A stretch of DNA of 64,000 nt, taken from Norana najaformis. Lineage: Eukaryota > Annelida > Clitellata > Crassiclitellata > Hormogastridae. The stretch lies in NCBI GenBank assembly GCA_964023275.1, contig OZ029913.1, positions 48,301,976 through 48,365,975 of the forward strand, read 5' to 3'. The translations under genes and the position numbers were made by a program. Below, piece after piece: positions 1 through 64,000 of the stretch (its first letter is position 1; every line of letters begins with the position of its first letter). Under the pieces are notes generated by a model. The model did not search any database and was not told where the DNA came from. It was given only the letters and a program-made list of their open reading frames with translations.

Positions 1-1661
1 TACAACTGAGTAACTAGAATCCCTCTGTTTTCCATGTGAAACAATCTCTCCTCCAAAAGTAACTCCAAATGACACAGAGCTATAGTGGTGAGAAATCGGA
101 AAGTTGTACCCCTTTCAAATTGTCAAATTGTGGGATTATCATTAAAATGCAAAACTAGAGCTTACGAAGGTGTATGGATTTTTTATTTTTGGAGTCATTT
201 ATTATCTGATTTTAAAAATGTTTTTACTGCCTGATTCAGTATTCAATTCTTAACACAGCAACTGTCATTATTTTCAAATTTAAGAAACTTCATCGCAGTG
301 TTTTAACTTAAATGAAAAACCGATGTGCGATTAGCTATTGGTTAATAAAGAATACTTACTTACTTACTAATTCTGTGAAAATTATGACCTATTCCATGCT
401 CATCAGCTTTTGAGCACATTTCTCATATATTGATTTTCTTGATTTAGGCTGGATTTTCTCATTCATGGTCACAAATAAACATAGTAAATCATACATACAA
501 ACCATGCAATAAATACAAACAAACCAGAACTTAGTACCTATAGTGTTGTATCTTCCAGACTATAAATTGAGGTTTTTTTTACATGAACTTCTATGGTTGT
601 GTCTGATTGAACGGAATTACTTATATTTAGCAAAGACTGATAATTTATAACAAATTAATTAAATCATATTTATTAAAAACGAAATTTTCATAGCAAGTGT
701 GGTTCTATGCTTGCTATAGCACCAAATGGGCCATTTAAGTAAGTACAGTGTTGTCTATTTTTAATGCATTAAACTTGTAACTGCTTATCATGTAGGTTTG
801 ATAACTAAAATATAGACTAATATTTAAAACCAACATTTGTACTAAACTGTAACCCAAACAGATAACCTTCACCCTAACTAATGATGTCATACAGCACATT
901 TGTACATGTTTTATTAAATAAACTTTTAAAGAGATTGCAAATTTCACATGCTACCAACTGCACATTAAATTTCTATTCTGCTTACTAAGAATTGTACAAA
1001 TTATACAAATTATACATGTATAACATTTATTTAATGCTTTATTTGAATAATGTTTTGCCAGCGTCAGTACACAAGGTTCAGTCTGGGGTGTAACAGCAGT
1101 GTATCTTCTAAAAACATACCCACAGCGGGATTGTTTATACTAATTTTGGGACACAATATAATTGCCTTATTTCAAAGCCACATCCTTTTATCGACAAACC
1201 TACAGCAACTTCAATAATAAATCATATCTGCCAATTTTTGCTTTTAACTTCCAGTGAAGTCAAAATCGCTTTATGTGCTGTGAACTCTGCCTCTTTGTAG
1301 TCTCGTAACTGTGACCAAGCATCCTAAGATGTATCTGTGCTTAGCTGATTAATGCAAACTGTAATTCCACAGTGTCAATCCCTGTGTTTTTGATAACTTG
1401 GCCTATACTATTTGTGCACAAGGTTGTCTAAATAAGAGTTCTAAATAACTCAAAGAATTCCACTGTTTCCTTAAGTTGTAAAGTTACTTTAATGTGTAAA
1501 TAGCACAATACATTTTCTCAACTACACACAATGAACTCAGACTTTCTGTTTTATATATTTATAAGTAACAACACACTGTCTTGCACTGTCAGCAGATTTC
1601 ACAACATACAGCTAGTCCAGCCAACATCTCTAATGCACACAGTTTAAAAAATCAATGTCGC
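1..1661. other. Non-coding AT-rich stretch
   Basis: No credible exon is visible. Short open frames here lack recognisable motifs and splice context. A small ACTT microsatellite lies near 350-370. Nothing else supports a feature. Confidence 0.5.
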
Positions 1662-1664
1662 TAT

Positions 1665-2128
1665 GGGGTCGTCCAAAAAGAACGTCCACAAAGAGGAAGG
1701 GAGGGAGGGGTCATGCATATGTGGATAATTGTGGACAAATTTGGTACATGTACACAGCTTTTAATACAACCCCGTGCTTTAAACACAAATTTCAGTCAGG
1801 TGGCAGATACTCTGTGCTGCATTGGTTCATCACTAGTAATGTTCTGTTGCAGACAGTTAAAGAAACATTTCAAGTTTCAACCTTTCTTAAGATGCACATA
1901 TTTAGATCTGTTAGATAGCCATGTATGGTGCCACTGTGAATCTTTTAAAGAAGATAGAACGAGCAGTTTATTAATGAAGTTTTTCATTATGCTGGTCTTT
2001 ATCGTTTACTGGCTTTGGAATGCAGACGTCTGCAAAGGGGAGGGAGAGAGTAAGGCCAAATGCGGACAAGGGGGCGGGAGGGGTCCAAAGTAGGTCATTT
2101 TTTGCAGAGGTCCTATAAGGACGACCCC
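1665..2128. mobile_element. Short inverted-repeat element (MITE), GGGGTCGTCC ends
   Basis: The ends are GGGGTCGTCC and GGACGACCCC in inverted orientation, flanked by TAT at 1662-1664 and 2129-2131, a possible 3-bp target duplication. G-rich runs lie just inside both ends. The 464-bp body has no transposase, so it would be non-autonomous. Elements nested in the TA-flanked family (15112-15672 and its equivalents) have the same plan: GGG..CGTCC ends, G-rich inner flank, TAT duplication. The superfamily is not recognised. Confidence 0.6.
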
Positions 2129-2131
2129 TAT

Positions 2132-3880
2132 GCAAATAAATCCTAACTAAAACACAAAGCTACGCCTCCTTGGCTCACACTGCATATATTTAACAGAACT
2201 GCCTACCATAGTATACAACCCTCTGTGTGCTGCAAGTCCTCCAGGTACCAGCTATTTACATTAATGATATATAAAACAGCACAACTTGTATGACAAAGAC
2301 CTTAAACAACTCACTGCTCAACCAATAACAATAACTAACCTCACAATGTATCTGACATGTGCATTGTTAAGTTTCACACCATATTTTTTAAGGCTGCTGG
2401 AAATGGCAACTTGCAGTTGTTACCTTATCAATAAGATATCTGTCTGGTCACCCTATATTGTTAGAAAAGAGTGCTGTTCCCTACGCAAAACTCATAAATT
2501 GTCCGCCAATATTGATCCACTGCAAAGGCTGCAATGTTAAAATGTAAGCATATCTCAAGTCATGACTCTGCTAACCGTCCTGGTCTTAGACTCCTCTCCA
2601 TGCTGTGTGTAGCCCAGAGTACAGTGGGTGAAGATTAGCCTCCAGTGACCAACCCCATATGTGCATTGTCCAACCCACTGGTCTCTTAAAGCTTCTAGAA
2701 ATCAAGGTTCGGGCGCCCTAGCATGGTTCTGCCTGCTATCGAACTGGGTGAAGTGTCCAAATAAGCATGAATCCTGAGCAATTATTGTGTGTGTTAAGAA
2801 GACACAAATAAAGGTTAACAGAAGACTATGACAACACTGATGAAGAAAGTGAAAACCCCTCATAAGATTTCCCACAAGCCCTAGTGGGATACCAGGGATA
2901 GTTTCAAAGCAATACAGAAGACAAGGACTTTGACGGCTTTTTAGAGATGAACAAAGACAAATAAACATATCTGGTAAATAAATGGTAATCGATTCAACTG
3001 TTACAAACAACTTGTAAACTCCAGACTTAATAACATACTTACTCGTTTGATAGTTAACAGTGCCTTTCTGTCATTCCACATAATACCTTTGGATGCCTTC
3101 ACCTAGCTAGATTTACTTGTATAGCCAAGTAATTACTATCAAAACATATGCTGGAAATCTTTAATTTTAAAAGTGCAAAAATAGCTTTATCTAAACAATG
3201 TTATTTTTGATCAGTTATTTCCTAATGATGGCCGTATATTTCCAATCGCCGTTAGCAAACATGCTTATACGTGTTCTGACCAAAAATCTGTGTACGACTG
3301 CACCTCATAGGTCCAATGCAACCTATGTATTGACTTTACAAATATTTGCATCAATCTGACTTACAGTAAGGAGCAACTTAGCCTGGAAAATATGATACAT
3401 ACACACATACAAACACACACACACATATATATACACAAATACACACACACACTTCATACACACTTAACTTAAATTGAACTTAAAATTTACCTTGTTCAAA
3501 TTGCTTATCCACTGTAGGCTGCCTCTATGTCTTGCCAACTGACCTGGATATTGACCCGATTGCTTGGCTTTCGTGTGCCATTGGTTGATGCCTTGTGCAT
3601 TAGACAACAGTGTTTAACAGTGTTTAAATTATTTTTATTATTAATATATTCAAAAACTGTACACATCATCCATCCATCCATACATACAAGCAATGATTGC
3701 ATTGGTTCTACATTTTCTACAAGAAAGGTTTCTGCATTAAAATCTAAAGATCTTCAAATCTCATCCCTGAATTTCATGAGCTACTATAATTATTAAATTA
3801 AATAAATGTGCAGTCACTTATCAGATGGAAGTACTGTGCATAATATACCAAGGTCAAAATCACTTAAGTTGTTTTCTATT
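2132..3880. other. Non-coding stretch with an AC-rich microsatellite
   Basis: No gene is supported. An (AC)n-rich microsatellite with AT interruptions runs from about 3398 to 3454. A 102-codon minus-strand frame at 2702-3010 has no motif I recognise. Confidence 0.45.
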
Positions 3881-3943
3881 TTACAGTTTAGGAGCTATTG
3901 AGTCTATCTGTACCTTGGCAGCATCTTCAGCACCAGCAGACAC
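3881..3943 (-). CDS. Possible last coding exon of an unidentified host gene
   Basis: On the minus strand a pyrimidine-containing stretch ending in ATAG is followed by 21 codons reading VSAGAEDAAKVQIDSIAPKL and a stop. An AATAAA lies roughly 250 bp downstream on that strand. The peptide looks like a real protein C-terminus, and the final PKL faintly resembles a peroxisomal targeting tripeptide. I found no second exon of the same gene and cannot name it. An internal GTACAG could also be a donor, which would make the exon only 30 nt. Chance occurrence remains quite possible. Confidence 0.2.
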   Translation of the reverse strand: MSAGAEDAAKVQIDSIAPKL

Positions 3944-5540
3944 CTATAAAAACAATGTTGCATATATTGCATACTTTAATTGGAGATTAAAAAGCAGCTG
4001 CTCTCCACTGTTAGGGTTTTCAACTCTGGAGACCCAATTCCTGAAGAAATTTCATTAATCAGTATCCTAGCCAAACCATTGAAGCCAGTTAGGGTGCTGA
4101 GAGGGCAGTGCTCCCCATACAATTGCAACTGGCTCAGATTTCATTTTGATAGTATATGAAATGAACCACCACTCTGACACTCCTCTATGACATGAAGCTC
4201 ACTCCTACCTTGAGATGAAAGGAACTATACGAAACACTAAAAGACTCTCAATTGTCAAATATGCTGTTCAAATTTAATCTGCAATAAAACTGATACCATT
4301 AAACAAAACGTGATGTACATACAAAAGAAATTACTGTAACCCAACTGTTGAAATATGTTACTCCTACAAGTATTCACTTGCTTGCAAAACAATACCCTCA
4401 ATGATGTCTTGAAAATTTCCACTGTCTATGAAACTGTGAAATACAGGCCATCTGTAACTTAAAGCACACTACAGAAATATGTGTAAGGTTTCTTTATTCC
4501 AAAAACGTTATGTCTTCATTTCTTGACTAAACTGTAATTACATTATATACCGGTATGTATAATTATGAATAAACTAAATAGTATCCTGTAATTTGCATCC
4601 TTGGAAAAGCTGTTATGTTATGTTTGTTTGTTTTTAAAACTGAATTTTTCATGTCAATGTGTAGACTCCAAAAGTTTAAGATATGTTAGCAGATGTGCAA
4701 AATAATTCCTCACAAGATAACTGGAAATTATTGACTTGCTATTTAGCTTTCACTAACTCAGTCAATTCTTAGGCGATTCCTCTTTTTTATCCACAGCTGG
4801 CCCATGCTGCTGTGTCAGTATGTATTGACAATAAAAAAGAAGCTAATTTCAAATTTTTTCATAGTTTTTCTCTCTTTTTCTACAAAAATTCCAACCACCT
4901 TGCATTAATCTGTCACTCAGAGATGGTTACTTATGCTTACCAGATAATAAAAATATCATCATAAATGTTTATATCTAAATTCAAATTAAATTTCTGCAGG
5001 ATTGTACTAGCTTATTGTTTCATTTTCTTGATCGATAAGAAGAATATATGACAAATAAGATTAAAGCTTCCTGAAAAGTTTTAATAGCCATTTCAATTTC
5101 AAAATTTAAAGTTATAAAGTGCAGAAAATGCGCTGAAAAGACTGAAAAATTTTAATAGTCATTTCAATTTCAAAATTTAAAGTTATAAAAGTGCAGAAAC
5201 TGGGATATTTCTGTCTCTTGCGCAAAAGAGAATTCTGGGAGATTCCCAGGTAAAACCGGAGGGTTAGCAATCCTATTCACTGTCCCCAGTAACCAAAATT
5301 GATTAAATGTGAATAATGTTACATTCACTAAGGCTATAAAATACATCTTTTTCCATCTGTTTGATAGCCGTGCATAGACTGCATCTGAAAGGAGCTATAC
5401 AAATATTCTGTTGCAATTACAGGTTAATGTGTGAGTAATAGGAAGATTTACTACAATACAGCAGTTAACCAAGTTTTGAAGTTGATATCCAGCTCTGACA
5501 GAAGTCAGAATAGTGACACTATTGTAAATTCGTCTGTTTG
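3944..5540. other. Non-coding stretch; LINE/SINE-like tail near 5380-5420
   Basis: No gene seen. Near 5380-5420 a segment with GGAGCTATACAAAT resembles the 3' tails of L2/CR1-like elements. A tandem duplication lies at 5073-5206 and is listed separately. Confidence 0.4.
5073..5206. repeat. Two-copy tandem duplication, about 66 bp per copy
   Basis: Two adjacent near-identical segments each carry TTTAATAG(C/T)CATTTCAATT followed by an AAAATTTAAAGTTATAAA stretch and GTGCAGAAA. This is a local duplication with no sign of coding. Confidence 0.75.
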
Positions 5541-8500
5541 TAATTACAACTAAACCCAGTTTCTATGTTCAGTGGTTTTATTTACAATGTCTATTTACAA
5601 CTATTATAAAGACTATTCCTTGGTCAAAATTAACAGTGACTCATACAGTCCAACACAAAAAAAGACACCAAAACAAACTCTCACAAAAATGCAAGCATCA
5701 GGCATTATCTGAGTTCTGTTCATCTTCTTCACCAGCGGAATAACCACTCCAAAAGAACTTGACTAGGTTAGGATTCCATCCGTAGCCACCATAGGCGAAG
5801 ACAAGTTCAATAATGGTTCCATATCACTTGGCAAACAGTCCAGAAGCTCCTATTCAACACCAATCCGCCATTACCACCAGTACCAGGGAAGAAGAAGACT
5901 AGGGAAGTTAAGTGCTTCTCGAGCTTCTTGTCACTTAAGTCAAGGCCTCGCTTCTCCAGTCCATCCAACTGAAATCATTCTTCGATTTCCCTGAATTCTT
6001 CTTCGGCTCGCTATGTAACTCAGTGACTGGCTGAAGACCCTCTATCCATATGGCCTATTTCTCATTCACTGTGCACAACTGCCCGTCCTACCTTCCCAAG
6101 TATCAAGTATCCCTTACAACAGGTAAGGGCTCAGAATAGAGCATATCCTGTGACATTACTTCTCTCCTTCAAACGACAAAATCAGAATTTTGCATAAAAA
6201 AATCACAAAATGCACACGTGCCTAAATTTCTATACACAGTCATTATCGAAAACGTATATCTCTCAACCAAACACAGAATTATAAGCATCTAAAATAGTTT
6301 CAAACCTAATAATCTTTCACTCAGAAGATATAATAATACTAAGCAATACAATGTACAACGATCAAATAAGAACATCATTTACAGTTACTAAAATAACTTA
6401 TCTGAACTCAATCCAACAATCTACATGTACAACAATTAATCCAGTTTATATACATGTCAAATACTGTGCATATACTGTCAAATGATTATCAAAGTAAAGC
6501 ATTTATTACTGCCAGTCTAACTATCATAAGGTTCAACCAAGATCAAAATATTTTCAACTTATGTCAGTTCATGAATGATGTCAGTGTGAGATACATGAAT
6601 CCTGGCACCAAGGTTTCCAACCACCCAAATTGTTTCCCATTGTGTACACTACATACCTGTCTCCCAAAGCACAAACAACCATTCCATACCAAACATTATT
6701 TCCTGTTTCCATTCTTCTCCTTCCATAATACATTCCATATTCTTTCCCTTTCAGTTGTTTCACTTCTGTATCCACATCTGCAATTTCTGTTTACCTTGCC
6801 GGTTTCTGTTGAAGCTCCACAACACCTGTCATTCTTGGAATCAAAGTGAGGTCTTATACCAATGACAGCAACTTGTTTCTTGTCCATTAGATGACTGTCT
6901 CTGTCAGGTCAAGGATGTTCTTTTCCGATGATGACATCATATAAAGGCTTGTCCATGCAAATTATTTTCACAATTCCTTTCTTATAAAGAGTTTCAATCG
7001 GGCCAACAGCCACAGGCGCTTTTCAAATGGCACCATCAATCAGCACACACAATTCACTCTTTTTTCCAACTGCAGTGGTGAAACCAGACTCCTACTCACA
7101 ACAACAGTCTCGTGCGTGTCCAGTATCTTGCAGAAAACATTTCCATCTAGTCGTCCCTCAGTAACTGACATATTCACCATCTTGCCTGACAGCTGCTGAG
7201 TGAAACATGCCTCTGACACAATCAGGTAGAAGCATCCGCATTTCAACCCAAGGCCACCAGCTGCCATCAAAGTGAAGTAATGATGTTCACCTTAAACATG
7301 ATTCTGAATCTTTTGGTTCACCTGGGTGTATCCAAGGTGTTTGTTCCCTCAAACTGCCACGCTTTGACAAAGACTTCTCTTTCTTCCCTGTTGACCTTTT
7401 GAGCCCTTCTGTTCGAGAATCTCTAGCTATCGACCTTTCGCTGTCATAAAACAATTTCAAGCTAAGTGGTTTCATTTCCTTCTGAGTATACAAACACTGA
7501 CCACCTGTCACACCCCTCCGAGAAATGCCACATTGTTTCTGCAGATGCAAATGACTTCCAAACTGATATCACTTCTTGACAGTGTCAGATTCTTGTCCAT
7601 CTGAGTTTTCCTTTTTCAGTTCTTCTTGACTCTTTGGCCAATAAGTTGTTTTTGCGAAATTTTACCCCGAATAGTTCACAAATAAGTTTTCACTTTAAAA
7701 TCATCACAACATAGACATACTAAATATCATCCGAACCCATTTTTGATTATTTATAAGAGTATGACATCCAAAAGTTCGTAATGGTAAAAAAGTACTTCAC
7801 AGTTCATGACAAACTTTAAACAATTCAAAATTTAAAATGCTAATATTTTATTCGAAAATTTAAAAAAATTTCATCAACAGCATAAAATGTAAAAGAACAC
7901 TACCAAAAGTAGGTACACGCATAACAAACATTAAATAAACATTTCTAGCACAAAAATAAAGTAGCTAAGTTTAAAGACGATCGTTTATGAGGGGCCTCGA
8001 AACATTTACGACAAACATATTTCTGTCACTTTTCAAGAAAATTTAGTTTTGGTTTGCTTATATTTGTCACAAGCTGTTTTTGATAAGCACACTCAGCATT
8101 TCTTCTAGGCAATTTAGAAATAGCAGTGTTTGCCCCTTAGTCTAACATCAGAGCTCACGAGTCAATTCTACTGGCAAAGTTTGTAAATAGTTTGTAAAAC
8201 TTTGCACCAGATTGGTAATGTTTACACTTATGTCATCATCTGTGATAATATCCCAGTGCTGGCAATTTTTTCACTTCAGTATTGAGTCTGCTACTGTTAG
8301 ATATAAAGAAAATTCTAAATATAGCTAATTCTATGCAAGGGAAAGATTATTTTCCATTGTGGTCGAAATCGACCTCATCTGCCACCAAAGAGTTAACCAG
8401 CGCTTCTTGTTATGGGCACCAATAAACTGTTTGGCCAATTTGCCCAAATCAAAAAGTGCTCCCAGTGTATGCTCCTTCAAACAGAGGGCTAAATCTTTGT

Positions 8501-9110
8501 ACATCCATTCAGAATCTGCTCCTTGGTAATAAGCATCTTCAATCCATCAAAGTATGAGCCACTTTAGATAATCCAATCCAATGTTGAAGGTGACTGTCCA
8601 ACCCTGTGAGGAACTGTAATGGCAATTTTCCTTTCTCTGGTCTTGCCTGCCAAAACCGCGTCTTAGACCCTGCCTCCGACAGCTACTTCTTAAGTTAAGC
8701 AGTGCCTTCTTCAAACTGTCATAGTCCCCAACTTGCTCAGGAGGCAGGTGGGAAAAACATCCAAGGCACTTATCTTCAACATAGTGTTAAGATGGTGCGA
8801 TCTTCACATTTCCACCCGTTTGCACCTGCAAATTGCTAAAAGGGATTCAGATAAGAGTCCATAAAGTCCTTCTGTTCATCAAAGCATGGCATCTTGGGGA
8901 CTTTCGCTTTGCACTTAACACTTTCAGGGCTAAATAATTTTTTCAAAATCAGGGCTATAGGCTGAATATTACCCCTATACGTCAACGCTTGTCAACACCC
9001 ACCTTCAACCCTAATGTCAACTTTTGTCAACAACAGCCTCTAAAGTGTTAATAGTGGCTTCGCTCTGCTCATCTTCACCACCTGTACTCACCCCATGCTT
9101 GCAGCGGCTG
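5540..9110 (-). mobile_element. Fossil Gypsy-like LTR retrotransposon
   Basis: Minus-strand remains keep the order of a Gypsy-like element. A gag-like segment lies at about 8390-9110, an aspartic-protease-like region at about 6900-7300, and an LTR-like segment on the 3' side at about 5545-5870. The LTR-like part resembles a segment inside the foldback element at 36.05-36.44 kb. No reverse transcriptase or integrase was recognised, so large parts are missing or too decayed. It is clearly broken, with on the order of ten or more breaks, and looks old. A small TTAA-flanked element has inserted in the gag-like part. Confidence 0.55.
8919..9047. mobile_element. Short MITE with TTAA target duplication (piggyBac-type)
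   Basis: A 129-bp segment has partly matching inverted ends, CACTTTCAGGGCT and AGCCTCTAAAGTG, and TTAA on both sides (8915-8918 and 9048-9051). TTAA duplication is typical of piggyBac and also Kolobok elements. There is no coding capacity. The fossil LTR-element sequence resumes on the other side, so it inserted after that element. Confidence 0.6.
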
Positions 9111-9325
9111 GCAGTTGATCTTCTGTCTGAGCACTTTTAATCTACACTGGCGGCAGCTGAGTAGAAATGGTGTAGATTTATAAATGGGCAATTGATAGTC
9201 TAGCACTTTCAGTTATATATAGAAATATTTAATATCCATAAACAATAAAACCACGGTTCAACATATAGTCAATGAAATCTATAAATCATTGTATCATTAG
9301 TCTATTCTAGTCTTAAGCTAAAATA

Positions 9326-10477
9326 ACGTATAAACTCGAATATAAGTCGAGAAATTTATGTCTATTTCAGGGCGACGAAAAAGGTCTTCGACTTATACTC
9401 GAGAAACAAAATAGACGGAAGATTTTCGGACCGAATATTCAACATTACTAAAATGGACTTAAACATTAAACCCTCAGTTTATTTTAGTTGTCTTTGTTTT
9501 TATATCGTTTTTCAAGAAAAATCACATTTCAACAAATTACTGACTACATACAGATCAAAACGAAATATTCTTCTCTTATAACAATGTTATTATATACTGT
9601 ACTTCTACGATATATTTCATGCATCGAAAACCATGTCCTTTATTATCGCTTGCTGAGACCTCCGCCAAAAGAAATCAAATATCATGGATATGTGCAGTAA
9701 TGTCGAGCAAGAGAAAGACATAAAACATTGGTGTAGAGATGTGTGCAAAACGAGGGAGTCGGGGTGCGAGCCTAGCTGATAAACCGTTTGAAAGGGGAAA
9801 GTCGCTGCATATTACGTACGCAATGAGGGGGAGAGGGTGATCGGATTTAGGCGATTTTGCGTACGGGTGCGTAGAGTCGTCCGATGGAATTTATTACATT
9901 ATATAAAAGCCATGTGCAGTTATTCTGTGCTGAGAACCAGGTCGACCAAGGTAACTGAGTCACAGGCAGTCGGACATACAGACAGGTCGCCAGAGGGAGC
10001 AACTATAGCAAGATTTGACAGAACCCTAAAAAATTAATGGAATGCAGGTCAGACAACTCGTATCACTGCCATCGCCATCTGGATGTCATCTTCGACCAGT
10101 CAGGCAGTACTAAGGGGTGTAAGCCGACCCGTTAAATTAGTTCCTTCAGTTACGAAACCATATACATGTACCTTATGTACATATGGTTTTGTAAATATGG
10201 AGTGGATACATATATACCCATATTCGTATAGTCGCCCTTTATAATTATATTCCCTACACAGTCTCTGCATGCTAGCTGAAGAAAGCTCCCTCTGTTAAAT
10301 ATATGAGGGGTATGAAAATATAATTTTCTTTGCATACGTAATATATGGATGGGCCCATATTATAAGGCTGTATATATGGGTTCGACTTATATTCGAGCCG
10401 TCGATTTTGGACGCTTTTTTCTCAAAAAAGTACACTTCGACTTATACTTGAATCGACTTATAGTCGCGTATATACGG
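9326..10477 (-). mobile_element. TA-flanked non-autonomous DNA transposon, copy 1
   Basis: This is the shortest of three copies (others 14990-16413 and 53641-55052), in the same orientation as the third. It is bounded by TA at 9324-9325 and 10478-10479. The left end ACGTATAAACTCG has lost the canonical first C; the right end reads GTATATACGG. It shares the CGACTTATA-rich subterminal parts and the GGGCCC/ACGTACGC inner element, whose outer boundary on the left is missing. No transposase is encoded. Confidence 0.8.
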
Positions 10478-10479
10478 TA

Positions 10480-11660
10480 CCTAAGCCCAGATCAAATTAA
10501 GGATTAATTAATTATTATATACTTCACCTAAAAGACATCCCTTTTGGCATACTCCCACAATTTTTTTCTTTAAGTTTGGTAGTCCTTGGATGTTATCTCT
10601 CTTGATGAATGCTCTTCCCTTCCACTCATCTGCTGAAGTGTTCTATGATGGCCACAGTCAATGACAGACATCCAGTGTTTCCAGAACTTTGTCGCACCCA
10701 TTTCTGCCATCTTCACTTCTCAGCTTCACTGGTTTTTCTAGCCAACTCTGACATCGCCTATAGACTATCTTTTGAGCATTCACTCGACTTGAACCAACTG
10801 CAATTCGGATCAATGATGGTCCTAGGCTGGCAATGTATTTGCTACTTTTAAACTTTGCACAATGTTTTACAAACTTTGTTCAATTAAACAACTTTTTAAT
10901 CCTTCATTCATTGATAGGACTGTTGATCTCACAGTTTGTTTCGATCGATTCAGAGTTATCGCAGATCCTTCGCTCATTGTCCTATGACTTTGATAAACTC
11001 TGCACAATTGAAGATCTTACCAATGCGCTTTGCTTCACATCTGTAAAAATCATCTGCTTGTGACCAAACGACAGTCAACCGTTAAGTTCAAATTTCTGTA
11101 TCTGGTTCTCTGCTTTCCATTTAGTCCAAATCACAGTGCTCAGCCTTACCCCATAACATAGCATTAATTATTATGCCATATGATGCTGGCGAATACTTAT
11201 CTAACATTTACACGTAACTATATGCAGGCCTTTATATATTTTTTTTTTCAAACATACAGCTACACTATGCATAACTTCATATATTCACCATTACAATCTA
11301 GCCAGTGCATCTATGGTAGATACATGCGAATACAAGGAGAATCACTACAGTGCTGAACAGACAATCTCCACAACTTAGTTTTCATTCTTTCTTAGCCTGC
11401 CAGAGGTGCAATTTGCGACATAGGAAAACTTTCCGCGAGCGCCATAGTTGCAAATTTGCGACATTGTAGGTATGCTTACTAATACGGCTGGAAGCTAGGG
11501 AACCAGTGCTCGTCCTATGTAAATAAATGCACCATTAAACAGGGCAATAAACTGGCTATGATTTTTCCCAATGGCTGTTTGTACACACGTGGGGCGGTAG
11601 CAGAGATAATCGAGACAAAAGTCAGACATTTTTTCACGATTATTTACACGTTATGAGCCA
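10480..11660. other. Non-coding stretch upstream of the piggyBac remnant
   Basis: No gene recognised. Frames at 10609-11063 carry no domain I know. The last 250 bp may include the 5' non-coding end of the piggyBac element, but no TTAA-linked terminal repeat could be fixed. Confidence 0.4.
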
Positions 11661-11665
11661 TTGTA

Positions 11666-12481
11666 ATGGCGAGCAAGGATGACATTTTGCGTGCGATTTT
11701 CGAAGATTTGGACTCGGAATACTTTGAGGGCTTCGATACAGCTACTTGTAGTACGATTAGTAGCATTCATACTAGCGACCTATCAGACTTTTCCAGCGAA
11801 TCGGAGGACGAAATTAGGGTTAGTAGTGCTGCGCCGACTAAACTGGGGTTTGATGTTGCGTCTGCCTATGACAAATGGTTGAAGGATTTTACGGAATGTG
11901 TGGGCCTGCTTTTTCACAACAATGATTTGACTGCATCTGAGATTTTTTGCACTTCTTCTCACCCAACCTTTTGGACATGGTTAGCAAAACAAATTGTTTT
12001 GCCAACACGTGCATTGCAAACAAAGATCTCCGACCACATGCGCAAGCCAACAGATGGACTGATGTAAGCGAGGATGACATGCGGGCATTTTTGGCACTTA
12101 TCCTCATGGCACTTGTCATGAAGATTACTGGACGACCGACAACATCTTGAAAATGCCTGGCCTTCGATCCATCATAACACATAACAGGTTTGAGTTGATT
12201 CTCACATATTTTTACCTCAATAACAATGCCAACTGCTTGGCTTCTGACAACCCGGCCTATGACCGTCTCTACAAAGTCTGACCTCTGCTCACTCACCTCA
12301 ATACCACCTGGAAATCTGCATACCATCCAAACTGTGAAGTGAGTGTGGATAAAAGTGTGGTTGCTTTCAAAGGCCACACAAATCTGAGCATATATAAACC
12401 AAACAAGCCACATAAGTGGAGCCTAAACGCATGGGCGTTGTCAGACGCAAGTACCAGTTATATGTGGAATTTATAAATGTA
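11666..12481 (+). pseudogene. piggyBac transposase pseudogene, 5' part
   Basis: The frame opens with an acidic N-terminus (MASKDDILRAIFEDLDSEYF) typical of piggyBac transposases. It then breaks and continues in other frames with TDVSEDDMRAFLAL, NILKMPGLRSIITHNRF, LILTYFYLNNNANC and SVDKSVVAFKGHTNLSIYKP. These match, in order, the start of the piggyBac catalytic domain through the DE...FKG motif; here the usual SVDE is SVDK, so a catalytic acid position has changed. At least two frameshifts are present. Similarity stops where a pogo-like element begins at 12482, and the C-terminal half is not found on its far side. PiggyBac enzymes cut at TTAA and excise precisely; this copy cannot be active. 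Confidence 0.8.
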
Positions 12482-13659
12482 CAGTGCAGTTCGTTTAAGA
12501 CGAAAGACAGGGTACCAGTGTCAACATTTCGTCTTAACCGAATTTCGTATTAACCATTAGGCAAACATAAGCGCAGCATGCAAACCAGAAACACATTATG
12601 CCTGCATGACTTACCATGCAGCAGCAAATGACGCATTATTGTATATGATCACGGTAGGCTACGAACTTTAGCGGGCATTTTTAGACATGAGTCTCAGTAA
12701 ACATGTCACTGGTCTGTTTCAAGCTGGAGCAGCAAAGAAGGGGTATTTTCAGGTTTTATGGAAGGGCTAAGGCCAATACATTCCATTGCGAAGCTATTTC
12801 GACAGCGAATATGAATCGGTTTCGGACAGAGGTGGGCGCGTCAGACAGTGAGAAGCTTTTGAACAAGGGTACAGTACATGCATGTAAATGTACGTGCTGA
12901 TTGATTTGGGGCGGATGCCTCTGTATTTTGCAAGGCGCTTAGGAGATTCTGACCATTGACCAATGTCTTCTCAATATGGCAAAGACTTGTCAACGAGGAT
13001 ATTAGGCTACTTGAGAAGACTCTGAAAGTTACATGTATGTCTGATAACAGCAGGCACTAAGCTGGCCAGAGTAGTCAAAGATACTTAAGCTGTCTAATGC
13101 ATCTAGCAATAGGGCATTTCCACTGTGGATACATATCTCCCTACCATAAATGTGCCACACGACTAGCTTAACGTCCTTTATTGTCAGACAAAATATACCC
13201 ACGAATGAGACGGCCACATTAGTGTAGACAGCTATAAAAGTTTCATGCACCAATGCATTTTGACAAGTCTGTGTGTCTCTTACCGTTGTTAATCACCCAA
13301 TTATTACAGTATAAACAATTTACATGTACGCTATCTCATTCCTCGAGTGGTGACATTCATCAAAGACCGATGCTGTCAAACTATCGCAGGCATATACGGA
13401 AATGCTAACCTGAAACTTTACTGCAAGCTGCAGCTGTTGTGTATCAATCAACATTTCGTCTTATCAGACGGACTTAGCACTGATATAAATTCACGAGACC
13501 GAAAATCATTTTCGTAATACCGATCTTTTCGTCTTATCAGTTTTGTCTTGAGAGAATAATTTAACGTTATTACTGATTTACATTGGAACGGACGAAGTTT
13601 TCATTTCATACAAAGCGATATTTTGTCCTATCCGTTTTCGTCTTAAGTGAATTACACTG
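12482..13659. mobile_element. pogo/Tigger-like non-autonomous element
   Basis: The 1178-bp segment starts CAGTGCAGTTCGTTTAAGAC and ends, inverted, GTCTTAAGTGAATTACACTG. TA lies on both sides (12480-12481 and 13660-13661). CAGTG termini with a TA duplication are the pattern of pogo/Tigger elements of the Tc1/mariner superfamily. Subterminal repeats of the form TTTCGTCTTA recur near both ends (about 12527, 13448, 13528, 13638), plausible transposase-binding sites. No transposase frame remains. It truncates the piggyBac pseudogene at 12481. Confidence 0.75.
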
Positions 13660-14989
13660 TATTTTACCGAAAAACATTAATTCAGTTATACTATTGCACG
13701 ATCTATCCATATCTTTCATACTGTAATATCATCTAGGCTTATAATTATGCAGCTTGCTTAAAATGCCTGATTACACTTCAGAAACTTGCTATATGCACAA
13801 TCAGTAGACTACCTCCATGTACTAATTCATGGCCAACCTTTGGCAGCCTGGAAATATTGACACTTGCAAGTAGTTGGTCATCTATTTCAGGTCTATTGGG
13901 CCACTCCTCTCATTCGTCTGGTACCCGTCATTCACCACTCATGACTTTCTTGCCTTCCTAACTGAGAAGATTCAGGGTCATTGTGCACCTACTGCAGGGT
14001 CTCCATCTCCTCAGTTCTCTGTCACTGGATCTGTCTTTGATGCCTTTCGTCCAATCTTGAAGTCGGAGTTACACCAGATTATTCGATTGTCTAAAACAAA
14101 GTCATGCAAACTCTATCCTCTTCCTCCATTTGTTATTTTGGACATTTTAGATGTTTTATTATCATATCTATAGTACATGTTTAAAAGGTCTCTCCTTGAG
14201 TGGCATCTCCCTGAATCACAAAAGCAAGCTATCATTTTCCCATCTCTTAAAAAACCTAATCTTGATCCTAATGACCTTCATAATTATCATCCTTTTTCCA
14301 ATCTCTTTTCTCTCCAAAACTCTTGAGAGACTTGTTTCCCTTAAACTGTTACCCTATCTTGAAGATTCAGAACTTATGCCTCCTGGTCAGTCTGGTTTTA
14401 GGCGTCATCACTAGTGAATCTGTTCTTTTGTCCCCCTCTCAGACATTTATTCAGCCATTGATCACTCTCATATTACCCTCCTTGCACTCTATCATGTCTC
14501 CTCTGCCTTTGACACGACTGACCGTAATATTTTCTCATGCCGTCTTGAGCCATCTTTTGGCCTCCCTGGTCCTTCTCTTCACTGGTTTCATTCTTATCTT
14601 AGCAGTCAAACATAGATGGTTATTCTCGGTGACTCCCATACATCCCAGGTTACAGCTGATCTTGGTGTTCCCCAGGGCTCAGTCCTTGGTCCTCTTTTAT
14701 ACATTTTGTATACTGCTGATATCCCTTCCCTCTTTGCTAAACACTTGGCTGTTGGTCAGTTGTATGGAGACGATGTTCAGGCTTTTGTTCAGGGTCCTCC
14801 GTCTTCACAGCTTGCTCATGTTGATATTCAACATCGGATGTTCTGCAATCATCTTCACCTTAACCCGGCTAAGACTCGGTTATCTGGTTTGGTTCTAAAC
14901 ACCATCTTGCTCCACTTGACTACTCTTGCTTATCTGAAGCTTTTCTCTCTTTTATGTTTCTGTCTAGCATTCGTAATCTGGGCGTCATA

Positions 14990-16413
14990 CCGTATATACC
15001 CGACTATAAATCGATTCAAGTATAAGTCGAAGTGTACTTTTTTGAGAAAAAAATCGTCCAAAATCGACGGCTCGAATATAAGTCGAATCCATACATACAG
15101 CCTTATAATATGGGCCCGTCCATACATTACGTATGCAAAGAAAATTATATTTTCATACCCCTCATATATTTAACAGAGGGAGCTTTCTTCGGCTAGCATG
15201 CAGAGACTGTGGGGAATATAATTATAAAGGGAGACTATATGAATATGGGTATATATGTATCCACTCCATATTTACAAAACCATATGTACATAAGGTACAT
15301 GTATATGGTTTTGTACCTGAAGGAACTATTTTAGCGGGTCGGCTTACACCCCTTAGTAGTGCCTGACTGGTCAAAGATGACATCCAGATGGCGACGGCAG
15401 TGATGTGAGGGCGAATTTTCTGACCTGCATTCCATTAATTTTTCAGGGTTCTGTCAAATCTTGCTAAAGATCTGTGCTTTTATATAATGTAATAAATTCC
15501 ATCGGACGACTATAGGATAATACAGTGTTATAAATAGGCTAATGCGAAAATTTATTTTGCGTACGTACACATTTTGTCGAGACGCACCCCTCATCATACG
15601 CACCCGTACGCAAAATCGCCTAAATCCGATCACTCCCTCCCCTCATTGCGTACGTAATATATGGATGGGCCCTATATAGAATTTCTGGAAAGAGTTGGTA
15701 GGAAGCGAATTGAATCACTGGGATCAATCAAGAGGACCAATCAGCATATTGCAAGCAAATTTCACTATAGGCCTATAAATAAATATTACCAAGTGCATTT
15801 ACAATGGCATATAATTTGCAATATTCAAATATCAGAATGGAGTAAATTATTTCATTTCAGCCAGAATCAATTGTCTTTAATCTCTTAGAAATATGATCTC
15901 TGCAATCGCTTCTTATGAGACTCCCCATGCAGCGACTTTCCCCCTTTCAAACGGTTTATCAGCTAGGCTCACAGCCCAACTCCCTCGTTTTGCACACATC
16001 TCTACACCTATGTTGGAGGTCTTACTCTTGCTCGACATTACTGCGCGCATCCATGATATCTGATTTCTTTTGGCGGAGGTCTCAGCAAGTGATAATAAAG
16101 GACATCGTTTTCGATGCATGAAATATATTGTAGAAGTACCGGTATATAATAACATCGTTATAAGAGAAGAATATTTCATTTGGATCTGTATGTAGTCAGT
16201 AATTTGTTGAAATGTGATTTTTCTTGAAAAACGATATAAAAAGAAAGACAGCTAAAATAAAATGAGCGTTTATTTTTTAAGGCCATTTTCGTAATGTAGA
16301 ATATTCGGTCCGAAAATCTTCCGTCTATTTTGTCTCTCGAGTATAAGTCGAAGGCCTTTTTCATAGCCCTGAAATAGACATAAATTTCTCGACTTATAGT
16401 CGAGTTTATACGG
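14990..16413 (+). mobile_element. TA-flanked non-autonomous DNA transposon, copy 2
   Basis: Inverted ends CCGTATATACCCGACTATAA and (reverse complement) CCGTATAAACTCGACTATAA bound 1424 bp, with TA at 14988-14989 and 16414-16415. Removing the insert and one TA restores the host LINE frame (RNLGVI|LDCNLTF), so both boundaries and the TA duplication are firm. Multiple CGACTTATA-like motifs lie at both subterminal regions. No transposase is present. TA duplication points to the Tc1/mariner superfamily, but the ends fit no family I can name. Confidence 0.9.
15112..15672. mobile_element. Inner GGGCCC-ended element nested in the TA element
   Basis: Inverted ends GGGCCCGTCCATACATTACG and the mirror of GGGCCCATCCATATATTACG bound about 560 bp, with TAT directly outside each end. 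Copy 3 has the equivalent at about 54381-54931 and copy 1 a partial one at about 9802-10351. Presence at the same place in all three copies means it arrived before the TA element spread. Its plan matches 1665-2128. No coding capacity. Confidence 0.6.
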
Positions 16414-17089
16414 TACTTGACTGTAATCTTACCTTCGCTAACCATGTCTCTAGCTTGACTCGTTCTTGTTACTACTAAATAAGGCACTTTGGAGTTGTTC
16501 TGTTTCTTCCTGTCTTTACTGATATGATTCATGCCATCATATGTGGTCGCACTGATTACTGCAACTCTGTGCTTGCAGGTTTGCCTAAGTATCAGCTGTC
16601 CTCTTTTCAATCGGAATTGAATTCTGCTGCCAGGTTGATAGCACGTCTTCCCTGTTTCTCTCATATTCCTGACTACATGATTCAGCAACTTCACTGGCTC
16701 CCTATCCTATTTGGTATTCAGTTTAAACTAATGTCTCTGGTACTTAGAGCTCACACGGGCCCAGGCTCCAAAATATTTTTGTGATCTTATTCGGCCCCCA
16801 TGCTTCTGTACCTCATATCGTCCCCTATGTTCTCTAGATCATCTGGATCTATTTGTTCCTTGTGTTAAGTCCTACACTGGGCAGCAGAGAGTTTTTAGTC
16901 GTTTCTGGCCCATCTCTATGGAATGGACTTCTGCCTTTGTTTTGTGCAAAGGTATCTGTTTGTGATATAGCTGACTCAGCTCATTGTTTGAAGATGTTCT
17001 TATTTCCCCGGGGTTCTCATGCTGGAAGCACCTCTGCATAGTTTGTCTGTAAGAAGTGATATATAAGTTACCAAATACAATACAATATT

Positions 17090-17836
17090 ACTAAACTGCA
17101 AAGTAATGTGTTAATGTACTAATTCATTTAAAAACTGCTTTTATCACCCTTTACTGATTACTTTATCCATGCATCAGATATCCATATCCATTACACAAGA
17201 TCCTCAGGAATATTAAATAAGGAACTTGATCAAGCTAACGTGCGACAATTTTATCTGGTATGCACTGGACCAACCATATGGAATTCCCTACCATCTGTGC
17301 AACAATTTAACAAATGCATAAAACATCACCCAATTAATATGCAGTTTTGATGCAAACAGATATGATACCATTGCATCAATATTTGTTTTCATTCCACTTT
17401 TTCTGTTTCTTATTCTGTTGCACTTATAAAATGATCTGTAGTACAATGTAATTAATTTTAAAGTGTGACTTGTTGGCCACATTGGGATGTTTTTGTTGTG
17501 AAAAAATTTCACATAACACTGCACTTACATCCATGTTTAAAAAAAACTGATGAGACATGTTGTAGAATGTACCATCTTGAAATCTGTTTAAGAAACTAGG
17601 TGGCCCTGTTAGCAGGACTTGTTGTCCATTTGGTCTCACCTTTGGATGCTTATTAATATTTTTTCTTCGAATGACTGTAATATCAATCATTTCTCTTCTG
17701 TGGTGTTCAATAAAATAAAACTAATTCTGTAATTAATTTGTTTTAGCCTGTTTAAAAATTTATCTGAAAATTTTCTATATGTATATATGTAAAAATATTG
17801 TTCTGTTTTTAATGGTGAAATAATCTGTTATATGGA
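17090..17836. other. Non-coding stretch between LINE and minisatellite
   Basis: No gene or repeat recognised; AT-rich, short frames only. Confidence 0.4.
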
Positions 17837-18098
17837 TGGCAACTGAGAAGAGCCTAAATGGCCACAAAAAAGCCTTGACGGCCACAAAAGAGCCTTGACG
17901 GCCACAAAAGAACCTTAATGGCCACAAAAGGGCCTTATGGCCACAAAAGAGCCTGATGGCCACAAAAGAGCCTGATGGCCACAAAAGAGCCTGATGGCAA
18001 AAAGAGCCTGATGGCCACAAAAGAGCCTGATGGCCACAAAAGAGCCTTAAATGGCCACAAAACAGCCTGACAGCTACAAAAGAGCCGAAATGGCCAGT
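17837..18098. repeat. Minisatellite, about 19-bp unit
   Basis: About thirteen tandem copies of a unit close to GGCCACAAAAGAGCCTGAT. The outer copies are more diverged (TTGACG, TTAATG variants) and the central ones nearly identical. A short diverged echo of the flank recurs at about 18159-18205. Long minus-strand open frames over it arise from the repeat itself. Confidence 0.9.
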
Positions 18099-18205
18099 GA
18101 AAAGAAAAAAAATTACAGAAAATATATAAATCAGATATTGAAAAAAAAGCTTTATAGCAACTGAGAAGACCCTTAATGGACACACAAGAGCCGTAATGGA
18201 CAGTG

Positions 18206-19119
18206 GACAGTCTTCCAACAAGAAGAAAACCAACAAGAAGTCGACAAAGGTGCCATCAACCAGTCAACAAAACCCCCTTTGCCTGCATTTGGTCTCTCAT
18301 CCATGTCGTGCTGCAATAAGTTTAAAAAAATACATACATTATCTACGGAAACAAAAATCTTAAAGGAAACGATAAGAAGAAAGAAATGAACTTATGGACA
18401 ACTTCAACAACATTTTCATGTCGAAGACGTCAACGGCCTTAGTTGCCATAAGATGTCGTTAAACCCATGGACAACAACAAAAACTACCATAGGCTGCCCC
18501 AAAACAGTTTTGGTAAGGGTTGTCCACTGAAATTTGAAATTTAAAACATCACTATGATACTGTTACAGCAACAAACAAGGAAAATATAGGAAAACCAAGC
18601 AAAATAGGAAACCCAAACTGAAAATGTCATACAGAAATGTGCAAAAATGGAATATAGAAATTGCAAAAGTGGAATAGAGAGCAAGAAATCATGGAAATGG
18701 GGATAAAAACAGGTCAAAAAGGCAGAATAAAAAAGTCACTGAGTTATTCCAGGAACTTTAGAGTAGTCTTTCGGTCCCAATATTCTTGAAGATCAAAAAA
18801 GTTTTAAAACAATGGCACTCCTATCTTCTCAACTCCTGAATCCACTAGTGAATTAGGCATTATGTTCTAATGTCTTTAACCACTATAGGTCTCTCTGCTA
18901 ACTTTAGGTAGTGTCCAGTCTATCATGCTTATTGTGATCCACTTCTCGCAAATAGTGCAGAACATTTCTTGGCTAGAGACGACCAGTACATCAAAGTATG
19001 AGTAAGTATAATATTTCCTGTAATGAAAACACCCCACTTGAACTCTGACAATGTTTATAAAGTCAGGCTAACAGTATATAAAATATTAAAGAACGTTTCT
19101 TGGTTCGAGACATAACCAC
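18206..19119. other. Non-coding stretch
   Basis: No gene recognised. A segment near 18425-18490 ending in an ACAACAACAAAAAC run resembles the 3' tail of a SINE, but no Pol III promoter head was found. Confidence 0.35.
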
Positions 19120-19465
19120 ATTCGGGCATATATCCAGCTTCATGCGGGGTAAGCCACAATGGTTACCTATGCAAAAATGCATTGAGCTTAAAGTCTTAAT
19201 ACTTACGCGTAATTGTCTTGCAATCTGTGCTCCATCTTATTCAAAACAAAATTTACATCTCGGTCTCTTCCATCCCTGGTCGCAGATTTCTTCATTCTGC
19301 TGCATCTCTGACTAAGTTGTTCCACCGACCCAAACTTCCACTGTCCAGCAAAGAAGTTTTGCTGTAGTTGCTCCATCTTTCTGGAATAGTTGCCTAGCAA
19401 CCTGTCAGGTCAGGAGCACCCCTGATGAGTTGCCTTGAAGCGGCACTATATAAATTTGTAATTAC
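19120..19465 (+). mobile_element. L2-like LINE, 3' fragment
   Basis: Decayed matches to the L2 C-terminal region (HISSFMR..PQWLPMQKCIELKV, LTRNCLAICAPSY) are followed by the tail signature GCGGCACTATATAAATTTG and a short TGTAATTAC tail. It is a 5'-truncated copy in + orientation, with its frame interrupted. Confidence 0.7.
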
Positions 19466-19639
19466 AGTTGCATTATGGTCAACAATATTTAAAATCACTA
19501 CTCATTCCTCAGAATCTATCTTGGGAGTTGGAACTGGCCTAATCCTGGTTCCCCAAGAGCAGGAACTGTTCTAGGTCAATGAGCCTTTAAAACCCTGGAC
19601 CTATCTCACATCTTTCATTCTCTCTTCCATGTTCACTCC

Positions 19640-19692
19640 ATTCTGTCTGTCTGTCTGTCTGCTTGTCTGCCTGCCTGTCTGTCTGTCTGTCG
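19640..19692. repeat. (TCTG)n microsatellite
   Basis: A run of TCTG units with a few substitutions (GCTTG, GCCTGCC). No coding role is apparent. Confidence 0.85.
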
Positions 19693-19847
19693 TATGAAAC
19701 TACTCAATCAGTTTAATTTTTTCATCAGTGTCACTTTAATTTCAACTGAAAACAGACTTGTGTCAACAGTTTTGTCATAGCCTATCTTCTTGTTTTCAAA
19801 ATAACTCCAAAAATGACTGTTTTGGAGTTAATTTGGAGCATGAACTG

Positions 19848-20786
19848 GGTATGACTCCGGAATCGGATGATATTATACCTGATGATAGTTAATATAATAA
19901 TATTACCATCCTTCCATATCATGTATAGGAAACACGAAAACCTATATATGGGAATATTGTCATTTAGCTACATATTTCCAAAATATGATGCTGTTTGAAG
20001 AAAGGCATGCCAATTTTATACAAATTCATAATTTTACAAATTCACATCAGTAAAATTAGTTTATTATATATGATGTATTGAAACTTAATTTTAGTATAAA
20101 TTATAAATTTACAGTAATTTTACAGGTTTGTTACAATAGCCTCGCGAGCAAGCCCATGAACATTTGATGGGCCCTAAATATAGAGGCCTCACATGGGAAT
20201 AGTACCATCCGGGCCCTAACAGGTTTGCCCATGCCTATGACAGATTATATAAAGAATTCACAATATTATAAAAACTATTGTAATTTATTATTATAAACTT
20301 TGCTGTAGAGATTTAATTCTTTCTATTCATTTTTGCAATTCCAATTGTATAGTTTTATTATAACCACATAAGCCTTATTGTCTTCATTTTCCACCATTAG
20401 CCAAAAACTTATTGCAATATTAAACTTACTTGTTCAAATATTTTTGTATATAAATTTCTTTATAAAAAAGATTCTCAACACAACTTGCAGTTCTTTCCAT
20501 GCATTTCTGCCATACAAGACTGTTTTCTGCCACCCATGATGTCACTGGCTCAATCTAGTGCTATCATATCTATGGTTGCATGTGACCTTAGTGATCAACA
20601 CTCCCGGATTCCAAATGGTGGAAGTCAATGTTTATGCATAAAATGGTGAACTTTAAAAAATCGTAGAAAATCGCCAGATAGTTTGCAGAAGACAGGAATA
20701 GGCGCGTTCGAATATTCATGTCAGGAACTATCATCAGTTGTAATATCATACGATTCGGTAGTGGTAAGTAAATCCAGAGTCATACC
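19848..20786. mobile_element. MITE-like element with 8-9 bp target duplication, long copy
   Basis: Ends GGTATGACTCC and GAGTCATACC are inverted, and CATGAACTG is repeated on both sides (19839-19847 and 20787-20795). The terminal segment with TGATATTATACCTGATGATA is shared, inverted, by both ends and also forms the arms of the shorter copy at 25836-26174. The right half matches that copy further; the middle is unique. No transposase. The duplication length fits hAT-type or similar superfamilies. Confidence 0.75.
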
Positions 20787-20789
20787 CAT

Positions 20790-22019
20790 GAACTGAAGCA
20801 TGGTTCTGAAGTCATTGAATATTTGCTCGTGTCACAGACGTTATTAATCATTATTACATGATGTAATAACATGGCATCAAGGCTTGTGACTTCTGAATAT
20901 GGGTGCTATATAAGTAAATGTTCTGTTACAATTAATAGTGCTAAGCTAGTGTGTATCATGGGTTTATGAAGGTGAGCGTTCATCCGGACACACAATAACT
21001 CCACTGAAATTACTTCATTTGATAGGTCAGACGGCAGTGTCAAAACAGGTCACCATCCCTATCGAAATTTTACGCTGACCAAGATGTATGCCCGCAAGCC
21101 CGGTTCCTCTGAACCGGATTGGGCATGATCGTCTTTGACGCGTATGTCAACCGGACTTCAGTGACAACTCGCAAGAATCCGGCAAACTGTACAGGAGAAA
21201 ACCTCCCATATGGTGCGCGGACGCGGTAGCACATTACTTTCCGTTATATACAGTCCAAATTTGCCACTTGTTCTAAATAAACCTATCAGGCAAGACAAAA
21301 ATTATATCTTTACATGTCAAACTGCAATGCAGTTAGGGGCATTCTTAAGCATACAATTCAAAATGAACTGTTTCTTACCTTCGTGATCTTCACCTTTGAC
21401 GCCATCTCTGCCGGAAGTGACAACTTTAAGCGTTATTCTTTTACGTTTAAAAATGCCTTCGTTAAACTTCAATTGATTTCTGTGTATAATCGTAATCGTA
21501 ATCTGGAGATTTCTACAGCGCCCAACGAAAACTAAGTCGCGGGAAATAGAAATCAGTAAATGAAATTTTGCAAAATAATTCTGACGCATACATTAGTAAA
21601 TAACTAAAATTAATACTGTATGGAAGAAATTTTAAAGATATAACTTTGAATTCGTAGAAATGACCACTACGAAGCCTTGTCTTGTTACTGACTTCTTTAT
21701 TGTAATTATCTTGAAAGTTTCTGCACTGTTTACATCATTGCTGTTCCATTTTGTTCTTTTTACCTCTTCGTTTACCCGATCCCGATCAAAGATGTTAATA
21801 AGGGAATAAGATGAACCACTCTACAAAATTCGGCTGGCCCTGTGCATAATTAGGTTATATGCAAATACTAGGCTCACGATTGGATGGAATGAAACTCCGC
21901 CCACTCGTAAGGGAAAACAAACTCCTGGAAGCGATTGCGTACGATGTCGTTCTAAAGTTGTTTTTATCGAAAATTTTCTGTAAAATTTAGAAATCAGATC
22001 AAGCTGAAAATTAGTTAAC
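20790..22019. promoter_or_regulatory. Presumed 5' flank of the THAP9-like gene
   Basis: This 1.2-kb stretch has no recognised gene and directly precedes the first THAP exon. It should contain the transposase promoter and perhaps the element's left end, but I found neither a clear core promoter nor terminal inverted repeats. The assignment rests on position alone. Confidence 0.25.
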
Positions 22020-22204
22020 ATGCCGCATATTTGTGCGGCTATTAACTGTGGCAACGCAAGTTACAAGAAACTTGGGTTATCGTTTTTCAGATTCCCAAGC
22101 GAAGCTGAACGGTAGGCATTATTGCATTATTTATACTGATTAACCAGAATGATGCAGCAACAAGTAATGATTATTAAATTTGATATTTTGATATTTAGCT
22201 TCAT

Positions 22205-25200
22205 CAAACTGCCACGTCATCTTAGATCACATAATGTACAGTTCAATCATTCTTCTTATTTTCGGTCTACGTTTCATGATCGCCTTCCATATTAGTTGCC
22301 AACCCTTCCACACCCGCTTGCCCTACATTGTTCCTACAGCCAAACATTCTTACTGCGCCCAATTTGGCACAACAACTATGCAGTATGGACGTATGTGTTT
22401 TATTCCTTTATCGTTCTTCCTAACTTCATCTCTCAGGCGACCACCACAGCACCTCACCCGCCATACCATCTTCAACATACTAATCCTGCTTTCCGGGGAC
22501 ATCCACCCAAATCCTGGCCCACTGGACTTTTATTCATGTCCTCCTCCCTCACCTCCTACCTATCCTCCTCCTTCCAGAATTTCTTCCTCCAACATCCTCG
22601 ACAATGCTCAAAATACTGACAACAGCCGCTTCTTACTTTGCACGCTAAATATCCGATCATTACTACATCCTGCACATTCACAAGAAATCAGTGATATAGC
22701 CCTCTCTTCTCACCCGCCTGACATATTTGCCTTATCTGAAACCTGGTTTAATTTAAACACCACTCTTGCTCAATATGAAGACTGTATCCCTCCTGGCTAC
22801 CATCTTTACAGTACACCTCGTCCCTGCAAACCATCTAGCCCTTCTCATAAAAATCCAACTGGAGGTGGTATTGCCTTTCTCACCCGAGAACCTGCCACAG
22901 TTTTAGACTCACCTGGTTACTGTTTCCACTCTTTTGAATGTGCATCAGTTACGCTTAAACTTCCTCACACAAATCTGACTATCTTTAATGTATATCGCCC
23001 TCCATCCTCCTCTTCATATTCAAGTCCTCCATCGGTCTTCTTGAAAGAATTTACCACCCTCCTCTCTACTGCCGCCACTACACCTCATGAATTTCTGATT
23101 ACAGGTGACTTCAATATACATGTCGATAACCCCTCTGACACATTTGCTTCTGAATTCCTCACCCTATTGTCCTCAACTAATCTGGTTCAACATGTCAAAT
23201 TCCCCACCCACATTCACAATCACACACTTGACCTTATTATCACATCATCATTCTCCACTCTATCGCCTGATATATCTTTCTCTTTTGACACGCCATCTGA
23301 TCATTACCCCATCTTTACATATCTTAACATTCTTCCGACACCACGTCCTGATCCTGTCTTTCATTCTTTTCGTCGCATCAGTTCAATAAATATTGAAGCC
23401 TTCATACAAGATATTTCCTGTTCTGACCTCGTGTTAAATCCACCCACCTCCCTGAATGACCTTCTCTCTTCCTATAACACCACTCTTTCCACTATCCTTG
23501 ACAAGCATGCTCCTATTATTACCAAATCCCGTTCTCACTCTAACAATCCTTGGTTCAGTTCCTATCTCCAGGCCTTCAAATCTTTCCGGCGACGCCTTGA
23601 GCGTGCCTATAAACGCACCAGGGATCCTCAACTTCTCTGTGCCCTTAAATCTGCCACAAATAAATACCATCGCCTTCTTACTGCAGCTAAACAAAGATTT
23701 TACTCCTCACTAGTTCGTTCTCGATCCTCTAGCCCTCGCCTTCTCTGGAAAACCATTAACCAGCTCCTCCATCGGAACTCATCTAGCCCACTTCCAAATT
23801 CTCTTCCGTCTTCTTCAACAGCCGACTCGTTCTGTTCTTTCTTTTCGAACAAAATTAGTACCCTCCGTCTCTCTCTTCAATCTCTACTTTCTAAAACCTC
23901 CAACAATCCAGCTGCTGATGCTCCCTCTTCCACATATGACAGCCCACCTTCCCCACCTCGATCCTCATTTTCTGCTTTTCAACCTACATCAGAGACCGAA
24001 ATACTAAATCTGCTAAAATCTCTCCCAAACAAACAGTGTGAACTTGACCCTATACCTACCTCCTTATTGAAAGACTGTGCATCTGTCCTTGTTCCAATTA
24101 TTACCAAAATAGTTAACCTCTCCCTCTCTACTGGAAATTTTCCCCTTCTTTTTAAACACTCTCTTGTTACCCCTCTTCTCAAGAAATCATCTCTCGACAA
24201 GGAAATCCTTTCTAACTACCGGCCTGTTTCTAACCTCACTTTCATCTCCAAATTAACTGAACGGATTGTCCTCTCTCGAATCAATAACTATTTAGCTTCT
24301 AACTCACTCATTAACCTACACCAGTCTGGTTTTACTAAACGCCACTCAACCGAAACTCTGCTGACATCTCTCTACAACAAGCTTGTTTCTGCCATTTCTC
24401 ATCAACAGGTTTCTTGCCTCTGTCTCCTCGATATCTCTGCAGCCTTCGACACCATAGATCACAATATCTTACTCCACCGACTTTCAACCTGGTTTGGTTT
24501 TGCTGACACTGCTCTCCTATGGATACAGTCTTATCTCTCCTCCCGCTCTTTCTCTGTTAAAACTTCGGAAGCCTCTTCTGAGTCATGCCCTCTTACTTGC
24601 GGAGTTCCACAAGGCTCCGTTCTTGGACCTCTTCTGTTTATCCTCTACACTACCCCACTCAGTTCACTCATTAAAGCATCCTCCGTTGACCATCACCTCT
24701 ATGCTGATGACACCCAACTATTCATCTCTTTCTCTCCAAATTGTTTCAGTCAGTCTACAGATCATCTTCTTTGTGTGGTTAAACAAATCTCCTCTTGGAT
24801 GACATCTAATCTCTTATGCCTGAACCCATCTAAAACTGAATTCATACTTATCGGCCTACGTGACCAGCTCAAGAAAATTCCTGACCCCTCTATCTCCCTC
24901 AGCCTGGACTCTGCCTCCACCCACACCTTTAATACTAACTCTTCTGTCCGTAATTTAGGTGTTATTTTCGATCAGAACCTTACTTTTTCTGATCATATCA
25001 CCCATCTTTCCCGCTCTTGCTTTATGCATATCCGCGACCTTCGCAGAATCCGTCCTATGCTTGACTTCAAAACCGCATCGATCATTGCCACATCCATAGT
25101 CCATGCAAAACTTGACTACTGCAATTCACTTTTCCTCAATATTGACACAACCCAGATAAATCGCCTACAAGCTATCCAGAATGCTCTCGCACGTGCTGTC

Positions 25201-25811
25201 ACCAAAACCCCCAAACACCATCACATCACCCCTGTTCTCAAATCACTGCACTGGCTTAAAATACCAGAACGAATAGAGTACAAAGTCTTATCCCTCACCT
25301 ACAACACACTTCAATCCTCCCAACCCTCCTATCTTCGTCAATTATTTACTATCCAACCACTCCGTTCAACCCGCTCCTCATCTGTCCTAACACTTCTTCG
25401 CCCTCCCGTCACCTCATCCTTAAAATTTGGAAATCGCTCGATAGCCATAGCTGCCCCACCCCTTTGGAATAAACTCCCGCCAGAATTGCGACAGTTGTCT
25501 GGTCAATCATACGAACTCACCAACACTTCACCTCTTTCAGTTTCTGCACAGGTCTTTCACTCAAGACTGAAAACACTTCTTTTCCAGAAATCTTATCCTG
25601 ATTCTTCCTCTTCCTCTTATCTCTCTTCTCGCTTCAATTTCAAACAGCATCCACCGTAGCCGTCCGACTGTCTGAGTGCCTGACTCCTGGATCTTGACCC
25701 TTCTGCCTATCGATTTTGTTTTGACTGAGCGCCTGTGAATAAGCTGGTTCCCGCGACTTAGCTTTCGTTGAGCGCTGTAGAAATCACGAGATTACGATTA
25801 CGATTACATCG
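22205..25811 (+). mobile_element. L2-type LINE, near full length, open ORF
   Basis: A 3.6-kb LINE with short 5' and 3' non-coding regions ends in repeated GATTAC/ATTACG units (about 25790-25806). GCTTCAT occurs on both sides (22198-22204 and 25812-25818), a likely short target duplication. It lies in the sense direction inside intron 1 of the THAP9-like pseudogene. A single open frame and a clean tail imply a fairly young insertion. L2-type elements use APE endonuclease nicking and target-primed reverse transcription, and have repetitive tails rather than poly(A). Confidence 0.85.
22234..25659 (+). CDS. LINE polyprotein: APE endonuclease and reverse transcriptase, 1141 aa
   Basis: The protein opens with a hydrophobic segment ending in LLSGDIHPNPGP (GDIHPNPGP at residues 88-96). 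This resembles the ribosome-skipping 2A motif D(V/I)ExNPGP but has His where Glu is canonical. An APE endonuclease follows: TLNIRS, ALSETW, GDFNIH (291-296), SDH (355-357). The reverse transcriptase motifs are NYRPVSNL, DISAAFD (733-739), GVPQGSVLGP (790-799) and YADD (823-826). The C-terminal region carries LHWLKIPERIEYK, as in L2/CR1 elements; no RNase H is seen. No stop or frameshift interrupts it. The first Met at 22234 is taken because it keeps the hydrophobic leader; a start a few codons later is possible. The catalytic residues appear intact, so it may be functional, though expression cannot be judged. Confidence 0.88.
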   Translation: MYSSIILLIFGLRFMIAFHISCQPFHTRLPYIVPTAKHSYCAQFGTTTMQYGRMCFIPLSFFLTSSLRRPPQHLTRHTIFNILILLSGDIHPNPGPLDFYSCPPPSPPTYPPPSRISSSNILDNAQNTDNSRFLLCTLNIRSLLHPAHSQEISDIALSSHPPDIFALSETWFNLNTTLAQYEDCIPPGYHLYSTPRPCKPSSPSHKNPTGGGIAFLTREPATVLDSPGYCFHSFECASVTLKLPHTNLTIFNVYRPPSSSSYSSPPSVFLKEFTTLLSTAATTPHEFLITGDFNIHVDNPSDTFASEFLTLLSSTNLVQHVKFPTHIHNHTLDLIITSSFSTLSPDISFSFDTPSDHYPIFTYLNILPTPRPDPVFHSFRRISSINIEAFIQDISCSDLVLNPPTSLNDLLSSYNTTLSTILDKHAPIITKSRSHSNNPWFSSYLQAFKSFRRRLERAYKRTRDPQLLCALKSATNKYHRLLTAAKQRFYSSLVRSRSSSPRLLWKTINQLLHRNSSSPLPNSLPSSSTADSFCSFFSNKISTLRLSLQSLLSKTSNNPAADAPSSTYDSPPSPPRSSFSAFQPTSETEILNLLKSLPNKQCELDPIPTSLLKDCASVLVPIITKIVNLSLSTGNFPLLFKHSLVTPLLKKSSLDKEILSNYRPVSNLTFISKLTERIVLSRINNYLASNSLINLHQSGFTKRHSTETLLTSLYNKLVSAISHQQVSCLCLLDISAAFDTIDHNILLHRLSTWFGFADTALLWIQSYLSSRSFSVKTSEASSESCPLTCGVPQGSVLGPLLFILYTTPLSSLIKASSVDHHLYADDTQLFISFSPNCFSQSTDHLLCVVKQISSWMTSNLLCLNPSKTEFILIGLRDQLKKIPDPSISLSLDSASTHTFNTNSSVRNLGVIFDQNLTFSDHITHLSRSCFMHIRDLRRIRPMLDFKTASIIATSIVHAKLDYCNSLFLNIDTTQINRLQAIQNALARAVTKTPKHHHITPVLKSLHWLKIPERIEYKVLSLTYNTLQSSQPSYLRQLFTIQPLRSTRSSSVLTLLRPPVTSSLKFGNRSIAIAAPPLWNKLPPELRQLSGQSYELTNTSPLSVSAQVFHSRLKTLLFQKSYPDSSSSSYLSSRFNFKQHPP

Positions 25812-25835
25812 GCTTCATGTTATTTTGTAACTTTG

Positions 25836-26174
25836 GGTACGACTGAATATTTTGCTACCAACTCCGATTCGTATGATATTATACCTGATGATAGTTCTCG
25901 ACATGAATATTCCAACGCGCCTATTCCCGTCTTCTGCAAACAATCCGGCGATTTTCTACGATTTTTTTGAAAGTATACGATTTCATGTATTTCATGCACA
26001 CACATCGACATCCACCATTTGTAAATGCTATGCATCGCTGCATGTGACCTCGGGCTAGTGATATACACTCCGGGATTACAAATGGCGGATGTCGATGGAA
26101 TATTCATGTCGAGAACTATCATCAGGTGTAATATCATACGAATCGGAGTTGGTAGCAAAATATTCAGTCGTACC
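25836..26174. mobile_element. Palindromic MITE with 8-bp target duplication
   Basis: Nearly perfect inverted repeats of about 79 bp begin GGTACGACTGAATATTTTGC. TAACTTTG flanks both ends (25828-25835 and 26175-26182). The 339-bp element has no coding capacity. It belongs to the same family as 19848-20786. It sits 24 bp past the LINE tail in intron 1 of the THAP9-like gene. Confidence 0.85.
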
Positions 26175-29100
26175 TAACTTTGTTCCACCAATTGCAGTTT
26201 TAAGTATATTGTACTAAGCAGATTAGTTAGATACGAAAAGTAAGGTCTTTGCTATTAATTAGGGTGCGTAGCGAATTCCCGGAACGAATTTCGACCTGAT
26301 CTGCGAAATCGATTTTCCTAGTGCGACCCGGATTCCCGAAAATTAAGAAGCTAACGTTTGTGTGGCTGAATTAGGACTTTTTCCTGAAAGTCAGTGTCGA
26401 AATTTCAAACGTTAAAATACAATCCAGTTTCGAGTTTAACATTATCAAGTGAGATGGAATCAGAAAGGAACCAAGTCAAGCAAGAATGTTCTCAAAATAC
26501 TTCTATTGCTTGCAAAATCAAGTAAACAGAGTGTTAAATTTCAAACTTTAAAATCAAGCTTTTTGGGAATATTTGATCAGCAGATTAGATGGTCCAAGAT
26601 AGTTTTTGGGACCGCTTGCTATTTTCAGCGCTTTTGGGGATTTAGGTTTCAGGGATTCGGGATGACCCCATTAATTATAACTAACCCATGTGAGGCTGAA
26701 GATCAAAAGATCCAACACGTCAACAGCTTTGCATATAATGAACTGAACATTTCTTGCAGCTCAGCTTATATGAACTTAACATGACTGCTATTAAGTTTCT
26801 TAAAGTTTTTGTTAACATGCTATGTTAGGTGCAAGAAGTGGGTGATAAATACCAGTCGTTCAGACCTCCATGGGAAGACCCCAGAAGAACTGTGCAAGAA
26901 TTTTGTATTGTGTGGTGCCCACTTTGAGGAGAGCCAGTTCACAGATATTTTACGAAACAGACTCAACTGGAATGCAATACCTACTTTATTTGATGTGAGT
27001 CATTTAGTTTAATGTTATTTATATATTTACAAGATGCTGTTCATTAACTTGGTAATTGATGTTACTGTTGCATGAGTGTTCATTGAGTGTTCACTCTTTT
27101 CATATTAAAAACGTGCTCCAAAGGGTTCCCCACACCGGTATTATTATTATTAATGTGATTGCTATTGTTATTACTATTATAATTCTTTTTATTATCTTCA
27201 TCATCATCATTGACAGTTGTGATGTACACACAAAGTTGCAAGTTCTCAAAATGCATTGTGCAATAGACCTAAGTATTGACATAGGGCCGTCATTATTCTT
27301 TCAGAGGTTGCAGCAAAATTGTTCTGCATATGCTAGAAGAGGAAGCAACATTGTTAGTTGTGAGACCTGCATAAAAAGATTTTTGAGCAGACCCTAACTT
27401 TTTAGAATGTTAATATATTCATAATAGCTTGCATGGTTATTTTTTTATTTAAGCACAAGTGGAAAGGTTATTTGGTCTGCCATGATTCCATCAGAATGAG
27501 AATTTAAGATTTTATTGTTAATCTCTATGGCTCCGCAACAGATTTTGCTTTAATTTGCATAAACCTTAATTGTTTTAACACAATATTAACTTCAAGTTTT
27601 ATATATTTTTTAGTGTTTTGTGCTTTTATGCTGTTGCAGGTTTCTAAATGCTCATCCGACAACAATACAATCAAGATGACAGACAAGATAGTGGAAGTAA
27701 CTCCAACAATCTCTTTGTGGGTTCCAAATCACTCATCCAATGATACTAGCAAGACGACTGATGAGACAGTGGAAGTGAATCCAACTATTTTGCCGAGACC
27801 TGAAGCTTGTATTGTAGCAGAAATATCTACATCTACCAATACAGAGTTACATAAGGGAGCGAAAATTAAACGCAGACTGCCAGATACTCCACGCTAAATA
27901 AAGCTGAGGCAGACATTGCATAAACTGCAGTCAAAACACTGGAGACTGGAGCAGAAAGTTAAGAAGTTAAGACCGAAAATGTCTAAAAAACTGCCCGAGT
28001 CTGCAATGCCCTCTGGAGCAATTGATCTCATTGTAAATAATGCAAAGCAATATTTAACACCTTTACAACTGTCATTGTTTCGTTCACAGATGTTGGCTAG
28101 CCAGAAACAGGAAAAAGGTTATAGGTGGTCAGTTAAGGAGAAATTATTTGGGTTGCAGTTGCATTTTAAGAGTGCGGCAGCGTACAGGTTTCTATCACAG
28201 CACTTAGCTTTACCATCCAAGTCAACTTTACGTAGGTTTGTAGGGGCAGCTGTTGGCAGGATTGATAGCGGGTTTACCACTATTATGTTTAAGTTGCTGA
28301 AATTACGCATTAGGACTTTGCCATTATGTGAACGGCAGTGTGCACTTATATTTGATGAAATGTCATTGAAGTCGCAATTAACATATGATAAGAATTTAGA
28401 CCGAGTCATAGGTTACACAGATGATGGAAAAATTACAACACATGCATTAGTATTTATGGTTAGGGGTCTATGCAGTAAATGGAAGCAAGCAATTGCCTTT
28501 TTCTTCACACACAACACAGTAGCAAGTTCAAAACTTTCAGAGCTGATAATAGAATGCATCATTAGAGTCCATGAAAGTGGTTTGTTTGTTCGATGCATTG
28601 TGTGTGATCAAGGTGCCACTAACGTAGCAGGTGTGAAGAATCTTGGCTGTACTGCAGCATTACCAAATTTCACTGTTGGCAGTTCAGAACATGTTGTACA
28701 CGTTATATATGATGTTCCACATTTGTTGAAAAATGTGCGCAACAACTTAATTAAGCATGATATTGAAGTTGATGGTTCATTGGCTAGCTGGAAGCACATT
28801 GAAGAATTTTATCGTTTTGATAAAATGTGTCCCATACGTCTTGCACCAAGATTAGCAGAGCGCCATCTTGAAGTTTCACAAGTTTCAAAAATGCGTGTCC
28901 GTCTTGCTGCTCAGGTTTTAAGTCATTCTGTTGCAGCTGGTTTGCAAGTGTGGGTGTTAACAAAGGAGTTGCCTCCTGAAGCTCTTCAAACCGCTGATTT
29001 TGTTGAGAAAATGGATATTCTCTTTGATATCCTTAATTCTCGTACACGGCATAGTGATAAGCCTGCTAGATGGGCCCTGTGTAAAAAAATGAACATTTGA

Positions 29101-30114
29101 AACAGCTTCTTATCTTTGAGGAATGGATGGGTAAGTGGCAATTTATGGGAGCTCGCACTCAGTCGTAATTTAAATGTCGGCAAGGGTTGCAAATGTCAAT
29201 CAATAGCATCCACTCTCTTGCCTGTAGGCTCCTAGATCAGGGTTTTGAGTACATTTGCACTGCCCGTTTCAATCAAGATTGTCTTGAAAATTTTTTTGCA
29301 AGTCTCAGAAGTAAAAATGGATGGAATGAAAATCCTACTCCAGCACAGTTCTGTAGTGCTTTTAGAAGTGCGATTGTTCTGTCAAGTTTAGACTGTAGCA
29401 CAAGTGGTAAAAATTGTATTGATGATGATGATTTTGTCCTTCTAAAGCATTCAGATCTTGTAGTGGCCCCTCCTGTATTGTCAGAGCCTGTTCCAAGTAC
29501 ATCCTCAGAAATTAGTGATGAATTACTTTATTTGGACGACGAAATTTGGTCTGAGATGTCCAGTGAAATTCTGAACAGTGACATATGCTTTGATCAGGGT
29601 ATTGTTGAAAGTTTTACGGAAGCTGAAGAGTCACTTATCAGTTATTTGGCTGGCTGGCTTGCTCGCAAATGTGGAATTTGTTCTCAGTGTCAGGATGTTA
29701 GGTGACCATTCATACACTTGTCGTCCGCAAGATTACTTTATAAAAGTAAAACGATTTTCAAATATGTCCTCCAGCGGGCTGGTTGAGCCTTGTGACGAAC
29801 TTTTTGAAGCTGTACACGCAATGGAACATTTGTTCCGCTTGCATTTTAATCAGCTGCTTTGACAGCCCAATATTGTCTCTAAACTCTTTAAAACAATTCA
29901 CCCTCAGTGCAATTTCCAGTTTTTGTTCATTCGACATCCAGAGCATGCTTTATACATTTCAGAGAAACTGACAAAACTTTATGTCGTGATGAGAATATTT
30001 TATGCTGTGAAGTTTGCTAACAGAAACCTCTCACAAGCTAGTAAAGTGACAAATATGAAAAGTGTTCGCCGATGTAGCATGAAAAGAAAAATGCAAAAAG
30101 TCTTGCATATGTAA

Positions 30115-31559
30115 AAATTGCACTATAGAACATTGTGACCAGTTTGCGTGTTAGACCTTTGCATTTGTTGTTCTCAATTAGTTTCATGTACACGGGTAAC
30201 TCGGAACACTGTCTTTTGAAGCCATATTTTAGGTTGAGTTATGAGGTCATTTTCCATGGCTGAACTACATTTGGGTTACATGGCCACCCTCATTATATCA
30301 GAAATCATTTTATATTGGAGCTTGTTCTAATGGGACTCAGGTATTTTGTGCTCTCATTTCTCAGGAAAGTTGGTTGTTAAAATAATATATGTAAAAGGCT
30401 AAGGTGGGACAAAACTGGTCTTAATGCATATTATGAGGCAACAAATTGTTTCCTAAATGATGTTAAGATCTCTGTGTTCGTTATTCCTTGTTATGTTGGG
30501 TGCAGCTGTGTGTATGGTAGGGACATTGATGTAATGTATGGGCATATTATTAGTTGATTAATCATGTCAGCTGACCAGCATTGCTAAAAAAATCTTCTTC
30601 CGCCTTCTATAAACATTCTTGGGATGGTGAACTAATGGAATGAAGAGGCTCATGAATTGTGGAAATCTTGTGGACGTCCCGATCAAGGTTTAGTCTATGA
30701 CATTAAAGGGCAGGCAAAGGCAGAGTACAAACGTGACATTAGGAAGAAGAAAGACGGCGAAGATTCTTTTATAAATGGCCATCAGTGTAAGTGGTTTTAG
30801 GGGTTGTGGATTAGTTACATTCAGAAGTTAAAATATTGGGTTTTTTTTTGTTGAGGGTAAATCATTCAAAGTCAGTCTGCATGACATGAGAATAAGATTT
30901 TGTAAGTCATTTAATACACTATACACCGAATGTTGTAAACTTAGTGAGCCTGTTTTGAATAAAAATGGGCTATTATGAAGAAAGATGAATGGAATCATTG
31001 AATCCTATTGGTGATTTGAAAAAAATGCAGTTTATGACTAGAAATATGCAGTTTTAACAAATTTTCAACTGTTGATAATTTTGCGGTAAATTCCTTGTAT
31101 AATCTTCACGTATGCATATGTTATATGTTTAATCTTTTGTCATTTAAGGTATAGATGGGACTGTCCTCCTGTAGATTTTTATTTTTCTGTTTTTTTGTGC
31201 TGTTTCCTTTATGTCCTTTCTGTGTGCTAATTAATTCCCATTGTTATGTTGCTTTCATACTTGTGAACAGTTTCCTAAACATTCATATTTAAAAGTATTG
31301 TTACAGGTCAGTTGAAACTTACCGGTTTAGTGTGCTATTTATTTAGAATATCGTTGTTATTTTGCTTTCATACTTGTGAACAGTTTCCTAAACAGTCTTT
31401 TTGTTTATAAATTAAACCTTTGCACTGATTCATATGGGTGTTATGTTTCACTGATCCATAACATTTTCGACATAGAATTTTAAAAGAATATTATTAAAAT
31501 ATTGAAAAGTTAATATATTTGATGCATACTTTGCTTGTTCCAGAACCCACAAACCTTAG
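30115..31559. other. Non-coding stretch after the THAP9-like pseudogene
   Basis: No gene recognised. A direct repeat of about 40 bp (GCTTTCATACTTGTGAACAG and neighbours) occurs at about 31250-31285 and 31360-31400. The THAP9-type element's right terminus may lie here but was not identified. Confidence 0.4.
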
Positions 31560-31970
31560 AGGCTTCACGCCTTTGCTGCTTGTGATCTCAGGTCCCTCAG
31601 TTTGCACACAAGCACTGCACCCCCACTGGCTATAATGCTCAAGGACTCAGTCGAAATTGGCTGCAAAGCAGTCTTTGTGCATACTGAATTCCAGGGTACA
31701 TTTAGTCAAAAACCAAGAGTGGTATCTGAAAAGACATAGAAACAGCCTATGAAGGAATCGAGTCCAGGAAAAGATGGGTTTTTAGTCAAGATCAAAAGGC
31801 CAACACACTGCAGAGTGAATGTTTGCTGGAAGAGAGTTCCATAGTCTGCCAGAATTGCCTCAGTGGACAGAATTCAATAATTTACAGTTCTTAAGTTGCT
31901 ACACAGTACCAAGGAGTAGGCACACTACACGATAAGATTGCAGCCTTTGCAAAGTAGAACTGTCTCTGTT
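31560..31970 (-). mobile_element. Possible L2/CR1-like LINE 3' fragment
   Basis: Minus-strand translation gives LWNSLPANIHSAVC followed by a frame break and KPIFSWTRFL, like the extreme C-terminus of L2/CR1 proteins (..WNSLP..). Only about 100 codons' worth remains and no clear tail was found, so this is tentative. Confidence 0.4.
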
Positions 31971-32778
31971 AGTCACAAAACATATAGACTGGATTTCTCT
32001 GTGCCTCAAATTATCAATCTTTTATTTCACCAAACAATGGCAGCACAAAAAAAACACTTGAAAAAGAAAAAACCTCAAAATGATAATGACAGCATACCTG
32101 CCTGTGAATTTTATACTACTTACAGCATCAGCAAAAATTCAATCAATTGTGAATACTGAGAAAATCACAAAGAAAACAGACAGCGGCATTATCAATAAAC
32201 TAACATTTCTGGAAATACCACAGTCTTCTGGTAAACCAAGTCTTTAATGCTAGGTTCCTGTAGGATGTGTAAGTAAGTTTCTTATAGCCTCAACATTTCA
32301 GATAAGGCAGTGCTGTAAGTGTAGGCCTACTGCAGAGTTCAGCTCTGGTTAAGAAAAACAGCTTTCATTCCATAAATATTTTCCAGGTACTTGACCTGTG
32401 GCTAAAAGTCGTCTACACCGCAGTATGTTACAAATAAATGTTCTTTTTTGAAATATATGCCATCTTTATCACCACAACATTTATTTGTGAAATTCAGCGG
32501 CGAACTCGTCTTTTACACGTAGCATTCACGGAAAAGCAACTAGCACCGAAGGTTTCTCAACCCATACCCGATAATGAACTGTGAATTTTTCCCTTAATAT
32601 ATACCAATATCTGCAAAATATATAAAATCGGAAATAAAATACTGCTAATATAAATTCTATGTGATTTCTATATTCTCATATCTTACGCATAAAGCTACTG
32701 TTCAGCGACGGTCCGACAATTCGCTATATAAACGATTCGTTGTTTTCCCTTATCTAGACCAGAAACGTATAAAAACCT

Positions 32779-32818
<40 letters not shown>
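32779..32818. repeat. (ATC)n microsatellite tail of the RTE LINE
   Basis: A pure ATC/ATG-type trinucleotide run at the 3' end of the minus-strand RTE insertion, the usual tail type of that clade. It encodes a spurious poly-His stretch on the + strand. Confidence 0.85.
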
Positions 32819-33585
32819 AGAACCATGGGCTCAGCGCCCGTAGGTGTCCGCTGCCGTCTTCACCAAGTTCTTCCATCGCTCCCTGTCCATTGCCGTGTGA
32901 CTCAGCTCTTGGAGTGATGCTCCTCCCCACCCGATGATGTCATCCAGCCATTCCCTGTGTGGCCTTCCTCTTCGATTTGTCCCCTCCATCCTGCCAAACA
33001 TTAGTGTTTTTATTTTCCGATCATCCTTCATTCTGCAGATATGTCCAAAAAGTTTCAGCTTTCTCTTGATCAGGTTCTGCATGATGGTTTCCTTAGGGCG
33101 TATTCGTTTGTGACCTTTTGTGTCCAGCCTATTCCCAAAATCTTTCGATAGCACTTTCTTTCGAAAGACAGCATCCTTTGCTCTATATCCTTTGTTACCA
33201 CCCAAGACTCGCATCCGTAGAGCACTCCGCTGAAGATGCACGTCTTTAGTACTTTCACCTTAGTTTCCAATTTTATCGCTTTACTTCTCCAGATTTTATC
33301 CATAGCCTTTAGTGTTGCTGCAGCCCTTGCTATCCTTGTCCATACTTCCTTTCTGCTGTCTAGGTCATACGTCGTGTTGCTCCCTAGATATGTGAACTTT
33401 TCCACATTCTCCAGTTGGTTTCCATCAATGACTAGTTTCTTTCTGTGGTCCTTTTCTCCGAATACTAGAGTTTTGGTTTTTTCGAAGTTCATGGTTAACC
33501 CATATCTCTTTCCTTCTTCATTCAGAGCTTGCGCTGTTGTTTCCAGTCGTTCCTCGTCTCTTTCGATCAAGTCAATGTCATCTGC
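32783..33585 (-). mobile_element. RTE-clade LINE, 5' truncated, in the foldback left arm
   Basis: The minus strand encodes the end of an RTE (BovB-like) reverse transcriptase: YGLTMNFEKTKTLVFGE, KFTYLGSNTTYDLDSRKEV, SGVLYGCESWV, then after one frameshift near 33090 LIKRKLKLFGHICRM, RRGRPHREWLDDI and a stop at about 32831. The 3' tail is (ATG)n. AAAAACCTATCA is duplicated at 32771-32782 and 33586-33597, a clean 12-bp target duplication that is part of the foldback terminus. The insertion is therefore younger than the foldback element. It is dead, being 5' truncated and frameshifted. Confidence 0.88.
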
Positions 33586-33850
33586 AAAAACCTATCAACA
33601 GATATAAATACATTTCCGTTCCGGATTCCGGGTTTCTGTGCTGCCAACTAGCGAAATAGTAGTGCAATATTTGGCATCTCAAATTTCAAAGAGGATTAAA
33701 CGATGAAAATGTTCATGAATCAATAGGAACTGCACAATTTGTTAACGAAAGGCGCATATTAACGAAAATTCGCACAAAGACCGTATATTGAACAGAATTG
33801 TGCGATACACGTACAAACCCATAAACTGCCGATCGAATTATCGCATTCAA

Positions 33851-35340
33851 ATGGGTCTCATCAAATGGATAAATTTGCACTCTGGCAGCCGCACTCCTCG
33901 TATACAGATTCAAATACAGATTCGCCAAAATCCGGAAAATCAGCATATACAAATACAGATTCGCCTATAGAAGCAGAATGCACAATTCAGGCGATGATGG
34001 TCATGAGGGTACATAAAGAACCCATACGTGGTCCATATGGGTCTCATCAAATGGATAAATTTGCACTCTGGCAGCCGCACTCCTCGTATACAGATTCAAA
34101 TACAGATTCGCCAAAATCCGGAAAATCAGCATATACAAATACCGATTCGCCTATAGAAGCAGAATGCACGATTCAGGCGAGGATGGTCATGAGGGTACAT
34201 AAAGAACCCATACGTGGTCCATAGGGGTCTCATCAAATGGATAAATTTGCACTCTGGCAGCCGCACTCCTCGTATACAGATTCAAATACAGATTCGCCAA
34301 AATCCGGAAAATCAGCATATACAAATACAGATTCGCCTATAGAAGCAGAATGCACAATTCAGGCGATGATGGTCATGAGGGTACATAAAGAACCCATACT
34401 TGGTCCACATGGGTCTCATCAAATGGATAAATTTGCACTCTGGCAGCCGCACTCCTCGGATACAGATTCAAATACAGATTCGCCAAAATCCGGAAAATCA
34501 GCATATACAAATACAGATTCGCCTATAGAAGCAGAATGCACAATTCAGGCGAGGATGGTCATGAGGGTACATAAATAACCCATACGTGGTCCATATGGGT
34601 CTCATCAAATGGATAAATTTGCACTCTGGCAGCCGCACTCCTCGTATACAGATTCAAATACAGATTCGCCAAAATCCGGAAAATCAGCATATACAAATAC
34701 AGATTCGCCTATAGAAGCAGAATGCACAATTCAGGCGATGATGGTCATGAGGGTACATAAAGAACCCATACTTGGTCCATATGGGTCTCATCAAATGGAT
34801 AAATTTGCACTCTGGCAGCCGCACTCCTCGTATACAGATTCAAATACAGATTCGCCAAAATCCGGAAAATCAGCATATACAAATACAGATTCGCCTATAG
34901 AAGCAGAATGCACAATTCAGGCCAGGATGGTCATGAGGGTACATAAATAACCCATACGTGGTCCATATGGGTCTCATCAGATGGATAAATTTGCACTCTG
35001 GCAGCCGCACTCCTCGTATACAGATTCAAATACAGATTCGCCAAAATCCGGAAAATCAGCATATACAAATACAGATTCGCCTATAGAAGCAGAATGCACA
35101 ATTCAGGCCAGGATGGACATGAGGATCCATAAGGGAACTGTACTTGGTCCATATGGATCTCAAAAAATGAACCTAGTTGCACTCTGGCAGTCACACTCCT
35201 TGAATACAGATTCAAATACAGATTCGCGAAATTCCGGAAATTCTGCATAAACAAATACAGATTCGCCTATATCGAGAAAATGCACGACTCAGGCAAGTGT
35301 AGTCATATAGGGTCCATAAGGAACCCATACATGGCCCTTA
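33851..35340. repeat. 186-bp tandem repeat array, left arm (about 8 units)
   Basis: Units start at 33865, 34051, 34237, 34423, 34609, 34795 and 34981 (counted at ATGGATAAATTTGC), with a diverged eighth at 35167. The period is exactly 186 bp. Each unit holds several ATACAGATTC/AAATACAGATTCG submotifs. Inner units are nearly identical; the unit nearest the centre is diverged. 186 is divisible by three and the unit has an open frame, so long frames appear without implying a protein. Confidence 0.93.
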
Positions 35341-36049
35341 AGGGTCTCATGAAATGCGTATTGACCTGCTGTAGTTCAAGTACTTCCCAGCACTGCCTAG
35401 TCGCCTCTAAGAGTGAGAAGAAAGACGTCCTGCTTGTGTCGGCTGCTATGTCAGCAAAGTCGCTGCTCGGGTTGGACGTTGACCGGATAGAGCGGACATC
35501 CGTCATCCTATAGTACTATCTGCGTCATGTTTTTTCGCCCTTGACATTCACGCTCGGAGCCGAGAAATGCTTTCCTTCCCTTAATCTTCGTATTCGTAAG
35601 TTTGTGTATATATAGTGTTACATTTCAGCTAGTTTAAAATGTATGTATTTCGAGTATATATATATATATACATATACATACCTACACACTCGTGTTAGTG
35701 CGTAATTGAGGAGTCTGCTTTAGTTGTAGGCTACACAGGATTTAAATTATGCATATAAGTCTGGCTATAAGTAAGACTCGTAGCGATATCTATTTGAATA
35801 GTTGAGGTCTTAGGTGTCCTATTTGAATAATGGACTTCAATTTTTGCAGTTTGTGTATGCAGATATATTAGAATACTTTAAATGTATATATCTGCGGTAT
35901 TTAATATCTGCCGGAGATAGTATACTTTGTGCTTTATTTGGTACGCAATTTTGTGGTTTATGTAGGCTTACATGCTGGAAAACTGCACTCATTGGAATTT
36001 AGTATTCAAGTATTTTGAAAAAAAGTTTATTGTATGTGAATTTAGCTCG

Positions 36050-36440
36050 GTACCCTGGTGGCGTGGGTGAATTGGAGCTGGTTGGTTTGATGACACGGGG
36101 CCGTTATAGAGCTTGTCGACTGTGTATGAGGGATGGAATCCGAATCCAGTCAAGTATTTCTGAGTGGTGATTCTGCGAGTGGAGAAGTCGACCGGAATAG
36201 GCCAGCGCCAGATGCCTGAGCTTCTACTACTCCCGTAGGACTGTGGTAGTCGCGAGAGTTTATTTTGGTGTTTCTGTGTATAGGATGGCTTGCAGTGTTT
36301 TTGATAAGGCAGTTATTGGTTATTCTGTTGAAGGAAGAGTCTTTGTAAATAAAATCTGTAAATAAACATTGTAAATATAACAACTGAAATTAGAAATTGG
36401 CTTTTTCTTGAAACTTAGTTAAACGGATTCGCGACACACC
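36050..36440. mobile_element. LTR-like segment in the foldback centre
   Basis: It resembles, in opposite orientation, the LTR-like part of the fossil Gypsy-like element at about 5545-5870; matching parts include GATGGAATCC, AGTCAAGT and ACATTGTAAATA. It is read as a fossil solo LTR or LTR fragment of a related family. Full borders were not determined. No internal retroelement genes are seen beside it. Confidence 0.45.
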
Positions 36441-37219
36441 CGAACACGCTTACGCTATGGGCAGGTTCTGGCGCTCGAACTTGCCGACGTCGGACACCTT
36501 TACAGGGAATTCGATCCCGGAGAAATTCAGCTCTCTTAGATGGGCACTGCATTTGATTGAACGTTGGGAGTTGATTGAATGTTACTGCTGTCGTGAAACA
36601 GCCGATGCTGAGCCGTACCTAGATTCAGCGCCTCTGCATTTCTGAGTCTCCACCCTGACCCTTCATCTGTGTACTCTTCTCGGCGTCTGAGCATCTGCGC
36701 CTTCGCTGCCTCGAGTGCATCTTCGATGTCACCCGCATTCTATAATGGACAAGTGTCTGAGTAAGACACAAGTGTCTGAGTGTCTGACACAATCAGCATG
36801 CGATCGATGTTGTAACACGGCGCTGTTCAAGTATTTGTTGCTATGTCATATAGCGCCTTTGCATTGCATCGGATACAAAGTAAGGTCAAATACAGAGAAG
36901 CGCTACAGTGTGGAATGAACGCGAGCCCAGGACAGTTCTGCATCGTGGCTCAGCCAAAAGACCCGTACCTGAAGATCGTAGACTGCGAGGAGGGATGCAA
37001 AGAGAGACTTTTCATTTAAGGTAGTTAGGAGTGCTAATGGCATGAATTTTATAGGTAAGACCGGATACCTTAAATTTTATCCGGATTTTCGGAGGAATTC
37101 AATGGAGCTCGTTTACTATAGCTAAGGAATTTGTTCGAGAAAGTGCACGCAGCACCACACGAGCCATGAAATTTTGGATGAACTGAAGCCTTTGAGTTCA
37201 AGATCTGAAATACCTCGTT

Positions 37220-37690
37220 GGCATAATCAAGGCGAGATCAGATCAGACAACAAGTTACAGTTTGTGCCATGTTTTTGGTAAAAAGCAGACCTGATGTGAC
37301 GTAATGCCCAGATATGACATAAACAAGATTTACATAAGTTTCTAAAGTGGGGTCGAAATGTGAGTTTGCTGTCCAAAATTACACCAAAAATTCTGCTTAA
37401 TAGCGGAACAGTGCCAGCTAGGCCAATGCTGGAATGTGAAGGGAGAAATCGCAGACGTTGGCATGAGCCAAACATGATCACCTCAGATTTATCTGGTTTT
37501 CTGGCCAAACCATTGAAACAGAACCATTCATGAACAGAACAGAGAAATTCTCCAAGTTTCACCTTGACTGACTGATCAGTGGGTGAAAGAGCAATGCAAA
37601 GCCGATTGTCATCAGCGCACTGCTATACCTTCGCTCCAAAGTCGTTGGCTATGCGGGTACCTGGTGCAGTGGATTGTAAATAATAAAGGT
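37220..37690 (-). mobile_element. Jockey/CR1-like LINE fragment in the foldback centre
   Basis: The minus strand reads CADDNRLCIALSPTDQSVKV (the reverse-transcriptase catalytic box, with Cys for Tyr), then VHEWFCFNGLARKPDKSEVI, and after a break FGVILDSKLTFRPHF and HIWALRHIRSAF. This is a short, 5'- and 3'-truncated piece with at least one frameshift and no tail, so it was probably carried in as part of the captured centre. Confidence 0.7.
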
Positions 37691-37739
37691 CTAAGGACAG
37701 ATACTTGTGGGCACCACAAGTGCAGAAAGAATGATCAGA

Positions 37740-38195
37740 GCATTTTTCCGAAATTCCTCGAATCTGTATTTGTATCTGTATACGAGGAGTGCAGCTGCAA
37801 GACTGCAAATTTATCCATTTGATGAAACCCCTATGGACCACGTATGGGTTCTTTATGTACCCTCATGACCATCCTGGCCTGAATTGTGCATTCTGCTTCT
37901 ATAGGCGAATCTGTATTTGTATATGCTGATTTTCCGGATTTTGGCGAATCTGTATTTGAATCTGTACACGAGGAGTGCAGCTGCCAGAGTGCAAATTTAT
38001 CCATTTGATGAGACCCATATGGACCACGTATGGGTTCTTTATGTACCCTCATGACCATCATCGCCTGAATTGTGCATTCTGCTTCTATAGGCGAATCTGT
38101 ATTTGTATATGCTGATTTTCCGGATTTTGGCGAATCTGTATTTGAATCTGTATACGAGGAGTGCGGCTGCCAGAGTGCAAATTTATCCATTTGAT
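37740..38195. repeat. 186-bp tandem repeat array, right arm (about 2.4 units)
   Basis: These are inverted copies of the left-arm unit, with unit starts (minus strand) at 38190 and 38004 and a partial unit from 37818. The unequal count between arms (about 8 against about 2.4) shows that copy number changes quickly. Confidence 0.92.
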
Positions 38196-38586
38196 GAGAC
38201 CCATTTGAATGCGATAATTCGATCGGCAGTTTATGGGTTTGTACGTGTATCCCACAATTCTGTTCAATATACGGTCTTTGTGCGAATTTTCGTTAATATG
38301 CGCCTTTTGTTAACAAATTGTGCAGTTCCTATTGATTCATGAACATTTTCATCGTTTAATCCTCTTTGAAATTTGAGATGCCAAATATTGCACTACTATT
38401 TCGCTAGTTGGCAGCACAGAAACCCGGAATCCGGAACGGAAATGTATTTATATCTGTTGATAGGTTTTTATACGTCAAATCGACCGTCCGGTAGAAAATC
38501 TGAGGATGCTCCGATTTAAGAAACTCGTGCAAAGCATATGATTTCAGTAGGACCCAAAAAACTTAGTTTCGAACAGGCAATTAGCA

Positions 38587-38775
38587 ATGGAGATGGTCGG
38601 AGGTGTTGAAAGGCACGTTATCGACAGGAATCTCAGTATTTCCAGAGATTATGAGTTGGAAGGAACGATCGACTTCGATCTCGTTGAAAACATCGAAGTC
38701 GTGGACGAAAATGGTGCCCCATTTCGTGTTGGAGATATATATAAAAACAAGAAAACAATTCTCATATTAGTCCGG
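38587..38775 (+). CDS. PRXL2C: PRXL2C (AAED1)-like, coding exon 1
   Basis: This is the first of four recognised coding exons of a peroxiredoxin-like 2C homologue, a thioredoxin-fold AhpC/TSA-related protein whose reaction is poorly known. The 63 residues end ENIEVVDENGAPFRVGDIYK...TILILVR, matching the family's N-terminal strand and helix just before the CxxC loop. The ATG is chosen because a TAG lies in frame 24 bp upstream. The exon ends in CGG followed by donor GTACGG, phase 0. Joined to the next exons it reads ..LVR|HFLCYICKEYVD|DLGLIPVKYLQ|DANVQVVVIGCAKWKFIK. No break is seen. Only 111 bp separate the start codon from the foldback element, so the original promoter is either very short or displaced to the far side of that element. 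The remaining exons lie beyond 64000. Confidence 0.88.
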
Positions 38776-39655
38776 GTACGGTATTATGCTTAAGTTTTTG
38801 AAAGTTTTTAATTTCAACTATCTTTTTCAATCTATAAATTGAATTTTACGTTGGCGAAACTGTCCGTGTCATAACCTCATGGGTAATATTTTAGAAATAA
38901 AATCGCTCAATTTGGCGCACAGCGTACGCTTAGCACACGGCAACGCCCATCGCTTCCCTAGGAACAGCTTGCATTGGGCCAGTGAATGGTCATTTAGATC
39001 ATTTTCACAGTGATGGCCAGCTTTAAGATCTAGCTTTGGCCTCTTGACTGCAAGCCTTGCGATGTGACCTCAGTCCCCGATGCCTATTAGCATAACAATA
39101 TTGTTGCAAATGGTGTTAACTTTAGTGTCTAGTTTTATAATTTATATGAGATTACTGCCAAGTTTGGCAAATGATGGCCAACTTTGCAGCTGACATTGAA
39201 TTCTGCAGATATGAGAAGAGTCAGATCTAAGCTATAGATGCATTTTTTTGGTTTGTAGTCAGCAGCTATATAGTTACATAGCTGTATAGCTGATACATAA
39301 AATATAGCTTTTTCAATGAAAGCAATTATATTCAAGTCAATACCAACCATCCTATCGTGAAGAATGAAAAACAGCTGTTTACTTAACACCAGTTGTGAAT
39401 GATAAAAATATGTAATGTATTAATTCAACTTAATATTATGGCATATTATTTATATAAATACACAATTTTGTATGCATATGGACATATAATACATCGAACT
39501 ATTGAGAAACTAAGAAAATTTGCTGAAGTTCAACCAGCCTTGCATCAGCAAATAGTGCAAGTCCACTAAAACTAAAAAATGCAACTAGTAGCAGCTGCGC
39601 TACAAGCTTCAGTCTTCAACACCAATGCTTATTGTTATCATTGCCCAGTTCAGTT
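38776..39655. other. PRXL2C intron 1, first part, no feature seen
   Basis: Intronic sequence without recognised repeats or genes. Confidence 0.5.
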
Positions 39656-39659
39656 AATT

Positions 39660-39915
39660 CTGCCAATTCTGTGATGTTATTCAGGTCTAAACTTAAGACA
39701 CATCTCATCCAACTTGTTTACCCACCATAGCCTGATCTCTGGTTACTCTGACCTAGTGGAATTCAACCCAGCTTCTGTAACAGTTTATGATTTTTGGCTG
39801 CGATTTTGACTTGAAGTGACCATCGATTTATGCCTTGGGCATTATGATAATGGCATTATAGAAGTCTTTAGATTAGATTGGATTAGATCATTGTCATCTG
39901 TACTTAACATACTGG
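39660..39915 (+). mobile_element. L2-like LINE 3' fragment
   Basis: A degenerate L2-type 3' end: GCATTATGATAATGGCATTA followed by a GATTAGATT-type tail. The same tail style occurs at 41060-41103 and, on the minus strand, at about 58700. Confidence 0.5.
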
Positions 39916-39989
39916 TAACTGGTAAACTGAATGCATCATCAATCAATGATAAAGAAAAAGTATTATATTTTTTATTATTAGTTCACTGA

Positions 39990-40019
39990 GCTGTGAATAT
40001 ATATATATATATTCATATG

Positions 40020-40066
<47 letters not shown>
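39990..40066. repeat. (AT)n microsatellite
   Basis: Two AT runs separated by a short ATTCATATGTGA-like spacer, in PRXL2C intron 1. Confidence 0.9.
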
Positions 40067-40068
<2 letters not shown>

Positions 40069-40800
40069 AATAAGAACCATCTGGAACCTATCACAAAATT
40101 TGAACTAAATGCAAATGGAAAGCATTATTTTGTGTAAAAGGGTATTGACAAATATGAGATTTTGAAATTAACAGATCAATGACGTTATATTATCAGTTTG
40201 TAATTTGAAATAAACTGGTACTAAAGTTGGTTTAATAGTGTTTCAGAGTAATTAAAACAAGTCCAGATTGCTTAAACTAAAAGGGTTAAATTATTTATTT
40301 AGAATTTTGCTAGAGTATAATTACATGTATGCAGTACTGTATTACAACTGTGACAACCATCACTGTCTACATCAGTTCAAAGGTAAGCTGCCATAGAACT
40401 TAATTTTGGTTCAAGAAATTTGGCACATGCACGTACCTGGCCTTAAAAATGGAAATGGCCTTAAGTTTAATTTAGAAGTCAACCATTAAGCCAGTTGAAA
40501 AGAAACATTCCTTATGTACCTTCAAATGTAATGTTAGCTGGGTTTTTTGATAAAAGAAGTTGACAGCTTCTGTTAAGTATATGATAATAGTAACTGAATA
40601 TTGTAATTACAATAATTCATTTGATTACTGTGAGTTGACAACTTCTGTTCAGTCTTTCTAAAATTTAATATTTTTCCTTTGGCAAGTGTATAATTACAGC
40701 TGTACAATAAGATTAACTAATTATTTAATTAAAATTAATCATAATACTTAGAAATAAGTAATTAAAATGTAACAAAAAATTCCAGTCTCTTGGGCCTCAT
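40067..40800. other. Intron 1 of PRXL2C, no feature seen
   Basis: AT-rich intronic sequence without recognised motifs. Confidence 0.45.
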
Positions 40801-40804
40801 GGCT

Positions 40805-41103
40805 CTCAACTGTATCGTAATTGTAATCGTAATCAAGAATTTTTAAAGTGCCACTTCAAGATAAACTTATCAGAGGCGCTTCCAGCCATACAACCCAGAG
40901 CCATTGGGGAACAAAATGGTCTTCAAGTGGTTGCAGAAGAGAGGGGAAGAAGGCAGAGAAGCTCATGTTGCAGGTTTATGGTTTTGTATGGTTCTGTCCA
41001 ATGGATTGTGATTTGGGAATGCAAATTTGCTTAGAAGTGACCAGTGGTTGATGCCTGTCACATTACGATAACATTGCTACAGTTTCAATTTAGATTAGAT
41101 TAG
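40805..41103. mobile_element. Two L2-like 3' ends, tails pointing outward
   Basis: The left side (40805-40940) is a minus-strand L2 3' end: GTAATTGTAATCG tail, then AAAGTGCCACTTCAAG and TTATCAGAGGCGCTTCC. The right side (about 41035-41103) is a plus-strand 3' end with ATTACGATAACATTG and a TTAGATTAGATTAG tail. The two pieces meet near the middle, leaving both tails outward. Confidence 0.6.
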
Positions 41104-42574
41104 AAGCTTGTACCCAAGAGTGCCAGGCTTATCATTATGCTACAAGGTCTTGTGTCTTAATCTGAACTTCTGTCTCTTCTAATTAGCTGACTTGTGAATC
41201 TGACTGGACTGATTGTATAACCACTGACCTTTCAGGAACTACAGAAGTTCGGAGACCAAGCTTCATTCAGTTAAAAAAATTGCAATATATGATCATCATA
41301 ATCATCATAATAATCGTCAGTCATATCAACAAATCATAAATTTCATCATTATCATCATCAGCAGTGACATCCTTGTCATCATTATCATTGTTGCTGTTAT
41401 TATTATAATTATATTTGTTTTTATCGTTGTCGTTGTTGTCGATGCCCTATTTGTTATTTCGAACTTTGGCGGCACAATTTGTCTCCACAAACCTTTCTCC
41501 TGCTTTGCACGGGCTGCCTGTTCCAAGGTCATTCCCTTCGATTCCTTCATATCATCAATCCATGCCCTGCTTGGTCTTCCTGTCTTCCTTGATCCCTTTG
41601 TTTCTCCCATGATTATATCTTTTTCCAGGCAGTTTGTTGTCTTTCTAATAATATGTCTGAAGTAACTCAATTTTCTTGTTATTATTGCTCCCCACAGCTG
41701 TGTGCCATCGACCTCCTGCAGGACCTCTTCATTTCTCTTCTTGGTTGTCCAAGGTATTCTCAAAACTTGTCTATAGCATGTCATCTCAAATGATGTCAGT
41801 CTTCTTTGCTCACTCTCTGTATGTCCATGATTCTGATCCATGTGTTGCTTTGGGCTATATCAAAGATCAAAGCAGGCATAGCTTAGTTGGTGTTGAAATT
41901 CCTCTGTTCTTCTGTACTGTCCTCATATCAGATAGTGCGTTCTTAGCCATTCCAAGTCATACCCTTATGTCTTCCTTGCATTTTCCATTCACAGTGATTT
42001 TGGTCCCAGGTACTGAAATCTGTTCACTCATTGCAACACATCACTTTACACTAAAATGTTAACCCTTTTATCATTAGTAGCCATCACTTTTGTCTTTCCT
42101 TTGTTAATTGATTATCCATACCTCTGTGCTGCACTTATTAATTTTGTGTCAAATCTTGTAGTTCCTCTGGTGATGTAGCAAGAAACACTCTCACCTGCAT
42201 ATCTGAGATTAGTAATCCTTCCACCAGTCTTGTTATGTCCTCATTTATCCAGCAAAGTCATGGTCTTCCTTTACTTCTCTTTCTTTTGTATCATGCATGT
42301 AATGCATAACCCATTGTTTGGGATTCAGTCGTTTTGTATTCCTTCCATATGACCAAACCATCTTGAGTCTTTGCTGAACGACTTTATCTAATAGAGTTGT
42401 CTGTATATTCAAAAATTGTCATATTTCATAATTTCTGATTTTTTTGTAGTCGTGAGATTTCTTCAATATTCCGTAGTCAGCTCATTTCAGTTGTGTGAAT
42501 TTTTCTTTCAGCTTGTTTTCATTGTCCAGCATTCTTATCTGTATAGAGATATTGATTATATCATCATTAACATA

Positions 42575-43936
42575 CAGGGTGGCGCAAAAAAAACCGGACT
42601 AGTGACATTTGGGTTTGGCATTTAATATAACATTGAATGAACTGTAAAATTTCAGAATGTTTTGAATGCGTAAGAAATTTCAGTCAAAGTGATGTTCAGT
42701 GTGTCCTCCGTTTGCTGCGATAACCAATGATAATCGCTTGTGAAACTGTCCAATAGCCCGGTTGATAGTGTCCTCGCTTATTTCGTCCCAGCATGCGGTC
42801 AGAACTTCTTTCAAATGTTCAATATCTCGAATTCTCTGCCTGTAGACAAGCTGTTGAAGCACTCCCCAGATCGAATAGTCTACGGGATTCAAATCCGGAC
42901 TGTTCGGTGGCCAATTTTCTGGTTCAATAAAGTCCGGAACGTGAGCAGTGAGAAAAGCAACTGTTTTTCGTGAACGATGAGCAGGTGCTTCATCCTGCTG
43001 AAAAGTGAAATTGTCACCAGAGTGAGCTATAATGTCTGGCAGTAATCCTTGATGTAGGACGACGTCACAGTAATAGGAACTGTTAACTTTTGCTCCTCAT
43101 TCAACGAAAACTAATGACGATTTACCCAGCTGCGACACGGCAACCGAAACCATGATGCTCTGTGAGAAGTGCTTCCGACCTTTCAGCAAGCGTTCTGAAG
43201 GAATGTCTCGTTTCACAGCTACGTTGGCGTACACTCGATCATTCTGTGAATTTGTTGGTGTTTGGACTGTGAACATCTTTTCATCCGTAAACCATGTTCT
43301 GGCCAATTTAGCTACGGTTAGTCGTCGAGACAGACGTTTGCAGGCGGCAAGCCGTTTCACTCTGTCGGCGTGTGTTAGCAGCTGCACCTCACGTCGCCGA
43401 AACACTTTAAGCTGTAAGTCAAATTTAGCAATACGCTGAACAGTCCTACGAGATATACCAGTTTGACGTTCAATTTCTCTCGGAGCCTTGCTTGTTCCCG
43501 GTTGGCCTTCTTGACTTGAAATCAGTTCATCGACCTTCGCTACATTATCAGCCGTACGAACCGATCGCGGTCGACCGCTACCCTGTTTTCTTTTAGTGTC
43601 GCCAGTTTCGTCAATCTTTTTAATCAAATCATTCAACGTACTTCGCTTCCATTGTTGTTGTGGGAATTCTCTAATCATTCGAAGCGAACCCCGTCCTTTT
43701 TCGAGTCTTAACGCACGAATTAACGATTTATCATCACTTGTCAACAGACGCTTCGCCATGACGGTACAAAGAATAGTTAACGCCATAGAATATATGACGT
43801 CATTTTTATTTTATGTAGCGCTCTCATTTTTCTGTGTCATTTCTGTCTAATGATAGTTTTAAGGCGATAATTACTTTGATTCTTCAAGCGATGCAATTGG
43901 AAAAACTAATAGTCCGGTTTTTTTTGCGCCACCCTG
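42575..43936 (-). mobile_element. Tc1/mariner-superfamily element, DD37D type
   Basis: Inverted terminal repeats start CAGGGTGGCGCAAAAAAAAC; TA flanks both ends (42573-42574 and 43937-43938). The 1362-bp element carries one transposase frame with a single stop. The inverted ends differ only slightly, indicating modest age. Non-autonomous copies could be mobilised by an intact relative, but this copy's gene is interrupted. Confidence 0.92.
42680..43786 (-). pseudogene. Mariner-like (DD37D) transposase, one in-frame stop
   Basis: Reading leftward from 43786 gives MALTILCTVMAKRLLTSDDK; the Met at 43759 (MAKRLL) is an alternative start. The paired-like helix-turn-helix DNA-binding region follows, with a GRPR motif at residues 71-74. 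The catalytic Asps are WFTDEKMF (D168), FQQDEAPAH (D265) and NPVDYSIWG (D303), giving 37 residues between the second and third, the DD37D (maT-like) arrangement. A TGA at 43097-43099 (codon 230) is the only interruption; the frame then stays open to 42680, about 367 residues in all, near the usual length. Cut-and-paste transposition at TA is expected for the family. With a full set of catalytic residues and one stop, it was probably active recently. Confidence 0.9.
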
Positions 43937-44364
43937 TATATTCTTGCTTTTGTTTTCCTTATTATTTCCCTGCTTCTCCATATGCATTAAATTCTCCTTT
44001 GTATGTCTTTTTTACTATTACCATCTGCAGTTATTAGACCTCTGAGGCAGTTGAATTGATCTTCCTGTTCAATAGCTTATCTTTAGATATTAATGCTAAT
44101 TGGTGTCTCTGGTTTTTCAATAACCATTGTTTTAGTTTTCTGTACATCAATCAGTAATCCAAATTTTCTACTCATGTGGTGTATCTGTGTCATAATGTTC
44201 TGTAGTTCTGTTCTGTTTGTAGTTAAAAGGCCAATGCCATCAGCAAATCAAAGATTGTTCACTGTGCCTCTGTTTAGTTTGATTCATGCCTTGGTGTTGT
44301 TTAACCTGAATGCCCTAGTACATGTACTAAGTAGTGGCTGTAGACATCATGAATGTTAATATAC

Positions 44365-45655
44365 ATGATGTTTTTGGCAGCGACCTCCTGATTCTGTGAC
44401 AGCCACCTTCACTTAGCCCATACTGGGCCCTTGGCTAGATTACACCAGTAACACTACGCATGCTAGCTGTCAGTACAATGAACATGCCTGTCTCAGTTGT
44501 GGTACATATGGTGATTGCACAAGATTCGCTCTTTGGTGAGGTGAGAGCAACCTATAAAAATGCAGCCCAACAGTGATTGATGTCTGGATAGCATCAAGTG
44601 AAATTGACTAGTTCTCAATCCATGTACAGAACTGAATTGAACTGAAATTGATTCATCGCCAAATATCGTGATAGATGCGTCACACGAGTCATTCCACATT
44701 AAATCAACTAAAACAGCCAACTTTACACCACCTTTTCACCAGCAAAGACCTGTGCAGTATTTTTCCGAAATAGTACTCATAGAAAAATAGTATAGCTGAA
44801 TTTTTTTACCAGACTATCTTGATACTTGACATTTTACCATGAAATGATTTATGAATTTCTTGATGTAAATTTGGCAGCTGACAGAACAGATGACAAAATT
44901 CAATATGTTCACTTGCTATAAATCTAGAAATGAAATAGATAGGAGGCTGGAATTTTTAATCAGTTTCTGTTGCATTTCATAAATTGCAACAGGTTTTAGT
45001 GATAGCTGTTCCAGGAAAAAGTTTAAAATAGCTCCAAACACCACTCTGCTAATGTTCGATAGCATTACGTCTTTGGATAGTGAAGATACATAATGTAATG
45101 TAACAGACACTTATAAAGCACCTTTCAAACACCTCCCAAAGTCGCTAATGATGTTTTATTTATTGAAACCAAGACATATTTTATTCAAATTGCTGTTGAA
45201 ATTTATCAGGTCTGTGCTTTTTCTTGTATTTTCCATGTCACTATGGTCCAAAGTAAAGTATACCACTATCCCAGGTGTGAATGTTGACAGTGACTAACAC
45301 GATATTTGGCACATGTGCTAACAATACCATTGGCTAGTTATAATGCAAATTTCTTGTAACTGTCTTGATCCTTTTTCACTCGGTTAACATGTTGAAGTTC
45401 ATTAATTTACGTTATTGCATATCACTCATTCGAAAAGATTTGAATAAATTCAAGCTGACAGATAACGTTTAGTTACTAACAGTTTGTCACATAAATATGC
45501 AATTATGCATACTTGTTGTTATAGCCATTTGGCAGCAGCCATGTTGTCTGCTGTTGATGCATCTGATTCATTTTAACAAATTAGTTTGTCATATGTGGAA
45601 TTTAATTTACAAATGCTACGTCAAGTGGAATGATTGTGTTTTGTTTTTACTACAG
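44365..45655. other. End of PRXL2C intron 1, no gene
   Basis: No coding features recognised before the exon 2 acceptor, a T-rich stretch ending CTACAG at 45655. Confidence 0.45.
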
Positions 45656-45692
45656 CATTTCTTGTGCTATATTTGTAAAGAGTATGTGGATG
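45656..45692 (+). CDS. PRXL2C: PRXL2C-like, coding exon 2 (37 nt)
   Basis: The exon encodes HFLCYICKEYVD plus the first base of the next codon. Acceptor TTTTTACTACAG precedes it and donor GTAAGT follows, phase 1. It contains the CYIC (CxxC) motif that marks the active-site-like loop of the AhpC/TSA-like PRXL2 family; the peptide is almost identical to vertebrate family members over this stretch. At 37 nt it is a micro-exon likely to be missed by automatic annotation. A longer open frame through it runs into intron and is not the true product. Confidence 0.92.
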
Positions 45693-45880
45693 GTAAGTTG
45701 TTCTTAGACTGATTTTGTTTTTGTTATTTCATTTTTTTCTGATTGGAAGATGGCAAAATTTGACTTGTAAATTCATGCCCTGAAATACTAAGTCATCTCT
45801 ACTCATCTTAGTAAGGAAGGAAAAATTGATTTATTTGCAAGAAAGTTGCTGATTAATAACTGCTATGACTAATAATCAAT

Positions 45881-46090
45881 GCAATAGTCAAATGGCTAGC
45901 ATGCTGGACTGCCAGTACAGAGGTTATGGGTTCAAATCCATGTTAGGACAGAATGATAAGGCAGGATTTCTGTTCATTTGCACTCTACTCTGGTGAACTC
46001 AGTTGTAAAATGAGTATGTTGACTGCGTTATCGGTAGGAGGAACTGACGATGGGGGTGACTGGCGGCCTAGCGTAGTATGCCAAAAACTA
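45881..46090 (+). mobile_element. tRNA-derived SINE-like element
   Basis: The head resembles a tRNA: an A-box-like ATGGCTAGCATGCTGG at about 45891 and a B box GGTTCAAATCC at 45929-45939. A body follows with GTGACTGGCGGCCTAGCG near 46055. The acceptor stem does not pair, so it is not a working tRNA gene. No target duplication was resolved. Confidence 0.55.
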
Positions 46091-46403
46091 AGAAGAGCAA
46101 ATTGCTAAAACTTCAAATCCATGACTCCATGGTTAACTTCTCTATCATCCATTATACATTGGTGGATTTTTTCACCGCTGTACCATAGCCATTCTACCGA
46201 CTGCTAGAACTATCCACCACCCACTATATGTTGATGGATTTTCCACCCCTATAAGAGCCCTTTCACCAACTGGTGGAACTATCCACCACTATTCAACCAT
46301 CCACCACTATTCAACCTTTTAGTCTTTACAGTCCTCACATCTATCCTCTCAGACAACTGTCACAACCACACCAAGCCTCTTCATTTCACTCTCCCAGAAT
46401 CAC

Positions 46404-47422
46404 ATTATTATTTTTTTTCCCCTTAGGTATTTATGATCCCTTAGGATTTCAGAAATTAGAGGCTGCATTGTTCTGGGATTGTAATTGTAATTGTAATCTG
46501 ACATTTATAAAGTGCCACTTCAAGAATAGACTCATCAGAAGCGCTCCTGACCTGAACCATTGAGACCACTGGCAAATAATACAGACTTCAGGCGCTTGCG
46601 AAACTGCGGAAGAGACAAACTGAGGAATACTAGCCGGAGCTCTCGGGAAAGGCGATTCCAGCTATTGGGTCCAACATAGGCAAAACTTCTAGACTGCGCT
46701 GTAGCAGTGCGCATACGAGGGACAGTCAGAAGTCCAAGGGAGGCCAACCGGAGAGTGCTACGGCCTGGAACCAAGGAGACCGAAATGCAGAAGTCCCTAA
46801 GATATGATGGAGCAGAGCCAACGAGACAATTACGCATAAGCGTTAGGATCTTGAACTGGATACGCTGCTGAATGGGAAGCCAGTGTAGAGTGTCCCTTAT
46901 AAAGGAAGTTATATGGCCATACCTGGGGACGCCTCCAATAAGGCGGGCAGAAGCATTGAGAACAGACTGAAGTTTGCAAATATTGGCAAGTGAGAGTCCA
47001 GCAAAGATAGCATTACCGAAGTCCACCCTGGTGCAGATAAGGGCATGAATTAGAGTAGTAACGGCATGAAAGGAGAGGGAGCGGCGGATGGTACGAAGCT
47101 GACGAAGTTGGTTAAAGCATGAGCGGGAGACACTGTTAACATGATCGGTCAAGGAGAGTTCCCGGTCCAGAACAACCCCAAGATCACGAACTTTGGAACA
47201 GAATAGAATGTCCGGAAACCTCTGGCGTAAGGATGATGAATCAATCTTTGCCAGGGATGGCCAGTCTTCAGTGATATCGTGCTCGATGTCAAAAGTGCTG
47301 TGAAAAGCAATTGCGTTGAAACGTTGGATGGCCATTGATAAGCGTTATTATTATTTTTTTTTACCAGAAGTATTTATGATCCCCAGGATTTCAGAAATTA
47401 GGGACTGCATTGTTCTGGGATG
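46404..47422. repeat. About 80-bp direct repeats around an L2 insertion
   Basis: Segment A (46404-46484) and A' (47344-47422) share TTATTATT-T-rich sequence, GTATTTATGATCCC, ATTTCAGAAATTAG and CTGCATTGTTCTGGGAT. After A', the 5' end of the L2 piece (47260-47343) is repeated at about 47423-47493. A looser copy of A lies at 53364-53432. Confidence 0.75.
46486..47343 (-). mobile_element. L2-like LINE, 3' part, 266-codon open frame
   Basis: The minus strand encodes the C-terminal third of an L2 protein: VRDLGVVLDRELSLTDHV, SCFNQLRQLRTIRRSLSF, LHWLPIQQRIQFKILTLMRN and GPNSWNRLS, ending near 46535, then a GTGCCACTT motif and a (GTAAT)n tail at 46477-46497 (seen on the + strand as TGTAATTG repeats). 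It is 5' truncated, so no reverse transcriptase core remains. The intact frame suggests a recent insertion. Confidence 0.82.
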
Positions 47423-47499
47423 GTCAATCTTCAGTGATATCGTGCTCGATGTCAAAAGTGCTGTTAAAACGTTGGATGGCCATTGATAAGCATTGGAAG

Positions 47500-48960
47500 A
47501 GAAAAGTGGTTTCCCTTGTGTCGTATGTTATCTGGGCGAGGCGATGGCCAAGGCTCCGTCTTGGTTTATTGGGCCAAGAGTTTCTAAGGCCAAGGGCACA
47601 AAACAGTAAGAGGGTAAAATGGCAGAATATTTGGCTGTTTTTCTTTCGGCCACAATCTCAGCGGCAGCCCCTGCAGTCTGGGCAGCCCTGGTACGATAGG
47701 ATTCTGCCAAGGTATTGATGACAGTGGCATCCCAGGCCAGGCATTTTCCGCTCTCCCACGGGATCAAAGCGGCCCCATCAGGACGCTTCCCGTCTGACCT
47801 GACAAGACCCGCCGGCTCTTTTGTTGAGGGATAGCCGGCCTTGATGAGGCCACTCCAAATGATGTCGTATATAAGGGCGTGTCTTGCTGTCCGACCATGG
47901 CCCAGATGACAAGAAAGGCCATGCGAGCCATCAGAAGTGACCAACACACCGCAAGGGCATTTGTGTGGGGCACAGAGGTCAACCCATGCGGACGGCCTCA
48001 TCATCAAGTCTCAGGCCGCAGGCACTGATCAGAAGTGCCAGAAGCCAATCACCTGAATGTGGTGAAGTGACAGCTCTTATTCTGGCTTGGTGGTATTCGG
48101 ATGTTATACAGGATGTTATGGCTGTCAGGTCCCTTTGGATGAGGGGTCGGTCCCAAGAGGATTGTTTGTGTAAGAGAACTTTCTGGTACAGTAACTCCCA
48201 ATTCGGCTGACCACCGATCCAGGGCCAGTGTCAGAGAGCAATTGTGTGGCACGTTACAGTGAGACAGGATGGAGGCCTGCAATGACGAAGTGCCTGCGGC
48301 TGAGGCCAAGAAGGCGGGTAATGCCAGCGAGGACACGCGTCGAATGCCTAAACCCCCATCCCGTATGGTCAGAGTGGCTTGAATCCAGTTGTTATCTACA
48401 AGAGCGATGTTTAGAATGTTGGTGAAGCCATTGCGCATTATCTGATCGAATTGGATAACAAGATGGTGGTCCATACATGGAAAGCAGCGGAGAATATGAA
48501 GAAGAGCAGATGAACTAAGGAAGCTCCTGAGAAGAATTATGGCATCATGTTTGGACAAGGTGGTCAAGCGGGAGAGTCCAAAGGAGAGTTCTAAACAGCG
48601 CGTCTCCAAAGCTGTCTCCAGAGCTCCACCCGTGGAGAGTGGTGCCCCCAGTAGACAAGCGTCATCCGGGGTATGACTTTAAAAGAGTCTAGTGGTGCCG
48701 GCAGGTGAACCACATGGGTTTGTATAATTTTGCATTTGGAGAAGTTGAGCTTTAGGCCCAAATGTCCCACTTCTCTGATGATTGTTTGAACATCAGAGGA
48801 GACTGTGGAAGCGGTGCCTCCCCAAAGTCAGGTCGTCCAAGTAGCCTAAACGGAGAGAAGAATGGAGGCTGGACAAGAGAGGCTGAAAGGGGAGACAAAA
48901 CAGGAGAGGACCTAGTGGGTCTCCTTGTTATTATTATTATTAAACATTTATTACATATGC
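47500..48960 (-). mobile_element. Non-LTR retrotransposon, C-terminal part, family unsure
   Basis: Two minus-strand frames hold the C-terminal half of a reverse-transcriptase protein: GAPLSTGGALETALETRCLE and LRSFLSSSALLHILRCFPCM (48460-48650), DGGLGIRRVSSLALPAFLAS (about 48330), then CPCGVLVTSDGSHGLSC, EPAGLVRSDGKRPDGAALIP and CLAWDATV (47700-47960). The KRPDG...WDAT pattern after a CxC-H-C cluster is reminiscent of the restriction-like endonuclease at the C-terminus of R2-type LINEs, but I am not certain of the clade. There is at least one frameshift (near 48050). Its 3' end adjoins the duplicated L2 pieces. Confidence 0.65.
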
Positions 48961-49430
48961 AAAGTCAAGAAATCTGAATCGGAGGTGGAAAGCAATTTTG
49001 AGTGAAGGACTTGTGTTAGGTCCCTACTAGAGTTGAGCGCTGGGCCGAACCAAACAGAGCCAAGTTTGTGGCGGGCAGGGCTGGGCTGAGAAGTTTCAGC
49101 TCACATTTTTTTAAATGTTGCTTTTCGCATTTCTCAGTCCTTGTGCAGAACTGCTGTAGCGATATTTTGCTATTAGATTTTGTTGATTTGGTAAATTTAA
49201 ATTTGCAAAAAAGTCTGATACTTACTTGCATTGAGGAAGTAATTACTGAACATTAAGCAATCTGCAGTTGATGGCACGCTGCATATCTATTGGAGATAAG
49301 CATTGGACCGGGTCAAGCCACAGTTTTTACAACATGGGCCGGGCTGGGTCCTGCTCAACGGGGGCCAGGCCGGACTGCATTTTTTTTGGCCCATGCTCCT
49401 CTATACCCTACAGGAACCATGTAAAAGGAG

Positions 49431-49492
49431 GCTTGAACCCGTACTCTCGTGTTACAAGCCAAGTGCTCTATCCAGTGGGCTACCTAGCTCCA
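49431..49492 (-). mobile_element. tRNA-like SINE head or tRNA pseudogene
   Basis: On the minus strand TAGCCCACTGGATAGAGC (A-box-like), an anticodon-loop-like CTTGTAA (TGT, as in tRNA-Thr) and GGGTTCAAGCC (B box) are spaced as in a tRNA. The acceptor stem does not pair and the anticodon stem is imperfect. It is best read as a SINE head or pseudogene. Confidence 0.5.
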
Positions 49493-49743
49493 GAAATTGG
49501 AACCTTAAGATACCGATGCACAGTCGCATAGGTGAGGGGGTGAGTTTTACATATGTCCTGATGGCACTGTCAAAGGTGTGACAAAGAGGGCAGCCAAATG
49601 AAATTTTGAAGGACATATTTTATCATCTGCACCCACAATTTCAATGATGGTCACGTAAAAGAGTTCATGTCTCAAAGATCCAACGATTATGCCAATGAAA
49701 AAACTTCAAACTCGACAGGCCTAGCGTACACATTGTACAGTAG

Positions 49744-49750
<7 letters not shown>

Positions 49751-49811
<61 letters not shown>
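49751..49811. repeat. (CT)n microsatellite
   Basis: About 60 bp of pure CT dinucleotides in PRXL2C intron 2. It creates spurious Ser-Leu and Glu-Arg frames. Confidence 0.95.
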
Positions 49812-49813
<2 letters not shown>

Positions 49814-52150
49814 ATTCTAAAAGCGTCTGCACACAGCATGATATATTTAAGCTTCTCAGTGACCTCTGTCAAAGTAGCCCTGTCTGTCTCCCCTCTACCT
49901 GGCTAGTATTCTCTCTTCTTAACTATGAGTGAGAGAATGTGAGTTAAACAGTGATCTACTGCTTATACCTTACAATTGTTGATGAATGGCCGAATTGAGT
50001 GTATTTGATTAATAGGCAACATTTTCGCTAGCTCATTCAGTGTTTTATGAAAGATTTAATGTCCGCAACAATCTATACACATAAACACACACAGTATCAC
50101 ATTGTCAAAACCTAATCTTATCAAACCTACCTAAGGCCAGCATAGATTAGCATTATAACAATACTAAAACTATTTAAACCTCCCTCGATGGTATGCAGGC
50201 TACTGGATCCATGCGTTAGGAAGACATCAGTTTATAGGATGACACACCTCGGTGCGATTTTCCTCCCTTCATCATTGAAGATGGTGTCTTGCAAAGATGT
50301 CCACAGTTCTCAAACTTCTTGACAATAGGTTTTCTCAGTTCTCATCAGTTACTACAACTACTTCATCCACAGTTCTTGTTGATCAATAACCAATGATGGA
50401 GTCAACTGAAGTTCACCTTCGAGTTACTTCTTAACTCGTAAAATTATAAGTTAGACAGTCCCAGTAAAGCACAGGTCAGCCAACAACATGTGCACGAATG
50501 CCACACAAATCAACACAGAAGAAATAATTAATTAAAATTTATCTCAGAAGCAGAAGGAAAGAACAAACTAGCCAAGAAATAAACATTTAAGACCAAAATA
50601 AATAATTTAAAATTACAAAATTTAAGTAAAATGCAATAAGAAATTTAAATCAACTTATCCTGTAGACTATTTCCCTGTCCTGTTCATGGTGTTTATGGCT
50701 GCCTTTTTGAGAGGCAACAATTCTTAAGAAGTTTTGGATGACCATGTGGCGCTTCCTTTCCTTTGAACCCTTTGATCGTACAAAGATGCTATGTGAATTA
50801 GCACAGATGCCTGAGAAGCGCCATGCTTCAATATAGATCACACATAGAGTGCATATTACTCAAGCATCTGTTCCTTTCATGTGACTACTCTAAATATCTT
50901 GGCTCGTTAATAGACAGTCACAGATCTAGTTTTGATGATTCATATATATTGTCAAATTGTTCTTCAGAAATGTTTTCAACAATCATGCAGTTAGCTTACT
51001 TAGCTAACTACCTATGGCCAGCTATTCTAAATATATATATACGGTTTATTTTACTTCCCTTCCCCGTGCGAAGCTCTTTCTGGAGTCCAGTTTCTTTAGT
51101 TCTTTGGATACCAGCTCACGGTTTGGAAACGGCAGCAGAATCGTGCGTATTTCCTTTTGGTTTTTGTTGTGTATTCGAAGATGGCGACGTTTGCAGACAG
51201 CCTGTTCTTCCGAACGAAACAACATCAAGGATTGGCATATAATCCTCTAACTGTTCTTGACGATTAGTCCACTGTCTATACGTTTTCGTACGAAAACAGT
51301 TCATCAAAGATTCACAATGTTCGATTGTCTATACGCTTTAAGTTCAACGACTATCGCTTTGTTGAAGCTTTCACCATTTCTCAGTCACGATGCTGATAAC
51401 TGACTACATTCAGCGCTCGATTCTTTCGTCCGATTCGACACAAACTTCAATCGTTGAGTCAATGGACTTATTACTATCGCCACAACGACTCATTAACCAC
51501 GAGTAACGCAGCATTTAATTACCTTTAAAAATGCTGAAACTCGATTTTACTTCACAAGTAATGTGCAGCCATTTTACTCCACCATAGCTTGACACAAGAC
51601 TGACTATTTTCAACGTTCTGCAGTTTAAATCGTCGTCATAGTTCGTCTGTTCCAAGGTGACATAATCGGCATACGTGGCAAACGCTCTGTCACCCGATCT
51701 CGTTTCCATGGTGAACAGCTGTTTGAATTTCAATGGTATCTTTCAATTTTTCAATGAGTATTAATCCAATTGAACAACTGACTTGCTCCATAACGCTCAG
51801 TCAAAACCACCCAAAAATCCAGCTGAACTGACTGAAATCTAACTATCTACTTAAACTGGCCAATTTCTTAATAATAAACCCTACCTATTCTGTAGCTGGC
51901 CGGCTAATCTTAAATCTAAACCTTAACTAGCAACTCTAGCTAGACTATACACTAGATTCAACAATAATAAGTATGTAAAACCAACGCATTATACCTCAAA
52001 TCAAATCAAAATAAATGGGGTTCGCTACAGACCAAGACAATTAATCCAGTGTGCCACAGCAGTTTCATCGGTTAATAGCTATATAGGTGAAACTTGTGAT
52101 GACTTGATATAGTCAAATCCAAAAGTACCACAATTTCAAGAAGATGCACC
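49812..52150. other. PRXL2C intron 2, no gene recognised
   Basis: No motif-bearing frame is seen. The segment of about 51100-52030 (minus strand) has low repetition, an open frame at 51515-51733 and a TGTAGCGAACCCC start; it could be part of an uncharacterised interspersed repeat, but nothing confirms this. Confidence 0.35.
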
Positions 52151-52159
52151 TGTAAGTTA

Positions 52160-52442
52160 TGAAAGTACAAAGTATTTGGACTACAGTACAGCTCTTCAGA
52201 TTCTGTTGACTTTGCCATTCTCAGTAGCATCTTATGAACATTTTTTCAACAAAATGAAACTTTTCAAAATCTGTTTGCAGTCTACTTTGTCAATATTGAG
52301 ACTAAAATACCTTGCTGTTCTTTCCATTGAGACTCAATGGAAAGAACCGTCCATCCGTTTCGGCGAAGTTATCAAATACTTTGCAGCTGTAAAGGCTAGG
52401 AAAGTTGTTTTTTTTGTGACAAAATATTACACCATTGATTAA
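52160..52442 (+). pseudogene. hAT transposase C-terminal (dimerisation) fragment
   Basis: The frame reads ALQILLTLPFSVASYEHFFN, KMKLFKICLQSTLSILRLKY and LAVLSIETQ, the pattern of the hAT C-terminal dimerisation domain (canonically SVASCERSFSKLKLIK..LRSTMSQ.RL..LAILSIE). The CERSFS box has changed to YEHFFN. It ends AKARKVVFF before a stop. Nothing of the DDE catalytic part is seen upstream, so this is a terminal relic of an old hAT element. Confidence 0.75.
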
Positions 52443-52689
52443 CGTTCACACCATTTTTTGTTGTTAAAATTCAAAATTATTAATTGGGGGTGATTAGTAT
52501 GACTTGCCCCAGGCGACTACCAGCTCTTCTGCCAGCCTTATTTGTCTGTATGCTACTATTCCCAGGGGAATATTCCAGGCATAATGAGCATGCCGAGGTC
52601 TATATAAGGTCTACTTAGTCTGACTTCCAATTGACTCATATCAGATGTCAATCTACCTTGTTTGCATTTCTGCATAACTAATTAAACTA

Positions 52690-53270
52690 GTTCGTAATTG
52701 TAATCGTAAATCTGTAAAGCGCCACTTCAAGGTAGCCTCATCAGAGGCGCTCCCGGCCCATCCCAGAACTGGGGAATAATACGATCTTCAAGCGCTTATG
52801 GAAGAGGGAGGAGGAGAGGGAGAGAAGCTCCCGTCGAAGGTCGGCAGGTAAGTCATTCCAGGAAGCAGGGCCAGCAAAAGCAAAGCTGCGGTGCTGAGCT
52901 GTGGTAGTTCGAGCTAGAGGGACGGCGAGATCGCCCTGAATCGACGAATGCAGTAGTCCGCGGCCAGGAATAGAAGAAAGAGGTATGCAGAGCTCCCTTA
53001 GATATAACAGAGCACAGCCAACAAGACAGTTCCGCACAAAGGTCAAGATTTTGAAGAGGATACGCTCCAGTATTGGGAGCCAATGCAATTGTTCCAGCAT
53101 AAATTAAGAAATGTGGCTGAACTTGGGAATGCCACCAACCAGGCGAGCCACAGCATTCAAGACAGACTGGAGTTGTGCAGTGTAGGAGGATCCTAGGCCT
53201 ACAAGGACGGTATTGCCAAAATCAATTCTCGAGCAGATGAACTTCAGAGGCCCTTAATTCACATCTAAAT
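52690..53270 (-). mobile_element. L2-like LINE 3' fragment
   Basis: The minus strand has LHWLPILERILFKILTFVRN, YLRELCIPLSSIPGRGLL, SFAFAGPASWNDLP and a C-terminus at 52741, then AGCGCCACTTCAAGG on the + strand and a GTAATTGTAATCG tail at 52690-52710. An upstream part with a stop extends similarity to about 53270. It is 5' truncated. It belongs to the same tail family as 46486-47343 and 40805-40940. Confidence 0.8.
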
Positions 53271-53640
53271 AGTACAGTTTCACAGTACATCTGAATACAG
53301 GTTTGACACTGTTCTGAGATAAATTACATATTTATTTTGCATTAGACGCTCTATAAATGTTCTTCTTATTATTTTTGTTTTTTTTTACCCAAGGTGCATA
53401 TGATTCCTCAGGATTACAAAAATTACAGGATTAAAGTCTAAAAATAAATTGAAAATTTGTACCGCTGTCTTTGATTCTGCTTAACCTTATACTGATCTTT
53501 TGCCAGCAGAAAGTAACATCAACATGTTCACCGGCATTAGCAACCTTCCACATTTGTGTAGCATTTCACATAAACAAACTGTCAGTAATAAGAATTGCTC
53601 TGACAAGAAATTAACATGGCATAAGGGTAAACATAAATTA

Positions 53641-55052
53641 CCATATAAACTCGACTATAAGTCGAGAAATTTATGTCTATTTCAGGGCTACGAAAAAGGC
53701 CTTCGACTTATACTCGAGAGACAAAATAGACGGAAGATTTTCGGACCGAATATTCAACATTACGAAAATGGCCTCAAAAAATAAATGCTCATTTTATTTT
53801 AGTTGTCTTTCTTTTTATATCGTTTTTCAAGAAAAATCACATTTCAACAAATTACTGACTACATACAGATCAAAACGAAATATTCTCTTATAACAATGTT
53901 ATTATATACCGGTACTTCTACAATATATTTCATGCATCGAAAACCATGTCCTTTATTATCGCTTGCCGAGACCTCCGCCAAAAGAAATCAAATATCATGG
54001 ATACGCGCAGTAATGTCAAGCAAGAGAAAGACCTCCAACATAGGTGTAGAGATGTGTGCAAAACGAGGGAATCGGGCTGTGAGCCTAGCTGATAAACCGT
54101 TTGAAAGGGGGAAAGTCGCTGCATGGGGAGTCTCATAAGAAGCGATTGCAGAGATCATATTTCTAAGAGATTAAAGACAATTGATTCTGGCTGAAATGAA
54201 ATAATTTACTCCATTCTGATATTTGAATATTGCAAATTATATGCCATTGTAAGTGCACTTGGTAATATTTATTTATAGGCCTATAGTGAAATTTGCTTGC
54301 AATATGCTGATTGGTCCTCTTGATTGATCCCAGCGATTCGATTCGCTTCCTACCAACTCTTTCCAGAAATTCTGTATAGAGCCCATCCATATATTACGTA
54401 CACAATGAGGGGAGGGGGTGATCGGATTTAGGCGATTTTGTGTACGGGTGCGTATGATGAGGGGTGCGTCTCGACAAAATGTGTACGTACGCAAAATAAA
54501 TTTTCACATTAGCCTATTTATAACACTGTATTATCCTATAGTCGTCCGATGGAATTTATTACATTATATAAAAGCACAGATCTATAGCAAGATTTGACAG
54601 AACCCTGAAAAATTAATGGAATGCAGGTCAGACAACTCGTATCACTGCCATCGCCATCTGGATGTCATCTTTGACCAGTCAGGCACTACTAAGGGGTGTA
54701 AGCCGACCCGCTAAATTAGTTCCTTCAGTTGCAAAACCATATACATGTACCTTATGTACATATGGTTTTGTAAATATGGAGTGGATACATATATACCCAT
54801 ATTCGTATAGTCTCCCTTTATAATTATATTCCCCACAGTCTCTGCATGCTAGCCGAAGAAAGCTCCCTCTGTTAAATATATGATGGGTATGAAAATATAA
54901 TTTTCTTTGCATACGTAATGTATGGACGGGCCCATATTATAAGGCTGTATATATGGGTTCGACTTATATTCGAGCCGTCGATTTTGGACACTTTTTTCTC
55001 AAAAAAGTACACCGACTCATACTTGAATCAACTTATAGTCGGGTATATACGG
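53641..55052 (-). mobile_element. TA-flanked non-autonomous DNA transposon, copy 3
   Basis: It is bounded by TA at 53639-53640 and 55053-55054, with ends CCATATAAACTCGAC and GTCGGGTATATACGG. Its 1412 bp are collinear with copy 2 (inverted) over their whole length, including the nested GGGCCC-type element (54381-54931). The close match suggests both copies come from a recent burst. It has no transposase. It lies in PRXL2C intron 2. Confidence 0.9.
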
Positions 55053-55054
55053 TA

Positions 55055-55880
55055 TATATATTTATGTTATCTAATATGAAAGATTAAAGATGATATTACT
55101 ATTGTCAACAGGTAACATACTAATAACTAAAAGTAGTAAACCTTTGCATAAGAATGGAGTTGAGATTACAGTTAAGATAATGGCAGTGTTTAGCAGCTGT
55201 TATTGTTCATGCCGACATTTGGCAGTTAATCACTGTCCCTCTTAGCTGAGTCACCACTGTTTCGCTTCTTTTAGACGCTAAATTTCAAGATAGATCTTCT
55301 GTTTGTGAAGTTCAATCAGTTCTTTTTGAGCTGTGTTTATCTCAGTCTTTGATTTTATCAAGACAGTGTTTGATTTTAGTAGCTCCTTTTTCACAGTATT
55401 TTTATTTTTTTCTGATTATAGCTAGGAATTAAACAGGTGGCTGTCATCTTCAGTTTTATTTGACACTGCCCTCTGCTTTGTATGCTTTGGTAAAGTTTGG
55501 CTTGTACTGCCGTTTGTTTTTGCTCTCCATTTTAGCACTTCTATACGATATTTATGTTTTGAAATAACACTCAGTAATTATGTAAATACATTCCTAACAG
55601 TGAAGCTAAGCGTCTTCTATAAATACCTTGCATGCATGCACGATTAGCCAAAACACACCAATAAGGAAACCCTGCATCAGAAAAATGCCCTTACTCTTTG
55701 GAGGCATCTTGTAATTTGAGATTTTTGAGATTTATAAAGCGCCTCTTAGAGGATAAACTCAACAGAGATGCTTCCGACCCAAAAAAGTAAAATCTCTGTT
55801 GAACAGCAAAGGCATCGACTAACTATTCTGTTCCCTAATCCCAACTTATGTACGCCTGTTGTCAGCTGCTATTCTGAGAA
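55055..55880. other. Intron 2 stretch with a small L2 tail relic
   Basis: A fragment at 55722-55800 (TTTATAAAGCGCCTCTTAGAG and neighbours) looks like a minus-strand L2 3' end. The rest shows nothing recognisable. Confidence 0.45.
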
Positions 55881-55889
55881 TAGGTAATC

Positions 55890-56500
55890 TGGGGTAGGCA
55901 ATGATCGGTGATTAGCTTAAGCCTTGCTCTTGCATATGGTCCTTGGACACTTCTTTTCCTGATAGATTTTGTTGCAACATTTCCACTGAGCGGTCCTCTC
56001 TGGCCTGTACTGTTTCTGTTGTAATATTATCTGCTGCTGGTGCATTTCTCATTTTCAAGTTCCTTATAGCTGCCTCCACCTTCTCTCTAAGAATGTCCTC
56101 CAAATGTTCGTGGCTCTTACTTGGTGGTAAATCACCTAGCACTGTAATGTCCACAGGGTTCCTTTTGTTGTGCAGATCCTCATAATATTGTTTCCATCTG
56201 TTTTTAATTTCTGCTTTGCTGTTCTGTAGTTTTCCATTGTTGTCGTTTACTGTTGGTAGTTTTGGGCTAAAACTTCCAAAAGTTTAATTTACTGTCTAGA
56301 TAAATTTTAAAGTGTTTTGCCTCCTTGAACTACTCTTTGCCACTGCTCCTTACATCATCTTGCTTTCTTTTTGATTTCTCTTGTTATCATGTACATTTTT
56401 CTGTTTTCCTCACTGCATGCTTTTGTTGCCTTCATCTGTCTTCTTTTGTCACTCAGCTTCATTTCTTCCTATGATATCCATGGTGCTTTCCTCAGTTCCT
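55890..56500 (-). mobile_element. RTE-clade LINE fragment
   Basis: The minus strand encodes EKVEAAIRNLKMRNAPAADN followed by ITTETVQA, the start of the RTE reverse-transcriptase domain (canonically VE.AI..LK.GKAPG.DNI..E..QAG). Upstream sequence to about 56500 continues the same protein in broken frames. No 3' end is present. Confidence 0.65.
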
Positions 56501-56639
56501 TGCTAAAACCCAATACCTCTTGTGCTACTTCTGTATAGATGACAGCATCTTGTAGGCACTAGTAAAACTGCAAAACTTTGAGGGGCTTTTAACGAAGAAC
56601 TGCCCTTTACAAAACCAATTAAACAAATGCCAGATATGC

Positions 56640-57400
56640 CTGATAAATGTTTCAGCCACCACATATACAGGCCCTCTGATAGAGCAGGCCACTTAAATGG
56701 CCTTCTGCTTCATCTGACTCTTGCTGAAAATGAATCTAATCATGTCTAAGAAATTCTGTAGCATCAGCGTCATAATGCACACAAGCCACTGGTGGTCGCT
56801 TCTAGTTGAAACCAGTGTGCCTGCCGAAGTCTAGTGTCAGTCCATTTGAGAACCAGAAGGGAAACATGTTGAGGCAAGAACAGCCTATGAGGTAAGTTCA
56901 GTCTGAAAAATGCATTTGTGCTCTGAAGGCCAACATGGACTCTGCAAAACAAATATGGGATGGAGGATAATTAAAGAGCCAACAAGAACTGTCCTTGACA
57001 TTGGGACATTAAGGCAGTCAGAGGGGTTCTCTGTAACCGTAAGTTGCTGAGTTGTTTCAATAATCCAAAACTCAGTCTTGGGTTTATCCAGAAACAGCCT
57101 ATTACAGTTAATATGATCTCAGATGACCTCTAGTGCTAGCATAAGAGAACTATAACAAGGTGTCAAAAGGGGTAAACAACCACATGTCATCGGCATACAG
57201 GTGATGCATGAGACTGCTATGATCTAATAAAACATGTGGCTGGATAGTACATGAAGTGAAAAGTGGAGATCAAAGAATGAAGTAATGAAGGATGCCAATG
57301 AAGGATGACTGACTCTTGGCTCCATTAATGCATAAAAGATGAGACTGAGGATCTAGCAATTGAAAGAAGTGAAAAGGGAGTTACTATAGTCAAGCCAAGT
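56640..57400 (-). mobile_element. L2/CR1-like LINE reverse-transcriptase fragment
   Basis: The minus strand reads SLMHHLYADDMWLFTPF at about 57160-57215, the catalytic YADD box, followed downstream by CNRLFLDKPKTEFWII at about 57065-57115. Frames are interrupted and neither end is clear. It lies just upstream of PRXL2C exon 3. Confidence 0.65.
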
Positions 57401-57723
57401 GAACTTGTGAGTTAGCCAGTTATGCAAAGAGATGTATGTTTTCAGACTGTGCGTCTGATTCAGTTTACACTGAGGATTTTACATGAATAAAGGTTGTAAA
57501 CTGTCTGTTAAATATGCAGTTGAGGCATACAAAGGTTTATTCTGAAATGTGCTATGTGTGAAAATGAGCTGATATGCATGTAGCATGTGCATGACCTGAA
57601 AATGATATGGAAGAATCAAATATAAACATCTGAATTATACATGGACACAGTGCAATTGAGAATCAGTCCAAACTTATGTTCACAGCTGCTGCTAATCTAC
57701 TCTTGTTGTGTTTGTGATTACAG

Positions 57724-57755
57724 ATCTTGGGCTCATCCCTGTAAAATACTTACAG
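57724..57755 (+). CDS. PRXL2C: PRXL2C-like, coding exon 3 (32 nt)
   Basis: Two bases complete the Asp codon begun in exon 2, then LGLIPVKYLQ. Acceptor TGATTACAG precedes and donor GTTGGT follows, phase 0. This matches the family's DLAKIP..FLQ helix directly after the CxxC loop. At 32 nt it is a micro-exon; its identity rests on correct phase and homology on both sides rather than on its own length. Confidence 0.85.
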
Positions 57756-57759
57756 GTTG

Positions 57760-58680
57760 GTAGACTTCAACCTTTAATTGTGTGTTTGCCATGTTTTTGC
57801 TGAATGGTATTTGTATTAGTTCAAAATTTATTTTCTATGTGTAGTTTTTGCTTATATGACATTGGCAAATAGTCTAACTTCGTTTGTGAAACTACAGCTT
57901 ACAAACTGTAAATAGGTAGTCATTTGCTGGGTAACAGGTCATTAATTAATGCATTCTTTGTTTTTTTCATGTCTAAGTCCAGAATTCAAATTCCATTGCA
58001 CCACATGAAATTACAGTTCAATGCAGTGAATGTAGTCAGTAAGGACAACTGTTCAATTGGGAGATGGCTGTTGTCATGTTTGTGTGGCAGCCTAAATGTT
58101 CTTCAATCCATCACAACTGCCTGTTGTTGAAAGAGACTTATTAAATGATAGATTGTCTTTTATAGTTAAAACTTGATATGGTGCCCACTGTTTGTTATGT
58201 AGGCAGTCCTGATGGGACCTTGTTGTACAGTGGTTCAATATGAACCACTGATATGTCACTCATAAATAAACAAATTGAATGGAGAATTATTGGAAACACT
58301 CGTAAAGAAACAAACTGATTTCTTGATATTGAATATGAAGTCAGATGTATCTTTGTTTCTTCACCACTTATAGCAAAGAATGGTTTTTCTCTTCTAAATG
58401 GAATAAATATGGAATCTGTTATAAATTCTCTCTGTCTGTCTGTTTTCTTTTGGATATTGTTACAGTTGCAACAGTCCTCAATTTGAAATCTGCTAAAGTA
58501 TATAAGGGTCTGCAGGAAAAGTGTTTTGATAGCTTTTCTCTACCAGCATTAGCTTCAAAATAATACCAACAGTTTCTGGTAATTGTGGCAAATGATTTTC
58601 AGGACAAATCTGAGAGGGTATTTGACTCAGGCGTCTACCACTAAATTTTTTTTTAACCATTTCAAAATCAAGACAGAGTT
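57760..58680. other. PRXL2C intron 3, first part, no feature seen
   Basis: No recognised repeat or gene in this intronic stretch. Confidence 0.45.
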
Positions 58681-58689
58681 TTGTCTTTT

Positions 58690-59100
58690 GGTATTATAAC
58701 TTAATCTAATCCAGAAATATTCATAGCACCGTTATCATAATGCACAAGGTATCTATCATTTGATGATCACTTCTAAGCAAAAATGCCTTCTAAAAGCATA
58801 ATCCATTGGACAGAAGCAGTCGAGATCCATGAGGCCTCTGGGACTGGAAGACAAGCTATGGAGGATAAGCAGTCCAAAAAAAGATGGGAATTCTGCCCTT
58901 TCCTGAATAACATCACAGAATTTGGAGATCAGACAGAAACAGGTGGTGAATTCCAGAATCTTGGGCCAGCAACCAAGAAAGACCAGGAACTCAGTACCAT
59001 TCTAGCAACAGTTAAAGCATCCTGTAAGTGAGTGCAATATTTGTGAATCTGAGGGGTAGACAAAGATGAAAGATGTGTTGGCTGGTTATGTATTACTTGT
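58690..59100 (-). mobile_element. L2-like LINE 3' fragment
   Basis: The minus strand encodes SFLVAGPRFWNSPPVSV and further C-terminal sequence, with the 3' tail near 58690-58710 (AACTTAATCTAATCC on the + strand). The GPRFWNSPP box corresponds to the G..LWN.LP signature of L2/CR1 C-termini. The open frame on the + strand here is antisense. Confidence 0.65.
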
Positions 59101-59105
59101 AAACC

Positions 59106-59185
59106 AGTGCTTCCCAAACTTTTGCCCAATGTGAAACCCATAAAATGATTTTTCATATCCTGAGGAACCCCTACCTATGAAAACA
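59106..59185. mobile_element. hAT-like terminal sequence, one end only
   Basis: CAGTGCTTCCCAAACTTTT followed by GAGGAACCCCTA resembles the terminus of hAT (Charlie-like) elements (CAG.G.TTCCCAAACTTT...). No matching opposite end was found, so this is a partial copy or coincidence with a LINE junction. Confidence 0.45.
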
Positions 59186-59289
59186 TTTACAGAACACAAG
59201 AATTTGATAGCTGGGAGTGCAGCTATCATATATATATAATATATTTTTATATTTATGTATATATAGTTGCGACACACGTGGGTCTGCCG

Positions 59290-60320
59290 ATGATTGCTTG
59301 TTTGGAGTGCAGTGGATTGGAGTGCAGTGGATGAGTCCCAAAATATCACCAACTGAAACAGGCGAGAATGAAGACAGATGATGAGATGTAGTGGCGTAGG
59401 TTGTGTCGGCAGTGCCAGTGGTGGATACTCTCACATCTGCCACCTTCTTGTCGAAGAAGTAATGGAATGCATAGGATGAAATGACATTGTCTGCTGGCGT
59501 GTGTCCCCGACCAAGCACTTTATCTGCCAAAGCCTGTGAGGTGCAGAACGCTGGGCACTGATTATCTGCAGCCAGAAATCAGAGCGTCTGGAGTTTAAAG
59601 TGTGGCAGTACAGCTGATGTCCTTCAAGCCACTCTGCACATCGGGAAGATCTGGCGGCCTCAGTCTTGGCACTATGGAAACAGCGCTCTAGACATTGAGT
59701 TCGCTTCTTTTTGTCACAGCAAGCATTGTCAAACCATGGGTCAGATGGTCTTTTGCGGATGGTCACAGTGCGAAGAGGGACCAGCCTATCAAGAATACCA
59801 GCGACGACGTTGTCATAGATACTTGCCAGTTGATCAACGTCCAGAGACATGATGTAGTCCGTGTCGCATAAAGGCGACATCTAGAGAGCTGAGCAGAATT
59901 CATCAACTTGGAAATGCTTCCAACAGCGGCGGGTTTCAGTGATGTAGAGCGGTGGTGGTCGCCTGAGGTCTGTGGACCATTTGATGAGTCCAACAGGCCA
60001 GCGTGAATCACATCGATAGTTGGAGCCAGTAGGTCCTTCCTAGTAATAACAACGTCCAGGGCACCTTCCTTGTCATGCTTTGGTTGATTAACATGGTTGG
60101 TGAAACCGAAGGACTCAATGAGGTCGGTGAACTGTTTGGACAGTAGATCAGAAGGGCGATTGAGGCATATGTTGATGTCACCCATCATGATAATGGGGTC
60201 CATCAACACTGCCAGACTTTCCAGCATGGAGGAAAGAACTGATGTCAGTACAAGTTTAAAACAACAACCTGCAGCTTCTCCTTCGAACATTAATCTCATT
60301 TTTCAGTTCTCTTGTAACCA
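59290..60320 (-). mobile_element. L2/Jockey-like LINE endonuclease and linker fragment
   Basis: The minus strand carries MGDINICLNRPSDLLSKQFT and HDKEGALDVVITR (APE endonuclease C-terminal half, at about 60040-60200), TSGDHH (the SDH box position), then linker sequence TIRKRPSDPWFDNACCDKKK (about 59700-59770) and further sequence to about 59400. Two or more frameshifts are present. No reverse transcriptase core is attached. It lies within intron 3, ending about 100 bp before exon 4. Confidence 0.75.
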
Positions 60321-60413
60321 ACTGAGGGACCAAAACATCTGGCTGTGATTCTAACCTCTCTGAAATGCCTTGTTATATTGACTTCCTAAATCTTATATGT
60401 GGCTGTGTTACAG

Positions 60414-60467
60414 GATGCCAATGTCCAGGTGGTTGTCATTGGTTGTGCCAAGTGGAAGTTTATCAAG
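60414..60467 (+). CDS. PRXL2C: PRXL2C-like, coding exon 4 (54 nt)
   Basis: Eighteen codons read DANVQVVVIGCAKWKFIK, with acceptor GTGTTACAG and donor GTCTGT, phase 0. It corresponds to the core beta strand of the PRXL2 thioredoxin fold (vertebrate EANVTLIVIG...). The next exon, expected to begin near PFC..., was not found before 64000, so the gene continues off the window. A large intact DNA transposon begins 117 bp after the donor. Confidence 0.92.
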
Positions 60468-60584
60468 GTCTGTTCTTTTCAATCCGTAAATTATACACCT
60501 ATATGAGTGGAGCAATTCTCCCTTTATTCGCATTTATCTACGTTGGCTGTGGTAGTTTGTATGCTTGCAAAGCCTATAGGATAA

Positions 60585-63208
60585 CACTGGCCAACAGAAA
60601 AATTTTTTTTTCTTGTTGCCTTCGGTTTTAGACCTGTTCTTGGGGTAATTTTGGGCGCTGATTCAGAAAATGTCATTGGATTGAGTGCATCAGGTCTAGT
60701 TTCTGAGATATCGTCGATTTTGTAAAGAAAACCCAGTCCACTCTTTAAACGATGTCTTTGGCAAAACTAAAATGTCATAATAAGCTTTATTTATGGCTAA
60801 TTATAATTCTTGCTGATTCATATAATGCCTACATCCTTATAATGTAAAATCAGCATATCTTGCCGCGTGCTGAGATATTGCTGATTCAACGAAATAACTA
60901 TTCCGTAGCCTACCGCTTACTCAGCACTAAATTCATGGCCTCATTTAGAATTTATTTGTGCTTATACAGCGTTTCATGGTTTCGAACTATGTAAATAGAT
61001 TATGCTGAAGTCAGCATTTATAGCCTATATAAACCGCCTCCTGAAAGCTAGAGCAGCCGCAGTCGTCTTAGGGCATATTAAGAGTTGGTCGCAAGAACAA
61101 TCTGTGAATGTGAGCATTAAATAACTACATGTTCTTACTATTTTTTAGGTTAGTCATTTAATTCCTCAGATGCGAACATCCTTAAGGTTATGGCTACTTC
61201 CAGACGGAGCTGCATTAACCATCCAGATATATTCTGCTACATTTGTGGGGAATACACACTAAAAGCAAACAGGAAACCGATTTCTGAGTTTGTAAAAAGA
61301 GCATATGTAGGTTATTTTGGTGTCAAACTTGGAGATCAAGATAAGCAATGGGCTCCTCATGCAGTATGCAAAACTTGTATTGAACAATTGCGCCACTGGA
61401 CAATTGGAAAGAGAAGCTGCCTGAAATTTGGTGTACCGATGGTTTGGAGGGAACAGATAAACCACTTCGACGACTGTTACTTTTGTATGGTTAATATCAT
61501 AGGCATCAATCGAAATAATCGTCACAAGTTGTCTTACCCTGATATACCTTCAGCCAGGAGACCTGTTCCGCATTCGGATATTGTACCAGTTCCACCTTTT
61601 TGCGAACTACCTCAGCTCTCAGACGATGAGACTTGCATGTCCAATATCGGACAAGATGACGAAAGTGAAGAAAGTGGGGGCAGTGACAGTGATTTCCAAT
61701 CAACTTCACACAGTGAACGTTTTGACCAAAAAGAGTTGAGTGATCTGATCAGGGACTTAAATCTTTCCAAAGAGTCCTCTGAATTGCTTGCGTCCAGACT
61801 AAAGGAAAAGAATGCACTTCAGCCTGGAACGAAAATTACAATTTATAGAAACAGAGAAAAGGATTTGCTGCCATTCTTTACCGAAGACAACAACCTAGTA
61901 TTCTGTAATGACATCAGCAACTTATTGAAGAAAATTGGTCTGTCAGATTACAGCCCAGATGAGTGGCGTCTTTTTATCGACAGTTCAAAACGTAGTCTGA
62001 AATGTGTGCTTTTAAATAACGGCAACAAATTTGGTTCTATTCCAATCGGTCACTCCACCAGGATGAAAGAAGAGTACAATGCCATCTCTTTAGTACTGGA
62101 AAAGATAAAATACAAAGAACATCAATGGGTAATTTGTGTAGACTTGAAGATGGTAAATTTCCTCCTTGGTCAACAAAGTGGCTACACAAAGTATCCCTGC
62201 TTTTTGTGTCTTTGGGACAGTAGAGCCAAGCATGAACATTGGACAAGAAAAGATTGGCCTTCGAGGAAAGACATGGTGGTTGGAGCTCAAAATGTAATCA
62301 AGGAATCTTTGGTGGCACGAGATAGGATCATACTGCCACCACTACATATAAAGCTAGGCCTGATGAAACAATTTGTCAGGGCTTTGAATAAAGAAGGTTC
62401 ATGCTTCGAATACATAGTACACAAGTTACCAGGAATTACAATGGAAAAATTGAAGGCTGGAATCTTTGATGGTCCACAGATCAGGCAACTTATGAATGAC
62501 CCACTTTTCATACCATCAGTGAATGAAATCGAATCTTGTGCCTGGTCTTCCTTTGTTCTTGTAACTAAAAATTTTCTTGGCAACAAGAAGGCAGACAATT
62601 ATGCACAACTAGTAGAGGATATGCTTCTTCATTTCAACAAGCTTGGCTGCAACATGAGCATTAAAGTCCATTATCTCCACAGTCACTTAGATCGCTTTCC
62701 AGAGAATCTTGGTGACTTCAGCGAAGAGCAAGGTGAAAGATTTCACCAAGACATCAAAACAATGGAAAATCGATATCAAGGAAGATGGGATGCACACATG
62801 ATGGCAGACTATTGCTGGAATATTATGCGCGATTGTTCCGGCAGATGCCACACTCGGAAATCGTACAAAAGGAGCTTCTTCGGTGTCAAATGACTTGAAA
62901 TTTTTATAACAAACTTGTTCTGTTTGGTATCATATAAGTACAGTTTCAGGTACTACCATTTTCTTTTAAGTATTTGTATTATTATGTTTATTTAGTGTAT
63001 CACATAATAAATTGAGCACTACATAATTATAGCTATAGCCTTATGTTTTATGGGCGAGCAGAGGCAAGGACTGGTATATGGCATAATGTTCTATATCTCG
63101 AAAACTAGACCTGCTGGGGAAAACTGGTGCCTTTTCTGGAATCAGCAGGTCAAATATACCCAGAAACAGTTCTAACATTTGAGGCAACAAATTATGTGTT
63201 GGCCAGTG
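60585..63208 (+). mobile_element. Complete-looking DNA transposon, CACTG ends, TAA duplication
   Basis: Terminal repeats CACTGGCCAACA are inverted at 60585 and 63208 and extend as imperfect inverted repeats over about 125 bp, including a shared TTGTTGCCT and AGGTCTAGTTTTCGAGATAT-like block. TAA flanks both ends (60582-60584 and 63209-63211). CACTG termini with a 3-bp duplication fit the CMC (EnSpm/CACTA) group; this is inference. It holds one open 567-codon gene. It is probably recently active, and sits in the sense direction inside the PRXL2C intron after exon 4. Confidence 0.82.
61190..62893 (+). CDS. Putative transposase, 567 aa, uninterrupted
   Basis: The N-terminus has three CxxC pairs (C16/C19, C60/C63, C96/C99) forming a probable zinc-binding DNA-recognition region. 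An acidic low-complexity linker follows (DDESEESGGSDSD, about 160-175), then a large conserved domain with RLFIDSSKRSLK (D264), WVICVDLKMVNFLLG (D318), CFLCLWDSR (C337, C340, D343), LPPLHIKLGLMKQFV and EEQGERFHQD (E512-D521). D264, D318 and E512 or E516 are plausible DDE residues, with the CxxC-WDSR a likely metal-binding insertion; this is inference. Very similar repetitive proteins occur widely in animal genomes, usually left uncharacterised (from memory). Start: first Met after a stop-rich leader, near ATGGCTACTTCC. The terminal repeats on both sides argue strongly for transposase function. A host gene is the less likely alternative. Confidence 0.82.
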   Translation: MATSRRSCINHPDIFCYICGEYTLKANRKPISEFVKRAYVGYFGVKLGDQDKQWAPHAVCKTCIEQLRHWTIGKRSCLKFGVPMVWREQINHFDDCYFCMVNIIGINRNNRHKLSYPDIPSARRPVPHSDIVPVPPFCELPQLSDDETCMSNIGQDDESEESGGSDSDFQSTSHSERFDQKELSDLIRDLNLSKESSELLASRLKEKNALQPGTKITIYRNREKDLLPFFTEDNNLVFCNDISNLLKKIGLSDYSPDEWRLFIDSSKRSLKCVLLNNGNKFGSIPIGHSTRMKEEYNAISLVLEKIKYKEHQWVICVDLKMVNFLLGQQSGYTKYPCFLCLWDSRAKHEHWTRKDWPSRKDMVVGAQNVIKESLVARDRIILPPLHIKLGLMKQFVRALNKEGSCFEYIVHKLPGITMEKLKAGIFDGPQIRQLMNDPLFIPSVNEIESCAWSSFVLVTKNFLGNKKADNYAQLVEDMLLHFNKLGCNMSIKVHYLHSHLDRFPENLGDFSEEQGERFHQDIKTMENRYQGRWDAHMMADYCWNIMRDCSGRCHTRKSYKRSFFGVK

Positions 63209-63211
63209 TAA

Positions 63212-64000
63212 TATATGAATGTATAATTATATAGAATTGAGTATCTATGTATATGCCAACATTACAGGGTATAAAATTCTTTATATTAGGCTTTGGTGGA
63301 ACAGTTCACTGTGCTTCACAAAACAGCATGGAAAGCAGGAAGTCAGCTGAGAAATTTAAATTAATTTGACCTGAAAGAAGACAATTTTTGTGAAGCGCGG
63401 TAAACCCCAACAGCATCATCATGTGTTCTACATATAAAGCTCATATGACATCATTCCTATACGAGCTTCATATGTCCTAAATATGATGTTGCTGTTGGGA
63501 AAGACACTATCACAGTTACTTCAGTTGAACTTAATTTGTCGGAGGCTTAAGACGTCTCGTGAAAGTTAATCCATCAACTCCAGATCAAATCGAGAAATAA
63601 CTGCGAGAACGGTAGTTTGATCAAAAAGAAAAACGATCTGTATAGTTATCAGTTGGTTTCTCAAAGTGATTGGGTGGTTTGATTGTGATGATGATCTCAT
63701 TTAAGACCAGTCAAAGAGAGAGAAACTTCTAAGTTATAGTTTGAAGTGTATAATAACTCTCGAGAAGTGACATTCTGAGATTCAAAGACAGTCCATCTTT
63801 AGTGTGGTTGATCAACATTTTGTCAGCAAAACTCAGTGAAAAAGGCTTAAGAAAACACCAGCCAAAGCACAAGTTAAAGCCAACGAAAACCAAAATCGCA
63901 GCTTGCCATGGCTCAATACTATTCCAGTGCTTGGTAAGGTCACCATGTTAGCTGCATAAATATCAAATCAAGTGTGTGCTGACTTCTCTGTTATCACAGG
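63212..64000. other. Continuing PRXL2C intron, no exon found
   Basis: No sequence resembling the next PRXL2C exon is visible. A short palindrome lies at 63406-63499. Nothing else is supported. Confidence 0.4.
63406..63499. repeat. Imperfect palindrome, possible micro-MITE
   Basis: CCCAACAGCATCATCAT at the left is matched, inverted, by ATGATGTTGCTGTTGGG at the right, with one extra base. A weaker inner pair involves AAGCTCATATGA and the AGCTTCATATG region. It could fold into a long hairpin; no target duplication was identified. Confidence 0.6.

Follow-up and report, generated by a model that had tools for sequence, protein, structure and literature searches.

Foldback elements with composite arms

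The closest described systems, as given in the available portions of the cited papers, are as follows. Tm1 of root-knot nematodes, which belongs to the Phantom subclass of Mutator/Foldback elements: its composite arms carry a variable number of tandem units of about 14 bp, its termini have an asymmetric 7-bp motif, its duplications are mostly of 9 bp with no clear target consensus, and it exists in both coding and non-coding forms (PMC3169594). Tetris, a foldback element of Drosophila virilis: it is described as having long arms, ~220-bp internal tandem units, a non-coding middle and 8-10-bp duplications, and its assignment to Mutator was made from the duplication length (PMC4079207). Galileo, a Drosophila element of the P superfamily: it features long arms with ~210-bp tandem units in one group, chimeric copies lacking matching duplications, a middle oppositely oriented in two copies, inversions from ectopic exchange, 7-bp duplications with the consensus GTAGTAC and a P-type transposase (PMC3573991, PMC2775673, PMC3688188). 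Rehavkus: this has a 9-bp target duplication, one reading frame, a PHD finger and inverted repeats of 26-400 bp (PMC6446971).

The family that we report here shares the arm composition, terminal asymmetry, duplication length, non-coding form and lack of target consensus of Tm1; however, its units are of 186 bp, most of its outer arm is unlike between the two ends, and no coding form was found inside its paired copies. Nor does it belong to Tm1 itself: neither the 14-bp motif C units nor the CGGTTAA / CCTACCC termini given in the available text are matched by its 186-bp units and its end sequences, ACGCGGCG / ACGTATAA (by eye). It resembles Tetris in all the points listed above, although the available description of that element has nothing on two unlike ends. 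The likeness to Galileo covers the long arms, the tandem units, copies without matching duplications, the oppositely oriented middle and, potentially, ectopic exchange, whereas its duplications are of 9 bp and the commonest base in any target column reaches at most 9/16. With Rehavkus it has the duplication length in common, but no coding sequence is seen in it. Going by these partial accounts, the main features taken together are already known from Tm1, Tetris and Galileo. We recognised no description of this particular family in the portions of the foldback-transposon literature consulted, and it is, as far as checked, new by sequence and structure among Tm1/Tetris/Galileo-like foldbacks.

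Architecture of the window copy

The element was found in a stretch of 64,000 nucleotides, which we term the window (C1:48301976-48365975, C1 being a 64-Mb contig of the 608-Mb, 17-contig host genome). Two types of end, A and B, are distinguished in the family, and the window copy, which spans ~5.7 kb, has B at both ends. Its features are:

32756..32764, plus strand: left flanking 9-mer AGACCAGAA, unlike the right 9-mer (flank comparison)
32765..38475, no strand assigned: whole B/B foldback copy including a nested retrotransposon (inverted termini and arms, end pairing)
32765..32781, plus strand: outermost bases of left end B (ACGTATAAAAACCTATC), severed by the retrotransposon insertion (sequence reading)
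about 32782..33585, minus strand: 5'-truncated non-LTR retrotransposon fragment with an (ATC)n tail, between 11-bp repeats AAAAACCTATC (RVT_1 match)
33586..33847, plus strand: remainder of the left outer arm, end type B (arm comparison with other copies)
33848..35356, plus strand: left array of about 8.1 units of 186 bp (inverted-arm match, tandem-repeat detection)
35357..37743, no strand assigned: family centre, here 2.4 kb (alignment to the centres of other copies)
37227-37622, minus strand: decayed retrotransposon reverse-transcriptase piece inside the centre (sequence comparison)
37744..38207, minus strand: right array of about 2.4 units of 186 bp (inverted-arm match, tandem-repeat detection)
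38208..38475, minus strand: right outer arm, end type B (arm search, terminal pattern)
38476..38484, plus strand: right flanking 9-mer CAAATCGAC (flank comparison)

An earlier note, made from the sequence of the window, had described a foldback element here with inverted termini, near-identical outer arms and about 8 and about 2.4 units of 186 bp. The termini (ACGTATAAAAACCTATC...) are indeed inverted at 32765 and 38475, exact to the base; the inverted arms (33571-34311 and 37744-38484) match over 741 nt at 97%, and the arrays measure 8.1 copies at 33851-35356 and 2.4 copies at 37759-38204. The position given for the left end likewise holds, but the note had not distinguished the non-LTR fragment nested there between the copies of AAAAACCTATC, which yields a partial RVT_1 match on the minus strand (E 1.5e-05, below the curated cut-off). 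The centre, which had been read as unique and made of unrelated fragments, is instead a conserved module: 16 of 20 other copies have it at its full length of ~3.0 kb and the remaining four in a deletion form of ~0.59 kb. The window centre is this same module with two deletions, about 463 bp and 86 bp being missing relative to the copy L031. The reverse-transcriptase piece within it shares 36% identity (121 aligned positions) with a retrotransposon lying at 22192-25656 of the window.

A dispersed family with two kinds of end

Searching the 608 Mb with the terminal patterns, allowing at most one mismatch, recovered 94 matches for end B and 126 for end A, as against none for either pattern read backwards; hence, the 94 B matches are not due to chance. 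All 94 B positions and 100 of the 126 A positions are among the matches listed, and on this basis both end types are present on 17/17 contigs. Additional terminal variants (ACGR....AAACCTATCAACA) gave no match, and viral contigs held no exact match to the two end patterns. Of 187 candidates for the outer arm in the genome, at least 40 were scored as matches, two of them being the arms of the window copy itself. Twenty other copies were sampled from the top matches to the window's arm, and are accordingly biased towards young and close relatives.

Each of the 20 has B as one outer end and the distinct outer sequence A as the other, in place of the same termini at both ends that the earlier note had expected of other copies; it had also expected different centres, and one common centre was found. 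The A terminus is conserved within 2 mismatches in 19/20, the exception being L043 with altered outermost A bases. The ordinary order is end A, 186-bp units, the shared ~3.0-kb centre, inverted units and end B. The outer arms are about 215 bp (A) and about 265 bp (B), with tips that are imperfectly alike over about 85 bp. Full-length centres are 96.4-99.9% identical in alignment, and the longest open stretch in the centres, even with flanks included, is 221 aa; they are without a long reading frame. The long inverted arms, the internal tandem repeats and the variable-size middle place these elements in the foldback structural class.

Target duplications and empty sites

The family moves with 9-bp target duplications. 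These are exact in 15/19 A/B copies; the others are L037 with one mismatch, L047, which is irregular, and L040 and L049 with none. When 9-mers were compared between copies (342 comparisons), the lowest mismatch was 3/9. Outside this count, L043, with its altered A end, has GTTAATATG adjoining both ends, and a copy on C5 has CATATCAAC at both. Across 16 target 9-mers, no base exceeds 9/16 in any column. The joined flanks of L041 align to a dispersed repeat without a gap across the junction, in the manner of an empty site, and those of L047 do much the same, apart from an irregularity of one base close to the junction; the remaining 17 joined flanks had no spanning match in the sequence searched.

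The proposal of a mobile foldback family is thereby borne out: the arm is found genome-wide, its copies have differing flanks and 9-bp target duplications, and one match resembles an empty site. The window element is a copy of a dispersed foldback DNA transposon family, without coding capacity of its own. The earlier note had named the case that would speak against it, namely a plain, non-mobile local inverted duplication whose arm occurs only in the window. The arm search matched copies throughout the genome, A and B ends occur on all 17 contigs, and the copies read have unrelated flanks and target duplications; with this dispersal and these duplications, that alternative is ruled out for practical purposes.

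Recombination between the arms within copies

Ends A and B serve as markers by which the centre can be assigned an orientation in each copy: it is forward in nine and reversed in seven of the 16 full-length A/B copies, and reversed in 4/4 of the short-centre copies. A tree of the centres requires at least five changes of orientation, of which 3-4 are forced by well-supported branches. On this tree, orientation is not clustered beyond shuffled labels (mean 5.9; 166/500 as low), so that the number of flips depends on the tree being correct despite conversion.

An odd, diverged unit adjoins A in 8/9 forward and 5/7 reversed copies. A second odd unit, on the centre side, is found where it would be if it moved with the centre in 8/9 and 5/7 of these, and never on the other side. 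These positions relative to A and the centre indicate that the exchange points lie inside the arrays. Units are also closer to those of their own opposite arm (mean divergence 0.050) than to those of other copies (0.063), in a comparison that used 246/281 units after diverged and partial units were dropped. In 17/21 copies (the exceptions being L033, L040, L042 and L043), the opposite arm of the same copy is nearer than both comparisons, and unit variants private to a copy occur in both of its arms in 9/21. The pattern thus shows that recombination takes place within a copy between its arrays, which are homologous and inverted, so that the centre is flipped and unit variants come to be shared by the arms. 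Arm-to-arm conversion, which had been suggested from the near identity of the window's arms, gains support from this sharing and from private bases common to those two arms.

Parts of the outer arms also match the 186-bp unit. Among eight tests, the inner A arm gave a strong match (0/500 shuffles as high), which is probably a piece of a unit, and the A-end tip a weak one (4/500); for the B tip and the inner part of B nothing clear emerged (22/500 and 315/500 shuffles, plus strand). That the units repeat the terminal motif as extra transposase sites is a lead only.

Candidate transposases

Movement of the family is presumably of the cut-and-paste type, with a MULE-type transposase acting in trans. 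We favour a MULE because the duplication is of 9 bp and because the family closely parallels Tm1 and Tetris. The duplication found in 15/19 copies falls within the 8-11 bp reported for MULEs in the available text (PMC6446971). The earlier note had proposed looking for a copy with a MULE- or P-coding centre; neither kind was found inside any paired copy. None of 68 matches to PF10551 (MULE) falls in a paired copy; on C4, one is located 8.4 kb inward of an unpaired A end. The search for P-like domains scored 150 of its 328 candidates.

A transposase of the P superfamily (THAP9-like), the type found in Galileo, could drive the family instead, which we judge unlikely. One P-like piece recovered 98 matches, corresponding to 51 loci that are 73-100% identical, and three of the 51 sit inside unpaired A ends, at distances of 2.8, 3.1 and 7.1 kb. 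If all ends up to 10 kb away in both directions are considered, there are five end-gene pairs (4 loci); circular shifts gave a mean of 0.35, and five pairs were reached in 2/2000 shifts. At the C4 locus, 186-bp units follow a true A end, which belongs to an older kind (about 84-87% identity to the nearest sampled copies); the gene piece there differs from that on C3 by four bases and one gap over 245 columns. However, the three A-end cases may be nested insertions or mutual duplicates, and the nine P-like loci whose open frames reach 850 aa or more all lie over 30 kb away from every A or B end listed. Against solved structures, the P-like piece gave weak matches only (Mucolipin-2, E 0.15; P element transposase, E 0.5). 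The target duplication of the P element is 8 bp. The 9 bp seen in 15/19 copies lies outside the 7-8 bp of the P superfamily. Galileo has 7 bp according to the portion of its description available (PMC2775673).

Origin of the copy with two B ends

When ends facing each other within 16 kb were paired, using 195 ends among the matches listed and with the window's split left end added manually, 69 pairs were obtained: 67 A/B (two of which share one B end), one A/A and one B/B, with 58 ends left unpaired. The sole B/B pair is the window copy. It also lacks a target duplication, its flanking 9-mers AGACCAGAA and CAAATCGAC being different. Its two B arms have bases in common that are absent from 28 other aligned B ends, and a 28-base pattern with one such window-private base matches exactly in both window arms and nowhere else in the 608 Mb.

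We propose, with a probability of about 0.7, that the window copy arose by an exchange between the arrays of two copies, which joined two B halves that were later homogenised. Two copies at different places would have exchanged within their arrays, with a deletion, an inversion or a translocation as the outcome; subsequent arm-to-arm conversion would have rendered the two B halves alike, and after the exchange the retrotransposon would have inserted into the left end B. Such an exchange would account for two like ends without a duplication, and the conversion following it for the private bases shared by the arms. L040 and L049, the two A/B copies that likewise lack a target duplication, were counted towards this reading. 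A reciprocal A/A partner was not found in the genome-wide end search. The only A/A pair, C11:3681535-3687335, was inspected at its two ends and rejected as it has its own 23-bp repeat at its flanks and not the window 9-mers. No A end carries either of the window 9-mers at 0-1 mismatch, and for one of the two 9-mers none does even at 2 mismatches; the single 2-mismatch match is the ordinary C5 copy with its own CATATCAAC duplication. Among the sampled flanks, no A flank is within 2 mismatches of the B flank of another copy, except in L041/L029 (2 mismatches). As the reciprocal product would be lost if the exchange was a deletion, its absence is only mild counter-evidence.

The shared private bases, one of them tested genome-wide, would also fit a change within one element, in which a break near A was repaired by inverted copying of the B arm and the duplication was lost with the A side. 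Conversion or break-induced copying would be the mechanism, and the arm-to-arm sharing in 9/21 copies is congenial to it. Copying of this kind should, however, have carried right-flank sequence along, whereas the inverted match ends at the terminus region, and the left junction falls exactly at ACGT without a target duplication; we accordingly regard this route as improbable. Less probable still is a long-read misassembly that joined two copies within their arrays, which would make the B/B copy unreal: near-identical 186-bp units may well be hard to assemble and the B/B type is unique among the 69 pairs, but the private bases are common to both window arms, and the copy is only about 5.7 kb long inside a 64-Mb contig. 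The more specific claim that the B/B copy is a real rearrangement breakpoint, be it an inversion, a translocation or a large deletion, created by 186-bp array recombination of two copies, is tentative, and we place it a little short of even odds.

Significance

Galileo and similar long-armed elements have been shown to drive inversions, according to the available portion of the report (PMC2775673). In elements with like ends, such exchanges are likely to be hard to detect. The useful peculiarity of the present family is its largely unlike outer arms: together with a centre that can be oriented, they make past flips and exchanges readable in each copy, so that arm-mediated recombination becomes countable from a single genome assembly. 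The window copy is a candidate breakpoint of this kind. If that reading is true, the family would be a natural flip-and-rearrange system, with its unlike ends marking every exchange.

Open frames around the foldback

The window carries the following open frames of interest besides the foldback:
27898-29705, plus strand: P-superfamily (TNP-like) transposase gene, split over two frames
22192-25659, plus strand: non-LTR retrotransposon, a 1155-aa open frame free of internal stops, with endonuclease and reverse transcriptase domains
42680-43810, minus strand: adjoining pair of frames that by eye resemble a Tc1/mariner-type transposase; in Pfam the upstream frame has only a weak HTH match
61154-62893, plus strand: 579-aa open frame with a weak zf-AD match and nothing else

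The P-superfamily gene lies outside the foldback, at a distance of ~3-5 kb. It is ~40% identical to the P-like pieces that lie close to A ends of the family, which places it in a different subfamily.

Variant arrangements of the family ends

A second foldback subfamily is present in the host genome. Its B ends have the sequence CAACGG, and its A ends show 89-92% similarity to the older, 186-bp-unit A end on C4. Copies of this subfamily span 0.9-8.3 kb:
C13:18677063-18685353
C14:20870417-20871291
C3:17543867-17548260
C3:14743959-14746868
C1:46566077-46569110

Among the 69 facing end pairs within 16 kb there is a sole A/A pair (C11:3681535-3687335), flanked by a direct repeat of 23 bp instead of 9 bp.

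A regular array of eight B ends, all on the same strand, is found at C9:7542859-7550601, with a period of 2554 bp and the ends in pairs 59 bp apart. Here end B now belongs to a tandem repeat, recalling the satellite arrays reported for Tetris, the Drosophila virilis foldback.
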